This document shows, piece by piece, positions 1 through 64,000 of a DNA stretch of 64,000 bases. Each line of letters starts with the position of its first letter. Within the stretch, counting starts at the first letter, position 1. The position numbers and the translations under genes were made by a program. The notes beneath the pieces were generated by a model. That model made no database searches, was not told the origin of the DNA, and saw nothing but the letters and a program-made list of their open reading frames with translations. Source of the DNA: Escallonia rubra (taxonomy: Eukaryota > Streptophyta > Magnoliopsida > Escalloniales > Escalloniaceae); assembly GCA_033065855.1 (NCBI GenBank), contig JAVXUO010000310.1, forward strand, positions 806,001 to 870,000, read 5' to 3'.

Positions 1-1162
1 AATTGTCAACTAATGGACCAAACTATACGAATTCATTACTAAATTTAATAATCACTCAATCCTTAAAACATACAGTATGCCCTTGTTTAAACAAACAAGA
101 TACTGAAATCAAATTCCTTTGCATTTTGGTACATAAAGAAAATTACTTAAATGTAAAATCCTATTATTCTTAAAAACTAAATCAACTGCTCCTACTGCAG
201 CTGCTGAGACCAGGCCACCGCTGCCCAACTTTAAGGTGATCTCCCCTTCACTTAGTCTTTGAGTTTCGTGGAAGCCCTGCAAAGAATTATAGACATGATT
301 AGTGACTCCAGAATCCACACATCAGGTATTGGTTGACCCAACCATAATGCATGTTTCATGAACAATTAATTCAATCACATCGACTACAACAGGCTTTGGA
401 TTAGGGCAATCTGATTCCCGCTACCCCTTCTCTCCATATTTAAAGCATTTGCCTTTAGTGTAACCTTTGACCTTAACCTTTTCTTTCCCTTTCTCCACAC
501 CATCTGTTGGCATTCCGGTATTTTGCTTATTCTGCTTTGGCTTCTTCTTATTCTGGTTCTTCCCTTTCGGCTTAAAAGATCTTGCCTCAGCAATCGGGAC
601 TTTGGCATTAAGAATGCCTTCAGCAGCCTGCAACTCTTGCATCTATTGTGGGAGAGTGAATTGATGTTTGTTTATGTTATAGTTTACCCTGAACTGATTA
701 GAAGTTGACAGTAATTGATTTCACATTGATTTCTCCACCAAAGATCTCAATGTTGTTAAGATGACCTATCATCCTTATGCAATGATCTCTTACAGGAGTT
801 CCTGGAATCATTTTGGTGGACATGATGGCCTTCATTGCTCTGTCTTATGACTCGATTTTTGTGGCCAAACATCTCCTCCATGTTAAAGATTATGTCGGCT
901 AAAGTTTCCATCGCCTGATATTGTGATTGTAATATATTTTCTAGCAAAGCCAATATATAGCATCCAGCCATGTTGTCAGACTTGTCCACTCGGCCACTAG
1001 TGCACCTTTAGGTGGTGGTGGTGGTGGAAGGCTATGAGTAGTGAAAACGCACTTGTGACCCTCCACAGTCAACACTATAATTAAGTTCTTCCAGTAAATA
1101 TAGTTGGTTTCATTTAGTTTATTTTCTTTAAGGATGATCGATAGTGGGCTAAAAGACAACAT
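1..1162 (-). pseudogene. Ty1/copia gag-protease remnant, runs off the left edge
   Basis: Decayed retrotransposon reading from about 1162 down through position 1. Near 1162-941 lies a copia gag N-terminus (NETNYIYWKNLI-like). At 989-700 follows the gag core, broken by frameshifts. At 642-421 is a segment ending in the CF-KYGEKG start of a zinc knuckle (ELQAAEGILNAKVPIAEA, typical of copia gag). At about 340-109 is the protease region, with SGVTNH where DSGATNH is expected, followed by the usual LYVPK stretch. Integrase and RT would lie beyond the window. Several frame changes and stops show it is dead. The family identification rests on motif order and is firm; the lineage within copia is not resolved. 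Confidence 0.85.
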
Positions 1163-1298
1163 ATTTGAAAAATATAAATAAATTTTCTATTAATGCATAA
1201 ACATATACTTCACAAAATTATTGATAAAAAATCCTCAAAACGTCAATAATAAACCCTTAATGATGAAAATATAAAATAGCAAATCCCTTGGGGGATAG

Positions 1299-1480
1299 GG
1301 ATCAAGATCCTCTGCTGTACATCAGAGGTGCTGTACCCACAAAATGCCGCTAAATGTTTTTTAAGCGATAAAAATTTGTCACTATAAATTTCAGTAATAG
1401 CGACAAAATACTTTTAATAACTATATTTTGTCGCTAAATACTGTACAGCACATCTGCTGTACAGTAGAGGATCTTGATCC
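1299..1480. mobile_element. Mutator-type MITE, 182 bp, with 9-bp target duplication
   Basis: Both ends carry the same terminal inverted repeat, beginning GGATCAAGATCCTCT and continuing to about 37 bp with few mismatches (5' ...GCTGTACATCAGAGGTGCTGTAC; 3' inverted ...ACTGTACAGCAGATGTGCTGTAC). The flanks are an exact 9-bp direct repeat GGGGGATAG (1290-1298 and 1481-1489), the size made by Mutator-like transposases. The interior contains TAGCGACAAAAT / TTTTGTCGCTA inverted motifs and no coding potential. It sits in the leader side of the copia remnant. Confidence 0.85.
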
Positions 1481-1489
1481 GGGGGATAG

Positions 1490-3062
1490 ATACTATTTTT
1501 TCAATTTATGATTATTTTTCCTCATCTAGGTGAGCCACACCAAAAGAAAAAATAACTCACGAAATAAAATTTGACCTCAAACAATTTAACACAAGAAATT
1601 CCTTGGAGAACCATGCATCAAATTATTTGACAAGTATATAACTATTATCTAAAATTTTACGCTTGTAATTCATGAAAAGAATACACCCCCGAGAAGTAGC
1701 ACCCAAGGTTGGTAACGAGGTGCATGTAATTCATTACTATAAAATTTTATCATTAAGAGTTTAATATAGAAATTTCTTGGTTAATACATTTTCGAAGGGA
1801 GCACCAAAGGTTGGTGACAAGGTGCATTAAGCCATTACTTTAAACCAATAATGGAGGCCATGGGTGTACACTCACTCTCCCACTTTTCATTTTAAAGTTA
1901 AGGTTTTTACATGCATTACTATTGACAAGCATAGATAAAAATTTAAATTAATTTAAATATGAATATAATTAAACAATATCTAATTGAAATATTATAGATA
2001 ATCCAACAATTATTGTTTTAGGATTCCTTAATCATACATCAATAGGATACCGGTAACAATCACAATAGGAAACTAAAGTGATTACTCTCTCATGGGCAAA
2101 TCAATATTTAACTTAAAATATTTATCAATAAGGAATACTCTAGTAGCTAGGAATCCTTCAGCAACTAGAGTTCTTGTGCAAATCCAGCAACTTAAGAATA
2201 GGAGACGAAATCCAAGCCGAAAGAAAAACGAGGGGTGGCGAACCCTTAGCCGTGAATGTACAGCTGCCCAAAGGGTGCGTGCGCACAGTTCTCAAAGAGG
2301 CCGTGACCGTACGGCTGCCCATGGGGTGTTGACCCTTCTTCCTCCAGTCTCCTCGCTTCACAATTTTTTCATATCGCCTAATGTACCGGTATATGTTATA
2401 TGACATACCGATTACATAATTCCTCTATTCCTTACACAGTGTACATATTATTCTAGCAATGATAACATAACAAAAACCATGCGACTAACAAAGTTCAATA
2501 AAAGAACCTAAAACCAAAGCAAAAAATAATACGTGGCCATGAGAGGTTCTGTATTACCTTACAAAACAAATGTTAGTTCATGCCCATATAATACCATAAA
2601 TATATCAACCGTACAATATACCTAAATTAATAAACAAATCAAACCATACGTTAAATCCAGGGTGTAGAAAAAAAAAAGAATTCTCCCCACTATAAGATAA
2701 AACACATATCTACCGCTTAGAATCATATGGATTCCTATAAGGTAGGCTCTGATAAAAAATTCTAGGGATAACTGGATTCCATAGGTAATATGCAACGGAA
2801 GGAAATAAACCATGCCTTAACACTCATAGATTACATAGCAGTAAACAATACATGTAATTAAATCATACCTTCGCGTTCTTGTTAGAACTTGAGGAAACTT
2901 TTTATGTAGATCGTGACACCCAACTCACCTACGTCGAATCCAAGTGTGGGCTCTTCCAATTCTCCGATCTAAGCTTCTAGAAAATAATTCTAAGTTATAT
3001 ATAATACAGTATAGAGAAGAAGAAGAGAGAAGGAGAGCACCAACCAAAAGAAGAAAGAGAAA
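1490..3062 (-). mobile_element. Copia leader/LTR region with degenerate primer-binding site
   Basis: About 1.6 kb without genes, lying where the leader and 5' LTR of the minus-strand copia remnant should be. At 2745-2754 the plus strand reads GGCTCTGATA, the complement of a TATCAGAGCC primer-binding site for tRNA-Met. Two diverged repeats of an AGCACCcAAGGTTGGTaACgAGGTGCA motif lie at about 1697-1727 and 1800-1828. The ORFs at 2092-2406 in both strands look like chance frames. LTR limits were not resolved. Confidence 0.5.
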
Positions 3063-4698
3063 AAAATTTCGCCCAGAAATCTAGGACCGACGTTCGAACC
3101 GAGCACTTAGAAACTAGTTTCACTAAAAATATTTATCGGCCTCGGAATGGCACAAAATTTTAGATATTGAAACATCTCAGTAAAACAAGGTTTTCCTAAA
3201 ATTTTCCGATTAAAATGACTTGGTTTGGTATGCTAAATAAATCGCTAGTTCTTTTTAATCGATGCCCTAATTTAGCATCCTTAGCGGATACCGAAAAATC
3301 CTGAAAAAATCCACAATGTACGTCTCGTAAAAATAATGGAGGTTACTGTTTTGGACTTTGTCCAATTTTGACCCTAACTATTTATAAAAATTCGGGTAAA
3401 GCTGTTAACCCTAGCCCCCCTTTTTATCGACAATAACACTTACTATTCAAATCAAACACGCACTAAAACACCTTATGCACACACAGTCTTCCTTCTTCCT
3501 CAACTGAAACACACACACACACTCACATAGTTACACCCACACACTTTACCACTTTTCTAACACATACATCTATCCGCAATCCACTCTTAACACCAATCTA
3601 ACACACATAAATTACACATATGTGTCCCACTAGTGACTAGCCATAAACACACACACAGCCACACCAAGAACACACACACACAGAGTACAGTCACACAAAC
3701 ACATACACACCCCTCGGTAATCCACCGAAACACACACCGTCCACCCCTACTCCCTCCTAAACACACATACACACACTACATAACACAATTACACCACAAC
3801 TCACACACCCGAACACATACACACAAAGTAAAACACACACTGCGCACACATTGCACCGGCAGTTAAAAAACACACATATATACTAAACACATACCGAACA
3901 CACATATACATGTTAAAACACACACAATTTACACTCACCATCCCTTATAATCCCACTGCCCTGTAGCTCACCCACACAGAAAACGCACAATAACACACAG
4001 TCACACACTCACCAATACACACACTGAAATTCATACCAAACGAGGAAATACCTTGAGAAATTTTCCTCTAATCCCCCCCCCCCCCCTCTCTCTCTCTCCT
4101 TCTTCCTTCTTCCTTCTTCCTTCCCTTCCTCGAGCTTCCTGTTTTTTTTCTTTCCCTTCTGCTCTGTTTTTTTGTTTCTCGATTACTGTTCATTTGTCTT
4201 TGCTTATTTCTATTTTCCTCCCCAACTTTTTTTTCTATTCCTTTATTTTGTTAAACTTATCCCATTATTTGTTTATAATATAATTATACTAGTCATTACC
4301 TAGAACATAGGAGGTGGCCTTGTGATCAATTTCTCTAAAATTTTGACACCTAAATGCATACTTTTCAAAATTGCAAAATAGCCAAACAGTATGTAATTAT
4401 ATTTAGGCCCCAAATAAATTCTAATATCTATTAATTTAACCAGATGTCACTAATATATATACTATCACTCACTTTGTTAATTTTTCATCACCAAAAACAT
4501 AATTTACATTTATGCCCCCAAAGTTTTCCAAATTTACAAAATGACTCCAAAAGTTTTCAAAATTACATTTTTGCTCCAAAATTCTTTCAAGCTTCCATTC
4601 TCTACAACTACCCGAGCATTACTCAAAATTATCTCCCGTTTATTTTTCAGAGTGTGGATAGTTATTTTAACTCGCTCGAAAAAGTGTGGGATATTACA
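3063..4698 (-). mobile_element. Ty3/gypsy LTR fragment (GGGATATTACA family)
   Basis: Diverged relative of the LTR sequences at 25.8-28.9, 30.8-31.4 and 43.5-45.2 kb. They share in the same order a TTTTCGCCC..GAACCGGTGTCCGGAC-like block, a CTCGTAAAAATAAT block, a CA-rich stretch (3481-4030), a pyrimidine tract (4071-4140), a GCCCCC-AAAGTTT block and the terminal GTGGGATATTACA. On the minus strand this end reads TGTAATATCCC, the LTR start. The left end is truncated. Frames at 3587-3866 and 4053-4283 are repeat-driven and not genes. Confidence 0.7.
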
Positions 4699-5601
4699 AC
4701 GCTTAATGACGCTGATGATACAATAGCCTATATATGATGAAGAACATTGCATAATAGTAGTTGTAGAGATTATTTATAAAGTGACAGTAAGTTAAATAAA
4801 AATTATCTTACGTAATCATTGTTCAATACAGACATTGTACTAGCATGCAAAATGCCTAGATAAACCATATCATCTTTGCATACTACAATGTATTAGATGG
4901 TTGTCCAGTTCCATCCAACGTTGTGAGAAATTATTTAACTACGTATTATACCATGATCATTATCTATATGTATATGCACTAGAAATGGGTACACTGATCT
5001 ATCCCATAAATTATGGTCATAAATATATAATAGTTGGCACGTATGCATTTAGTACGTATATGCTCAAATGATGAATGACAGCCATAATAGATAATTGTGT
5101 CAACGCATGAAATTGGTGCAACGGCTCACTCAACAAAGATAGAGGCTGTGATCGGTTGAATCGTGGTAAGAACGGTTGGTTGATGTAGAAGTCACAACGA
5201 GGTGCTTCATCAGTTCTCTGAAGGGCGTTGACCGCGTTCTTCAGTTCGTGGATCTCCTTAGTCATATCAACGTGCAAAGCCTTGAACAGTTTGCAGTTCA
5301 TGTGATGCCGCCAATCGTCGTTCTAAGAGTGGGAGTGCACGAACGGCTAGGGCGAGATCATTGTCCTTCTGAATCGCGAGTGTTGGATGCCACGTTGACG
5401 TGACAATTTTTTGTTAACATGGTTGTTTTGATCCATCTAGTGATACGCGTCGCGCGTCGATCGCGAGAACAATTGGTTCGACGAGTGTGGCTTGAGTGCT
5501 AGGGGCAATCTCGTTTGGTTCGCTTGAGTTGAGACACATTAGAGACTGTGTTGCTTGCCATGATTCCAGCTGTGGTCTCACCACGGATGGCGCCAATTTT
5601 T
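4699..5601 (-). pseudogene. Gypsy-type leader/gag N-terminus remnant with TTGGCGCC primer-binding site
   Basis: On the minus strand the sequence just inside an LTR reads TTGGCGCCATCCGTGG (complement of about 5582-5597), the usual primer-binding-site context of a class of plant gypsy elements. It is followed downstream by frames at 5629-5414 (REPNEIAPSTQATLVEPIVLAIDARR-like) and 5301-5017 that look like the poorly conserved start of gag. There is no capsid, protease or RT. The left limit is uncertain. Confidence 0.5.
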
Positions 5602-5950
5602 TGTTGCTAGAAAATTGATCAGGAACCATGGTTAGAAATAATGACCTGCAAGACTGAGAAAGAGTGACTGCCGCGTGAGATTCTGGTAGAGAGACTCCCT
5701 GAATAAATTAGAAATACAGTAGTGTGTTAATAGTTCTTTACATAGCTGGGAGACCCCTTTATCTGTCATTGGTGTTAGGAGAATTAGAAGTGGCAGCTAG
5801 ACCATGGGCTTAATCCTTGAGCATCACGTTATAGTTCTCTTAAAATCCTAATTCACTAAAAAAAGTAACTACCAATCTCGTACTTGACCATGTGTGATCG
5901 TGAATGACAGGTGTTACCTGCTGATTGGTAATCTATTTTTTGCTACATCA
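5602..5950 (-). mobile_element. Probable short LTR attached to the gypsy-type remnant
   Basis: Begins on the plus strand TGTTGCTAGAAAATTG next to the TTGGCGCC site and plausibly ends TTTTTGCTACATCA at 5950, giving TG...CA ends. The outer end is inferred from sequence form only, without a second copy or a target duplication. Confidence 0.4.
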
Positions 5951-6757
5951 GAGTCTATTACTCATACACGATGCCTTCAAGTATGGTCTCATGCGCTACT
6001 TTAATTCCCTATAGGGAGAAAACGAAATTAAAAAAGACACAAACAAGGTTTTCAAGACGAAAGGGGCAAGGATGATCGTGGAGAGAACGACAAAAATTTC
6101 TCAATGGGCCAATAGACGGCAAAGCTGAAACTGCGGAAAGAGCGATGATGGTGAAATTTGTTAGGGGTTGGATGAGGTGGATATGAGCAGTGGTTTTATT
6201 GTGGGGTGCAAAGAGGATTCGAGTGGTCGGAGATGGTGGAGGTAGGAGCAGTTTTGGGTTGCTTTGGCGAGAGATGAGTACGTCAAAACAAGATTTTGCT
6301 TCTTCGAGGCCTATGATGTAGTAGTTGATATATTACTAAGTGATGAACAAGTTTTGCCAGACCCACCGAATTGTTAAACTGGACAGCATTTATGACAATC
6401 CTACATCTCGCCGCAAAAAGGCTAGGACGAATGGCCCAGAGCATAGTTTAAACGACGCTAAAAATAACTGCCGGAAATTACTCGAACAAGAGCAACCGCA
6501 CCCCAGCTTTCTCGCGATTTAGCAGACTAAGGCACAGCTCCAAGCAAAAATTTTAAAAGAACCTGATGAGTTACACGTAGGTGGTCACTTAGAACTAGAA
6601 ACCTTAGCTTTAGACTGAACATCCATCCAAGCGTAAAAAGTGTGAAAAGAAACAGCAAAAAGAGAAGACTCGTATCCAATATGAGAAGCAAAAGGCACAC
6701 ACCAGATGCTCAGCCGCTCAGGTCATAAAAAAAACCTATACCCCCTGTACCGAAACA
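5951..6757. other. Gene-free stretch, includes YIP4 3' flank
   Basis: No coding region, repeat structure or mobile-element end could be supported here. The part nearest 6757 must contain the 3' untranslated region of the minus-strand YIP4 gene. No canonical AATAAA was found close to the stop codon. Confidence 0.5.
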
Positions 6758-7139
6758 CTAATCAATGGCAATGATGAGAAAGCCCACAGACACGTACATT
6801 AGTAGGACAGGATAGAGTGCAAGAGCTTTTCTCCTAGGGTTGACAGCAGTACTCATGAACGGATATGCAGCCCAAGAGCTCCAGGCCAATGTCACACACA
6901 CGACAACCACCTTCACTATCACATTGTCCTTCAACATGCAGATTACAGCACCGACGTCTAGAGGGAATAAACAATAACCCAAAAGGCTCAGAGACTGGAA
7001 GAAGATTATGTGGCCACCCTGAAACCACGAATGAAGTAAAGAGATCATTACATTACTCATCCAAACATAAAACTTTACGTAAATGTGCGCACGCGCGTGT
7101 GCACAGTGGGCGTGTTATGGTGCGTGTGCCTGTTTCATT

Positions 7140-7180
<41 letters not shown>

Positions 7181-10100
7181 GTTACCAGCAATAGTACATT
7201 CAATGTTAGAATTACAGCACCTGCTGCCAGTAATGCAAATGCAACAGCGAATACTTCAGACTGGGACAACCAGGAAGAACACTATTAGCAGAATACTCTC
7301 TCACAAGAATCACAAGTATGGAAAGAAAATCCTCAATCAGAGTAAGCAAACATTACATGTATATGTAGAAGAATCTTGCACATTGGGGGAGCACTAAATG
7401 GACATCAAACGCTTGACGATATACAAAAAGTACCTCGCGGTCACATTTTCAATGAAAATAACAGGTGCTTCTGCTAACGAGGAAGTTACTTGAACACTCT
7501 CACTTGTGAAGTTATGACCAATTATAACTATCTATGTCAATGATGAACGCCTTTGTGATAGAACAAAAATTTTCTTCTGATCGACCAATGTGGTATAAGA
7601 TGAAGATCATCGTGCATCAACCTCATTTGATGGTACAAACAATGTTCTACCTACTTTCCATGTTAAATTGGATGTCTAATCAGTTTTATACTCCATCTGT
7701 CCCTAATTGAGTGCATGCCTTGACTTTGGATAGATATTTAGGAGCTAGTGAAATTAGGCATGTTTACCATTTTACCCTTCCTAAGGAATCTGCTGCCAAC
7801 CCGTCATCTTCTTCCCCATCCTTTTTTCTCTCCCCGTTTGTAAACATGCAACAGGCTCATAACCACCCGACAATGCTGCATAAAGAAATCAATTCCAAGA
7901 GACTTAAGAGGTTGATACTTTTGATTGTTTCTTATCCCAATTTTCACATATGGGTTTTCAAATCTTTGTTGAACACCCACTTGGAAATCTTCTATTGTGT
8001 TTTGAATTTTGTCTGGAAGGAAAATTGCACAGATATACCAATGTTGCCAAACTGAAAGCTCTCGAGCAACCATCACGTACTTCCTAACAACATAAGTGAA
8101 AACAAATTGAAAACCCTTTTTTTATATAAAAAAGAACAAAATTTTATTCAAACTGAATGAGACGTTTCCACAACTGAATCCTGAATCGCTCTGTATGTTC
8201 GAGAAAAAACAATAAATTCACTTGATCTACATATGTTTGGAATACCCATCTAGGCGCTCGCCCACTCACTTAGGCACCTGTCCAATCATCTCGGCATGTC
8301 TGTGTACGAAGAAGGTTCACGCCTAGGCGTTTGCTTAGGTCGCCTGTTCGTTTGCCTGTACGCCTAGGTGGTGGCTGTTTGTTAAACATCACCACACCCA
8401 CCTTCACCGCCTCAAACCACCATAAGAGCTGCCAACTTTTGTTACCCTCAAACGTCACTGTAGAAGGGTAAAATTTATGCCAATCCCAAAATGGCACGTG
8501 TTTTATTTTTACTTGTCTTCAGATTCAGAATAAATATTGATTGACAAATAAGAAGATTACACGTGTCCCCTAACACTGATAAGACTAAAAGACTAATTTG
8601 ACACTCGTATTAGGCTATAATTATCTCTTAGCATATCACATGATGTGGTTAAGCCAATCAAATTACACCTCTTGTTTATATGAGGTAATATTGCCGGTCA
8701 ACGTACATCTTGAATCACCTTGAAGTTTCTGGCCAGATAATACCATAAATATGATATTCATCTCCTTAAAAGATTAAGAGATAATTATCAAAGAGGTATA
8801 GTCTTATAGCAACACTCTCATCTACCTGAAGGTGAACCTTGGGCAGACTTATAATAAAAACTTTTACACGAAGATGGAGGGAACTCCTTCAGATTCAAAG
8901 CTCCAAGATTTGACGAATTTCTCTACAAATCTCTAGAAACAAGCTATTGGATCTGCTCTACAAAGACCGACATCATTTCTGGAAAGGATTCCCCCGCTCA
9001 ATCCAAGATCAAGCTACAAGCCCTCCAATTAACGTCTTCAAGTTCTGCATCGTTGCCCTTATTCTCGTTCAAATCTAGATGCATCGCGTCGTTCAATTCG
9101 GGATCAACCCTTTAGACCTCGAATAGAGTTTTCAGAAGAGAAGAATTGGAGGACATTATCTTTGCTTCCAGATTTTCCAAGGATTGCACTTTTTCTTCAT
9201 TTAAAACGATAAAATCATGTTTGTTGCTATTTTTCTTGTTCTTTATTCGTACAATTGAAATCTATGTGTACAAACTTCTAGGACGCCCATCGAACGTCTA
9301 TGCCTCTCAATCTCATCTCTACTTGCATCCTTCAAGCTTTAATCGCTCCAAAGATGACCAACTTTTAAATCTCTTGGTCTCAAGCTTCGTGCGCCAAATC
9401 TTGTACTTGCAAGGGCAAGCATCGGCACTTGAAGCTAGGCGAAGGCTACAAATCAATTGCTTTCACAAACTACTACTTCCATGGTCCCGGCTGTAAAATT
9501 CAATGTCACCGACAGAGTCCTCCTTTCAACATCATTGTCGGGGGCAAAAGGCGCTACATCCATGGTTGAAAAAGTGTTTTCATACTAAATCATGCCTCAA
9601 CAGTCTGCTTATGCTTATCTGCCTAAATATACACTATCGACTCGAGCAATAGACGACACTCATTCTCATTATATTACTCCAGGATCTACCAAGTCAACAA
9701 GTTCTATCGACTCTTCTAACTACTAAGTCATGTCGGTAATGATGGGTGCAATCAAGCTATAATGAAGATCACATTACATATTGCAAGAATGACCAAGGCT
9801 TTTAACGATCTTATAGAGTAAGATAAGCGTGAAAGGGCTCAGAATGATTATTTATTTCGCAAAGTAAATATGATGGAGAATCAATCAAAGCTAGAACAAA
9901 TACAGATGAACTCAAAAAGTCAACAAAGTCCAAAACTTCATGAATCGACGTATCTTATAATGGATCTACACTAGCTGATTGACTAGAACCTGGCAGATTT
10001 CATATTTTCAAGTCCTAAGTCAAGCCATGCACACAAAGAAATTGAGTGCTTGAAGAAGTCAGAAAACTATCCGCCACCAAAACCTCAATAATTTGATGGC

Positions 10101-13100
10101 AAAAGAGATCCAAAGCAGCACATGGCTCACTCTGTAGAGACATGCTGTAGCGCCAGCATTTACAAAGATCTTCTAGCCCAGCAGTTCGTCCAATTGATAG
10201 TTCAGAAGATATTGAAAAAGAGTTCCTGGACCGCTTCTTTAGGAAACAAGTATTGTCAACATAATCGCCAATAATGGACAAAAGGAGGACGAGTCAATTA
10301 TCGATTACATCAACATATGGAGAAGCTTAAGTCTTAACCGCAAGGACAGATTAATCAAAGCCTCTGCTATCGAGATGTGCATCCAAGCAATACAATAAAG
10401 ACTCGTTTATATTTTTCAAGCCATCAAACCAAAGTCTTTGGATGAATTAGCTACAAGAGCTCATAACATGGAACTCAGCATACTAGCCAGTGGAATAAAG
10501 CATGACCTTGTTGAAATTTTGCATACCAAGGGCAACTCCCTTAGAAGTAACTACTGTAACAGTATCTTTTACGAGGTCAAAGAAGAAAGTGAATTACTCG
10601 AAAGAAGAAGAAACACATACTCAAAGAGTCAAGTAGCAATTCCTCTTGCAAAGCATACAAATTTCAAACTTCCGGACTATGAACGCGAAGCCAATGATAC
10701 AGGCGAATCTACCTTTAAGAACCAGAGTTACTTTCTTCTAGCCAAGTACACATTATCAAACAGCAAGATATGGCACCAACGAAGCCTACCTACAGACTCA
10801 AGTTCGTACAGTTTGATCAGGCCATAGTTGAATATGCTTCACTCTACATCTTTAAGCATTTCACTTCATTATACTAAAGTATCGCTGAAGCACTCCCTGA
10901 CACAACCTTAAAACTGTCAATGACTCCCTTGACATGAGTTGAAACAGTCTGCAAAAGAATTATAGCAATGCACCCCCATACAAGTCGATGTTAAAGTCAT
11001 ATTAAATATTTGACAATACATTTCGTACCTTGCTAAAAAACCGATCCTTGTTCTTGTTTACCAAGAGACATGTTGTTTAACCAAATTAAATTATCTCTGG
11101 ATACGTTCCTCAAAAAAATCCGATTCAGCGGATTCTTCGCCCAACTAACAAAGAGATCTTAGCAGAATTGCCACATATGAAATTTAGCAGAATTTTGCAA
11201 AGCAATAACCCACTCGTTTCTCGAGAAGAGACACGAGTTAAAGATGACGGGGATCAGACACATAAAGCCAGAGCATGTTCATGGAAACAAAAGAAACATT
11301 GAAAACATATGAGCTTGAACTACAAGCTTAGGTCAATCTAGGGTATTGTAGTAACTCTCGTAGATAATGGTATTTTAGTCATTATGGCGAGTTAAATAGA
11401 TTCAGTAATTTCTATCTTTAGTTATTACAGGATATTTAGAATTCCTATAGATAAACCATAAGCCCCCCCCCCCCCCCCCCCGCGTGGCCCAAACCCCCAA
11501 CCACCCACTGAACACAAACTGAATCGTCTCAACGAGTGCCTCCTCACTCTGGTTCACCTCCGGGGGGTTGTTAAGGGGTATGGAGTTATTGTTTTGTTAT
11601 TATTAGGACTTGGTCTGGTCTTCTTTTTAGTAATCATCAAGATTATTTCCTAGTTGGAAAGGTCTATGCTTTTTTGTCTATATAAACAAGGATTGTAACT
11701 GAAGATAAAGAAGAGTTGATGAATAGAATTTTCAGAACCAGCTTCACTTTTCTTTTCAATGGTGAGACTCCATTCATTCTCTTCTAGGCGAGACTCCTAG
11801 AAGAGCTTAGTAAGACACTGCGTTTTCCCTATCCTTTATTCTTTTCTTATTCTTATATTTTTTCTATTTAAAAATGCAAAAATCTAACTAGCATTGTTCA
11901 CAGCACCCCAAGCAGCCCCCAATCAATCAATTAAACCCCTTAGATGTTCCTAAACCTTAGTCTGAGCTTCTCAATTTCAAAATCCTATTAACCTAGGCCC
12001 TAGCCCAACATCTGCAATCATAGGACAGCCTCAAATACCCCTTATCAGTGTCCATCTTACATCAGAAGATGTCTGCAAAAGTGTTTTTAGTGATTCTAAC
12101 CCACACAAGATGTTGAACTCAAATTTCTATACTAACCCTTTGACGACACGAGTTGAAAATGTCCGCAAATACATTTTAGTGTATTACCCTAGACAAGTTG
12201 AAGCGCAAATACATTTTAGTGTACTACCCTACTTGTATTTCTTCAAAAGTTCCTCGACACGAGTTGCAAATGCCAGCAAATATGTTTTCAGCTTCCCTAT
12301 AAATCATATGCAAAAATATCCTTGGCGAATGAGTTGAAGCTGCAAAAGATTCAACTGCGTTTGACTTGATCCCTCCAGGGTCTGAGGTATGCAAGCAACT
12401 TAGACCTAGTTGAAGCTGCAAAAGATTCAACTGCGTTTGACTTGATCCCTCCAGGGTCCGAGGTATGCAAGCAACTTAGACCTAAATTCTGAGTTTAGTC
12501 AGAAGACAAAAAAGAATATTAGAGGTTTGAGACACCGATCAAGCAGTACAATGTTGTGCCCATGACTATGTCTCAAGGGTGCATTCGAACAGGGGTAATT
12601 TTATGTCAATCATAAAATGCCACGTGCATTTATTCGTTCTTAAAAAAATAAATATCTATTGATAAATACAAAGGTGACACCAGTGTTATAAAAAGCGCGC
12701 CTAGGCGCAAGGCGCAGCTAGGCACACACAACGCGCCTCGCCTAGGCCTAGGCGCAGCGCGTTCAAGAAGGCGCGCGCCTTGTGCGCCCAGGCGCGCAGC
12801 GGCGGTGGAGGCGCCAAGCTAGGCGCACGACTGTGTAGCCGTTCAATTTTCTTCGCGTGGGCCGTCGATTTCTTCTTTCCTTTTTGTCTTTACCAAGTCA
12901 AGAACCCCCAAATCAGTTTCTGATTCGCGACCCAAGACCCAAGCTCTCTCAGTCTCTCACAGTCACCTCGCGACCCAAGACTCAAGCTTTGCTCCGTTCG
13001 TTGCCGTCGCATCTCCCATCTCCTCCGGCTGTCTGCTCTCCAGTCGCTGGCGCTGCTTCAGCCGCCGCAATTGCTGGTCCTCTTCGCAGCTGCTGCTCCG

Positions 13101-16100
13101 CTGGTCAATTGAAGCAGCTTCTCAGTTGCGGCAGGTTTGTCTCTCTTTCTCTCTCTCAGGTGAGCTTCACTGCTCCATGTTCACGGTCGTTGCGGCTGCT
13201 CTCCTCTGCCCTGCTGCTCGGCTGCTCCACTGTCTGCTGCTCCAATTGATGTACCTGCTTGCCTACTCTAGTTGCTGCCGCTCTCTCATCTTCCTTTCAA
13301 TTTGGTTTTGATTGTAGTTTTAGGTTTGGGGGATAATATCGGTTACAGTTTTGATTTGTCATTACTGGTTTGGGGAGTACATTCTTCTTATTTGTCATTA
13401 TTGGTGGGAGTTCAATCTCATTTTGATTTGTTTCTTCAATTTCAAATTGAAGAAGAATATGGTAACACAACATTAGAACCCCACAGATGCGAAAATTACG
13501 GCACCTACAAGAATGGTGGTGCTGCAGTGGTAAGAATTTGCTTACACATGTATGCCACTGAATGTTGCTTATACAATTATGTAAGTGAATGGAAAATTGA
13601 GTTTTTTTTTTTATGTTTGAGTTTGACAGCCAAACCAATTGAAGATTATGCTGATAGAGAGAAGAGAAATGTTTCTGATGTTGCCTTGTTTTTTGTTCTA
13701 TTCTTTACCCAAAAAGAAGCATCCTAAGTATTTAGAGTTTAACTCAAGTAGACAACCTTTTTATGTGAGGTTTCCAATGTAATTACCTGTAGACAGTATA
13801 TGAATTGGCAATATATGATCACCACTGCTCTAGAAAACACCTTTGCTCAAAAATTGTCTGCCCTATAAAATTTCTTTGTGAAAACGAGATTGAGGTTTTC
13901 TGTAATTAGAGCAAAATGGTATAAGTTAAAGTAGATATTTCATGATCTAAACAATCCAAGGTTATTCCCTAATGTCTATGCATATGTAAGCAATGATCTT
14001 TTGCAGTGTATGGGTTTCTTTGACTAGGTAAAAATTAAAAGTTAGAGGCATTCTCCAAAAATGTGGACATATGATGTTACTTGCCATATTCCAAAGCTTG
14101 CACTTATATTGTATAGATTACGTGTGCTTAATATTGTACAAAGCTTGCACTTATAATCTGTTTCATGGTTGAAAAGGCTTAGTTTTTGTTAATTGTCATG
14201 TTCTTAATTTTTTTACGTAATTTTATTGTTTTAATGCACTATTACTTATATTTTTTTATTAATTTTATTTTTGCGCCTAGCTTCGAAAAGGCGCGCGCCT
14301 GCGCCTTGCGCCTAGGCTCCAGGGACCTTTTGCGCCTTAGGTGCGCCTGCGCCTTTAATAACACTGGGTGACACGTGTCCATAAAATACCAAGACTAAGT
14401 GACTAACTTGACAATTATTTTGTTGCTTTCATTATCTTTTAGTATATGACAGTGATGAAGGTAAGCCAATCAAACTAAAGAACTTATTTGTATGAGGTGG
14501 TATGACCAGTCAATACATCATGTATCACCTTGAAGGTTCAAGCCAATAAGATGACACCATAAATTTAGTAGTTATCTCTATAAAAAAAATCTAGAGACAA
14601 TTACCAAGTAGGTTTAGTCTTACAGAAACACTCTCATCCACTATGCATAAGGGATGAGACTTGAGGACAACCCAAAAAAAAAAAGCTTTAAATCTTAAAA
14701 GCCAAACTCAAAGATCCAAGCTTTGACGGATTGCTCAATAAATCTTAAAAGCCAAGCTACCAGATCCACTCAACTACGTTCCTCATCTTTTCTAGAAAGG
14801 ATTGCCAGCTCAAGTTCTGCAAATCTAGAGCGAATCACAACATTTAATTTAAGATCAAGCCTTTAGCCCTCAAATTGAAGTTTTCCAAACACAAGAATTA
14901 GAGGACATCAACTTAATTTCAAGACTTATTGGGAACTGTAGTTCTTTTCCTCTGTTTCAACAAAATCATATTTGTCGCAATTTTCTTGGCTTTTGTTTGT
15001 GAACTCGAAGTTCCATTTTTTTCTTGAACACAAGCATCAAATCTGATTTAAGCTTTTATTGAACCGAAAAATCAAGTCCAAAACCAAAATTAAAAATTTC
15101 TAATGTTGTTGACAATTAGCCATCGTCAACCATAAGCTGGGCTGGTCGTGGTTGAAAGGACGGTAGTGGAAGAGGTGCAACAAAGATGGTTGAAGGGAGC
15201 AGTGATGGTCGGTGAAGGGAGCAGTGAATGTGAGAGCGAGCGAGAGAGAATAGATGACGACTACAATAGCTGCCTGCCTGAGGAACAGGACATGGTCAGT
15301 CGACTATGGTGTATGGTGGCTGTGGAAAAAAGAGGAGGGATAGATCATTTGTTTTCAGTGTCAGGGTAAAGAATGAAGGGACGTCGTTTGTTATTAGTGT
15401 AAGGGTAACGGTGAAATAACAAAAGTGTTGTCCAAATTTAGAAAGAGATCACTTATTTTGTACATCCCAAAATGAACTGGAGCTCACCTAGGTACGGAGG
15501 GAGTACTTGTAATATTTAATTTTGGACGTAATAATGTAAAGCTTTCTATCTCGGCGACTCATAAGAAATTATAACTGGCCACACCATGGTTGCCAGCAAG
15601 TCAATGCAGAGGTGACCCAGCAATAAAAGAAACCTCGAATATTAATTACAAAATGACTCGTGAAGAAACTGAACCCTGCCAAAGACAAATGATGAATGCT
15701 ATATACATAGAGGTGGGGTTGGGGAAGTTGTAAAGGACCTTAATGGAGGCGAAGTAGTTGACATGGTCAACTTTTGATCATACAGATTATTCCACAAGTT
15801 TCATAATGACTACTTTGGCCACTATACCTAAGGGGCATTTTGGCATTAAGTTTGAGAGCTTCAAAAGTACCTTAAGACACGTTACAAACTACTTTTGCGC
15901 ATAAGCACCCCAAAAGCAACTTCTGAGTTTGAATAAAAGCGTACAAGAAGGTGCTTTTAATCAAAAGCAGTTTTCTGCTCTTCACCATAATCGAGTTTCA
16001 AAGCAGAAGCAACCCCAATCTAATGTAAATAGTACAAGCTGTTGCAGAGTGGCTTTTTCGAGTATCGACTCGTGACCTCCCTGTCAAAATGGAGCAACTT

Positions 16101-17662
16101 ACCACCTTGAAACTCACCATCTCGGTACATCCCTTACAAAGAGGTATAAAAAGGGTCTGATGAATACTATGTTCCTCTGCTTTTCTACATCCAGACATGG
16201 GAAATGAAATATAAAAGATACATAGTCCTATCTTGCCCATGCTCCCGACTACCAAAACAAGTTATACCTGTAAGCAGGATTTAAAAAACTATTATAAAGG
16301 TTATATCAAGTAATACATGAGATCAAATGTGCCCCAAGTAGTATTACTTTCTGAACAATTTTATTGTGTCCCTAGTAATTTAGAATATTTTGTAGGTATA
16401 ACTGTTGGGCAGTTATTCAAAATGAAAATTCAAGTTAAGTTTCAGCACCCATCAACACCCACCACCCACTGTGCAGGAGGCACAGTGAGAGAGCACGCTA
16501 ATATATGTCAACATTTCATCAAGTGAGTCAATGGTACAGTAGAGCTCAGCTAGAAGGGCAGCTGACTGCGCTTAGAACATATCAAGATCTGGAAGTGATT
16601 TTATACCTTCAGTAAAGGAAGAACTATTTGTACAAGGAAGCCCCTATTACAAAAGCCAAAGGGGCTGTTGTCAAAGCAAACATCAAACATAATAATGAAA
16701 AAGACAAAATTTCCCTTCAATTCCTTGAACTCTCCCTCTTTCTCCTTGCACCACCGGTCCAACCACCATTATCACTAACCCATTTGAAGGATCTACCTTT
16801 ATCTCTGCCAGTACACCAGCGAATAAATCCAATCCTCCATCCGGAGTATATATTTCACATAATTGATCAAAACTCGCCCAAATCAACATGACATCAGCAT
16901 GTTAGAGAGAGAAAAAAGAATTCAATTCCAGTTGTAACATACGATTTTAACATCCATAGTGAAATTTGCTACAAAAAGTAGGTTCAATCAGAGTGGTCTA
17001 AAATCAACAAACACAAAACCCAACTATACATGCTCAGAAAAAGAAACACCAATGCATGTCACTAGGAACAAAATGTGCCAGGATAAAAAAATTAAACCGA
17101 AGTTCGTACGGAGAGAACCGCATACAAGGTGTAATAGTTTTACCTTCTTAACGGATGCAGACCAGGACAAGGTAAGGCCGAGGAAGACAATGAAGAAGAA
17201 AGGCCCCCACAGATCCCAGTCCCTCAAAGCCTTGCCGGGATCCTCGCGATACGGATTGGGAAACACAACCAGCTTCAGATTACTCACAATCCTAGACAGA
17301 TCCCTCTTCACCGTGTCCCACACTGGCTCCGTCAGCGTGTTCGGAGCCGGCCCAAACCCGGAAGAGGCGATATTACTGCTACTGTTGTTATTATTGCTAT
17401 TCTGATGACCGGGAGCCGCCGGTGCAACGGGGACAGGTGTGGGTTTCTGGTAAGAGGAGGAGGAGGAGGAGGCGGGGGGAGGGGGAGGGATGTTGGAGGT
17501 TATGAAGGGCGTGGAGGACACGGGGATGGAGGCGCGTGTCGGGGAGGGAGGGCGTGCGGGGGGGACGGTGGAGGAATGGACGCTGGAGTTGATTAGGTTT
17601 TCGATCTCGTCGATGTCCGATTGGGATGAAGAGTGCAGCGGAACGGTGTCGCTGTGAGACAT
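6758..17662 (-). CDS. YIP4: YIP4-type (YIPF6-like) Yip1-domain membrane protein, three exons
   Basis: Three coding exons join in phase 0. Exon 1 is 17662-17144 (173 codons, ends SWSASVKK, donor AAG/GTAAAA). Exon 2 is 7260-7186 (25 codons, [20 protein letters not shown]..., acceptor CCCAG, donor CTG/GTAAC). Exon 3 is 7018-6758 (86 codons plus TAG, starts GGHIIFFQ, acceptor TTTCAG). The 284-residue product matches plant YIP4a/b in length and order. It has a Ser/Pro/Asn-rich cytosolic N-terminus, the [27 protein letters not shown] signature near residues 112-140, then about five hydrophobic segments of the Yip1 domain ending FLIIAID. Plant YIP4 proteins act at the trans-Golgi network with ECHIDNA in secretory trafficking of wall material; this is family knowledge. 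No stop or frameshift interrupts the exons, so it looks functional. Intron 1 is 9883 bp and full of transposons; intron 2 is 167 bp. Confidence 0.94.
7139..7180. repeat. (GT)n(GA)n microsatellite in YIP4 intron 2
   Basis: About 20 bp of GT followed by about 22 bp of GA. On the YIP4 sense strand this is a (TC)n(AC)n pyrimidine-rich run starting 5 nt after the exon-2 donor, so it fills roughly a quarter of the short intron. Confidence 0.9.
10071..10600 (+). pseudogene. Decayed gypsy gag (retrotrans_gag) remnant
   Basis: Read across frames the stretch gives [18 protein letters not shown], then LLAQQFVQ, then VIDYI-like and [14 protein letters not shown]. This order is characteristic of plant gypsy gag (FDGKGNPKQHVAHFVETC ... 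LVKQFVRSL ... VIDYINRWR ... ELATRAHDMELS). Several stops and frameshifts break it. The open frame 10438-10827 covers only its C-terminal part. Confidence 0.75.
11340..11900 (+). mobile_element. Probable extra LTR inside the gypsy internal region
   Basis: Contains a poly-C run (11463-11481), a TATA-like TCTATATAAACAAGG (near 11678-11692) followed by ATTGTAACTGAAG and CAGCTTCACTTTTC, and a tract of T-rich sequence, the form of a copia-like LTR promoter and leader. Ends are not defined and no target duplication was found. Confidence 0.35.
12332..12483 (+). repeat. 76-bp perfect-register tandem duplication
   Basis: Units 12332-12407 and 12408-12483 begin AGTTGAAGCTGCAAAAG and end CTTAGACCT. They differ at one base (TCTGAGG versus TCCGAGG). 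A shorter CGCAAATACATTTTAGTGTA duplication sits just upstream (about 12165-12230). Both are in the gypsy internal region. Confidence 0.9.
12681..14366. mobile_element. hAT-type non-autonomous element, 1686 bp, GC-rich ends
   Basis: Flanked by an exact 8-bp duplication GGTGACAC (12673-12680 and 14367-14374). Ends are inverted: CAGTGTTATAAAAAGCGCG at the left, CAGTGTTATTAAAGGCGCA inverted from the right. Each end continues into a cluster of GCGCCTAGGCGC-type palindromic words. The interior holds a serine-rich chance frame (12857-13249), CT-rich leader-like sequence and no transposase domain. It is inserted in the 3' LTR of the gypsy element. Confidence 0.88.
15510..16009. other. Intron sequence without gene; decayed MITE-like motif
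   Basis: No coding sequence. Around 15830-15990 the words AAAAGCACC, AAAGCAACTTCTGAG and TTTAATCAAAAGCAGTTTTCTGCT resemble the ends of common plant hAT MITEs, but no boundaries can be set. Confidence 0.35.
16010..16150 (-). mobile_element. tRNA-derived SINE-like segment
   Basis: On the minus strand a box-A-like TGGTAAGTTGC is followed about 35 nt later by a box-B-like GGTCACGAGTCGATACTC (one base short of the consensus GAGTTCGANNCTC) and then CTCGAAAAAGCCACTCTGCA, the layout of Au-like plant SINEs. The 3' tail and target duplication were not found, so this is a tentative call. Confidence 0.45.
16151..17143. other. 5' part of YIP4 intron 1, unassigned
   Basis: Nearly 1 kb adjacent to the exon-1 donor. 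The minus-strand frame 16889-16683 has protein-like composition ([15 protein letters not shown]...), but has no recognised relative, no upstream splice context and no second conserved frame, so it is not called a gene. Confidence 0.4.
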
Positions 17663-18060
17663 TCCGGATGGTTTTGATCTGGAAGTACGAATTTTCAGGT
17701 GAGGGAGGATTTTCCTAGCGCGGGGATGGTGATGAGAACTAAACTGACTTCCAACCGCAACGCGTCGCTGTTTATTTGGGTCTTCGGCTTATTTGTGGGT
17801 GCGGGCGGCTCCTGCTGATCCGAAGGTTATAACGAAGCCAAACAAATTAATATTACGAGTTATTGCGGCACAGACGACGCATGTGTAAACGAAGTTAGTA
17901 TTATAATATTTTTATAAGATCAAGTTTGATCTTTAGAATATAATAATTTATTTATATTTTTAATGAATTTTAAATTATAAAAAGTAAAAATAAAGTTATT
18001 ACGAGCTGTTGCGGCAAAGACGACGTGTGTGTAAACAAAGTTAGTATTATAATAATATTT

Positions 18061-19274
18061 AGCTAATTACACATATGTCCCTGAGGTTAGGATATAATTA
18101 CAGGTAATGACAAAAGTTTAGACAAATTACCCTTATGTCCGTTGACCAGACGGAATCTTAAAAAAACATAATGGTTTGAACAAAATGACCTTATTGCCCT
18201 TATATTTGAAAGTTAATTTTTTTCAAATGCCATTTCCTCTTGTTAAAAAAAGAAAATCAGAAAGAAACCCTAATTTTTAAATCTAAACTTTACTCCCTAT
18301 CTCTCTCTCTCTTCCCCCACCCTACCACCGCCAGCCCGACCAACACCCCGCCGATCACCCCTGCCACCGTCGCGGACCTCACCCCGGCCACCGCCCTGTA
18401 TGTGGCCCTGGTCCCCAGCCCCACCGCCACACTGTTGATTACGTCATCCGAGCAACACCATCCCGCTCTGCATCCCGGCGTACAGCAGCCTGATGACCCC
18501 GACTCGGTTGCCGAGCCTCCGACCAGCGTGGCCCAAAACGTTCAGGACCCGCTTCACGTGCAGCTTCAGCGTGTCGCGGGGCTCGGACGCCTTGATGCCT
18601 TCCACGAGGCCCTTGCCAATACCAGCGACGAATCGGAAGAGGTAGCCAATGTCGTTTCTTAGTGAGTGCGGGCACTCCCTCGCCCTACGCCGGTAGTTCC
18701 ATCGTCCCACGCCGCTTTTTAAGATATTTCCCGATGACCATTTCACCTCCCAAATTAAGCCTAAAACTTGAAAATTAAACGTCTTTGTAGGTAACCCAAG
18801 GGAAACCGATAATATAGATCTTTGCAGTTGAAGGAGCCATCTTCCTAAATGACAGAATTAGGGTTTTGAAACCATATTTGCAGATTAGGGTTTCATATTG
18901 AGAAAAATTAGGGTTTTGTTTTGCAGATTGAGAAAATTTTGATACCCTAATTCACAAATTGAGCAATTTTCGATACCTAATTTGCAGATCCCCCAGGATC
19001 GGCACTGGGCTATGGACTCTTCTTGGAGAAGGTCAAAACCCTAATTTTTAAATTAGGGGTTTTCAAAACAAAATTAGGGTTTGAAATCTTAATTTAAAAA
19101 TATACAGTATAAGGGCAGTATTGTCATTTTAAAAATACGTAATTATGACATTAAATAAAAAGTACACTTTTTGGACAGAATCCTAACAGATAGACACAAG
19201 TGTTACATTTTGAAATTTATTGTCATTGACTGTAATATCACCCTAACCTCAGGGACACTGCTGTAATTAGCCCT
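18061..19274. mobile_element. Mutator-like element carrying a host gene fragment (Pack-MULE)
   Basis: Exact 9-bp target duplication ATAATATTT (18052-18060, 19275-19283). Terminal inverted repeats: the left begins AGCTAATTACACATATGTCCCTGAGGTTAGG and the right, inverted, AGGGCTAATTACAGCAGTGTCCCTGAGGTTAGGG, matching over about 45 bp. No transposase is present. The GC-rich interior (18310-18700) differs sharply from the AT-rich ends and encodes a TIM23-like fragment. It lies 0.4 kb upstream of the YIP4 start codon. Confidence 0.88.
18319..18664 (-). pseudogene. Captured TIM23-like mitochondrial translocase fragment
   Basis: Minus-strand frame 18664 to about 18448 reads RNDIGYLFRFVAGIGKGLVEG, IKASEPRDTLKLHVKRVLN, GHAGRRLGNRVGVIRLLYAGMQSGMV. 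After a frame change the next stretch (about 18440 to 18319) reads DDVINSVAVGLGTRATYRA, VAGVRSATVAGVIGG, VLVGLAVVG. Together these match in order the C-terminal Tim17/Tim23 domain of plant TIM23 (channel subunit of the inner-membrane presequence translocase). There is no N-terminus or start and at least one frameshift, so it is a captured pseudogene fragment. Sense is opposite to the plus strand and the same as YIP4, so transcripts could arise by read-through only. Confidence 0.82.
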
Positions 19275-19370
19275 ATAATATTTTTATAAGATCAAGCTTG
19301 ACCTTTAGAATATAATAATTTATTTATATTTTTTAATGAATTTTAAATTATAAAGAGTAAAAATAAAGTT

Positions 19371-20813
19371 ATTAAATTAAAATTTGTTAAAAAATCATGT
19401 ATGATATATGATTGTTTAAAAATGTGAAAATCGAACATGACCTTAAAGTGGTTATTTATTATTTAAGTTTTTGTTTTTTTGTAATTTTTCAATAATTTTC
19501 TTATGTCAAGTGTCATCATATTAAGTTGGTAGTTATGTACACCAAAGAGGTATTACACCAAACCAAGTTTTGGCTTAATAAGTAGTATATATATAGATTT
19601 GGAAATAGGAAACTAAAATAGATGGGTTTAGCTTTAGTTTTTTTTTTATTTAAGTTAAACGGGAAGATGATGATATATATGATAATTATTTTTTATAGAT
19701 ACTTGAATAGGCTAGCTACTTTCCATGGCGATGAAAAGAGATAAACTGTGATTACGTTTACAACCAAATTAAAAGGTTTATCCTAAATAAGATGAATAAA
19801 TACATAAGAGCGTTAGATAAACTTCAAAAGGTCATGAATAAGTGGCAGCTTCTCCCATGGGATGTTAATACAAAAGATTATCTCGATAAGATCATATTCT
19901 TTTAGTGTAAAACGAATATCCTTCATTGGTTCAATATTTCCCATATCCGCTATATTAGAGAGCTGCATGTATACCTTTCCAGGTCCAAGAAAAGGAAATG
20001 GTTTGGTAGCATGAAGGAATCGCTGATGCTTGTAGTATCTAGATAGGAAAATCTTTACTAAAAGGCACTTTGATGGTTTGGATGGTTTGAGTTGACATGT
20101 TTTGGAATTTTTGGGATTAAAATAGATGTGTAGCTATGTAATGGACAACTTCTCAATAGCAAAGAATCAATAAGACAATTTTAATATAATCTTATAACAA
20201 ACTTACATGTAATAGTTCATTAAGGATAAAGCGGTCATTTGAGTTTTTAAAATCTACAACCCTAATTGCCACCTCCCACACAATGGTGACTATAGCTGCA
20301 GAGCAAGACGACAATAATGGAATATAGCCCTCCAACTCCCCCACCATTTCCCTAACTGCCCTTGGAATCCCAACAACAGTTCTTTAGATCTCGCATGTGA
20401 TTCGCTGCATCCTGTCGGCGAGGTGGAGAAGAGGATCGCCGGCTTTGCAAAGCAAGGGATCATCATTTTGTGGCGGCAGGCAAGAGAGAGAGAGAGAGAG
20501 AGCGCAACTGTAAGAAGCGACGAGTTGCGGCAATGAGATGGGACAAGGCAGTGGGATAAAAGGAGGTGGTCGTGACGCTTCTAGGCCTCCCTCTTTTGTA
20601 CCGGTGCGAGGGGGAGGAAATCGTCGGTGTGGTCGAGGAGGAGATCGTCGGATTTGTGATGGAGGCAAGAGAGAGTGTGACAAGAGAGAGTGTGATGGTA
20701 GAGTCCGTAACTATTAAGCATTTAATTTTAAAAGAGTTAACTACTCGGTTGACCACTGTACTATTAGACAAATTCAACTTTGCTCACTGGATATCAATTT
20801 GTGTCAATATGAC
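19371..20813. other. Upstream non-coding region; copy 1 of a segmental duplication from about 19855
   Basis: No gene. From 19855 (CCATGGGATGTTAATACAAAAG) onward the sequence is matched by 40462-40673 and then 45223-45890 at roughly 85-90% identity. A GA-run lies at 20478-20502. The open frames around 20384-20835 are GA-driven and not conserved in the second copy as proteins. Confidence 0.75.
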
Positions 20814-21620
20814 CAGGGGGACCCAGGAATTGTAAAAATTATATTGAATTCACCAAAAACAATTATTAGTAAAATAATATTAAAAAACAGAGTGCACTTA
20901 AAAAGCATACAAAATGTATTATTAAGTTTCGCGAAAGTCATTAAAGACTCTTTACAAGTACAAAAAAAAAAGGAAAATACAAATTAGAGATTCAAGTGTT
21001 TACAAACGAAATTACTGAAATTAAACTAAAATTAACATATTAAACTAAAATTAACATATATAATCACTGAAATTAAACTAAAATTAACATATTACCTCGT
21101 GGTCCTCACACTCTCACAAAGTCACAGAGACACAGAGTCATAATCATTCGCTCATGCTCGTCAGTCGGCGTCAGTTCGGCAGTTCCAGTTCTGGTCGGAG
21201 TGAGTCACAGTCATCGCCTCGTCACGGAGTTCCAGATCTGGTCGGCGTCACGGTGTCGCAGTGAGTCGGTGGCTGGTGATCACTGCTCGATGAGGTCGAT
21301 AGGTTGTCTTTGTCACTTGTTGTAACGCCCTAGAAATCCGGAGCTCTGTCGCCCCGAACTCTCAGGTCGTTAACCTATCGGATCACATCAACCTGTCAGA
21401 CCTGTTCACTAACACATATTCCAAATCATCTAATTCAGCATTAACTCAATTTTCTCAAAACACTGGATCACAACTGCTTAGCTTAAACTATTACATCTTA
21501 GGTTCTTCGCACTTCAAAATTCCTAAGATCAAATAACAGTACCGACCCACGCAGGGGTCTTACTATACCGTGGTGATGGGATCATTGAAATCTCACTAAG
21601 TCTCTAACCCATTCCCGAAC

Positions 21621-24600
21621 TGTCACGACCCGAACCCAAGGGCAGGCCCGCGAGCTAGGCACGTGACCGGTCGCAGACCCAATGGACTCAAATCAAGGGC
21701 TCTGCCAGGCCTTATTTAAACATGTACACAAGAATCTATAACCAAGTAATTTAAATCTATCTCCTTAATAATATTTCTAAAATCACGCTTATAAGTTCTC
21801 AATGAATCTCCAATGACATTCTTTATTTAACAAATAACATGGGTCATTTTAAATCCGGTAGAGATCTAAACTCCGAAAAATCTCAAATTACAACTTTAGT
21901 ACTAGCACTCCATCAAATGATTTATTAAATAATCTAAGAGGACTACAACTCCTCTAGCAGTCGTCTACCATAGCTACATCCTCGTGGCCCTCATTAGTGT
22001 CGATTCCATCTAGATAAACACCTGAAAACATTTATAAAAGAGTGAGCTTGGGGCCCAGTAAATACACATTCCTAAAATAGGTTTTGGGATTCATAGAAGC
22101 ATGCCATGGTTTCTCTTCGATTTAAAACTGGTAAATATTTTCACAAAAGATACTATACATATATACTTTATGAAAGCAATTCATCCAATATTTTTAGAAC
22201 ATAGGCATGACATTAAAAAGGCTCATTAACAACTATCACAGTTCATCATAACTTAGGTATGTTGCGGTCAGCGTACATTCCCCCTGACTAGGACCCACAA
22301 TCCCTACCCCTTCCTGGGATAAATAGTATTCGGTCACGGTATACGCCCCCCCCCCCCCTGACTAGGGCCCACAATCCCTACGCCTTCCTGGGATAAATAT
22401 TATTGTGGACACAAGGGCGAACCACGAGCAACAGTACTGTGCATCAACGTATCGTCCCGTCGACCAGGACCCACAATCCAACTTTCTCCCGTGGATATGG
22501 GGCACAACAACCAAGTCAGAAATACCATCTTTTTTCAACATAAGCGAACTTTAAAACACTACTCAGAGAAATATTCCATGGCATTTTTTATGCATTTTCT
22601 CATCAAACCAATTTACACAACAAAAAAAAAACAGTAGCATGCGAAAGTCTTTAAAACTTCTAATTGGAATAAATTGTTTATACATATATATAATATAGAA
22701 GGAAAATAGGGTATACGGAGGAATATGGCAGGAGTACTTACCTCGCTGAATAACTGTTTTTGGTATTCGCTCAAAAGCCAGTCCTTGCTATTGTCTATCA
22801 AAACCTAAATAACAATTAACACGGATGTTACTCATTGCCGTTCGAGTACACCTAAGCATTAAGTTTTCCTCAAGTAAATGAAATTACCAAACCGCCCCTC
22901 GACTTCAGTAAAATTTCTATTTACCCCCGACTTCAAATGTACCGTTACATATGCCGATATAACCAGAAAGACTATTTTAAACAGCTAGGTGGGATTTTCG
23001 GACCATAATGGCCTCTCGGGGAATTTTCCGCTCGGAACCCTAAGTCGCTCCTTAAATTGAACGCTAATGCTCTTGTTTTCAAAATATATCAAACAGTGCC
23101 AGAATGCCACAAAATTTTAGACACTTAAGGCTCTCAGTGTGTTTAGACCACTGTAAAATTTCCAGCTAAAAATAATCTTGTTTGCTATATCAAACAATTC
23201 AAAAGCCTATTTTCAAAATAAGGTCATTTCAGACCTTTCACAAGCCTAGAAAAATTCCATAAATTTCTACATCGAAGTATTCACAAAAATAATGATAGTT
23301 TTAGTTTTGTACTTTGCCCAAATATGCTTGTAAGTGGCTTAAAAAGTTTTGAGCAATGTACTAATCTATAGTTCTGAAAACAGCATTTTTCAGCAAACCC
23401 TAGTTTTGTAGATTGACCATTTTGAGGAAGAAACATGATGAATCTTAAAAAACTCAAAACTAAAAAGTTAAAGTAGACTTTCTAATATTTTCAGATATAT
23501 AAAACGCACAAAAATCCAATGATTGATGACTTCTCTACAGTAAATCGAATTGGCTGATCAAAATACCACATCTCTGTGCAGACCAGTTTTGGTCAATGAT
23601 TATTTGGAGTAGAAATACTATGAATCTCAGAAAAATATAAACTAAAAAGTTGAAAAGGACTTGCTAAGGTTTCTATAAATATAAATTTCACAAAACTCCC
23701 ATGAGTAAATAATTTTCGAAGATAAATCGAAGTGGCTGCCAGAAACCAAAAATTATGGATTTCTACAGTAGATTGACTCTAAGATCTATTTTTAATGTGC
23801 AAACGTGGGATTAAAAGAAAACTCAAAACTAAAGAGTTGAAGGCAAGACAATGAAGTTTTCAGAAAGGGTAAAATCATATTAATAGGATTTAAAATAAAG
23901 GAGATATGACAAAAACCTTAACCCACTCTTAATCTGCTCTATAGCGGCCTTCTTCTCAAATACTACCGAAAGCTATCAATTCCACACCAAATATACATAT
24001 AAAACGTCCAAATTCGTGGCTAAACTAAAGAGAGAGTTTATGGATTCCATTACCTTGAATTTTCCCTTGCTTAGCCTTGTTTCTTCTCTCTCTCTCTCTC
24101 CCTCTCTGGACTTCGCGTTAAGGGGGTGGCAGATTTGCTAGGACGGCCGCCCTCTTAAAACTTCCATTATATATGGTTTCCTTAGGTTAGAATAATTCTA
24201 AAGACCCACCACACTTAGCTAGTGTTCTCATCTCATCCACATTCCTCTTAAAAGATCACAATAATCTTAGATTAAGGTTAAAATAAAAATTTCATCAACC
24301 AATGAAACATTTCGGGCATTACATTCTTGCAACCTCATTAATTTGCAACTTAGGAGCATTATACATTGTCACTAAAAGTCAAACTCAATACCGCTGGCAA
24401 TAATCGTCGCTAGAGATCCCAATTTAAATGTAGTTTTATAATTGACCCCGATTCACTAATCATGGCTAAAAGTCACTCTAATAATAAATATTGATGCTAA
24501 GTATAAAATCGTTGCTAATGGTTGTCGATAAAATCTTAATTATGCACATCAACGCTAAATGTTACGTTCATAATCGTCACTAAATATAAACTAATCAGCT

Positions 24601-24630
24601 AGGCATAAAATCAAGGTTCGGGGTATTACA
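21621..24630. mobile_element. Solo LTR, 3010 bp, of a related gypsy family
   Basis: Begins TGTCACGACCCGAACCC, ends TTCGGGGTATTACA, and is flanked by an exact 5-bp duplication CGAAC (21616-21620, 24631-24635). No internal region is present, so it is a solo LTR left by LTR-LTR recombination. It contains a poly-C run (22347-22357), repeats of ACTAGGRCCCACAATCCCTAC (22290-22400) and CT-rich sequence (24088-24110). It is nested in the LTR of the gypsy element 21321-31430. Confidence 0.85.
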
Positions 24631-25339
24631 CGAACAATCTACTACTGATCATCACCTGCAGAAGAGAGTCAAACGAAGGGTGAACTTTTGAGAACTCAGT
24701 AAAGTCGTACACAAAGCAGTCTTGGAGAGAGTTACCATAATTCAAAGACAAACAGTTAAGAGATTTCAAACAATTGTTCTCAGACATTTTTGAACATTAA
24801 ATTCAAATACAATGCACATACATTCAGAAGATACTGATCATGGGTGGTAGCGGTGCCGCACAGGCAAAGCTCAGAAAATGTACACATGCATGATGTACCA
24901 GAATACTAGTCTTTTTAGGTACTAGCCTGCATTCCACGCAGGATTCAGACCAGCCTTATAACACCCGCCTCAAAACAAAACAGATTCCCATGTCAGTATA
25001 CAGAAGACGTATATTCAACACACAGATCAATGCTCAATATGCAACAAAAGGTGAGCACTAACAGGAGTTCAATAATTGAACCAGGTTCAACATCAGGGTT
25101 TACTTGGCAATAACAGATCGAAATTAATGAATACTAAGAGTTAAACAACGGTCATAAATAAACAAAAGAATAATTGTGAAAACAAACTGATGGCTTGAGG
25201 TTCGAACAAAAATCCTTACTTAGATCTGCAGCTAATTTATCCTAACCAGAAGTCTTTAGTTTTAACCTAAACGGAATAATCGAATCATCAACACAATATT
25301 ATAACTTAATACAGACTCACACATACTCCCAAAATGAGT

Positions 25340-25700
25340 CCCCTCACCGGGTATGTCAAATTACCGAAATGCCCCCAAAGGTGTAAAATTACCAAAATAC
25401 CCCTCTCGGGCTTAAATCACCAAACGGTTTTCTCGTAAGCAGAATCACTATAATAACCTTATCATACGCAACTTTACCCAAAATACCTTTCCTAGGTCAA
25501 ATTACCAACAAAAAAAAACCCTTCGGGGTGGTAAATTACCAAAATACCCCCCGTTACACTTAAATCATCAAAATGACCTTTCCGTAAGCAACATTACTAA
25601 AATATCCTTATCGTATGTAAATTTACTCAAAAATACCCTTTATGGGTAAAATTACCAAAATACCCCCTTCGAGGTGGTAAATTACCAAAATACCCCTGCG
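25340..25700 (+). repeat. Degenerate short tandem AAATTACCAAAATACCCC words
   Basis: At least eight imperfect repeats of AAATTACCAAAATACCCCY with spacers of 15-25 bp, part of the gypsy LTR. A matching but shorter series is in the LTR-like insertion of the other duplication copy (42180-42385). Confidence 0.75.
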
Positions 25701-26305
25701 GGTTTTCGGCACCGCAAAATTCCAAAATATCTTAAAACGCTATTTTAAGCATCATGATGTCGTTTCTGGACTAAAAACTACTTTAAAATTTTTCGCCCGA
25801 AAATCCCGAACCGGTGTCCGGACTGAGTGCTAAAAGGCCAGTTTCGCGAAAAATACCTATCGGTCTCATAATGGCCCGAAATTTTAGAATATAAATCATA
25901 TCAGTAAAATAATATTTTACTAAAATTTTCAAATCAAAATAGTTTGGTTTGTTATGCTAAATAATTTGATAAAGTTCTTTAATCGGTACCCCAATTTAGC
26001 ACTTTTCGCGAACACAAAAAATTCTCGAAACATTTCAGAACGTACGTCTCGTAAAAAAATTCGTGGAAAATGGCCTAAATTATTTTTTTTACTTTTAGCG
26101 ACAAAAACAATCACTATTCAAATTGAAACACACATTAAAACACCTTATTTACACACATCTTCTTCAACCTCTCCTCCTTCTGCAGAAATCAGTTCCACAC
26201 ACCCAATTCACGCGCAACCACTTCTATGTATAATACCCCCTCCAAAACACTTACAGCACATCTAAACACAATTAACACCTACATACACAATTATACACAT
26301 ACACA

Positions 26306-27822
26306 CATGGGCGGAGCTAGGCTTGTACGAGGGGGGGGCTATAGCCCCTCCTGAGATTTTGAAAAAAAATAAAAAATAAAAAAATAAATTTAAATATATA
26401 GTGTTTTTTTTTCATTTTCCACTTTTCCTTTCTCTCTCTCTCTCGGCCGGCTCTCACAATCTCACTCTCACAGTCAGTCACCGACTCACCGGACAGGCGG
26501 ACACCGGCTCACCGCCGACACCGCGGCACGCCGGCAGACGGCAGCTCTCCTCGGCTCCTCCTCTCTCGGGCTCTCGGCTCTCTCAGGCGTGGCGACGGTG
26601 GCGTCAATCAAGCTCTCACACTCACAGTCTCACGAGTCACCGGTCACGCCGGCTGCCGGCATCTCTCCTCCACTCTCGGCAGTCGGCTCTCTCAGCCACT
26701 GAGCCACCGAGGCTCGCCGCACTCCGGCACCACCCACCGACCCCGGTCACCGGTCGTCGTCCCCTGATTCCGAACTCCGAAGCGCGAAGCCGGTGATTGG
26801 TGAAGGCCTCCCCAGTCCGGCGGTCCCCACCCCAACTCCGGCCAGTCCCCACCCAACTCTGGCCAGATCAGATCTGGCAGATCTAAGTTCACCTCTAAGT
26901 TGGCCAGTCCCCACCCAACTCCGGCGACACCGTTCTGATTTCTGAGGACTGAGGTCAGTGTGCATTTTGAACAATTTCTTTTGCTATTGAGAATTGATTA
27001 TTTGATTAATAATTTTAGGTTGTTAGTTGTGTATTTGATAATTTAGATTATTAATTGATGCTTTATGGATGTTAATCGTGCATTGAGCACTTAGATTTGA
27101 GATTGTTGATGGAGGATGGGACCCAATTGGATTTTTATCCCATTTGAGCATTGATTATTTGATTGATAATTTTAGGTTGTGTTAATTGTGTATTTAAAAA
27201 TTGAGATTATTTTCATGCTGATTATATGTTGTTAATTGTGCATTGAGCATTTGAGAATTGAGAATTGAGATGGTTGATGGAGGATGGGACCCAATTGGAT
27301 TGAGATGTCGGATATGTGATTTAGTTGAATGGTGGGTTGAAATTAAGTTAATTAGGTTAACGCGATAATAAAACATGACTGGAAAAGTAAAAGAATAAAA
27401 TATTTGTAATTAACTAGGTTATTTGATTGATAATTGATGGATTGATACTTAAAATAAAATATATTTTTTTCAGAATGGAAAGGTTCTTTAAAAAGAAAGC
27501 AAAGGTGGAAGAATTATTGCAGTCTAATAAGAATGAGTCTCCGATTCCAAAAGTAACGGACAAAGTTCCCATTGTGTATCGTGATATTCATTCCGAACAT
27601 TCAAGCAGAGCTAGCGATGAGTTCAATTCTGATGAGCTTATTTCAGATCCTGGGTTGCGTCCGAATATTTTGGATTATGGTCCTAATGTTCGAGATAAAG
27701 TTCGACGAGCGTATTGGTCGAAAAGTGCACTTTGTTTTTGTGTGCTATTTTACTTATAAAAATATTTATCTCCTTCGATATATTTTTAGCCCCCCCTGGG
27801 ATGAAATCCTGGCTCCGCCACT
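26306..27822 (+). mobile_element. hAT element (TTF-type zinc-finger family), truncated, 1517 bp
   Basis: Exact 8-bp target duplication CATACACA (26298-26305 and 27823-27830). Ends: CATGGGCGGAGCTAGG at the left; CAGTGGCGGAGCCAGG inverted from the right. The interior reads as a GC-rich leader (26440-26940), an intron-like AT-rich stretch (26950-27474, ending TTTTTTTCAG) and the first coding exon of a hAT transposase-like protein. The rest of the transposase is missing. Nested in the gypsy LTR. Confidence 0.9.
27475..27759 (+). pseudogene. N-terminus of a TTF-type/zf-MYM1-like hAT transposase protein
   Basis: The frame opens MERFFKKKAKVEELLQSN just after an acceptor-like TTTTTTTCAG and contains the run SDPGLRPNILDYGPNVRDKVRRAYWSK, the conserved start of plant 'TTF-type zinc finger protein with hAT dimerisation domain' proteins. 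It then breaks off in CFCVLFYL before the zinc finger proper. The core RNase-H-like and dimerisation regions are absent, so this cannot be an active transposase. Confidence 0.8.
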
Positions 27823-28920
27823 GCATACACACACAACCCATCACACCTGTAACACACACTCAAGAACACATACACTGTTACACTTCATACACCATAAACA
27901 CCCACCAAATCCCTCGAGGATTCACTGAAAAACACACAAACCCACCCCATTTCCATCTTCAACCTCACTTAGACACCCTATACACAATTTCACCCACCAA
28001 AATACACATGAACACCCAAAAAAACACACACCCTGCACACACACTGCCACGTAAATATATATTACACCATTACACCACTACAAGTCTTCTTCTTTACCCC
28101 CTTCAAGCCCGAAAATCTATTGAAAACAACTTACACATCAAAATTACATAGAACTATTGCCATAATTCTACACCCGAGGCATTCGATTTTAAGAAAAATA
28201 TACTCTCTGCGTAGCCATGTTCATGGCTTACTCACGTGCTCCACAGCTATGAAACACACATATACATACCACAAACACATACTATCCTATGCATACTAGA
28301 GATTTAGGGGGTTTACCTGTTGGATTTGGTTCAAAGCTTCCTCCTTTCTCTCCGTTTTTTTCTCCCCCACACGCTGCTCTGTTCTCCGACTCTCTCTCTC
28401 TTGTTTATTTTCTTTTCCGAATTTTCTGTTTCTCTCCTTCCTTTTACTTTCTTTTATTCCCCCAGAGCAATTAAAAAATTCAATTGCATGGTCACCAACC
28501 AGGTGGCTGTTAAACCTAATCTGACTCCCAAAATTTTGACACCTAATACGTACTTCCAAAAATTGCAAAGAAAACCCAAAATTTTCATAATTGCAAAATA
28601 ACCCCCAAATTTTAAATAATTACATTCAAGCCCCAATATTAGTCTAATCGTGATTAATTTAATTAAACATCACTAAAATATACAATATCACTCATTTTCA
28701 TTATCTTTCATCACTAAAATCATAATTTATAATTATGCCCCCAGAGTTTCCAAAATTACGAAAATGCCCTCAAACATTTCAAAATTTACATTTTTGCCCC
28801 GAAGTTCTTTTAAGCTCCGATACTCTACTAATACTCGAGTATTGCTCGAATTTAAAGACTGTCTATTTTTTGGAGCACCGATGGTTATTTTAACCCGCTC
28901 TCAAAGTTCGGGATATTACA

Positions 28921-30793
28921 TTCACCCTCCCTTATAAAAATTTCGTCCTCGAAATTTGCTCACAGATATCTCATCACTTATCATTTCTACGTATCACGCC
29001 TCCGATGCACCCCTCAAATAACCGTCTCATAATAGCTAATCTAAGTTATCTCTGACTTTCACACCCAAATTCTTGTCCCACGAATACATAGACGCAACTG
29101 TTTAAATCCAAATCATAACACTAAACTGAAACCCTGTTGGGTGATCACTTCACTCTGACTATTCCAGAACTTCACGAGCGATGACCTAACGGGTACAAAA
29201 CCCACTGAGCAGAACCCACGCTGCTCCGAATTTCATGCATATTCAACATATTAAATCAAGCTTTAATACGACAGACTTCCCCTATCTTATGCTGACACTA
29301 CACCAGAGATTATATCATTTGCACAACTTACTTAACGATTGTAAGCTTAACCTCAAGCTTAAGGTGTACTAAAACACCAAACGATGGTCATACCAACTTG
29401 CACTGCAAACTTTAATACCTCAAAACAACGAGTCTAAATTGTTGCCCAATTTGTTACCAAGAGATGTGTTATCTTAACACAACGCAAAATATGATTCTGC
29501 ACTCACATGTCTTGCACTTCCACCAAGGTTTAAAGCTCTAAATTATCATATCACTTTTGATTTACAGTCACATTATTTACAAAAATCTTATAGCCTTATC
29601 CTTTAACTATCTGTTTCAGCTAAATCGTTAAAATCTTCCGGTTCCAAAAGCAAGCAACATACTGTCTGTTATCATGTGTTCAACCAAGACCCCAATCATA
29701 CACCAAATCATCGAATAACTTATCCAAACTTAATCCACATTCTCATAATCTATTCTCGCTCACAAATTATCTAAGGCTTAGGAATCTACCTAACCTCATA
29801 TCCAAACACAAAAATCTTTAACAAAAGTCATGCATATTGGCTCTCGGGGTTCACAACAAAATTCTGTGACATTCTAGAAGAAACGACAGACACAGAGACG
29901 ATGATATAGATCTGACAAAGTAAAGTCAACACAACGACTCGGAACAATCATAATCGGAAGGAATTATTGGTCCTTAATAAGATTCGTAGCTTTCCCATGG
30001 CCAGTGGGTCAAATACTAGCTACCCCATCAAGTCAAAATAAATTCGAAAGGAACAGATAGATATCCCGGAAAGGGATAAGACGACTCAAGATGAATGGCA
30101 TCTTATCTGACATCTCAGTGTAAGCTGGCATTCAATTAAGTCATACTTGAGCTCAATATGCAAAAGAATGAATCAGATGACAGAGCAAAATTCCAAATCC
30201 CTTCTTGTACCCTTAAACCAAAATTTTCACTTTTAACACCAGTCATTTTCCAAAACACTATTCTTACTCATCAATCAAATTAACAACCTAACTATTGCTC
30301 ATACCTTATAAACTTCCCAGATATGACTAGGGTTTCTCCTGACAAGACACGGATGCGTGATTAGCAAATCACCGATTCATACCTAGTATGATATCAAAAT
30401 CCTGAACAACAAACGGAGTGAGGTCCATAGAAAGATCTATATCCTAAACATAGACTGTACATTCACAGAAAACCACAAAACAGTCGAAGACTCTCCTGAC
30501 ATAGTACTTATCACAATATCAGTTCTTAAAGGACGGACCTTCATCCTCAATCTCTATGCCAAAGTAACAGATGTAAAAATACAATGCTCCTAACTTAAAT
30601 AGTATACATGCATCGAATGGGTTAACCTGTAAAGTGCCTGACACCACGCCATCAGACGTGACAACATCCTAGGCAGACATTGAACAAAATTTAGTTGATG
30701 TTCTGGGCCTCAGTTTCAAACTTAATGCTCTACACTGTTCAATGCCAAATCTAGCGAGTGTTTGGTTAAGTCTTCCCAATACCGGGATCTACT
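28921..30793 (-). pseudogene. Gypsy internal region with retropepsin remnant
   Basis: On the minus strand near 30402-30373 the frame reads DFDIILGMNR, preceded by DLSMDLTPFVVQ: the aspartic-protease_2 block of gypsy polyproteins (DL..L.L..FDVILGMDWL). It is surrounded by stops. Nearer 28921 the end of pol and the polypurine tract can be seen. RT, RNase H and integrase motifs were not found, so most of pol is deleted or saturated with change. Confidence 0.65.
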
Positions 30794-31499
30794 ACCCTAT
30801 GCATACTAGAGATTTAGGGGTTTACCTGTTGAATTTGGTTCAAAGCTTCCTCCTTTCTCTCCATTTTTTCCTCCCCCACGCTGCTCTGTTCTCTCTCTCT
30901 CTCTCTCTCTCTCTTGTTTCTTTTCTTTTCCAAATTTTCTGTTTCTCTCCTTCCTTTATTTTCTTTTATTCCCCCAAAGCAATTAAAAAATTCAATTCCA
31001 TGGTCACCAACCAGGTGGCTGTTAAACCTAATCTGACTCCCAAAATTTTAACACCTAATACATACTTCCAAAAATTGCAAAGAAAACCCAAAATTTTCAT
31101 AATTGCAAAATAACCCCCAATTTTTAAATAATTAATTTAAGCCCCAAAATTAGTCTAATCATGATTAATTTAATTAAACATCACTAAAATATACACTATC
31201 ACTCATTCTCATTATCTTTCATCACTAAAATCATAACTTACAATATGCCCCCAAAGTTTCCAAATTTACGAAAATGCCCTCGAACATTTCAAAAATTACA
31301 TTTTTGCCCTGAAGTTCTTTTAAGCTCTGATACTCTACTAATACCCGAGCATTGCTCGAATTTAATGCATGTCTATTTTTTGGAGCATCGATGGCTATTT
31401 TAACCCGCTCTCAAAGTTCGGGATATTACATTTGTCAGTCTCGGCCGTCACTGTCGTCAAGCCGTCAACGGTCACGGCCTGAGCCTTAATCCTCACCGG

Positions 31500-31519
31500 C
31501 GATCATGGTCCTCATGGTC

Positions 31520-31552
<33 letters not shown>
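31500..31552. repeat. (GA)n microsatellite in hAT remnant
   Basis: About 36 bp of GA within the right part of the split hAT element, matching the CT-rich leaders of related copies. Confidence 0.8.
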
Positions 31553-31557
<5 letters not shown>

Positions 31558-31687
31558 GACTGCCGACTGGTGTGAGGTCTCGGGGAATGGGGTCTCGGTG
31601 CAATTCCTGAAGAAAAAAAATTCAAAATTTCAGGGGGTGCACTAGCCCCCTTCCCCCACCCCCAGTCTCAATGTAGTTCCGCCCATG

Positions 31688-32246
31688 AATATGACCACTA
31701 AATTTTGACGTTTCAATCAGATCACTCCTTTAGTTTCTGTCAATCCAAGTCCATTAATTTAGGCATAAAACCATCCTTTCTCTATTCCCCTTCTTCTTTC
31801 TTACTCCTTCTTATTCTTCTTCACACACCCACCCACACACATACTATCATATGCATGCGCATGATCACATGCAAGCACACACACAGTGACACGCGTGCAT
31901 GCCCACACACCCCCCCACCCACACACGCACATATTGTCAAACACATACACTGATACTCACAGACCCATATATGCAGTCACACACAAGCACACAGTCACAC
32001 ACACACGGGCGCACGCACACACGTGCGCACGCACATATAATCACACGCACACGCACAACATGATCCTACCCATATCTGAACTAAACTAGTGGGAAAAAAA
32101 CATTTTTCAATAACTTATTGATTTCTCTTGCCAGATTTATCGCCTGTTAATTTCCTAGCTTAGTGTGAGATAGAGATATCTCATTTTGTTAATTTCTCGT
32201 TTGCTAGAATTGGTGTTCTTCTAGCAAAAAAGTTGAAGTAAGATGT
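31688..32246. other. Duplication copy 1, CA-rich segment, no gene
   Basis: Aligns with 45893-46466 in copy 2 (both contain ACCACTAAATTTTGAYGTTTC, long CA/CACACGCA runs and GTGTGAGATAGAGATATCTC). The frames 31705-32089 are products of the CA repeat. Confidence 0.8.
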
Positions 32247-33055
32247 TGATGCCAAGGAAAGTGGGTTCGTACCTACGTGGAGGTGCCACAAAGGCTGCAG
32301 TCTGAGTCAGCTTCCAAGTATGCAAAATGAGAGACAGTGAGGACGGAGTAAGGGCAGAGAGCAAGGCTTCCCAGACAGGCCGTGAGGAGTGGCAGTGCTG
32401 CGGAGACAAGGATGAGACGAACAGGGCCGGCAGTCGACAGTCCAAGTCAAGGTCCGAGTGAGGGTCCAATGTTACGATCCAAAGTTATGTCCAATTTGTG
32501 TTTCTCTCTCTAGAATTCAAGAGCTCTCAAATTTTAGAGTGAGAAAGTGATTTTTGTGAGAAATGAGCAAAAGTAGCTTTTTTGAGTCATAAAGTCCACT
32601 ATTTATAAGAAACAGTGTGCATGTGTCATAAAGTGCCACATGTCGTCCCCTGGGAGTGACATGTCACCGGGGGATCCCAAAATGTCGGTTCTCTACTGGA
32701 CTGTCGGTTCCTAAATTCACGTTGAGTGCCCCACACAGCGTCGCTCTACTTGTCTGAGAAGACTGAACACACCATGATAGCATGATCAAAGTAAGCCTGT
32801 TGCCCCAGTTACCAGTCCAACCCTTACTGAATCCCACAAGCGTTAAGAGACGTGTAGATAACCTGACAGAGGTGAGGGTTTCCCCTGTAGCTACTGCCAT
32901 GCGGACTAGTCGCGATGCCCTCCAAAGACCTGCTCCCGTCCCGGAGTGACCCGGGGGTCATCGTCCTGGGGGCGCCGATGATCACCGGTAACGTGAGTGG
33001 ACATGGTCGCAGCTCAGTGCCTAGAGTCATGCAAGTCACCCCAAACGACGATAGG

Positions 33056-33480
33056 TTTGTGGTAACGAGCCTATCCCACTGCGAAGGGTCCTCGTGCCGG
33101 AGCACTACGAGCGGAGCCCCCCCCGGAATGAAGATGGCGATAGCTTTGTGGTAACGAGCCTATCTCGCTGCGAAGGGTCCTCGTGCCGGAGCACTACGAA
33201 CGGAGCCCCCCGGAATGAAGACGGTGATAGCTTAATTTGTGGTAACGAGCCTATCCCGTTGCGAAGGGTCCTCGTGCCGGAGCACTACGAGCGGAGCCCC
33301 CCAAAATAAAGACGACAATAGCTTTGTGGTAACGAGCCTATCCCGCTGCGAAGGGTCCTCGTGCCGGAGCACTACTAGCGGAGCCCCCCGGAATGAAGAC
33401 AGCGATAGCTTTTTGGTAATGAGCCTATCCTGCTGCGAAGGGTCCTCATGCCAGAGCACTACGGGCGGAGCCCCTCAGAA
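33056..33480 (+). repeat. Tandem array A, five units of 88-91 bp
   Basis: Units begin TTTGTGGTAACGAGCCTATC at about 33056, 33144, 33235, 33323 and 33411 and contain CTGCGAAGGGTCCTCGTGCC and GAGCACTACGAGCGGAGCCC. Identity among units is roughly 90%, lowest in the last one. Confidence 0.92.
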
Positions 33481-33539
33481 TACTGCACACTCTGGAGAGT
33501 GGGTCGAAAGATGTTCCACGTCCATGGCGTGGGCACATG

Positions 33540-34140
33540 GTGTGGTGAATGAGTGTGGTGCCCGGAGGCATATGACATGATTGTGGCGTATGGGCGTGGT
33601 GCCTACGACACGAGACATGATTGTGGCGCACGGGCGCGATGCCTACGACACGAGACATGATTGTGGCGCATGGGCGCGATGCCAAAGGCATGAGACATTG
33701 ATTGTGGCTCGTGGGCGCGATGCCAAAGGCATGAGACATTAATTGTGGTGCGTGGGCGCGGTGACAACTGTCGCGAGACAATACCTAATGTCGGGCCACG
33801 TATCATGGAAGTGGCGCACGGGCGTGGCGACGGACGTCATGGAGACAATACCTGGTGCCGGGGGCACACGTTATGAAAGTGGCGCACGGGCGCGGCGACG
33901 AACGTTGCGGAGAGAATGCCTGGTGCCGGGGCAAGTATCATGGAAATGGCGCACGGGCGTAGCAACGAACGTCGCGAGACAATACTTGGTGCCAGGGGCA
34001 CATATCATGGAAGTGGCGCATGGGCACGACGACGAACGTCACGAAGACAATACCTGGTGCCCGGGGGCATATATGATGAAAGTGGCGCACGGGCGCGGCG
34101 ACGATCGTCGCGGAGACGACGCACGGGCGCTCGTCCGGTG
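33540..34140 (+). repeat. Tandem arrays B (40 bp) and C (about 66 bp), sharing a TGGCGCACGGGC end
   Basis: 33540-33760 holds about five 40-bp units of the form GCGATGCCAAAGGCATGAGACAT TGATTGTGGCGCATGGGC. 33765-34140 holds about five 66-68-bp units with CGACGAACGTCGCGGAGACAATACC, TGGTGCCGGGGGCA and the same TGGCGCACGGGC end. C units look like B units enlarged by an insert. Confidence 0.88.
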
Positions 34141-35138
34141 TCCCGGAGACTGGACGTGAGCCAAGTGTGCATGTTATACCAAAATAATAAGTGTGATGTT
34201 TAGTAATGACAAAGTCGGGAATGATGATACGCGGTCGTCGGCGACGGGTCATTCGGCGGTAGCGCGCGACTTTGGGCGATGGGCATCGCGAGAGCGGTGC
34301 GCGGTCGCGGGTGACAGACGACAGACGTCGTGAGGTTGATGTATGAATGTCCATAAACATCGCGGAGGTGCAAAGACTCGAGAATATAAGTGCGCACGGG
34401 AGGGGAGGCCATAGGCCAAAAAAGGGGGGAAGGCCAAGGCCAAAGCCCCTGGGAGGCTGAGGCCGACCCAATAGGGAGGTCGAGGCCAACCCTAGGGGTG
34501 GCCAAGGCCAAATGGCCAAATCCCATGAAGGGAGCCCAAGGCCACTCCCCCTTTTGGTGAACTTCGGGATCGCCGACGGTAGGTGTTTTGATGGGCAAAG
34601 ACAAATCCGGAAGTTGTGTTACGACGAGCACGTTGTCGTGAGTTGTACCCATGTGACGAACAAGGTGCCAAAGTCACATACAAAGCGTACGAAGCGAATA
34701 AATTGGAAAGGACTTTGCACAAAAAGTGAAGAACCGGGGGGGGGGTAAGGCCAAGGCCAAGGCCAACCCCCATGGGAGGCCGAGGCCGACCCCATAGGCT
34801 TTAGGGGAGGCCGAGGCTGACCCCATGGGGTTGGCCAAGGCCTTTACCCCTTGACCTTGTTGCTCTGGTTGCGCCGTCGGTCGATGTTTTTGGTGGAAAG
34901 GTGTTCAGGTGGTTGCGGCGCGACGATCGTGCTACCGTTCGTGATGTCAACGTAAAATAATTGTTGACTACGTCACGCGCGAGGCTTGCGAAGTGAAAAA
35001 CACACGTAACTTGGGCGTGCGCACTTTGACCGGTTCGAAGCGTTGAAGAATTGACCGTTGAATGTGTCGACGTGTTCGCGCGAAGCAGGACCCCTAGTGG
35101 GCCCTTGGGTCCGACCAAGATAGGTTGGGAACAAATGT

Positions 35139-36064
35139 TCAATTTGGTGCTTGGTTTATTATTTCTCCAAACTTTGATTGAAAAAAAAGGAACTGAAAGA
35201 AGATGCTCCTTTTTAAATTTTGGTTTGTCTAACAATACCCACAATCTTTGTGTACTTGGCAATGAGCTTATTCAAAGTGGAGATGGAAGGAAGTCTAGGT
35301 TCATTTTTCTTAAATGTGTTATGTGACTTTTGAATTAATTAAGCATCATATTGAGATGGTGTTAAAACAATCTTTCAACGAATGCTTTCGTTTTGACTTG
35401 CATATCTTTATTTTTTTGTACCTCTTTTCCGATGTCATGGAATAAAAAGGCCGTCCAACTTTCTCTCGTCCACATTGGCTTACTTAAACATGATTGTTCT
35501 CACCCAGTGATAGTTTCATTAATCACCGTCACTTGTTACACTTACTAGTCACATAACCCATAGTACATCTATTACTCACAACCAAAACTAAGAACCATTC
35601 ACAAGCAACGCACATGAATAACTAGTTAAGATCAAAAGGCAAAAGATGAAGCAAGTTCATGCTCCGAATGCTTTCATCTCAATAAGCAGAGTAAGGACTC
35701 GCAGCAAAGTAGGCTGATGTTGTTTGCCTTGGTTTTTTAGGAGCATGGTTATGGCAGTCATATATTCTTTCAAAGATCTTTGAGGCTGGGTTTGCTAGGC
35801 TGGTAAGCTTGGTGCTAAAGTTATCATTTGCTTTGAAAGCTTAAACTAATATAGAATGGGACCTAACAATGTATATCTTACTTTGTTTGGCATTCCCTCG
35901 AAAGATCAAGGTGCTCTGATACCATTACCAGGTCTTGGTTTTGATTATTTTTCCTTGTGCATTTGATCCCCTTTCTTATAGTGCACTATGTGCTCCGCTT
36001 ATTTGTGTACTTGGTAGTGGTGATGCACCTTGTAGGTTACTTAACCTTTTAGATCATACAATAC
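35139..36064. other. Duplication copy 1, 3' segment, no gene
   Basis: Aligns with 46467-47374 at roughly 90% identity, including AACTAGTTAAGATCAAAAGGCAAAAGATG and TACCATTACCAGGTCTTGG. No frame is conserved between the two copies. Confidence 0.8.
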
Positions 36065-36067
36065 TTA

Positions 36068-36595
36068 GGCCATGTTTTACACTTATTTTTTTCCCAGTTT
36101 TGAAAATTGCAAAAAAAAAGTGCGTTTGGTAATCTTTTTTTTTTCTTCTCCAATTTAAAAAACTAGTTTTTAAACTGAAGAGTAAAAAAAAAAACTCCAA
36201 AAACTGGTTTTTTTTTTTCACTTTTGGTTTTTTTTTTTAGACGACCACCACCACCCTCCCACCGCCCACCTTAGGCGACCACCGCCAGCGGCTTGTCAGC
36301 AGTCGCCGGAGGTTGCCACCGGTGACCACAGTCGGGCGGCAGCCACCTCCAGCAACTACCGATGACCACCGCCGGCCACCACCACCGTCGACCACCGCTA
36401 CGCCCCACCACCGCCACCGCAAAGCACCAAAAAAAAAAAAAACTGGGTTATCAAACACCAAAAAAAAAAAAACTCAAAATAAAATTGGGTTATCAAACAC
36501 CCACTTGTTTTTGTAAAAAAAAAAATTTAAGCTGCTCTTTAATTTTTTCAATTTTAAAACTGAAAACCAATTTTTTTTTTGTGTCAAACTAGGCC
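36068..36595. mobile_element. Tourist/PIF-Harbinger-type MITE, 528 bp
   Basis: Target duplication TTA (36065-36067, 36596-36598). Ends: GGCCATGTTTTACAC and, inverted, GGCCTAGTTTGACAC. Subterminal AAAACTGGTTTTT and poly-A/T runs are inverted between halves. The centre (36237-36425) is an unrelated CCACCGCC-rich block, probably captured or expanded sequence. Confidence 0.7.
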
Positions 36596-36752
36596 TTAAT
36601 TGTTGTGATTTAATAACTCTGTCGTGCGTCATTTTAGGTTCTCTATTGTAGCTTTTATAATTTTTGTATTTTTATAGCATTACAGTCTTGTTGAGGAAGA
36701 AGGGAAGGGGGTTAGTTGCGTATTAAAACTTTTTCCCCCTTGGTAGATCATA

Positions 36753-37092
36753 TGTTAATCCTGGTTAAGTTCAATTAATATGATGGTGGAGGTTACTATG
36801 AGCTAGAAGCACCAATGAACATCTAAACACCATAAAGAGTTATGTCTCTAATGATTAAATAACTCGAACGTGAGAAAGAGAAAAATAGCATTGTTCAAAC
36901 GAAACTCGTAACCAGTGAAATTGCCTATATCTGAATGTGAGATCACTCATGTGTATTTATGTTTATGGCAAATAGCTTATTCTCAAAATATCAGTTAATT
37001 ATGAATCATTTAGTGTCAAGAGTGATAGTATTTTCCATTAAGAGCTTAATTAAACTTTTAGAGCCAATGGTTAAGAACATGGTATCAAAGCT
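36753..37092 (+). mobile_element. Copia-like LTR with adjoining primer-binding site
   Basis: Starts TGTTAATCCTGG and ends GGTTAAGAACA at 37079, immediately followed by TGGTATCAAAGCT, close to the TGGTATCAGAGCT site for tRNA-Met. Length 327 bp. The sequence after it (to about 38117) shows no gag or pol, so the rest of the element is deleted or decayed. Confidence 0.6.
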
Positions 37093-38117
37093 CTCGCTGC
37101 ACAAGTTCTTTTTTTTCAACTTGACCACATTGACTTTCACATAAAGAAGAATGTTGTTAAGTCCATTTTCCAGAAAGCCTAAGTTTTTTAAGCAATAACT
37201 TAACCCTTGTAATTGTCCTTTGTCATGTGAGATTACTCATATAACTATCGTCCATAAGTGTTTACATCACAACATTTAAGCTTTTTAAAAGACTTTACAC
37301 GAAAAGATTTTTCCCTTAGCTGGCGAGTAAATCCTAGTATATGTTAAGTACCACCATAGCCCTGTGCTTTCTCATATGCTTCTGTTTGCACTCGATAGCA
37401 AACTGCAATTAATGTTGTGTTTTTTTCGACCTCTTGTCTGAGAACTTCTCTAAAATGAAAAACTTTCAATGAGAAGAGAATGACTAATATGGAAATCTTG
37501 ACTAATTGTATAATCATGTTATAGACTGCACGCCCACAATAAATGCTAACTTGTACCAACGAGGTTATTGACATAAGCAAAACAGAATCCCCTATTGGTA
37601 GAAGGCATAAGCACTGTATAAAACAGGAAATTAGAAAAAGAAAGAAAAAGGATAAGACTTGAAAACAAGTCATTTGTTTGAGTCGAGTGTTCATGCCTTC
37701 TCCTATCCTGTTTTTTCCCCCTTTGTTCTAATCTTCTGCCGAAAAATCTTTCGTTCTAATCCTTCAGTTTGATTTCAAAAGAAATCACTGGTAAACCGCT
37801 TGTAATCATTACAATCGATCTTCCTATCGACAGCTATGTTGATCCTGGCAACTTGTTTCTGATATGAATTATCTACGTGTCGGTCTTCCTGGCATTATGG
37901 CCCCAACCACCATAAAAATGCTCTAGCATTATCTGATCCCACTGTAAACAGTCATGACTTTAGCACTAATGATACATTAAACTTAATTTTCCAGCTGTCT
38001 GTCTCTGTTTACATGTCTATCATCTGTTGGTCACAAATAATTAAAATTGTAAACATGCCAACATTGCCCCTTTAACTCGTGTGAACTTGTTCGTACGAGT
38101 CAATTCGATTTCTCTAC
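37093..38117. other. About 1 kb without recognisable features
   Basis: Contains one minus-strand frame of 116 codons (37694-37344), hydrophobic in its first half, without recognised domain or supporting context. It could be part of the internal region of the truncated copia-like element. Nothing else was seen. Confidence 0.4.
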
Positions 38118-38120
38118 TAA

Positions 38121-38537
38121 GAGGGTGTTTAGGATTGATTATAGATTGGTCAAACCTGATTAAATCCAAATTAAATCAGTTTTGAAGTGTTTGGCAAAAG
38201 AAAGTAAAACTGATTAAATCTGCTCCAATGTGCTCAAAATTAATTAAATCCATAATTCTCATTTCCTTGGATTAAGACTTAATCAGTTTTGGAGAATCAA
38301 GTTTGACCTAGAGATTTACCAAAATATCCTTACTTTTAAAAAGACATTAAATGCTCACTTTCAGTTTAAACACACTATATGGTAATTTTGCTACCCTAAA
38401 CCTACTTTAATCCCTTTTTACCCAAACACTTTCAACAACTTTTAATCTATTATGTTTAAAATGGATTAAAGCTGATTTTGTAAACTTATTCTGATTTAAA
38501 CAAAATCTACTTTTAAGAATCAATCACAAACGGCCTC
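38121..38537. mobile_element. Tourist-type MITE, 417 bp
   Basis: Target duplication TAA (38118-38120, 38538-38540). Ends: GAGGGTGTTTAGGATTGATT and, inverted, GAGGCCGTTTGTGATTGATT, the GGGTGTTTGG-type terminus of PIF/Harbinger MITEs. The two halves are rich in AAATCAGTTTT / AAAACTGATT inverted words. Confidence 0.85.
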
Positions 38538-38744
38538 TAAGTCTTTGGCAGTTACCCACCATTACTCCATTGCTCGATACGGCAGATTGAAAGTAGGACT
38601 CCAACAGTCCATTAAATTTAAACCCTTTCCATCAATCTATTTTCGCTCTTGTTTACCTCTTCGTTTTCATCCCCTTTTTTTCCTCTTTTTCGGTATATCG
38701 GTAAGTTTTTCAACTACTTTCTCATCAATCGACTGATTATGGGG

Positions 38745-40180
38745 AAAAAAGAAACCGATCCCGAGAGCTGATGAAAGAACTAGAGTTCTTTTGTCACCCA
38801 ATATTCGATGGGGGGTAGGATTACTTACAGACCACATTGCAAACATAGATTCCCTCATTTTAATTAGGCCTAGGAACATTGTTGGGGACCTCAAACCCTA
38901 TATCCTGGGCCCTTCCTTCAGAGGTGGGACTGCTTTTCTAATCAAAGGGGTACCCTGTAGATGATTTGGAAAACATCTTGCTCCATCAACCCCACTTGGC
39001 ATGGGTTGGCTGGTCGACCACTGGACTACCAATTAGGTCATGGCCTACAGTGGTTGGTCCTAGTTGGGAATTATGGGTAGATCGACTATCAGCCAAATAT
39101 GCAAATCAGTGGAGAGCTCAAGGCATTTATGAATTGATTCATATGTCCAAAACTCTCCCAGAATCCGATTGTTGGTTGTTAAGTGCGGCCCTTTTGCTTA
39201 TGGTCACACACCACCATTGCCTTCATGTTTAGGTCTAAGATGATGGTTCCAACCATCTATGACATCTCTGTCTTGACTGGGCTTTTACCGATTGGTGAAC
39301 ATGTGAATGCATTAGTTAACCATAATCTTTTTGGTATTGTTTTCAAATCTTCCTATTAGAGGCCCCAAAAATATTTGGAGACCTTCAATCAATGGTACAA
39401 GGGTGGCAAACGTACGGATGAGGTAGGTGCCACTAAATTGGCTGTCTTTTTATGGATTTGGATGTCAAGGCATGTATTATGTGTGGCAAGTTTGTCACTT
39501 ACCAAGGAATACATTAACTTAGCCATTGCTTTAGCTCACGGAAAGGAGTATGCCCTTGCCTCCTAGTCTTAGGCAACATCTATATGTCGATGTACAACAT
39601 GGTCGACAAGAAAATTCACTCTAGCATAGGTGGCTCTTTTTGGCTTGTTCAACTATGGCTCCAAGCCTATTATCGAGAATTTGGGCGATACGATCCTTCC
39701 TGGTATAGCTCCTTACCTTACCTTTGGCCATCGACTGTCTCTCAGTGAAATCGATCATCATTACTTTGCACAATGTTTCTATTTCTTTTTTGAGTTTTCT
39801 GAGATCTTGAGACCTTAACCCTTTCTCATTCAAGATCTTGGTCCCGCCTGATTCAAAGATTTAACTTCTTTTCTTACATCCAATATGAGCCCTGAACTGT
39901 AGGAATTCACTAGAAGTGTCTGGGCTAGCTTTATGTGGGAGATTTCTGCACGTTGGTGGTCAAATAAGTAATATTCCTTCAGCCATTTGTAGTTTAAAGA
40001 GATATACCCCTTCCTAATTTGCCCATCAGTTTGGACTCCTCTAAGGAATTCCTGCCACTTTCTTTATCAAGAATGATTTTGCGGAGCCTAAGAAAAGGCT
40101 AGATAAAGCGACAGTGAACCATCTTAGAGCAATTGATCAGAATGTCGATCAATCGATGCAGGCGTTCAAAATGAGAAATT
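38745..40180 (+). pseudogene. Decayed plant-mobile-domain (PMD) protein gene
   Basis: A chain of conserved blocks in order, spread over frames and stops: TRVLLSPNIRWGVGLL (38785 on), then WELWVDRLSAKYANQW...GIYELIHMSK (39090 on), MMVPTIYDISVLTGLLPIG (39241 on), ATKLAVFLWIWMSRHVLC (39430 on), LAIALAHGKEYALAS (39520 on), and an ALFGLFNYGSKP-like block (39630 on). This matches the aminotransferase-like PMD family, of which many members are carried by transposons. At least six stops and frameshifts. No adjoining transposase is visible. Confidence 0.7.
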
Positions 40181-40186
40181 TATGCT

Positions 40187-40456
40187 GTTATTATTGTTAT
40201 TTTGATGACTAGGAGCTACCGGTGCAACAGGGATAGGTGTGGGTTTCTAATAAGAGGAGGAGGTGGTGGGGGGAAGGGAAATGATGTTGGAGGTTATGAA
40301 GGGCGTGGAGGACACGTGGATGGAGGCGCGTGTCAGGGAGGTAGGGCGTCCGCGAGGGGGGGAGGAGGAACGGATGCTGGAGTTGATTAGGTTTTCGATC
40401 TCGTCGATGTTTGATTGGGATGAGGAGTGCAGTGGAATGGTGTCACTGTGAGACAT
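40187..40456 (-). pseudogene. Duplicated, broken 5' part of YIP4 exon 1
   Basis: The frame from 40456 down opens [21 protein letters not shown] and follows YIP4 exon 1 to the SSSYQKP region (about 70 residues), then meets a stop. The poly-Asn-coding stretch is still recognisable down to 40187. The rest of the gene is missing. Directly upstream of its start codon the sequence jumps to what in copy 1 lies 2.2 kb upstream (19855), so the 5' flank including the Pack-MULE is absent. Confidence 0.9.
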
Positions 40457-42391
40457 TCCGCCATGGGATGTTAGTACAAAAGATTATCTGGATAAGATCA
40501 TATTCTTTTAGCGTATAACATCCTTCATTAGTTCAGTATTTCCGATATCTGCTAAATTAGAGAGTTGCATGTATACCTTTCCAAGTCCAAGAAGAAGAAA
40601 TGGTTTTGGTAGCGTAAAGCAAGAGCTGATGCTTGCAGTATTTAGGTAGGAAAATCTTTGCTAAGAGGCAATTTGTGGGACACCCCTGAGCCCAAGTGAC
40701 ATCACCGGAGCTGAGTTGTTGGTCATAACCGCATCAAGACCCTGTGAGATTACAAAGCAACTCTAGATACACATCTTTATATGCATAACTTCAAAAAGTC
40801 ATCCTTACAAAAATATTTCCCTGATAGTTTGACATGAACACAACGGAAGTTTTAAAACAAAACATCTAATCCCCAAAATACGGATGTCACCGTCTTACGT
40901 CTCCTCTAATAAATCAAGTCAACTTCTCCTTCCCTTTCCCATACGTTTCACCCACTTCAACCTTATCACCTGAAACAACACAGATAAGGAATGAGCGCAA
41001 ATCGCCCAGTAAAGATAACACATGGATTAACGCGTACAACAATGCAACAACGTTGGGAGAAATAATAATCAACCTAACGATATCAAAGAATCAAGAGTTC
41101 AATAAATAATGCAGCATCTACGAATCGGTCAAACAATCTTTCCTTTTGTTAGACCGAGCGGCTTTAAGGCCCAACAGAATATTATCAATTCAACTTGAAC
41201 AAGGACACGACGGACATTGACTTTGCAAGTGTAATGCAAAAGAAAACAATAAAGCAATTGCTAATCATAGGATACATACATAGTAAAAATCAACAACATC
41301 AATTAAAATCAATTGCAAATGCAGACTCGACCGACAGACTCCTGCGCGCTTCGTTCTTTTGTTAGTTTATCCACTTTCACTGACTACTGACTACCAGTTA
41401 CTTCACATTACTAGCATTCAACTTATTGATGCCCCATTATATGGGGTGTTCATCTCAGTCCCAAGTAATTCAAAAGAGACACTGTCATCAATAAGGGAAC
41501 ACACATAAAGTGTTTGTCCATAACCGCGTTTCAGCTAAAACAACAAGGCTATATCAATGGGACGGGCTAAGGGAAATCAATCCACCTTACGCCCTCAAAA
41601 TTATACTCAAGCAAGAAATACCGAAACACCAAAATCAACAGTTTTTTCAAACATAACAATATGAGTTCAACATAAGCACCATCTACAAAGCGGACTCGGG
41701 AGAAACTTGACCACCAGTCCTCAACAACGTTTCTAAATAAGGGGAATATCAGTACAATAACCACCAACATCCCACATCAATAATGCAACAATCTCTGCAT
41801 AACAATATAATCAATGACATGTATGCTAACCGAATCAAATCATAGCATAAAAGGAACCACATTATCCTTACATGGTTGGCTTTTAGCCGACGAACCAAGC
41901 AACCTCAGACTACCACGAGCGAGGTCACCTAGCCAAATAAGACCTTGCTCGTTAGAAAATAATCAACCATAAATATATAAATATTCTACTCTTTTCCCAC
42001 CAGTTATTTACATTATTTTACAGCGGCCGTTACCCTGACCCTACAGCCGGGTCTTTAACCTAGCCTGGTGGTACACGAGCTTTGACACCCTTCATTCAGG
42101 ATTACTAACCCCATTCCCTGCTTCCCATAACTCAAAATGCTTAACTTAATGTATTCCCCGAAATTCGGAGTCAACATGATAAAATTACCAAAACACCCCC
42201 CTCGGGGTGACAAATTATCAAAATGCCCCTGATGGCCACTACCACCCCATTACCCCGGATCCGCTTCAAAACAACCTTTCAGGTGTTTTACACCCCTTCC
42301 CGGACCAAAAAGTCCTTCAAAAAATTTTATAGGGAAAAAATAACCAAAATACTCCATCCGGGTGACAAATTACCAAAATGACACCTGAGGG

Positions 42392-43472
42392 TAGGGCTGT
42401 AAATGAACCGAGCTGTTCACGAACAGCTCGATGTTCGTTCTCTCTAAAACTAGTTCGTGTTCGTTCATGTAATAAGTGAACCGAACACGAACACAATTTT
42501 AGGGCTCATTTAATAAACGAGCCGAGTTTGAACATAATGCTGTTTGTTTTTTAATGTTCGTGAACAAGAGGGCTCGTTATTTAACGAACCGAACACGAGC
42601 CGAGTCTTATAAACAAACATTGGTTCGTTTATACTCATTAAAAAGTACAGTATATTAGACCCTACACAAAATATCTATGTATTGGGACGTGTGTTGGGAC
42701 ATGGAAGCTTGTGGATCACTTATCCTCACCAAACTCATTTCCCGTCTCCTCAGAGTTCAGAGACATTCAACTCAAGACTCAACCTTCACACTTGTGCCCC
42801 CTCTCTAATCACTTGCAGGCACACCGCCGGCCTGACCACCGTCGCCCACACTGCTGGCCAGATCACCCCCCACGCCGCGGCCTTCTCTCAGACACTTGAA
42901 CAATCAAACACCTTCTGCTCTCTCTCATCACACAAGCACACCGCCGGCCAAACCATCACCCACATCACCGGCTAGGCCACCGCCAAGTCAGGTAACAGGC
43001 CCATCGACGACATCTGCTCCTCCACACAAGCCAACTCCTCTCTATCACTGATGCCTCTCTAATCGCTATCTTCTCGGCGGTGAATGAAAGATCAGTGATA
43101 TTACACAGGTGTGCGTGCGTGACTCGTCCACATACATACGCATATACCGTCTATTTCTCACTCTCACGCACGTATGCCCATCACCCCGGATCAGATTTGG
43201 CATCACCCCGATTAGATCTGATATGATCTAATCTTCATCATCTTCTCCAGTCATTTCTCCGTCCATTTTTTTTATCGTTGATTCAATTTGTTTATTTAGA
43301 CAAACGAGCCGAGTCGAGCCTGAGTTGTGCATTAACGAACTCGAGCCGAGTTCAAACACCCATGTCTGGCTCCTAAACGAACACGAGCCGAGCTCAAACA
43401 TTCCTGAAAATAAACGAACCGAGTTCGAACACACCCCTGTTCGGCTCGAACTCTATTCGTATACAGCCCTAC
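42392..43472. mobile_element. hAT non-autonomous element, 1081 bp
   Basis: Exact 8-bp duplication CCTGAGGG (42384-42391, 43473-43480). Ends: TAGGGCTGTAAATGAACCGAGC and, inverted, TAGGGCTGTATACGAATAGAG. Subterminal regions are dense in TTCGTTTA / GAACCGAGC / GAGCCGAGT words, a familiar plant hAT layout. The frames in its middle (42682-42975) show no domain. Confidence 0.9.
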
Positions 43473-44504
43473 CTGAGGGTTCCCACACCAGAAAATCTCA
43501 AAACACCTTCTAATGTTATTTTAAGCATCCTGAAGTTAATTTTGAGCTAAAAAGCATTTTAAAAAATTTTCGCCTGAAAATCTCGAACCGGTGTCCGGAC
43601 CGAGAGCTTAAAAACCGATTCGACCAAAAATAGCTTTTATTGACTTATGAATGGCCTGAAATTTTGGAAAATGGAACATCTTAGCATCCTAGGATCCTCA
43701 TAAAATTTTTACACAGAACCGCGCTAGTTTGATATTTTAAATTTTGCCGTAAAGTTCAAAAATCATCGCGTCCGTTTACCCCCTTCCTGACCTGAAAAAA
43801 ATCCAAAATGTTTCCATAGTACTGATCTCCTAAAAATAACTAGAGTCATTTTTTTTTACTTTGGCTAAATCTGACGCTAACTATTTTAAAAAATTCAAAT
43901 TCCAACTGCTCATTAATTTTTCACTTTTAGCGACACGGTTACTATTAAGATTAACACGCCTACTCATGCACCTAAACACACACACACATCATCTTCTTCC
44001 TCTCTTCCTCCTCTGCCGAATGCAAAAACCCACATAAATTCCACACATTCCTCCACTATCATGGACAAACCCACCCTAATGCACATACATGCTCAACCTC
44101 CCCACCAACACCCACCCCATCCCATTTCCTCCCCATCCCCGTAGCACCATCACAGCAGTGGTTTTCCCTCTTCAGTCCTCCCCAACTCCCTCTTCCTAAG
44201 TTCTCACCTCCCATCACCCCTCTCTCTTCCCCCATGCCACCTCACCACCCCCTCCCTACCCTTTTTTCCCCCATTTCCTAGCTCCACAAATGCAGCAACA
44301 GTGCTGCCATGGCAGTTGTGTGCTGCACCTATCCTCCCAAAGCCCACGCAGCCCCTCCTTCCCCCTCACAGTCTCCCCCTCCTTCCTTCATCCCCCTAGC
44401 AACTACCCTTCATCTCCCTTCCCCTTTCGACCTTCCATCACCATCCCCCTCACCCCCGCTGCCCATCTTCACGCACACAACACCCTCACAGCACATACAG
44501 TAAT

Positions 44505-44760
44505 TCCAAGTCACAAATCACACATATAATTTTACATAATTGATGAGTAAATTGGAGAGAGGAATTTACCCTTTTTGGGTTTGGAATTCTCTTTGTTTTT
44601 CCTTTCTTTCTTCTCCCTTCTTCCTCTCTTCTTATCTTTTTCTCTTCTTTTTTCCCTCTCTGCTCTGTTCCAAGTCACAAATCACACATATAATTTTACA
44701 TAATTGATGAGTAAATTGGAGAGCAGAATTTACCCTTTTAGGGTTTGGAGTTCTCTTTTT
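44505..44760 (+). repeat. 164-bp spaced direct duplication in LTR
   Basis: CCAAGTCACAAATCACACATATAATTTTACATAATTGATGAGTAAATTGGAGAG occurs at 44505 and again at 44669, each followed by a GAATTTACCCTTTT-GGGTTTGG and pyrimidine-rich stretch. A partial tandem copy of the LTR leader. Confidence 0.85.
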
Positions 44761-45222
44761 TTTTCTTCTCCCTTCTTCCTCTCTTCTTCTTTTCCTCTTT
44801 GCTATGTTTTCTTCCCCGGCCACTATTCCCCTTCTTTCTTAATTTATGTCCCCCCCCCCCCCCCACCGAACTCACTTTTGTTTCTTTATTCAAACTTTAT
44901 CCTTATATTAGTTTACTATTTATTTTACTTAGTCAGCATAAATCAAATAGAAGGTGGCAAACTTTGGATCAATTTCTTTAAGGTTTTTGACACCCAATGT
45001 TGACTTTTTAAAAATTGCAATTTGGCCCTCGAAGTTTCCAAAATTACATTTAGACCCCTCTATTTTAGAAAAATTACACTTTGATCCCAAGGCCGCACTA
45101 ACCCCTCATTTAACTCCCTAACACCTAATTATCACCAAAATAATGATACTTAATAAAAATTGCCCCTTTAATTAATCTAATTCAAGGTTCGAATAAATAT
45201 CTGGTGTTTTCAGGGTATCACA

Positions 45223-47374
45223 GTTTGATGGTTTGAGTAGACATGTTTTGGAATTTTTGGGATTAAAATAGATGTGTCCCTATGTAATGGAAAACTTCTC
45301 AGTGGCGAAGAATCAATAAGACAATTATAATCTTATAACAAACTTATCTGTATTAGTTCATTAAGGGCAAAGCGGTCATTTGAGTTTTAAATTTACAACC
45401 CGAATTGCCACCACCCACAGAGGAGCGGCGATAGCTGCAGAGCAACACGATAATAGTGGAATATAGCCCTCCCACTGGCACGATTTCACAGTAGTTCTTT
45501 AGATCCCGAGGTAATTCATTGCATCCTGCCGGCGAGGTGGAGAAGAGGATCGCCAGCATTACGAAGCAATGGATCATCAACTTTGTGATGGAGGCAGGAG
45601 ATAGAGTACAACTGTAAGAAGCAGCGAGTTGCGGCAAAAAGATGGGAGAACGTGATTGGGGGAAAAAGAGGTGGCCATGGCGCTTCTAGGCATCCTTTCT
45701 TTGTTCATGTGGGAGGGGGAGGGAATTGTCGATCTGGTAGAGGAGGAGATCGCCGGATTTGTGGTGGAGGTAGGAGAGAGTGTGACAATAGAGTCCTTAA
45801 CTTTTAAGCATTTAATTTTAAAAGAGTTAACTACTCGGTTGATCACTCTACTATAAGGCAAATTCAACTTTGGTCACTGGACATCAATTTGTGTCAATGT
45901 GACCACTAAATTTTGATGTTTCAATCAGAGCACTTCTTTAGGTTCTTTCAATCCAAGTCAGTTAATTTAGGGGTAAAACCATCATTTCTATATTCCCCTT
46001 CTTCTTCTTCTTCTTCACACACACACACACACACACAGTCACACCCACCCACACACACACTCATGCACACACAGTCACATGCGGGCATTCCCCCCCCCCC
46101 CACACACACAGGCCCACCCACACACACCTTGTCAGTGACACACACACGCACAACACCCCCCCCACATAGACAATTACACACCCCCACACCCACACACAAA
46201 GTCACACACATCCACCCACCCACCCACCCACACACACCCACTGTCACACGCACATAAAGTCACACGCACATACACAACGAAATCCTATATGTATCTGAAC
46301 TAAATTATTAGAAAAAAAAAACAATTTTTGATAACTTCTTGATCCCTCTTCCCAGATTTCTCGTTTGTTAATTTCCTAGCTTAGTGTGAGATAGAGATAT
46401 CTCATTTTGTTAATTTCTCATTTGCTGGAATTGGTGTTCTTTTAGCAAAAAAGTTGAAGTAAGATGTTCAATTTGATGCTTGGTCTATTATTTCTCCAGA
46501 CTTTAATTGAAAAAAAGTAAGCGAAAGGAGATGTTCATTTTTAAAGGTTGGTTTGGCTGACAATACCAACAATCTTTGTGTAGTTGGTAATGAGCTTATT
46601 CAAAGTGGAGATGGAAGGAAGTCTAGGTTAATTTTTCTTTAATGTGCTTATGTGATTTTTGAATTAATTAAGCAAACATCATATTGAGATGGTGTTAAAA
46701 CAATCTTTCGACGAATGCTTTCGTTTTGACTTGCATATCTTTGTTTTTTGGTACCCATTTTCCAATGTCATTGAATAAAAAGGCCATTCAAATTTCTGTC
46801 ATTCACATTGGCTGACTTAAACACGACAGTTTAGTTTAACTAATCACCAACACTTGTTACACTTATTAGTCACATAACCCATAATACATCTATTACTCAC
46901 AATCAAAACTAAAAAACTTTCACAAGAAACGCACATGAATAACTAGTTAAGATCAAAAGGCAAAAGATGAAACAAGTTCATGCTCCGAATGCTTTCATCT
47001 CAATAAGTAGAGCAAGGACTCGCAGCAAAGTAGGCTGGTGTTATTTGTCTTGGTTTTTTAGGAGCATGGTTAGGCGGCCATATATTCTCTCAGAGATCTT
47101 TAAGGCTGGTTTTGCTAGGCTGATAAGCTTGGGGCCATAGTTATCATTTGCTTTGAAAGCTTAAACTAATATAGAATGGGACCTAACAATGTGTCTCTTA
47201 CTTTGTTTGACATTTCGTCAAAAGACTCAAGGTGGTCTGATACCATTACCAGGTCTTGGTTTTGATTATTTTCCTTTGTGCACTTGATCCCCTTTCTTAT
47301 AGTGCACTTTGCGCTCCGCTTATTTGTGTACTTGGTAATGGTGCTGCACCTTAGTAGCTTACTTAAACTTTTAG
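45223..47374. other. Segmental duplication copy 2, uninterrupted part
   Basis: Matches copy 1 at 20072-20813, 31688-32246 and 35139-36064 in order, and so provides empty sites for the hAT 20814-31687 and the array element 32247-35133. Contains CA-rich simple sequence (46011-46270). No frame is conserved with copy 1 and no gene is called. The copy ends where gypsy LTR sequence begins near 47375. Confidence 0.8.
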
Positions 47375-48239
47375 AGCACACATTACGCCACACACACACA
47401 ATACACACCCTACAAACCCACATGCACGCTGCCTAGAGGCAGCCCTTCTCTCTTAGCTTCTCACACAACACACACATTCATAACCATAAACCCATAAAAA
47501 CATCACTACTTCCTCCCCATGCCCCCATTTAATCTCGTAAACCATTGAATAAACTAAAGAGAGAAGGCTGAAAACTTATCGAAAAAATTCGCCAGAAAAA
47601 TCTTCTTCCGTCTCCTTCCTCCATTCTCTCTCTACCGATCTCTCTCTACCGAAAATTTGAAGAAGAGAAGGGAGCTTTGACGGCTGCCTTCACAACAGAT
47701 GTGTGTGTGTATAAAACCCTAGACTGGCTAATTACCAAAACCCCCCTAAACTTTTGGTAATTTTCAAACATCACCCAAAACTTTCTACTATTACGAAAAG
47801 GCCCAAAATAGTTATTTATGATAAATTAATGTACTAAGAAAGTTTAACATATCGTTACATAACCCCACTTCACCAATCGTCGTTAAAAATTGCTAAAAGA
47901 AAAATATCGATGCTAAATAAAAAAATTCGACGCAAAAAATATCGTTAAAAATATTGGGGCATTACACTCCCCCCCCCCCACCATTAAAAATTTCGTCCTC
48001 GAAATTTAACGCACCTGATATTGATGTCCTTGAAATATTTAGCTAATTCCTATAAGTACTTACACAGTCTCAAACCAAACGTTGTAACACTATGCTTTCG
48101 CTGCGTACTCTGATATCTAGCCACTACTATGGTTCAACTAAGGTATTAAAGTTTTTACTAACGCTCTTGTCAAAACTTAGGCATTCCCTCACAGGCTTCT
48201 AAAGTCTACATAATCATATACCTATGCTCTTATACCAAC
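47375..48239 (-). mobile_element. Gypsy element remnant: LTR piece, 270-bp internal, primer-binding site
   Basis: Plus strand: LTR sequence up to ATTGGGGCATTACA at 47966, then a poly-C/polypurine-complement run (47967-47980) and AAATTTCGTCCTCGAAATTT (the end of pol on the minus strand), then TGCTCTTATACCAA at 48225-48238, the complement of a TTGGTATAAGAGCA primer-binding site. Pol is essentially gone between them, leaving about 270 bp. Confidence 0.7.
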
Positions 48240-49800
48240 TATAACATCCCGAAAATGGAAATCCAGAACGTTAGACACTCGCTCGATCACTTATACTAAG
48301 ACAATAATACCCTCAAACTCAACCAAATAATACAAATATGTCAGAGCAACTAAACTATCAATTAAATCATACTCCTAATAGGCTGTCATAAATGGAACAT
48401 CAAAACTAAGTTCAAAAAGTTTTAAATAATAAGTTTCAAAATAAAACCATAATATTTTGATATAAACATAAGGACGAGTATCAACTCAATCCCTCAATCA
48501 ATAGTCATTTCCAAGCATTTTAGGTATAACAAAACAAATACCGGTAACATTGAACATGAGCAGTGCACTATAGCAAAGCTACCTCGGCAGTGCTCGATAC
48601 ACTTTACATATGCATATGTATACTAACTAGTCTATTTAGGTACTAGTTTAACCCAACCAATAAACCATCCTTATAATGCCAGTAATACAGGCCATCCTTT
48701 TAACTTCCTAGATTTACTAACTCAGGTCAATATTAAGAAGAAATAAGTACAATTCCAAACGTTGTACAATGATTGAATCAATAAAATATATGAGTATTAA
48801 CAGAATTTTAATCGATCGCTTTAAGGCTCAAGATAGGTCTTCATGGACAATTCAAAAACATTTTCATAACAAACTAACAAAAATTGGAGTTCAATGAAAT
48901 TCGATAACAATTTAGAATAAAACATATGAGATCAATCTGATTTTAAAAAAAAAGGGATTCGAATAGAATCACTTAGAATTTATTGAAAATTATAAGATTA
49001 GAGTTCAATGAAATTCATGAGGCTATTATAATAAAACATTTGAAATTAGAGTGATGGGGTTCGGAAGGAATTCCTTACTTCGATTCAAGCTACGCAAAGC
49101 TAATCAACCTCGATCCAAAATCCTTGAATTAATCTAAATTGGCAATTCATTTATTAGAAAACAATCTACACTGTTATACCATAACTCTAATATCAACTAC
49201 CGAAACGATGCTCACTTCTAACTCCGGAATGACGTAACCTAAAGCGGGTCCCATACATGGCCAACCTAACCAGAAGACCCGACACACTCCTCGAGGCTTA
49301 AAAATAACACAGAAATGATATTAATCTTCATTAAGCATTCTTTATGGCTTAATATCACATAAGAAACAATAATATAATTTTGAATATTTTTGAATTAAAA
49401 TAATTTCTTTAAATGCAAGAAAAACCCATAAATATCCATAATTGTTTCTAGCTGAAAATAAAGTCCCATAATTTTCATCACAGCTCTACAATATGTATAA
49501 AAATTATAAAAATAGAAATCAAAGTTTAAAAGGCATTAAAACTATTTTTAAATTATTCATTTTGTTAAAACCAATGTGATACGGAAATGATAACAAATCA
49601 ACTCTAAAAATCACTAAACTTAAACTGGGACTTATTTATACTATAAAAACATTGCTCTAATTTTTTCCTGAGTTTTAAAGATTCCAAAAGATTTTAAAAT
49701 TCTGAACTTATAGAAAATATTAAAAATACATACGACTTTAGAAAATTATAAAATTCTAATATAGCCTAAGGTACCTTAGTATAAAATTTCACATATAACA
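48240..49800 (-). mobile_element. Gypsy 5' LTR, outer part truncated
   Basis: Starts TATAACATCCCGAAAATGGAAATCC next to the primer-binding site, comparable to TGTAACGCCCTAGAAATCC of the LTR at 21321 and to TGTCACGACCC at 21621. Contains the CTAGTTTAGGTACTAG-type and CATTACCGGTA-type blocks of that family at low identity. The right limit is approximate. No genes. Confidence 0.55.
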
Positions 49801-49889
49801 ATCATTGTGTGCTACCCATTTCACGCGCCAAACATAGCTGAACCCGTGGTACACCTGCGCAAGCACATGGTACCACCCAAACTGCCCGT

Positions 49890-50068
49890 GCCCAACAAAC
49901 TAGGGATGGCAAAAAAATATGAACCCGCGAATTTTCTCCCCGCCTCGACCCGGTAGGAGCATGTTTTTTTAAACTTGACCGGGTCATGGGCGGGTTAAGG
50001 TCGGGTATGGTATTCACCCCAAACCGCCCCGGTACACTAACCCTAATACTTTAGTTGATCTTAGCCGT

Positions 50069-50072
<4 letters not shown>
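49890..50072. mobile_element. Fragment of a hAT-like MITE end
   Basis: AGGGATGGCAAAAAAATATGAACCCGCGAATT followed by CGGGTCATGGGCGGGTTAAGGTCGGGTATGG, the subterminal composition of a common plant hAT MITE. The other end and the target duplication were not found. Confidence 0.45.

Positions 50073-50144
<72 letters not shown>
50073..50144. repeat. (AT)n(GT)n microsatellite
   Basis: About 42 bp of AT followed by 30 bp of GT. It creates the spurious MCVCVCV frame that follows. Confidence 0.95.
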
Positions 50145-50145
<1 letters not shown>

Positions 50146-51490
50146 CTTTCTTTTCTGGCAAACCATAGATCTCAATTCTCAACATGTGCCATCCCTCTCC
50201 ACCTCCCAAACCGACGGCTTTCCTGGTGGGTGGTGACGTGGTGGTCTAGCGTATGTTTGTTTGAGTTAGGGTTTTTTTCGTTTGGGCAGTTGATGGGTTC
50301 GGTGAGTTGTCACATGTGGCTGTCTCGATACTTGCCATCACTCCGGTGTGGTTTTGCATTTTGGCGTCGATGATGGGTTGGTGTTTGGTTGTGGGGTATG
50401 TTGTCGGAGTCCTCGAGATGCTCGCGAAGAGTTACGGAGCTACCTGTTCGCGTTGTGGTGGTTGCCGGTGGGGGGTTAATTCTCGTCGTCGGGGATTATT
50501 GGGTGAAGTGCGGCCATTGGGGTTTGTTGGGTGTTTTAGGTTAATTTTTCAGAGGATCGGGCAGAGTGGGTTTGATCAGTGGCTGTAAGCAGTTCGCAGG
50601 GTCCTCAATTGGTTTTTTCGACGGTGTTTGGCCTGTCGGCAATAGGGTCTTGTCCGGCAAAGTCTTGGCTGTGCAGGTCTCGCCTGATGATCGAAATTTG
50701 GATGATTTTTCGTGGGTGAATCTGGCCTCTGGTATATCCTGATCTTAGGTTTGAATTATTAATTTTCAAAAAAATGTACTTAATTATTTTAGCGACAAAT
50801 TTTACAAGTAAAAAAATATTTGCGTCTTTTTAGCGACGTACTCCTGCTTAGCATTAGTACTTTTATTATAGCGACTTATAGCAAAAAATTTATAATTAAT
50901 TATTTGAGTTCTTTTGCGACGAATTGCGTGAGCTAAAAGATTGGCGACTCAGGGCGGTTAATTTATTTTGTTAGCAACAATAGTTATACGCAATATTTAG
51001 CGTCGATTGGCTTGAGCGATTATCATTGAACTTTTAGCGACGAATTCTTGATTAGCGTTAGCAAATTTTCTTTAACAACTTATAGTGGCAATTGGTGAAG
51101 CGAGTGACGCAACAACTATTGATAAATTTTTCTAACACGTAAAATGTCGTAAGTAGTTTTGGGTCTTTTCTTGACAATAATAGAAAGCTGGGGAAAAATT
51201 AAATTAACTAATGAAAATTGGGAGACTTTTATTAAAAAAATTCAAGCTAGGTTTTTTTTTTTTTTTTAGGATATATATTAGACCTTATGGGGTCAGTCGA
51301 CCCTAAAATTCACAACCATCTAGAAAACGGCTTAGCAGGGTATGGGAGAGAGAGGAAGAAAGCTTGGCAAAAGATTTTTCGGCGAAACCTTCTGGTAAGA
51401 TTTCTACCTTCTCTCCAAAATCAATTACCTTTGGGATGTTGTATGTGTCTACGGCTATCTGTGGGTTTTAGGGCAAGGGAAGAGACCTTG

Positions 51491-51493
<3 letters not shown>
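50145..51493. other. Unassigned 1.35 kb, with spaced TAGCGAC words
   Basis: No coding region could be supported. Between 50790 and 51130 about eight copies of TTTAGCGACGAAT/TTTTAGCGACAAAT-like words in both orientations recall the subterminal repeats of CACTA or Mutator elements, but no element ends were found. Confidence 0.35.

Positions 51494-51550
<57 letters not shown>
51494..51550. repeat. (TA)n tract at left edge of the viral mosaic
   Basis: 57 bp of TA repeat; viral sequence begins directly at 51551. A matching (TA)n lies at the other edge (58700-58770). Confidence 0.95.
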
Positions 51551-51553
<3 letters not shown>

Positions 51554-51787
51554 CTAAGAATTCTAATCTCCTGTTAACATTTTTATCATAATAAGTGTCT
51601 TTGTTTGTTTTAAGTTCTAAAGGTTTAATAATATCTATGTTATATTTTTGTTTTATGCATGCTTCTATATGACATAAATTACACTTACATCTTACTTTAA
51701 TTGCAGGGTACCAAGTGCATATATAACATGGTGTTTTGTCTATACCTTTTTCTATTTGCCATTGGTGTATACAATCTTCTTCTAGAA
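51551..51787 (-). pseudogene. Viral Cys-rich zinc-binding-like fragment
   Basis: An open minus-strand frame without ATG across the whole block. It has an EDCIHQW start, then Cys spacing CX2C-X9-CXC-X2-C-X4-C, which recalls the second, Cys-rich motif near the C-terminus of several caulimovirid coat-protein regions, then a Lys/Asn-rich tail. It is cut at one side by (TA)n and at the other by a junction to plus-strand coat-protein sequence. Assignment to the coat protein is inference. Confidence 0.5.
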
Positions 51788-52110
51788 GGTGAAAATTCAG
51801 GCACTACTAATAATAACGACGGAGGCAGATTTTATACTACTCAACCTAATACAAGACCTCGTTATCCTTATGGAAATATACCTAGAAATAGTGCAAATAT
51901 TGACAATAATAGATCTGAAAGACCTAATTATAAACCTAAAGGTAAAAGACATCCTTTAGAACAAAACTTTAAAATACAGAAGGCTTCAGAACCCTTTATT
52001 TTAAATATAACAGCTGTAGATCCTCAACAAAGAAACAATTACATACAAATATGGAAAGATGCTGTAGTAGCAAACTTTATTCTAATGTTAATTGGTTGGC
52101 TAAGGGTTTA
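51784..52110 (+). pseudogene. Viral coat-protein region fragment (a)
   Basis: Frame with a low-complexity Asn/Arg/Pro-rich segment (TTNNNDGGRFYTTQPN...), basic KPKGKRHP, then the core-like NYIQIWKDAVVANFILMLIGW. Its first 140 bp are an exact direct repeat of 52756-52895. It continues past 51923 where the other copy stops. Joined at about 52110 to movement-protein sequence. Confidence 0.65.
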
Positions 52111-52240
52111 AGTAGGATATAAGTTAATTATAGATGACACTGCAAAATTTATTATCAATAGAGGAATTAGACTCTTACCACCATATAAAGTAGACCCATT
52201 AGAAAATTCAGGTCAAGAATGGCAAGTAGATAGACTACTA
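52111..52240 (+). pseudogene. Movement-protein C-terminal fragment
   Basis: Plus-strand copy of the part of the movement protein encoded at about 53260-53131 on the minus strand (VGYKL.IDDTAKFIINRGI to VDRLL), with one amino-acid change. Both ends are abrupt junctions. Confidence 0.9.
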
Positions 52241-52276
52241 GTAAGCATTGCTGGTCTTCTTTATTTGTCTTCTAGC
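52241..52276 (+). repeat. 36-bp direct repeat shared with the viral intergenic region
   Basis: GTAAGCATTGCTGGTCTTCT followed by TTATTTGTCTTCTAGC is repeated exactly at 54411-54446. On the minus strand it contains AATAAA. It is the junction between the movement-protein fragment and the RT fragment. Confidence 0.95.
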
Positions 52277-52478
52277 GAACCATGTTTATTAAAGAGTTTA
52301 AAGACTAAGTCTAGATGAGATAGATGCTCATGTTCGTTTTTGCTACATACTAAAATATCATCCATATATACTAAAATAAAGTCATTATAAGGTCTAAAAA
52401 TATCATCCATTTTGCGTTGGAAGATACTTGGTGCTGTCTTAAGACCAAAGGGCATAACTAACCATTCATATAAGCCAG
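52277..52478 (-). pseudogene. Reverse-transcriptase fragment with YMDD box
   Basis: Minus-strand frame reads GLYEWLVMPFGLKTAPSIFQ (RT motif B region), then FILVYMDDILVCS with the catalytic YMDD at 52368-52357, then HLDLVFKLFNKHG. The preceding motif-A region is on the plus strand at 58531-58699. This gives RT coverage of about 67 residues here, with protease, thumb and RNase H missing. Confidence 0.93.
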
Positions 52479-52527
52479 AAGAAATGAAAATACTGTAGGA
52501 AACAGAGTTCTTAGACTTTTCAGAACT
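52479..52527 (+). pseudogene. 49-bp movement-protein N-terminal scrap
   Basis: Corresponds to about 58257-58306 (RRNENTVGNRVLRLFR), inserted between the RT fragment and coat-protein sequence. Confidence 0.85.
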
Positions 52528-52899
52528 TAACAAAGCAATAAAAGAAATAGAGTTAATTAGAAAAGAACAAAAAACTCTAGAAAAAGATAATAACATACTA
52601 ATAGAAGAAATGGATAACATACTAGATTCTATAAATCCAGAATTAGACCTAAACATAGACTTAGAACAGTTAGAAACAAGTTCCATAGACACCCAGATTA
52701 CAACAAACAATGTTAAATTCAATCTAATGAATGAAGTACCTTATGTCCTTATGGAAGAAGGTGAAAATTCAGGCACTACTAATAATAACGACGGAGGCAG
52801 ATTTTATACTACTCAACCTAATACAAGACCTCGTTATCCTTATGGAAATATACCTAGAAATAGTGCAAATATTGACAATAATAGATCTGAAAGACAAAC
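52528..52899 (+). pseudogene. Viral coat-protein region fragment (b), N-terminal part
   Basis: Frame begins LNKAIKEIELIRKEQKTLEKD, a heptad-rich coiled-coil-like stretch, continues through an acidic part (NPELDLNIDLEQLE) to the same Asn/Pro-rich segment as fragment (a) and ends at a junction near 52899. Acidic N-terminus followed by a basic, low-complexity part fits caulimovirid coat-protein precursors; placement is inference. Confidence 0.6.
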
Positions 52900-52903
52900 T
52901 TAA

Positions 52904-52993
52904 TCATTTTCCTACGAATGTAGTTCCTATAGATTGATTCAGGATTTTTATGTCTAAATTTTTTAAGATATCAAAGTCTTTGTAACTATACAT
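52904..52993 (-). pseudogene. First 29 codons of the ORF following the movement protein
   Basis: ATG at 52993-52991 overlaps the movement-protein stop (ATGTATAG), in the style of caulimovirid ORF junctions. The frame opens MYSYKDFDILKNLDIKILNQ and ends TTFVGK at a TGA that lies at or next to a rearrangement junction, so the real ORF was longer. Product unknown. Confidence 0.6.
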
Positions 52994-53954
52994 TTTCTAC
53001 TTCTTCAGGGATATCTTGGTCTTCTAGATGAGTATTAGCTTCTATATAATTAGTAAACCTAACTGACATTCTTCCTGATGCATTTCTATACCACATGTTA
53101 TCTGTGGGTACTATACTATTATTAGAGATAGTTTCTAGTAGTCTATCTACTTGCCATTCTTGACCTGAATTTTCTAATGGGTCTACTTTATATGGTGGTA
53201 AGAGTCTAATTCCTCTATTGATAATAAATTTTGCAGTGTCATCTATAGTTAACTTATATCCTACTTGACTATTTTGTGTTAATTTTCCTATAAATGTGGT
53301 GCATATTAAAAGATTTTTACCTTGTTGGAAATCTTCATAACCTTTTGTCATTATTTTTACTTTAATATTTTTTGCAAAATCTCTAGTGTTTATGCAGAAA
53401 TCTGGTGCGCAGTAAAATATGCCACCATTGTTGTTCATGTCTACTTCTATTGCTCCTATTATGGCTTGTTCACTAGAAAATCTATCGTCTATTATTGCTA
53501 AAAATACTTTTGCTCCTGTATCTCTTCTAGTTAAACCTTTTACTCCTATGACTATTAAGCCTATATGTGTTAAGTTAAAATTTCCTCTAATTAACTCATT
53601 TTCAGAGTCAGGATGTATTAGGTTTACACTAGCTACGTCTTCTCCTATACATCTGTTTTGTGTTTCTCTGTAATGCATAAATAGTCTTGTTTGACTAAGT
53701 TGAGAACGATGTTGATAAAGTATTTGGGGTGATATTAAATCTAATTTGTTTTGTCTAAACTGTTCAATTTGTCTATCAATGTCTATTATTTGTTCTAAAG
53801 AAACTATAGGGGCTGAAGGTGTTCTGAAAAGTCTAAGAACTCTGTTTCCTACAGTATTTTCATTTCTTCTTCTTGTTTCAGTGGCTAAAACTTCTGTTCT
53901 ATTTCTATCTTCTATATTACCTCTTCCTAAAATATGACTATTGTGACTTGTCAT
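52986..53954 (-). CDS. Viral movement protein (30K superfamily), 322 codons, intact
   Basis: Starts ATGACAAGTCACAATAG and overlaps the upstream 96-codon ORF by 17 nt. Central hydrophobic strand pattern LTHIGLIVIGVKGL ... AKVFLAIIDDRF with the conserved Asp of 30K movement proteins near residues 156-157, then QAIIGAIEVDMNN and a FCINTRDF stretch, as in caulimovirid ORF I products that form plasmodesmal tubules. The frame is open throughout and the length is normal for the family. A truncated second copy (118 residues) is on the plus strand at 58175-58530. Function of this integrated copy is not implied. Confidence 0.88.
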   Translation of the reverse strand: MTSHNSHILGRGNIEDRNRTEVLATETRRRNENTVGNRVLRLFRTPSAPIVSLEQIIDIDRQIEQFRQNKLDLISPQILYQHRSQLSQTRLFMHYRETQNRCIGEDVASVNLIHPDSENELIRGNFNLTHIGLIVIGVKGLTRRDTGAKVFLAIIDDRFSSEQAIIGAIEVDMNNNGGIFYCAPDFCINTRDFAKNIKVKIMTKGYEDFQQGKNLLICTTFIGKLTQNSQVGYKLTIDDTAKFIINRGIRLLPPYKVDPLENSGQEWQVDRLLETISNNSIVPTDNMWYRNASGRMSVRFTNYIEANTHLEDQDIPEEVENV

Positions 53955-54228
53955 AGACTAAAAATTTTAAATCGTCTTGTTTTTTAAACTTCTTTTTAGG
54001 CTTATCTAATGTTATATTTTCTAATTTTTTGCACAAATTTTCTATGTCTATTTGTGTATTAGTTTTAGGTTTGTCTAAATATATTTCCATTTTAAGTGCT
54101 AGGGTGTCTAGTCTTTCTAAACATTTTATTAGTAACATTATAATAATATTATTTTGTTTTCGATTAGAAAGGTCATTAGGAGTTCCTAGAGAGAATATTG
54201 TATTGCTCTTCAAAGGATTACTTTGCAT
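53938..54228 (-). CDS. Viral small ORF upstream of movement protein (96 codons, chimeric start)
   Basis: C-terminal 80 codons (from LGTPNDLSNRK to FLVYDKSQ) equal the plus-strand ORFs at 57930-58191. The first 13 codons come from the leader, joined at a CTCTAGGAAC microhomology, so this ORF is a deletion product that removed the upstream small ORFs. Lys-rich tail KPKKKFKKQDD. A CAA codon here corresponds to TAA in the other copy. Function unknown. Confidence 0.7.
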   Translation of the reverse strand: MQSNPLKSNTIFSLGTPNDLSNRKQNNIIIMLLIKCLERLDTLALKMEIYLDKPKTNTQIDIENLCKKLENITLDKPKKKFKKQDDLKFLVYDKSQ

Positions 54229-54736
54229 ATTTACAAATGAACTCTGCCTTAGTTTATATAGGCAGTAGAAAGACTTCTACAGGACTTTTAAATAATTGTC
54301 TTCCTATTTACGTAGGTCCTACTGAATGACAGGCTAAGACACTACATTACAAAATAAAATGCTGAAAGTCTTTATATGATACAGCGTATCTAATCTAAAA
54401 GATGCCTTAAGTAAGCATTGCTGGTCTTCTTTATTTGTCTTCTAGCAAAAAGTAGCTATCCCTTTCTTTATTACTGCTGTCTTTATGACTATTCTTCTGC
54501 CGACAGTGTCTTTTCTTCAAAAGAAAAGATGCTTCTTCCGACAATGTCTTCTGTTTTCTTTATTAAAGGAAAGATGCTTCAGTCTTTCAGTAACGTCTTC
54601 AGCTAATAATTCAGTCTTGGTGGGGTCTTGGCTGCTTCGGGAATACGTCTGAGTGTTGATAAGTCTTGATCCTTCTATTCAATTTTGTCTGTAGTAATAA
54701 TGCTTCTGCGGATTAGAATAGCTATAGTTGTTTTCT
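54229..54736 (-). promoter_or_regulatory. Viral intergenic region with TATA box and repeated GAAGCATCTTT motifs
   Basis: Lies between the transactivator stop and the next ORF, where caulimovirids keep the pregenomic promoter. The minus strand has CTGCCTATATAAACTAAGG (TATA at 54260-54253), and 230-350 nt upstream three imperfect copies of AAGACATTGTCGGAAGAAGCATC/T (about 54550-54470), resembling the GAAGCATC-type enhancer words of caulimovirus 35S promoters. An AATAAA lies in the 36-bp repeat at about 54430-54437. No tRNA-Met primer-binding site was found. Confidence 0.65.
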
Positions 54737-56008
54737 TTACTTGGATTCTTCAGTCTGGTCTTCAGTTATATCAGATGAGTCATCAGAATTAGCTGTAGGG
54801 CTAGGACTCTGTCGTTGAGCATCTTGAAATATTGAATCATCAAAATTGCTCGTGGATGCCTCTGTCTTGGATGCTAGTGTCTGATTAACAAGTTCTGCAA
54901 GTACTTTGGTAACCTGACTTTGTATGGCCAGGGCTTGTCTTTTTGCTTTTTTGCTTTTGAGTCTGCGTAATTCCATTTTTCCCAACTGGACAGGGATCTC
55001 AGGATTTGATAAGTCTTTACCAGTTACCTGCTGAACTGGACTAGGAATATATTCTCCCATATTCAAAGGCTTTTCAGTGTTTTTGAGTAAAACACCAACT
55101 ATGTCAGGACTTGAAATGTCTTTACCAGCGGCCTGTGAAGCTGGACTAGGGATTCTTTCTCCTGAATCCATGGGTTTTTCAGTAATTTTAAGTAAATTAC
55201 CAACTTTAACAGGACTTGATTTGTCTTTACTGGAAGCCTGTGAATCCAGACTAGATTTCCCTTTATTTCCAGAGGTGTTATGTTTACTGGATAGAAGGGT
55301 GGTGTATCTTTGTTTCCAGTCATTTGCCTCTAATTCTAAAACTTGTATTTGTGCTTTAAGTTGTGCTATTTGTAGGTCAAAATGTGATTTTTCTAAGAGT
55401 AAATGGTCTTGTCTTGATTTTAAAATATTATGATGCCTAATTAAAGTATTACAATTTTCACAATCAGCTATCGTGTCTGTAAGAGATCTATCTTGGCAGT
55501 CTGGACTAATATAATAATTAGAGCCGTAATGAGTTTGCATTAAAGTGGTGGCTTCTTGAAAAGTTATGGTACCTTTGTACCATGGTTGCTTTTCATTTCC
55601 AACACCTCCTACCATTGCCTCAGGATAACTTTTATAGATTCCTGGAATATTGCCTTTAAAAACACAGTAAAAATTATATTTTTTAGTGTCTCTAATTTTA
55701 TGAAAGTAGTTAGCTACAGCATTGACTGTATTGACGAACCATCCATTTTCTTTTTTTATGTATGATTGCCATAGATTGTCTAAGAGGGTTCCTTGATCTA
55801 CTGGGAAAGGTCCTATTTTATGGTCCTTGACCTGAAACCGGGAACCAGCATGTATAACTTCTAGGTTATTGCCATTGTAATTAATTCTATTTCTACCAAG
55901 GTTGTCAATATAACTAGTGAACTGAGTAGGAAAAACAGGGTTAGGCTGATTCGCCTGATTTTGCCTTGTCTGAGCAGAGGAAGATGCTGAAGATGCCGAA
56001 GATGCCAT
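54737..56008 (-). CDS. Viral transactivator/viroplasmin-like protein, 423 codons, intact
   Basis: Residues about 112-165 form the viroplasmin (RNase-H1 N-terminal-like) domain: FYCVFKGNIPGIYKSYPEA ... VGNEKQPWYKGTITFQEAT. A short Cys pair (CENC) and a heptad-rich coiled coil follow (about 190-245). The C-terminal part contains two full and one partial copy of a 36-residue repeat (SSPVKVGNLLKITEKP.. / SSPDIVGVLLKNTEKP.. / SNPEIP..) and then a basic KSKKAKR patch. In CaMV the homologous P6 builds inclusion bodies and allows reinitiation on polycistronic RNA. The frame is uninterrupted. The ATG follows directly on TTTGTTTCTTTCTACAG, an ideal 3' splice site. Confidence 0.88.
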   Translation of the reverse strand: MASSASSASSSAQTRQNQANQPNPVFPTQFTSYIDNLGRNRINYNGNNLEVIHAGSRFQVKDHKIGPFPVDQGTLLDNLWQSYIKKENGWFVNTVNAVANYFHKIRDTKKYNFYCVFKGNIPGIYKSYPEAMVGGVGNEKQPWYKGTITFQEATTLMQTHYGSNYYISPDCQDRSLTDTIADCENCNTLIRHHNILKSRQDHLLLEKSHFDLQIAQLKAQIQVLELEANDWKQRYTTLLSSKHNTSGNKGKSSLDSQASSKDKSSPVKVGNLLKITEKPMDSGERIPSPASQAAGKDISSPDIVGVLLKNTEKPLNMGEYIPSPVQQVTGKDLSNPEIPVQLGKMELRRLKSKKAKRQALAIQSQVTKVLAELVNQTLASKTEASTSNFDDSIFQDAQRQSPSPTANSDDSSDITEDQTEESK

Positions 56009-56083
56009 CTGTAGAAAGAAACAAACTTAGTAAAGGAGAATGTTAAGTAACCAGAGAGCAAATAACCCCTCATATCTATTATC
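56009..56083. other. Divergent junction between minus and plus viral blocks
   Basis: 75 bp separate the two outward-facing start codons. In the virus these ORFs would be far apart, so this is an inversion junction. The part next to 56008 reads as a branch-point-like TTTACTAAG and pyrimidine tract of a 3' splice site on the minus strand. Confidence 0.6.
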
Positions 56084-56473
56084 ATGAGTAATTTACCAAG
56101 TAATCGTCCAGCTAATCCTACATTTCATTCTACTTTTACTGAAGACAACGAAGAATATGCAGTAGATATTAGACAATTTAATGTTTTTTATTCTGCAATA
56201 GATAATATTAATTCTATAAATAGAAGCCTTAGATATTTTTTAGACTCAGGCAGACACCCTATTATTTTAGACCCTCTTAAATCTTATTTAGATTATACTG
56301 CTCAGACAGATCAGTTTACAAATAATATGAATGATTATTTAGCTAGTATGATAAGACATTATATAGCTCTTAAAGATATACATAACAATAGCAGATACTT
56401 TACTAGGTATGTAGAACAGATTACTAGAAGATCTGCAAACACAACACGTCATAGTAGAAATAATGAACAATAA
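56084..56473 (+). CDS. Viral small ORF A (129 codons), first of three paralogues
   Basis: Opens MSNLPSNRPANPTFHSTFTED. Core: FYSAIDNINSINRSLRYFLD ... LDPLKSYLDY ... MNDYLASMIRHYIALKDIHNN ... YFTRYVEQITRR, then a basic tail. Residues about 28-115 align without difficulty to ORFs B and C. Overlaps ORF B by 11 nt. All-helical character with regular aromatic residues; no match to a named family by eye. Position upstream of the coiled-coil ORF and movement protein suggests the first ORFs after the viral leader. Confidence 0.8.
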   Translation: MSNLPSNRPANPTFHSTFTEDNEEYAVDIRQFNVFYSAIDNINSINRSLRYFLDSGRHPIILDPLKSYLDYTAQTDQFTNNMNDYLASMIRHYIALKDIHNNSRYFTRYVEQITRRSANTTRHSRNNEQ

Positions 56474-56999
56474 TAGTTTTATAACCAGATTAAGAAATAG
56501 ATCTAGCACTTCCAGGCGTAGAGAACCTATTTTTACTAGCCTAACTGAAGAACGTTTTGAAGCAAATTATGTAGAGTATCGCAAATTATTCATAGCCCTA
56601 AGAGTAATAGATGATACAAATCATAGTATTAGATACCGTATTTCAGAAAACACCTTATCTTTAAAATACAATCCTCTAAGAACTTATCTTAGTTCCTTTA
56701 TAAATCTTTCAGCTTTAACTTCAGGCATGAATTCTTACTTAAAACACTTAATAGATTTCTACATATATTTTCAAGACAGCAAAAACAATAACTACTATAG
56801 TCATGAATATGATAGACTTAGAATCACTAGACCTAATTTTGATAGATTCAGAGCTATTATCGAAAGACATGAAGCTACAGCCTTAGAAAATATAACAGAC
56901 CACATGAATTTTCTACAAATAACAAGTGAAATACACAGTACAGATTCTGATAATTCTAGTAATGAAGAAGACCAAAACAGCTTGCATCTTCCAGATTAA
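56463..56999 (+). CDS. Viral small ORF B (178 codons), second paralogue
   Basis: Basic N-terminus (RLRNRSSTSRRREP), then the shared core (YRKLFIALRVIDDTNHSIRY, LKYNPLRTYLSSF, MNSYLKHLIDFYIYFQDSKN, YYSHEYDRLR), then an acidic Ser/Asp/Glu tail ending EEDQNSLHLPD. Its TAA overlaps the ATG of ORF C (TAATG). Longer than ORF A because it has the tail. Function unknown. Confidence 0.8.
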   Translation: MNNNSFITRLRNRSSTSRRREPIFTSLTEERFEANYVEYRKLFIALRVIDDTNHSIRYRISENTLSLKYNPLRTYLSSFINLSALTSGMNSYLKHLIDFYIYFQDSKNNNYYSHEYDRLRITRPNFDRFRAIIERHEATALENITDHMNFLQITSEIHSTDSDNSSNEEDQNSLHLPD

Positions 57000-57448
57000 T
57001 GACAAATAGATATTTAAGCACTGAGCCTTACCAAGAACCATTTAACTTCGAAGACATGATAGTTAATTTCAATATAGATCAACAAACTACGACAGATATA
57101 TTAGACACTTTTCATAGATTCTATACAGCTATAGAAACAATAGATCATACAAATGAAAGATTAAAACATTACTTAGACACAGATTCTATTACCCTATTAT
57201 ACAACCCCTTATCTTTTTACATAAGATATTTTCTAAACTTAGACTTATTATTAGAAGATTTTGACATTTTCTTTCAACATCTCATAGGCTTTTATATACA
57301 ATTAAAAGACCAGCAAAATAACTCTTTATATTATACTGAGTTTCACAGAAGGTTAAATCAAATAGATCAAACTACAGCCTTAAGTAACCTAGGTGTACCT
57401 ACAGATGTTTCTACACAAATAATAAATAATATGAATAACCTGCAATGA
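56999..57448 (+). CDS. Viral small ORF C (149 codons), third paralogue, tail cut by TGA
   Basis: Shared core: FHRFYTAIETIDHTNERLKHY, LLYNPLSFYIRYF, FFQHLIGFYIQLKDQQN, LYYTEFHRRL. The frame ends at TGA 57446-57448, but the same frame stays open for 36 further codons, strongly acidic (Asp/Glu/Tyr), to a TAA at 57557-57559 that abuts the next ATG. ORF B has a comparable acidic tail, so the TGA probably truncates the ancestral protein. Confidence 0.8.
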   Translation: MTNRYLSTEPYQEPFNFEDMIVNFNIDQQTTTDILDTFHRFYTAIETIDHTNERLKHYLDTDSITLLYNPLSFYIRYFLNLDLLLEDFDIFFQHLIGFYIQLKDQQNNSLYYTEFHRRLNQIDQTTALSNLGVPTDVSTQIINNMNNLQ

Positions 57449-57559
57449 GAATCAGATTTAGATTATGATGATTATTTAAACTACAATGAAGACGATAATG
57501 ATTATCCGTGGGATGATGAAGCCCTGGCTAATCTAGACAATTCTCTTAATGGAATATAA

Positions 57560-57841
57560 ATGGCTACAAACAAAATAGAATATTTAAATCTACAAACAGA
57601 TAATAAAAGTTTAAAAATAATTAGAGAAAACTTAGATTATATGAAAGAAGTTTTTATGCAATCTTCTGATAAGTCTAAACAAAGTGAAGCTAAGACAGAA
57701 GTTATCATAGACAAACTAATTAAACAAACAGAAGAATTAAATAAGATTAAAATTATGATAGAAAAACTAGAAAAACAGACCAGTAAGTTAGAAGAAAACA
57801 TAAGACAATATTTTAATATACATGGACTAGAATATATATGA
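57560..57841 (+). CDS. Viral coiled-coil protein ORF (93 codons), VAP-like position
   Basis: Follows TAA directly (TAAATG). Rich in Lys, Glu, Ile and Leu, with heptads throughout residues 35-85 (EVIIDKLIKQTEELNKIKIM). Size and coiled-coil make-up resemble the virion-associated protein of caulimoviruses, which tetramerises through an N-terminal coiled coil and links virion to movement protein; homology is not demonstrable by eye. Its TGA overlaps the next ATG (ATGA). Confidence 0.65.
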   Translation: MATNKIEYLNLQTDNKSLKIIRENLDYMKEVFMQSSDKSKQSEAKTEVIIDKLIKQTEELNKIKIMIEKLEKQTSKLEENIRQYFNIHGLEYI

Positions 57842-57975
57842 CAACTTCCAAAAGTTATGAAAATTATTCAGATTATAAACAAGCTATGTTAGATGAAAAT
57901 GACTACTTATTTCCAGCAGAAGGCATAACTAAAAATGCTCTAGGAACTCCTAATGACCTTTCTAATCGAAAATAA
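57838..57975 (+). pseudogene. Viral small ORF, 45 codons, ended by TAA
   Basis: Starts at the ATGA overlap, opens MTTSKSYENYSDYKQAMLDE and stops at TAA 57973-57975. In the minus-strand copy the equivalent codon is CAA and the frame continues, so this TAA is probably a C-to-T nonsense change splitting one ORF into this piece and the next. Confidence 0.7.
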
Positions 57976-57990
57976 AATAATATTATTATA

Positions 57991-58191
57991 ATGTTACTAA
58001 TAAAATGTTTAGAAAGACTAGACACCCTAGCACTTAAAATGGAAATATATTTAAACAAACCTAAAACTAATACACAAATAGACATAGAAAATTTGTGCAA
58101 AAAATTAGAAAATATAACATTAGATAAGCCTAAAAAGAAGTTTAAAAAACAAGACGATTTAAAATTTTTAGTCTATGACAAGTCACAATAG
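57991..58191 (+). pseudogene. Downstream part of the split viral ORF (66 codons)
   Basis: Same frame as the preceding 45-codon ORF beyond its TAA; opens at an internal ATG (MLLIKCLERLDTLALKMEIY) and ends KKQDDLKFLVYDKSQ, overlapping the movement-protein start by 17 nt. Nearly identical to 54183-53938 on the minus strand. Confidence 0.75.
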
Positions 58192-58530
58192 TCATATTTT
58201 AGGAAGAGGTAATATAGAAGATAGAAATAGAACAGAAGTTTTAGCCACTGAAACAAGAAGAAGAAATGAAAATACTGTAGGAAACAGAGTTCTTAGACTT
58301 TTCAGAACACCTTCAGCCCCTATAGTTTCTTTAGAACAAATAATAGACATTGATAGACAAATTGAACAGTTTAGACAAAACAGATTAGATTTAATATCAC
58401 CCCAAATACTTTATCAACATCGTTCTCAACTTAGTCAAACAAGACTATTTATGCATTACAGAGAAACACAAAACAGATGTATAGGAGAAGACGTAGCTAG
58501 TGTTAACCTAATACATCATGACTCTGAAAA
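58175..58530 (+). pseudogene. Movement protein, first 118 codons only
   Basis: Near-identical to the N-terminal third of the minus-strand movement protein (differences include K/R near residue 70 and P/H near 115). After DSEN the sequence jumps to RT, removing the rest of the movement protein, the coat protein and the start of pol. The chance frame closes three codons later. Confidence 0.9.
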
Positions 58531-58697
58531 TGTAGAATGGTAATAAATTATAAAAGACTTAACGATAATATAAAAGATGATAGCTATAATATTCCTAATA
58601 AGACCTTTCTTTTAAGTAAAATACAAGGCAAAATGATATTTAGCAAATTCGACTGTAAATCAGGCTTTTATCAAATTAAAATGTGGCCTGAAGACGT

Positions 58698-58699
<2 letters not shown>
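58531..58699 (+). pseudogene. Reverse-transcriptase fragment, motif-A side
   Basis: Frame reads RMVINYKRLNDNI, LLSKIQGKMIFSKFDCKSGF and YQIKMWPEDVK: the RT fingers/motif A region with the catalytic-site Asp in FDCKSGF. It is interrupted by (TA)n immediately after. It directly precedes, in protein order, the region at 52478-52277. Confidence 0.92.

Positions 58700-58770
<71 letters not shown>
58700..58770. repeat. (TA)n tract at right edge of the viral mosaic
   Basis: About 71 bp of TA/AT repeat between RT sequence and plant DNA. Confidence 0.95.
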
Positions 58771-58771
<1 letters not shown>

Positions 58772-58883
58772 GGAGCTGATCCGTTGAGAGCGCTAGCAAA
58801 TAGGGTATTTTGCAAGCGCGATCTGGCCGTCCATCCTGAAAGATGGACAACCCAGATCTTGTTTTTTTCGAAAACTGTCAGCC

Positions 58884-59190
58884 GTCCGTGACATAGTGTG
58901 GCGGACGACCTTTCTTACCATTTTGCCCCTCCCCTGTCCGCCACATTGTGCGGCGGACTCCTTTCAAGTCCTGACATGTGTCAGGAAAAAGACGTCCGCT
59001 ACACAGTGTAGCAGACGTCCTCTCGACTGACAGGTGTCAGGACAGTCTCGGCAGTCCTTTACCCCCACGACGGTTATCTTGTCCTTATCTGTCACGTCAA
59101 CAGTGTCCGCTACACAGTGTGGCGGAAGTAATAGTCCGCGATATAGTAAAGCGGACGTTTTAAAACTGTCCGCGATACTGTATAGCGGAC
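58884..59190. repeat. Six 22-29-bp covarying palindromes upstream of the PMD gene
   Basis: Six imperfect inverted repeats of one design, a GTCCGC arm, a 3-nt centre and a GCGGAC arm: 58884-58906, 58936-58958, 58991-59019 (longest, GACGTCCGCTACA arm), 59105-59126, 59134-59156, 59168-59190. Inner arm bases change together between units (CCACA/TGCGG, CTACA/TGTAG, CGATA/TATAG). They lie 460-770 bp before the PMD start codon. Confidence 0.85.
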
Positions 59191-59651
59191 GTTTAATATA
59201 TATTCAAAAAACCTGACGGGGACACTCTTCTCCATTCTTTCTACTCACAAATATTCACAGCGGCGTTGGCAAGCAGATCTGCGCAATTTCTTCTTAAGAA
59301 CACCTTTAATACCCTAATAGATTACGTAAGTTCACAAAATCAATCATTTACATGTTTGTAATCTATAGTTGTGATGAATATTGCGTTTTATGCGTGGTTT
59401 TTATTATGCATTGAGCATGTGCTAGCGATGAGAATTTATATATGTATGTATTTGTTCATGTACTAGCGTTTGTAAAATCCGATTCCGTATATGTATATAT
59501 ATCTATTATACATATACTTATATATGCTAACATTGTATGTATTATGCATGTGCTTGCGTTATATGTATTATGCATGTGCTAGCGTCGTATTTTTACGAGC
59601 GATTATCAAAATCCAAACTGAGAAGGTTTTTTCATAATTTCAGTTGTAAAA
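59191..59651 (+). promoter_or_regulatory. Presumed proximal promoter / 5' leader of the PMD gene
   Basis: No coding sequence. AT-rich with TATATATATC/TATATGTA words around 59436-59530 and repeated TGTGCTAGCG / TGTGCTTGCG words (59407-59583). No clear TATA-plus-start architecture could be fixed, and the leader may contain an intron ending TTTCATAATTTCAG at 59643. Confidence 0.35.
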
Positions 59652-61323
59652 ATGGAATTTAACCCTGGACCAGAAGATCCATCCGTGTTATACGACCAAG
59701 CCAACCATATCAGTACGCTCAACTTTCTTATTCTTACGAACGTTGTGTACCGTTTGTTTTGCTTAAATTGTATTTATTAATTCATAGGAAATAGAACTTC
59801 TCACCACCGTAGAAGTAACTCACGAGTTCACAGCATGGAAATTGAACAAGTCCCAGAAAAGGATACTGTGTCGAATTGGGTTTGGGATTTTCACGAATGG
59901 GCAGATCTTTCAACACCTTGACCGGCACTTAATAGGTGCCCTTGTTGAAAGGTGGAGAAGTGAAACGAACACGTTTCACTTCCCGCTCGGAGAGCTGACA
60001 ATTACCCTAGAAGATATAGGGTTCATCTTAGGGTTACCGGTGACGGGGCGGCCGGTAATTGCTCCTCCGTCAGAAGCAACAAATAAGAGAACCGCTAAGG
60101 ACTTCTTCACTTCGATACCCCAGGATCAATTTAGCAGTGGTGGTATAAAGTTGAAGTGGTTGGTAGATACCTACGGGGTTTTGCCGGAAAATTATACGGG
60201 CCAGATACTTGTGCTGCACACACAAGCCTTCCTCTTGTGGGTGATGGGGGTAATTTTATTCCCAACGACGTCAAAGAACACAGTCAGCGTGAAATATTTA
60301 CCGTTGTTGGGTAACCTGCAGGAGGTTGGGGATTATGCATGGGGTGCAGCGGTTCTTTCGTATCTGTACCAAGCATTACACAAGGCAACGAGGCCCAACT
60401 CTAAAGCCATATGTGCATGTTTCTCGCTATTGCAGGTATATCATATAAATCCTGTCTTCGTTATTGTTTTTTTTTTGTTGAATCGACGATATAAATATAA
60501 TTTGTCCATGTTCTCAGGTGTGGTCTTATGAACACCTTGCTCCCGGTGCACCAACGCGTAGGGATGGAACCGATAAAGTGTGGCCTCGGTTGTGTGCTTG
60601 GGAGTACAGCAGGAGGGATAGCCACTACCAGAGGAGAGTCGATCCCCATCACAACATTACGTACTATCGAGGGGAGTTCGACCGTCTATCTCCGGGCCAA
60701 ATGTGTTGGGCACCGTACATACGTTTGGGGTGACGGGTGGGATAGTCGTTCGTCTTCACGCTCTTCGGGTTGCAGCGCACACCCCTGATCCACTTCGAGG
60801 TCACAGAGTGGCAGCTGCCATACCAAGCAATGTGCCATTTTTAGTTGGATTAGGGTTTGCCAGCCGATGCCCCAGATATGAGGGTTAACAGGAACCCACC
60901 GGGTGTCGGACGGTTTGGCAAGGCCAATGCACACGAATTGTGCGCGGCCGAAATAGAGCTTTGGAGTTCTTGGCAGGACACACTGGCGGCCATCATCTCG
61001 GAGCCTGACCCCGTTATCAGCATCGAACAGTACGATGAGTGGTACTACCGCATCACGCGGAGGAGAGTAGCCCCAGTAAGGTTTGAACGCGGGGAGAGGT
61101 ATACGCCAGGGGTCAGATCGATGAGCGTATGGCATGCGATCTGGTAGGTTGCCCAACAAGTGTTCTTAATTGAATTTGATGAATATAAATGTCTGATTGA
61201 AGTTACTTATTTTTTATCTCTTTGGATGTAGGTTAATGCCTCGCTTGCATTCTTCCAGAAGTTGAGTGAGCGGAAGGATCTGGTGAGCGCAATGGGCGAG
61301 GATCTTCGCCAACAGGCTGCTGC
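59652..61323 (+). pseudogene. MAIN-like plant mobile domain (PMD) protein gene with five stops
   Basis: Exons: 59652-59712 (MEFNPGPEDPSVLYDQANHI), 59795-60435, 60518-61159, 61232-61323; introns begin GT and end AG, and all joins are in phase. The product matches the MAIN/MAIL family ('protein phosphatase 7 long form homologue'): ENPGPEDPSVLY start, ALVERWRSETNTFHFPLGELTITLEDIGFILGLPVTGRPV, WLVDTYG, and VWSYEHLAPG. MAIN proteins act in genome stability and transposon silencing in Arabidopsis, and related PMDs are found in transposons. Exon 3 has in-frame stops at 60731 (TGA), 60743, 60842, 60851 and 61145 (all TAG), with family-like sequence continuing after each. A CACTA terminus cuts exon 4. 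Confidence 0.82.
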
Positions 61324-63180
61324 CACTACAAGAAAAGAGGGAATTAGCGACGGACTAAATTCCGTCGCTAAAAGTCGTTTCAGAGACGGAAATAACCGTC
61401 GGTAAAACTATTTAACGACGGAATAATTCCGTCGGTAAAAACACCCGTCGGTGAAAGTAGGGTTGTCCCGACGGACTTTAACCGACGGGTGTGTTCCATC
61501 GGTAAATGACTTAAAAAGATAAGATCCCCTTTCTTTTCTTTCTCCCGTTGCTCTCTCTCTCTCTTTTTCTCTCTCTCCCTCTCTCCCTCTCTCTCTCACC
61601 GGCGATATTCCTTCTGTCGCCATCCCCGTCAACCTAGCCCCGGACGGAATACACCGAAGGACCGCCGCCACCACTGCCGCGCTGCCACCACTGTCGCGCC
61701 GCCTCCACTGCCGCGCCGCCACCACTGCCGCGCCGCCACCACTGCCGCGCCGCCCATCTTCAAAAACCTTGCAAGGTGAGCCTTGAACATAAGTTCTCTT
61801 CATGCTTGGTAAACTTGAATTTCGTTCTATAGCAAAGAAGGTTTGTTTGCTCTGGGCTTTTATGTTTCACCCTCTCTAGTGTTCTGCAATTAGGTTTTGT
61901 CTGTGGGTCTATGTGGATTTCTTGCAACTGAGATACACATGCATAATAATTGCCCAATTAATCAGGTGCTTAAATGATTGATTGGTAGTTGTTATTGAAA
62001 ATAATGATGGAATTGTGTTCATTTTGGGCCTTCTGAGTGGTTCTATGATTCGAGCATCCACATCAACTACATATTCTTGCATTATCTTTCCTGTTGTGAA
62101 CGTAGCGTGGAAGTCTTCTGAGCTTGCTTCTAGAATTTTGTGCAGCAGCATCTCCCATGTTGTAGGATTCTTAGGAACTTTTTCTATTCTTAGCAAACCC
62201 CATATTCAGTTTTGAAACGGAGAATCAAGCTATGAGGCAGTCACATGTTTAAGACTGAGAAGCATGTTGTACTTGTCAGATAGAAACTTATTGAGAAGCG
62301 TGTTGTGTTCATATTGAAACACATAGACGGTAAACACGAGTGACCAGATTTTGGTTTCCAACTATGTTGTAATTTCTTTTAGCTATTAGTTCGATCATTA
62401 CTACAAGCAGTGCCTTTCATTCTTGCGACAGTGGTGCATGCTATTGCATTAAAAGAGAGATGATGGCTGGGTTAATAATTAGTTGGTGGTGCATAATCTA
62501 GTGCTATTACTAGGGCAGCAGTTATTGTAGCGCACGAGATATACAATCTCAGTTTTCAAGCGCCCAAAGTTAATTTAATATTGTTTAGGTGTTATATATC
62601 TTAGTATGTTGCCTCAAGTTGTCTGAACCGAGTGCTTGGGTGATGGTAGTACTTTGATGGTAGTCTCTTGGTCGTCCTCGTGGTTTTTCATGCTGTGGGA
62701 TTCTTAGGAACTCTTCTCCTAATTCCCTAGAAACAAATTTTCCCTTAGACCAGAAGGACCGAGCCAACCTCCATGTGTGTGTTGTTTCTCTCCCTGTGTG
62801 CGCATGTGCCACCTTGTCGAAGGTTTGTGCACGAGAAAACCCTTATTGGAATGGGATTCAATTTTCAAACATGGTCCTAGCAATTGTTAGACTAAATCCC
62901 CATTAGAGTGATCTGTTAATGTCAATGAAGGGATACTGCAAGTATAGAGCAAATGCTATTTCATGGCAGTGAGGACGCAACAAACCAAAAAGACCAAAAG
63001 AGAAAAATCGAACGACGGGTGCCTAAAGCATCATGTCCATAACTGTACTGAGTTACTCCACAAGGAGGGTCTCAAGTACCGGAGATCCATGGCACGATCT
63101 CAACAAATTTTGACCATCTTAACAAATTTTGACCATCTTAACAAGTACCGGAGATCCATGGCACGATGCACGATCTCAAC
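61324..63180 (+). mobile_element. CACTA (CMC) element, left terminus and leader-like region
   Basis: Begins CACTACAAGAAAAGAGGG, the canonical CACTA end, inside PMD exon 4. Subterminal GACGGAAT / CCGTCGGTAAA words occur about ten times in both orientations at 61350-61505. A CT-rich leader (61540-61600), a 21-bp tandem array and a donor-like AAG/GTGAGCC (61771) suggest the 5' part of a transcription unit. No TNP2-type transposase is visible up to 63180 and the right end was not found, so the end coordinate is arbitrary. Confidence 0.75.
61658..61757 (+). repeat. GC-rich tandem repeat, unit about 21 bp
   Basis: Four to five copies of CCGCCACCACTGCCGCG with small variants, within the presumed leader of the CACTA element. 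Confidence 0.85.
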
Positions 63181-63186
63181 AAATTT

Positions 63187-63511
63187 TGACCAATTCAACC
63201 GACCACTAAATTGAAGTAATTGAACCCTAATTAAACCCTAAATTGATTGCCCCAATCTAACCGAACCCTAATTGAACCCTAAATTGAATGCCCTAATCCA
63301 ACCGAACCCTAAATTGAACTAATTGAACCCTAAATTGAATGCCTCAAATCAACCGAACCCTAAATTGAATCAATAGAACGCCCTAATTGAACCCTAAATT
63401 GAAGTAATTGAACCCTAAATTGAATGCCATAATCGAACCGAACCCTAAATGAAACTAATTGAACCCTAAATTGAATGCCCTAATACAATCGAACCCTAAA
63501 TTGAAATAATT
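63187..63511 (+). repeat. Degenerate array of AACCCTAAATTGAA words
   Basis: About fifteen copies of ACCCTAAATTGA or ACCCTAATTGA alternating with TGCCCTAATCCAACCG, giving an irregular period near 30-45 bp. The AACCCTAA core equals the plant telobox/telomere-type heptamer, but it is not a run of CCCTAAA. Confidence 0.8.
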
Positions 63512-63529
63512 CAAGCGCATCGGATATGT

Positions 63530-63870
63530 GAATTTTGAACATTTTTTTCCCATTTGAACATTGATCATTTGTTTGATAATTTTAGGTTGTTAATTGTGCG
63601 TTTTAGAATTGTGATTATTGATCGATGATTTTAGGTTATTAGCTGTGCATTTGAAGTAATTGCGATTATTAATTGATGATTTTAGGTTGTTAATTGATGA
63701 TTTTAGATTGTTAATTGTGCATTGAGCATTTGAGATATTGAGATTATTGACGGAGGATGGGACCCAATTGGATTGAATGTGTGATTTTTGTTAATTTGTA
63801 TTGCATTGAGCATTTGAGAATTGAGAATTGAGATTGTTGACGGAGGATGGGACCCAATTGGATTGAGATA
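63530..63870 (+). mobile_element. hAT-type intron sequence, second copy
   Basis: Repeats of TTGATGATTTTAGGTTGTTAATTGTGCATT and GTTGACGGAGGATGGGACCCAATTGGATTG match the intron-like part (26980-27310) of the hAT element 26306-27822. The coding exon and element ends are not in the window, or lie beyond its edge. Confidence 0.65.
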
Positions 63871-63978
63871 CCTGTTAGTTAGCGCAGACACGGACACCAC
63901 GTCTGATCGACGGTGTCCGACATTTAGAAAACAAATTAACGTATGCCGATGTGTCTGGAGGTGCATGTCGGTGGGCGT

Positions 63979-63992
63979 CGGACACGTGTCCG
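63979..63992. repeat. 14-bp perfect palindrome with CACGTG centre
   Basis: CGGACACGTGTCCG. Nearby GACACGGACACC and GGTGTCCGAC (63886-63920) are partial inverted copies, so this may be the end of another mobile element cut by the window edge. Confidence 0.6.
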
Positions 63993-64000
63993 GATTAACC

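Follow-up and report, generated by a model that had tools for sequence, protein, structure and literature searches.

Caulimovirid genomes measure 7.1–9.8 kb and hold one to nine ORFs (PMC10377300; this and the other papers cited are represented here by excerpts). In badnaviruses and tungroviruses the small ORF1 and ORF2 proteins are encoded upstream of the movement protein (MP), and badnavirus P2 has a nucleic-acid-binding C-terminus (PMC10885806); no recognisable transactivator is present in these two genera according to the excerpted account (PMC5902531). In Dioscorea nummularia-associated virus (DNUaV, Dioscovirus), ORF1 (450 nt) and ORF2 (384 nt) are joined by an ATGA overlap and precede ORF3, which bears the MP, with a transactivator-domain ORF downstream (PMC6135502). 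The endogenous cotton pararetroviral element (eCPRVE) includes inverted copies, a separate MP, a transactivator and two 5′ ORFs (14.4 and 24.4 kDa) without a database match (PMC10458927). Soymoviruses, e.g. water chestnut soymovirus 1, have a transactivator, a separate MP and several small ORFs of unknown function (PMC6482551). Outside the family, the U1–U3 genes of Hapavirus (Rhabdoviridae) are tandem-duplicated small accessory ORFs of low mutual identity, and stop-start junctions such as UAAUG occur in the Rhabdoviridae (PMC4334499).

We describe here a locus in a 64,000-nucleotide stretch of the Escallonia rubra genome (the window) in which five small ORFs, three of them paralogues (A, B and C), stand before a separate MP. 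DNUaV differs in having a single ORF1 and a single ORF2 followed by an MP-CP-Pol polyprotein, and badnaviruses and tungroviruses differ both in lacking a recognisable transactivator and in that no tandem-multiplied ORF1 is reported for them among the matches listed, although the basic C-terminus of ORF E/F recalls that of badnavirus P2. Among those matches the closest published arrangement appears to be eCPRVE, which by its description has two unmatched ORFs before the MP where five are found here, and for which the excerpt mentions no paralogy. The extra ORFs of soymoviruses (also lettered A–D) lie between MP and CP and are not described, in the excerpt, as related to one another (PMC6482551). 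Hapaviruses are unrelated negative-strand RNA viruses and offer an evolutionary parallel only. No caulimovirid with tandem paralogous or triplicated small ORFs was found among the matches listed from the open-licence PMC literature, a set of excerpts without the original descriptions of rose yellow vein virus and Rudbeckia flower distortion virus.

A rearranged caulimovirid insert

The sequence-only reading had placed the block in an endogenous caulimovirid, and this assignment held: the insert (Table 1) carries a 30K-type MP of the kind expected in Caulimoviridae, with PF01107 above its cut-off, two RVT_1 pieces, one above and one below the cut-off, together with a YMDD motif, a sub-threshold Cauli_VI match, and TA repeats on both sides. 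An RVT_1 match by itself fits LTR elements as well as caulimovirids; it is the adjoining MP that tells the two apart. Endogenous florendoviruses are frequently flanked by TA repeats (PMC4241990), a habit of that group and not a defining feature of Caulimoviridae. The Cauli_VI match (RNase H1 N-terminal domain) covers 19 residues at E = 0.0063, its 17.2 bits falling short of the cut-off (21), and the transactivator-like ORF found no match in the PDB at E up to 1. From these sequence features we identify the insert as a rearranged fragment of a plant pararetrovirus, a caulimovirid, lying in a plant chromosome.

Table 1. Features of the caulimovirid insert; positions are counted from the first base of the window.
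Feature	Position	Strand	Description
Left (TA)n repeat	51494–51553	+	Flanks the insert
Reverse-transcriptase fragment	52279–52482	−	RVT_1 E = 1.9e-18, 67.4 bits; YMDD motif at 52368
Movement protein, 30K superfamily	52986–53954	−	322 aa, separate uninterrupted ORF; PF01107 32.8 bits (cut-off 23), E = 6.8e-8
Second partial E/F copy	53938–54228	−	Uninterrupted; in inverted arms
DNA 3′ of transactivator-like ORF	54192–54736	−	Promoter-like; holds a TATA-like box (near 54260); directly adjoins E/F at 54191
Transactivator/viroplasmin-like ORF	54737–56008	−	423 aa; sub-threshold Cauli_VI
ORF A	56084–56473	+	129 aa, 15.3 kDa; paralogue core and short tail, without acidic extension
ORF B	56463–56999	+	178 aa, 21.3 kDa; basic N-terminal stretch, core, acidic C-terminal tail
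ORF C	56999–57448	+	149 aa, pI 4.5; core ~residues 38–117; premature in-frame stop at end
C-frame continuation past in-frame stop	57449–57559	+	Very acidic 36-residue tail, pI 4.1
ORF D	57560–57841	+	93 aa, lysine/glutamate-rich; coiled-coil-like by eye; no detectable A/B/C paralogy
ORF E/F	57838–58191	+	ATGA overlap with D; 17-nt overlap with MP; basic lysine-rich C-terminus
MP ORF, N-terminal part (second copy)	58175–58540	+	Then joined to reverse-transcriptase piece
Reverse-transcriptase fragment	58531–58701	+	RVT_1 E = 6e-5, 23.3 bits (cut-off 29.6); runs into right TA repeat
Right (TA)n repeat	58700–58760	+	Flanks the insert

The insert, at approximately 51554–58700, is rearranged, since the E/F-MP part is present in two inverted arms (595 bp, 99.16% identical), and most of CP and Pol are apparently missing. 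Over 119 aa the plus-strand MP part agrees with the minus-strand MP at 98%, and E/F on the plus strand is a single frame split by one in-frame stop at a point where the minus-strand copy is open; the other premature stop in this insert is that of C. The coding strand switches between 56009 and 56083, which marks a rearrangement junction near A. Neither a CCHC knuckle nor a protease motif was found in the six frames of 51554–58700, a partial insert, and none of the six matches to a Met-tRNA primer-binding site in the window (≤2 mismatches; 3.2 expected by chance) falls in this interval; the viral leader seems to be missing. Separately, a perfect 12-base Met-tRNA primer-site motif occurs beyond the insert, at 35913–35924 (minus strand), and may belong to an LTR retrotransposon. 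A, B and C stand upstream of the MP, the promoter-like DNA being on another, rearranged piece, and they may have occupied the 5′ end of the viral genome, where the sequence-only reading had put them.

Paralogy and divergence of ORFs A, B and C

The positions, lengths (129, 178 and 149 aa) and junctions (an 11-nt A/B overlap; a TAATG shared by the stop of B and the start of C) that the sequence-only reading gave for the three ORFs are correct, and the end of its block, 57559, corresponds to the end of the C frame beyond one in-frame stop, the final TAA at 57557–57559 abutting the ATG of ORF D. In B the core spans approximately residues 38–118 and the acidic tail residues 130–178 (pI 4.4).

That reading had also proposed that the three share one core, and the similarity far exceeds chance. 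BLASTP aligned A with B at E = 2e-9 (31% identity over 105 columns), B with C at E = 1e-16 (34% over 80 columns) and A with C at E = 2e-14 (32% over 90 columns). Smith-Waterman scores of 115 (A/B), 159 (B/C) and 138 (A/C) compare with shuffled means of 34–38 (z from 11 to 19), and for each of the three pairs the observed score was reached in 0/1000 residue shuffles and 0/1000 local-window shuffles. When a profile of two members was run against 430 six-frame segments (≥50 aa) of the window, the member left out was recovered at E = 4.3e-16 (A), 3.3e-16 (B) and 9.7e-20 (C), with the best non-member in the three runs at E = 0.12, 0.84 and 0.2. The profile-profile comparison proposed as a check, hhalign, returned probabilities of 97.7–98.1% among A, B and C. 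All three agree at thirteen columns of the core, and core identity between pairs is 28–34% (82 core codons). Chance similarity is ruled out by the shuffles together with the leave-one-out profiles.

Derivation of A, B and C from another gene of the same insert was considered for MP, TAV (the transactivator-like ORF), D and F, most of CP and Pol being missing, and was supported by neither the Smith-Waterman shuffles nor the profiles. The seven pairings of D or F with A, B and C scored at or below the shuffle mean. For A, the best non-member was the movement protein, with scores of 49 and 46 that lie within the shuffle range (maximum 63–64). In the profile runs D (E = 0.85–7.2) and the E/F pieces (5.9 and 9) appeared as chance-level rows only, and MP and TAV were absent from the rows obtained with the 430 segments. 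No fourth copy was found in the 64-kb window, six-frame profile search included. From the shuffle and profile results, the paralogy of A, B and C is real and, within the window, limited to these three.

Second codon positions of the 82 core codons match at 0.48–0.63, against 0.30–0.31 expected from composition, and first positions at 0.43–0.50 against 0.28–0.29, whereas third positions (0.41–0.44 against 0.33–0.34) are little above expectation. Since the alignment was built from the proteins and is thereby biased towards the first two codon positions, this pattern supports protein-level constraint on the core without measuring it. The divergence between the copies (28–34% core identity) far exceeds that of the duplicated arms, which are less than 1% apart, and this probably places the tripling of the gene in the virus, ahead of integration. 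The arm identity dates the insert only on the assumption that the arms formed at or after integration and have not been homogenised. The earlier proposal of triplication and divergence within a viral genome is thus most likely right, as against duplication in the plant.

Searches of a protein database and of IMG/VR returned no relative of A, B or C; the insert's own MP and RT were also unmatched in both, and these collections, which seem to hold no caulimovirids, cannot speak to novelty. No relative was found in the PDB. A helical fold is suggested by an AF2 model of B alone, which is weak (mean pLDDT 55.6, pTM 0.44; helices predicted at 29–61, 71–78, 82–85, 91–111 and 123–160) and for which structure comparison gave no informative match.

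Expression, possible function and origin

The ORFs A-B-C-D-E/F-MP form one tight plus-strand chain in which all five junctions overlap or abut (in order 11 nt, TAATG, TAAATG, ATGA and 17 nt, the TAAATG being counted from the end of the C frame and not from the premature stop of C). In RTBV, ORFs I and II lack internal AUGs, which aids leaky scanning; reinitiation is the mechanism described for TAV-bearing genera (PMC5902531). Between the six starts of the present chain there are 39 further AUGs, with a purine at −3 in 27/39, which disfavours leaky scanning of the RTBV type; yet four of the six starts are in weak context, the −3 base being A for ORFs A and B, and T for C, D, E/F and MP. With so many AUGs inside the chain and a transactivator probably encoded, reinitiation seems the best fit, with the caveat that the transactivator match is below the Pfam cut-off. 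A single pregenomic RNA would carry the whole chain from A to MP, and the virus's own putative transactivator would let ribosomes reinitiate from ORF to ORF.

On the whole we consider it reasonably probable that this is a caulimovirid insert in which a small gene before the MP was tandem-duplicated twice, that the copies diverged to about 30% under constraint before integration, and that they were expressed by reinitiation and served in an accessory module. A, B and C might be small, mainly helical, multimer-forming accessory proteins, perhaps forming, together with D and E/F, a module associated with the virion or the viroplasm, in the place that ORF1 and ORF2 occupy in the genomes of badnaviruses, tungroviruses and dioscoviruses. 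The three copies would have split tasks, with acidic tails in B and C and none in A; the acidic tail of C lies past its premature stop. Pfam includes a virion-associated/DNA-binding family. Even at E up to 10, no row for badnavirus ORF1 or a virion-associated protein was obtained with A, B, C, D or the pieces of E/F, the second E/F copy included, and the comparison is thus one of position, without sequence support.

We also put forward, tentatively and short of favouring it, that a novel helical accessory family in three tandem copies defines a caulimovirid lineage, one that would join a block of small ORFs before the MP, as in badnaviruses, to a separate MP and a transactivator of caulimovirus type. 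If so, reverse-transcribing plant viruses would have here their first example of an accessory cassette triplicated in tandem. Caulimovirid genomes are small, yet approximately 1.5 kb is given here to three copies of one accessory gene, which suggests selection for diverged versions. The locus would exemplify innovation by tandem gene duplication in a DNA pararetrovirus, as documented in rhabdoviruses (PMC4334499), and the A/B/C core is a concrete marker for tracing the rest of the lineage in plant genomes.

The viral triplet could instead consist of host-defence antagonists (e.g. silencing or immune suppressors) multiplied in an arms race, and not of virion- or viroplasm-associated proteins, a possibility that we regard as unlikely but worth serious attention. 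The strong divergence between copies (28–34% identity) and their differing tails would suit such a history, as would the reported role of the small badnavirus ORF2 protein as a pathogenic factor (PMC10885806) and the precedent of rhabdoviruses, which tandem-duplicate small accessory ORFs, e.g. hapavirus U1–U3 (PMC4334499). However, the defence suppressor of Caulimovirus is the transactivator (PMC5902531), which is apparently encoded here too. Moreover, no feature of A, B or C points to such activity.

It is rather improbable that A, B and C are a diverged form of the DUF1319-type protein that ORF1 encodes in badnaviruses, tungroviruses and dioscoviruses, with only the copy number new. DUF1319 is the label of badnavirus ORF1, and its model is present in the Pfam library; hmmscan of A, B, C and D at E up to 10 returned no row for it. 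The size of the proteins and their position upstream of the MP are similar, and ORF1 of DNUaV is 450 nt long and shares an ATGA with ORF2 (PMC6135502), but D, which adjoins E/F, is at least an equal positional candidate for ORF1.

Host or transposon genes brought beside viral sequence by rearrangement are a very improbable source of A, B and C. The change of coding strand between 56009 and 56083 places a rearrangement junction nearby, and there are sub-threshold matches of A to Mad3_BUB1_I (E = 0.064, 13.6 bits against a cut-off of 31.4) and of D to the plant family RdDM_RDM1 (E = 0.037, 14.5 against 25). These two rows are far below cut-off, all 11 Pfam rows for D are below it, and B and C produced no row; searching the PDB and the protein database brought no match, and A to MP form one same-strand chain of overlapping or abutting ORFs, all of low G+C. 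Duplication in the plant after integration, which would make the triplet a chromosomal tandem repeat, is scarcely credible even in an insert that is heavily rearranged and holds duplicated arms, as those arms are 99.16% identical while A, B and C agree at 28–34% of core residues, A and B are fully open, and neutral decay to that extent would be expected to destroy the frames.

Further features of the insert

At the left end of the insert, 51554–51803 (minus strand) holds a cysteine-rich piece with the spacing CX2CX11CX2CX4C, which we take to resemble a second cysteine motif of badnavirus polyproteins. A 147-bp piece is duplicated in open frames of the insert (51784–51930 and 52756–52902, 98% identical) and may encode part of the coat protein or polyprotein. 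The transactivator-like ORF carries a tandem repeat of a segment of approximately 35–50 residues at 54996–55254 (minus strand; 76% identity over 155 aligned bp at an offset of 105 bp). Upstream of its ATG, the sequence at 56083–56006 (minus strand) is pyrimidine-rich, with CTACAG directly before the ATG, and resembles a 3′ splice acceptor; the site may be an acceptor or, equally, a product of the rearrangement junction or of chance, and as an acceptor it would recall the spliced RNA of RTBV ORF IV (PMC5902531).
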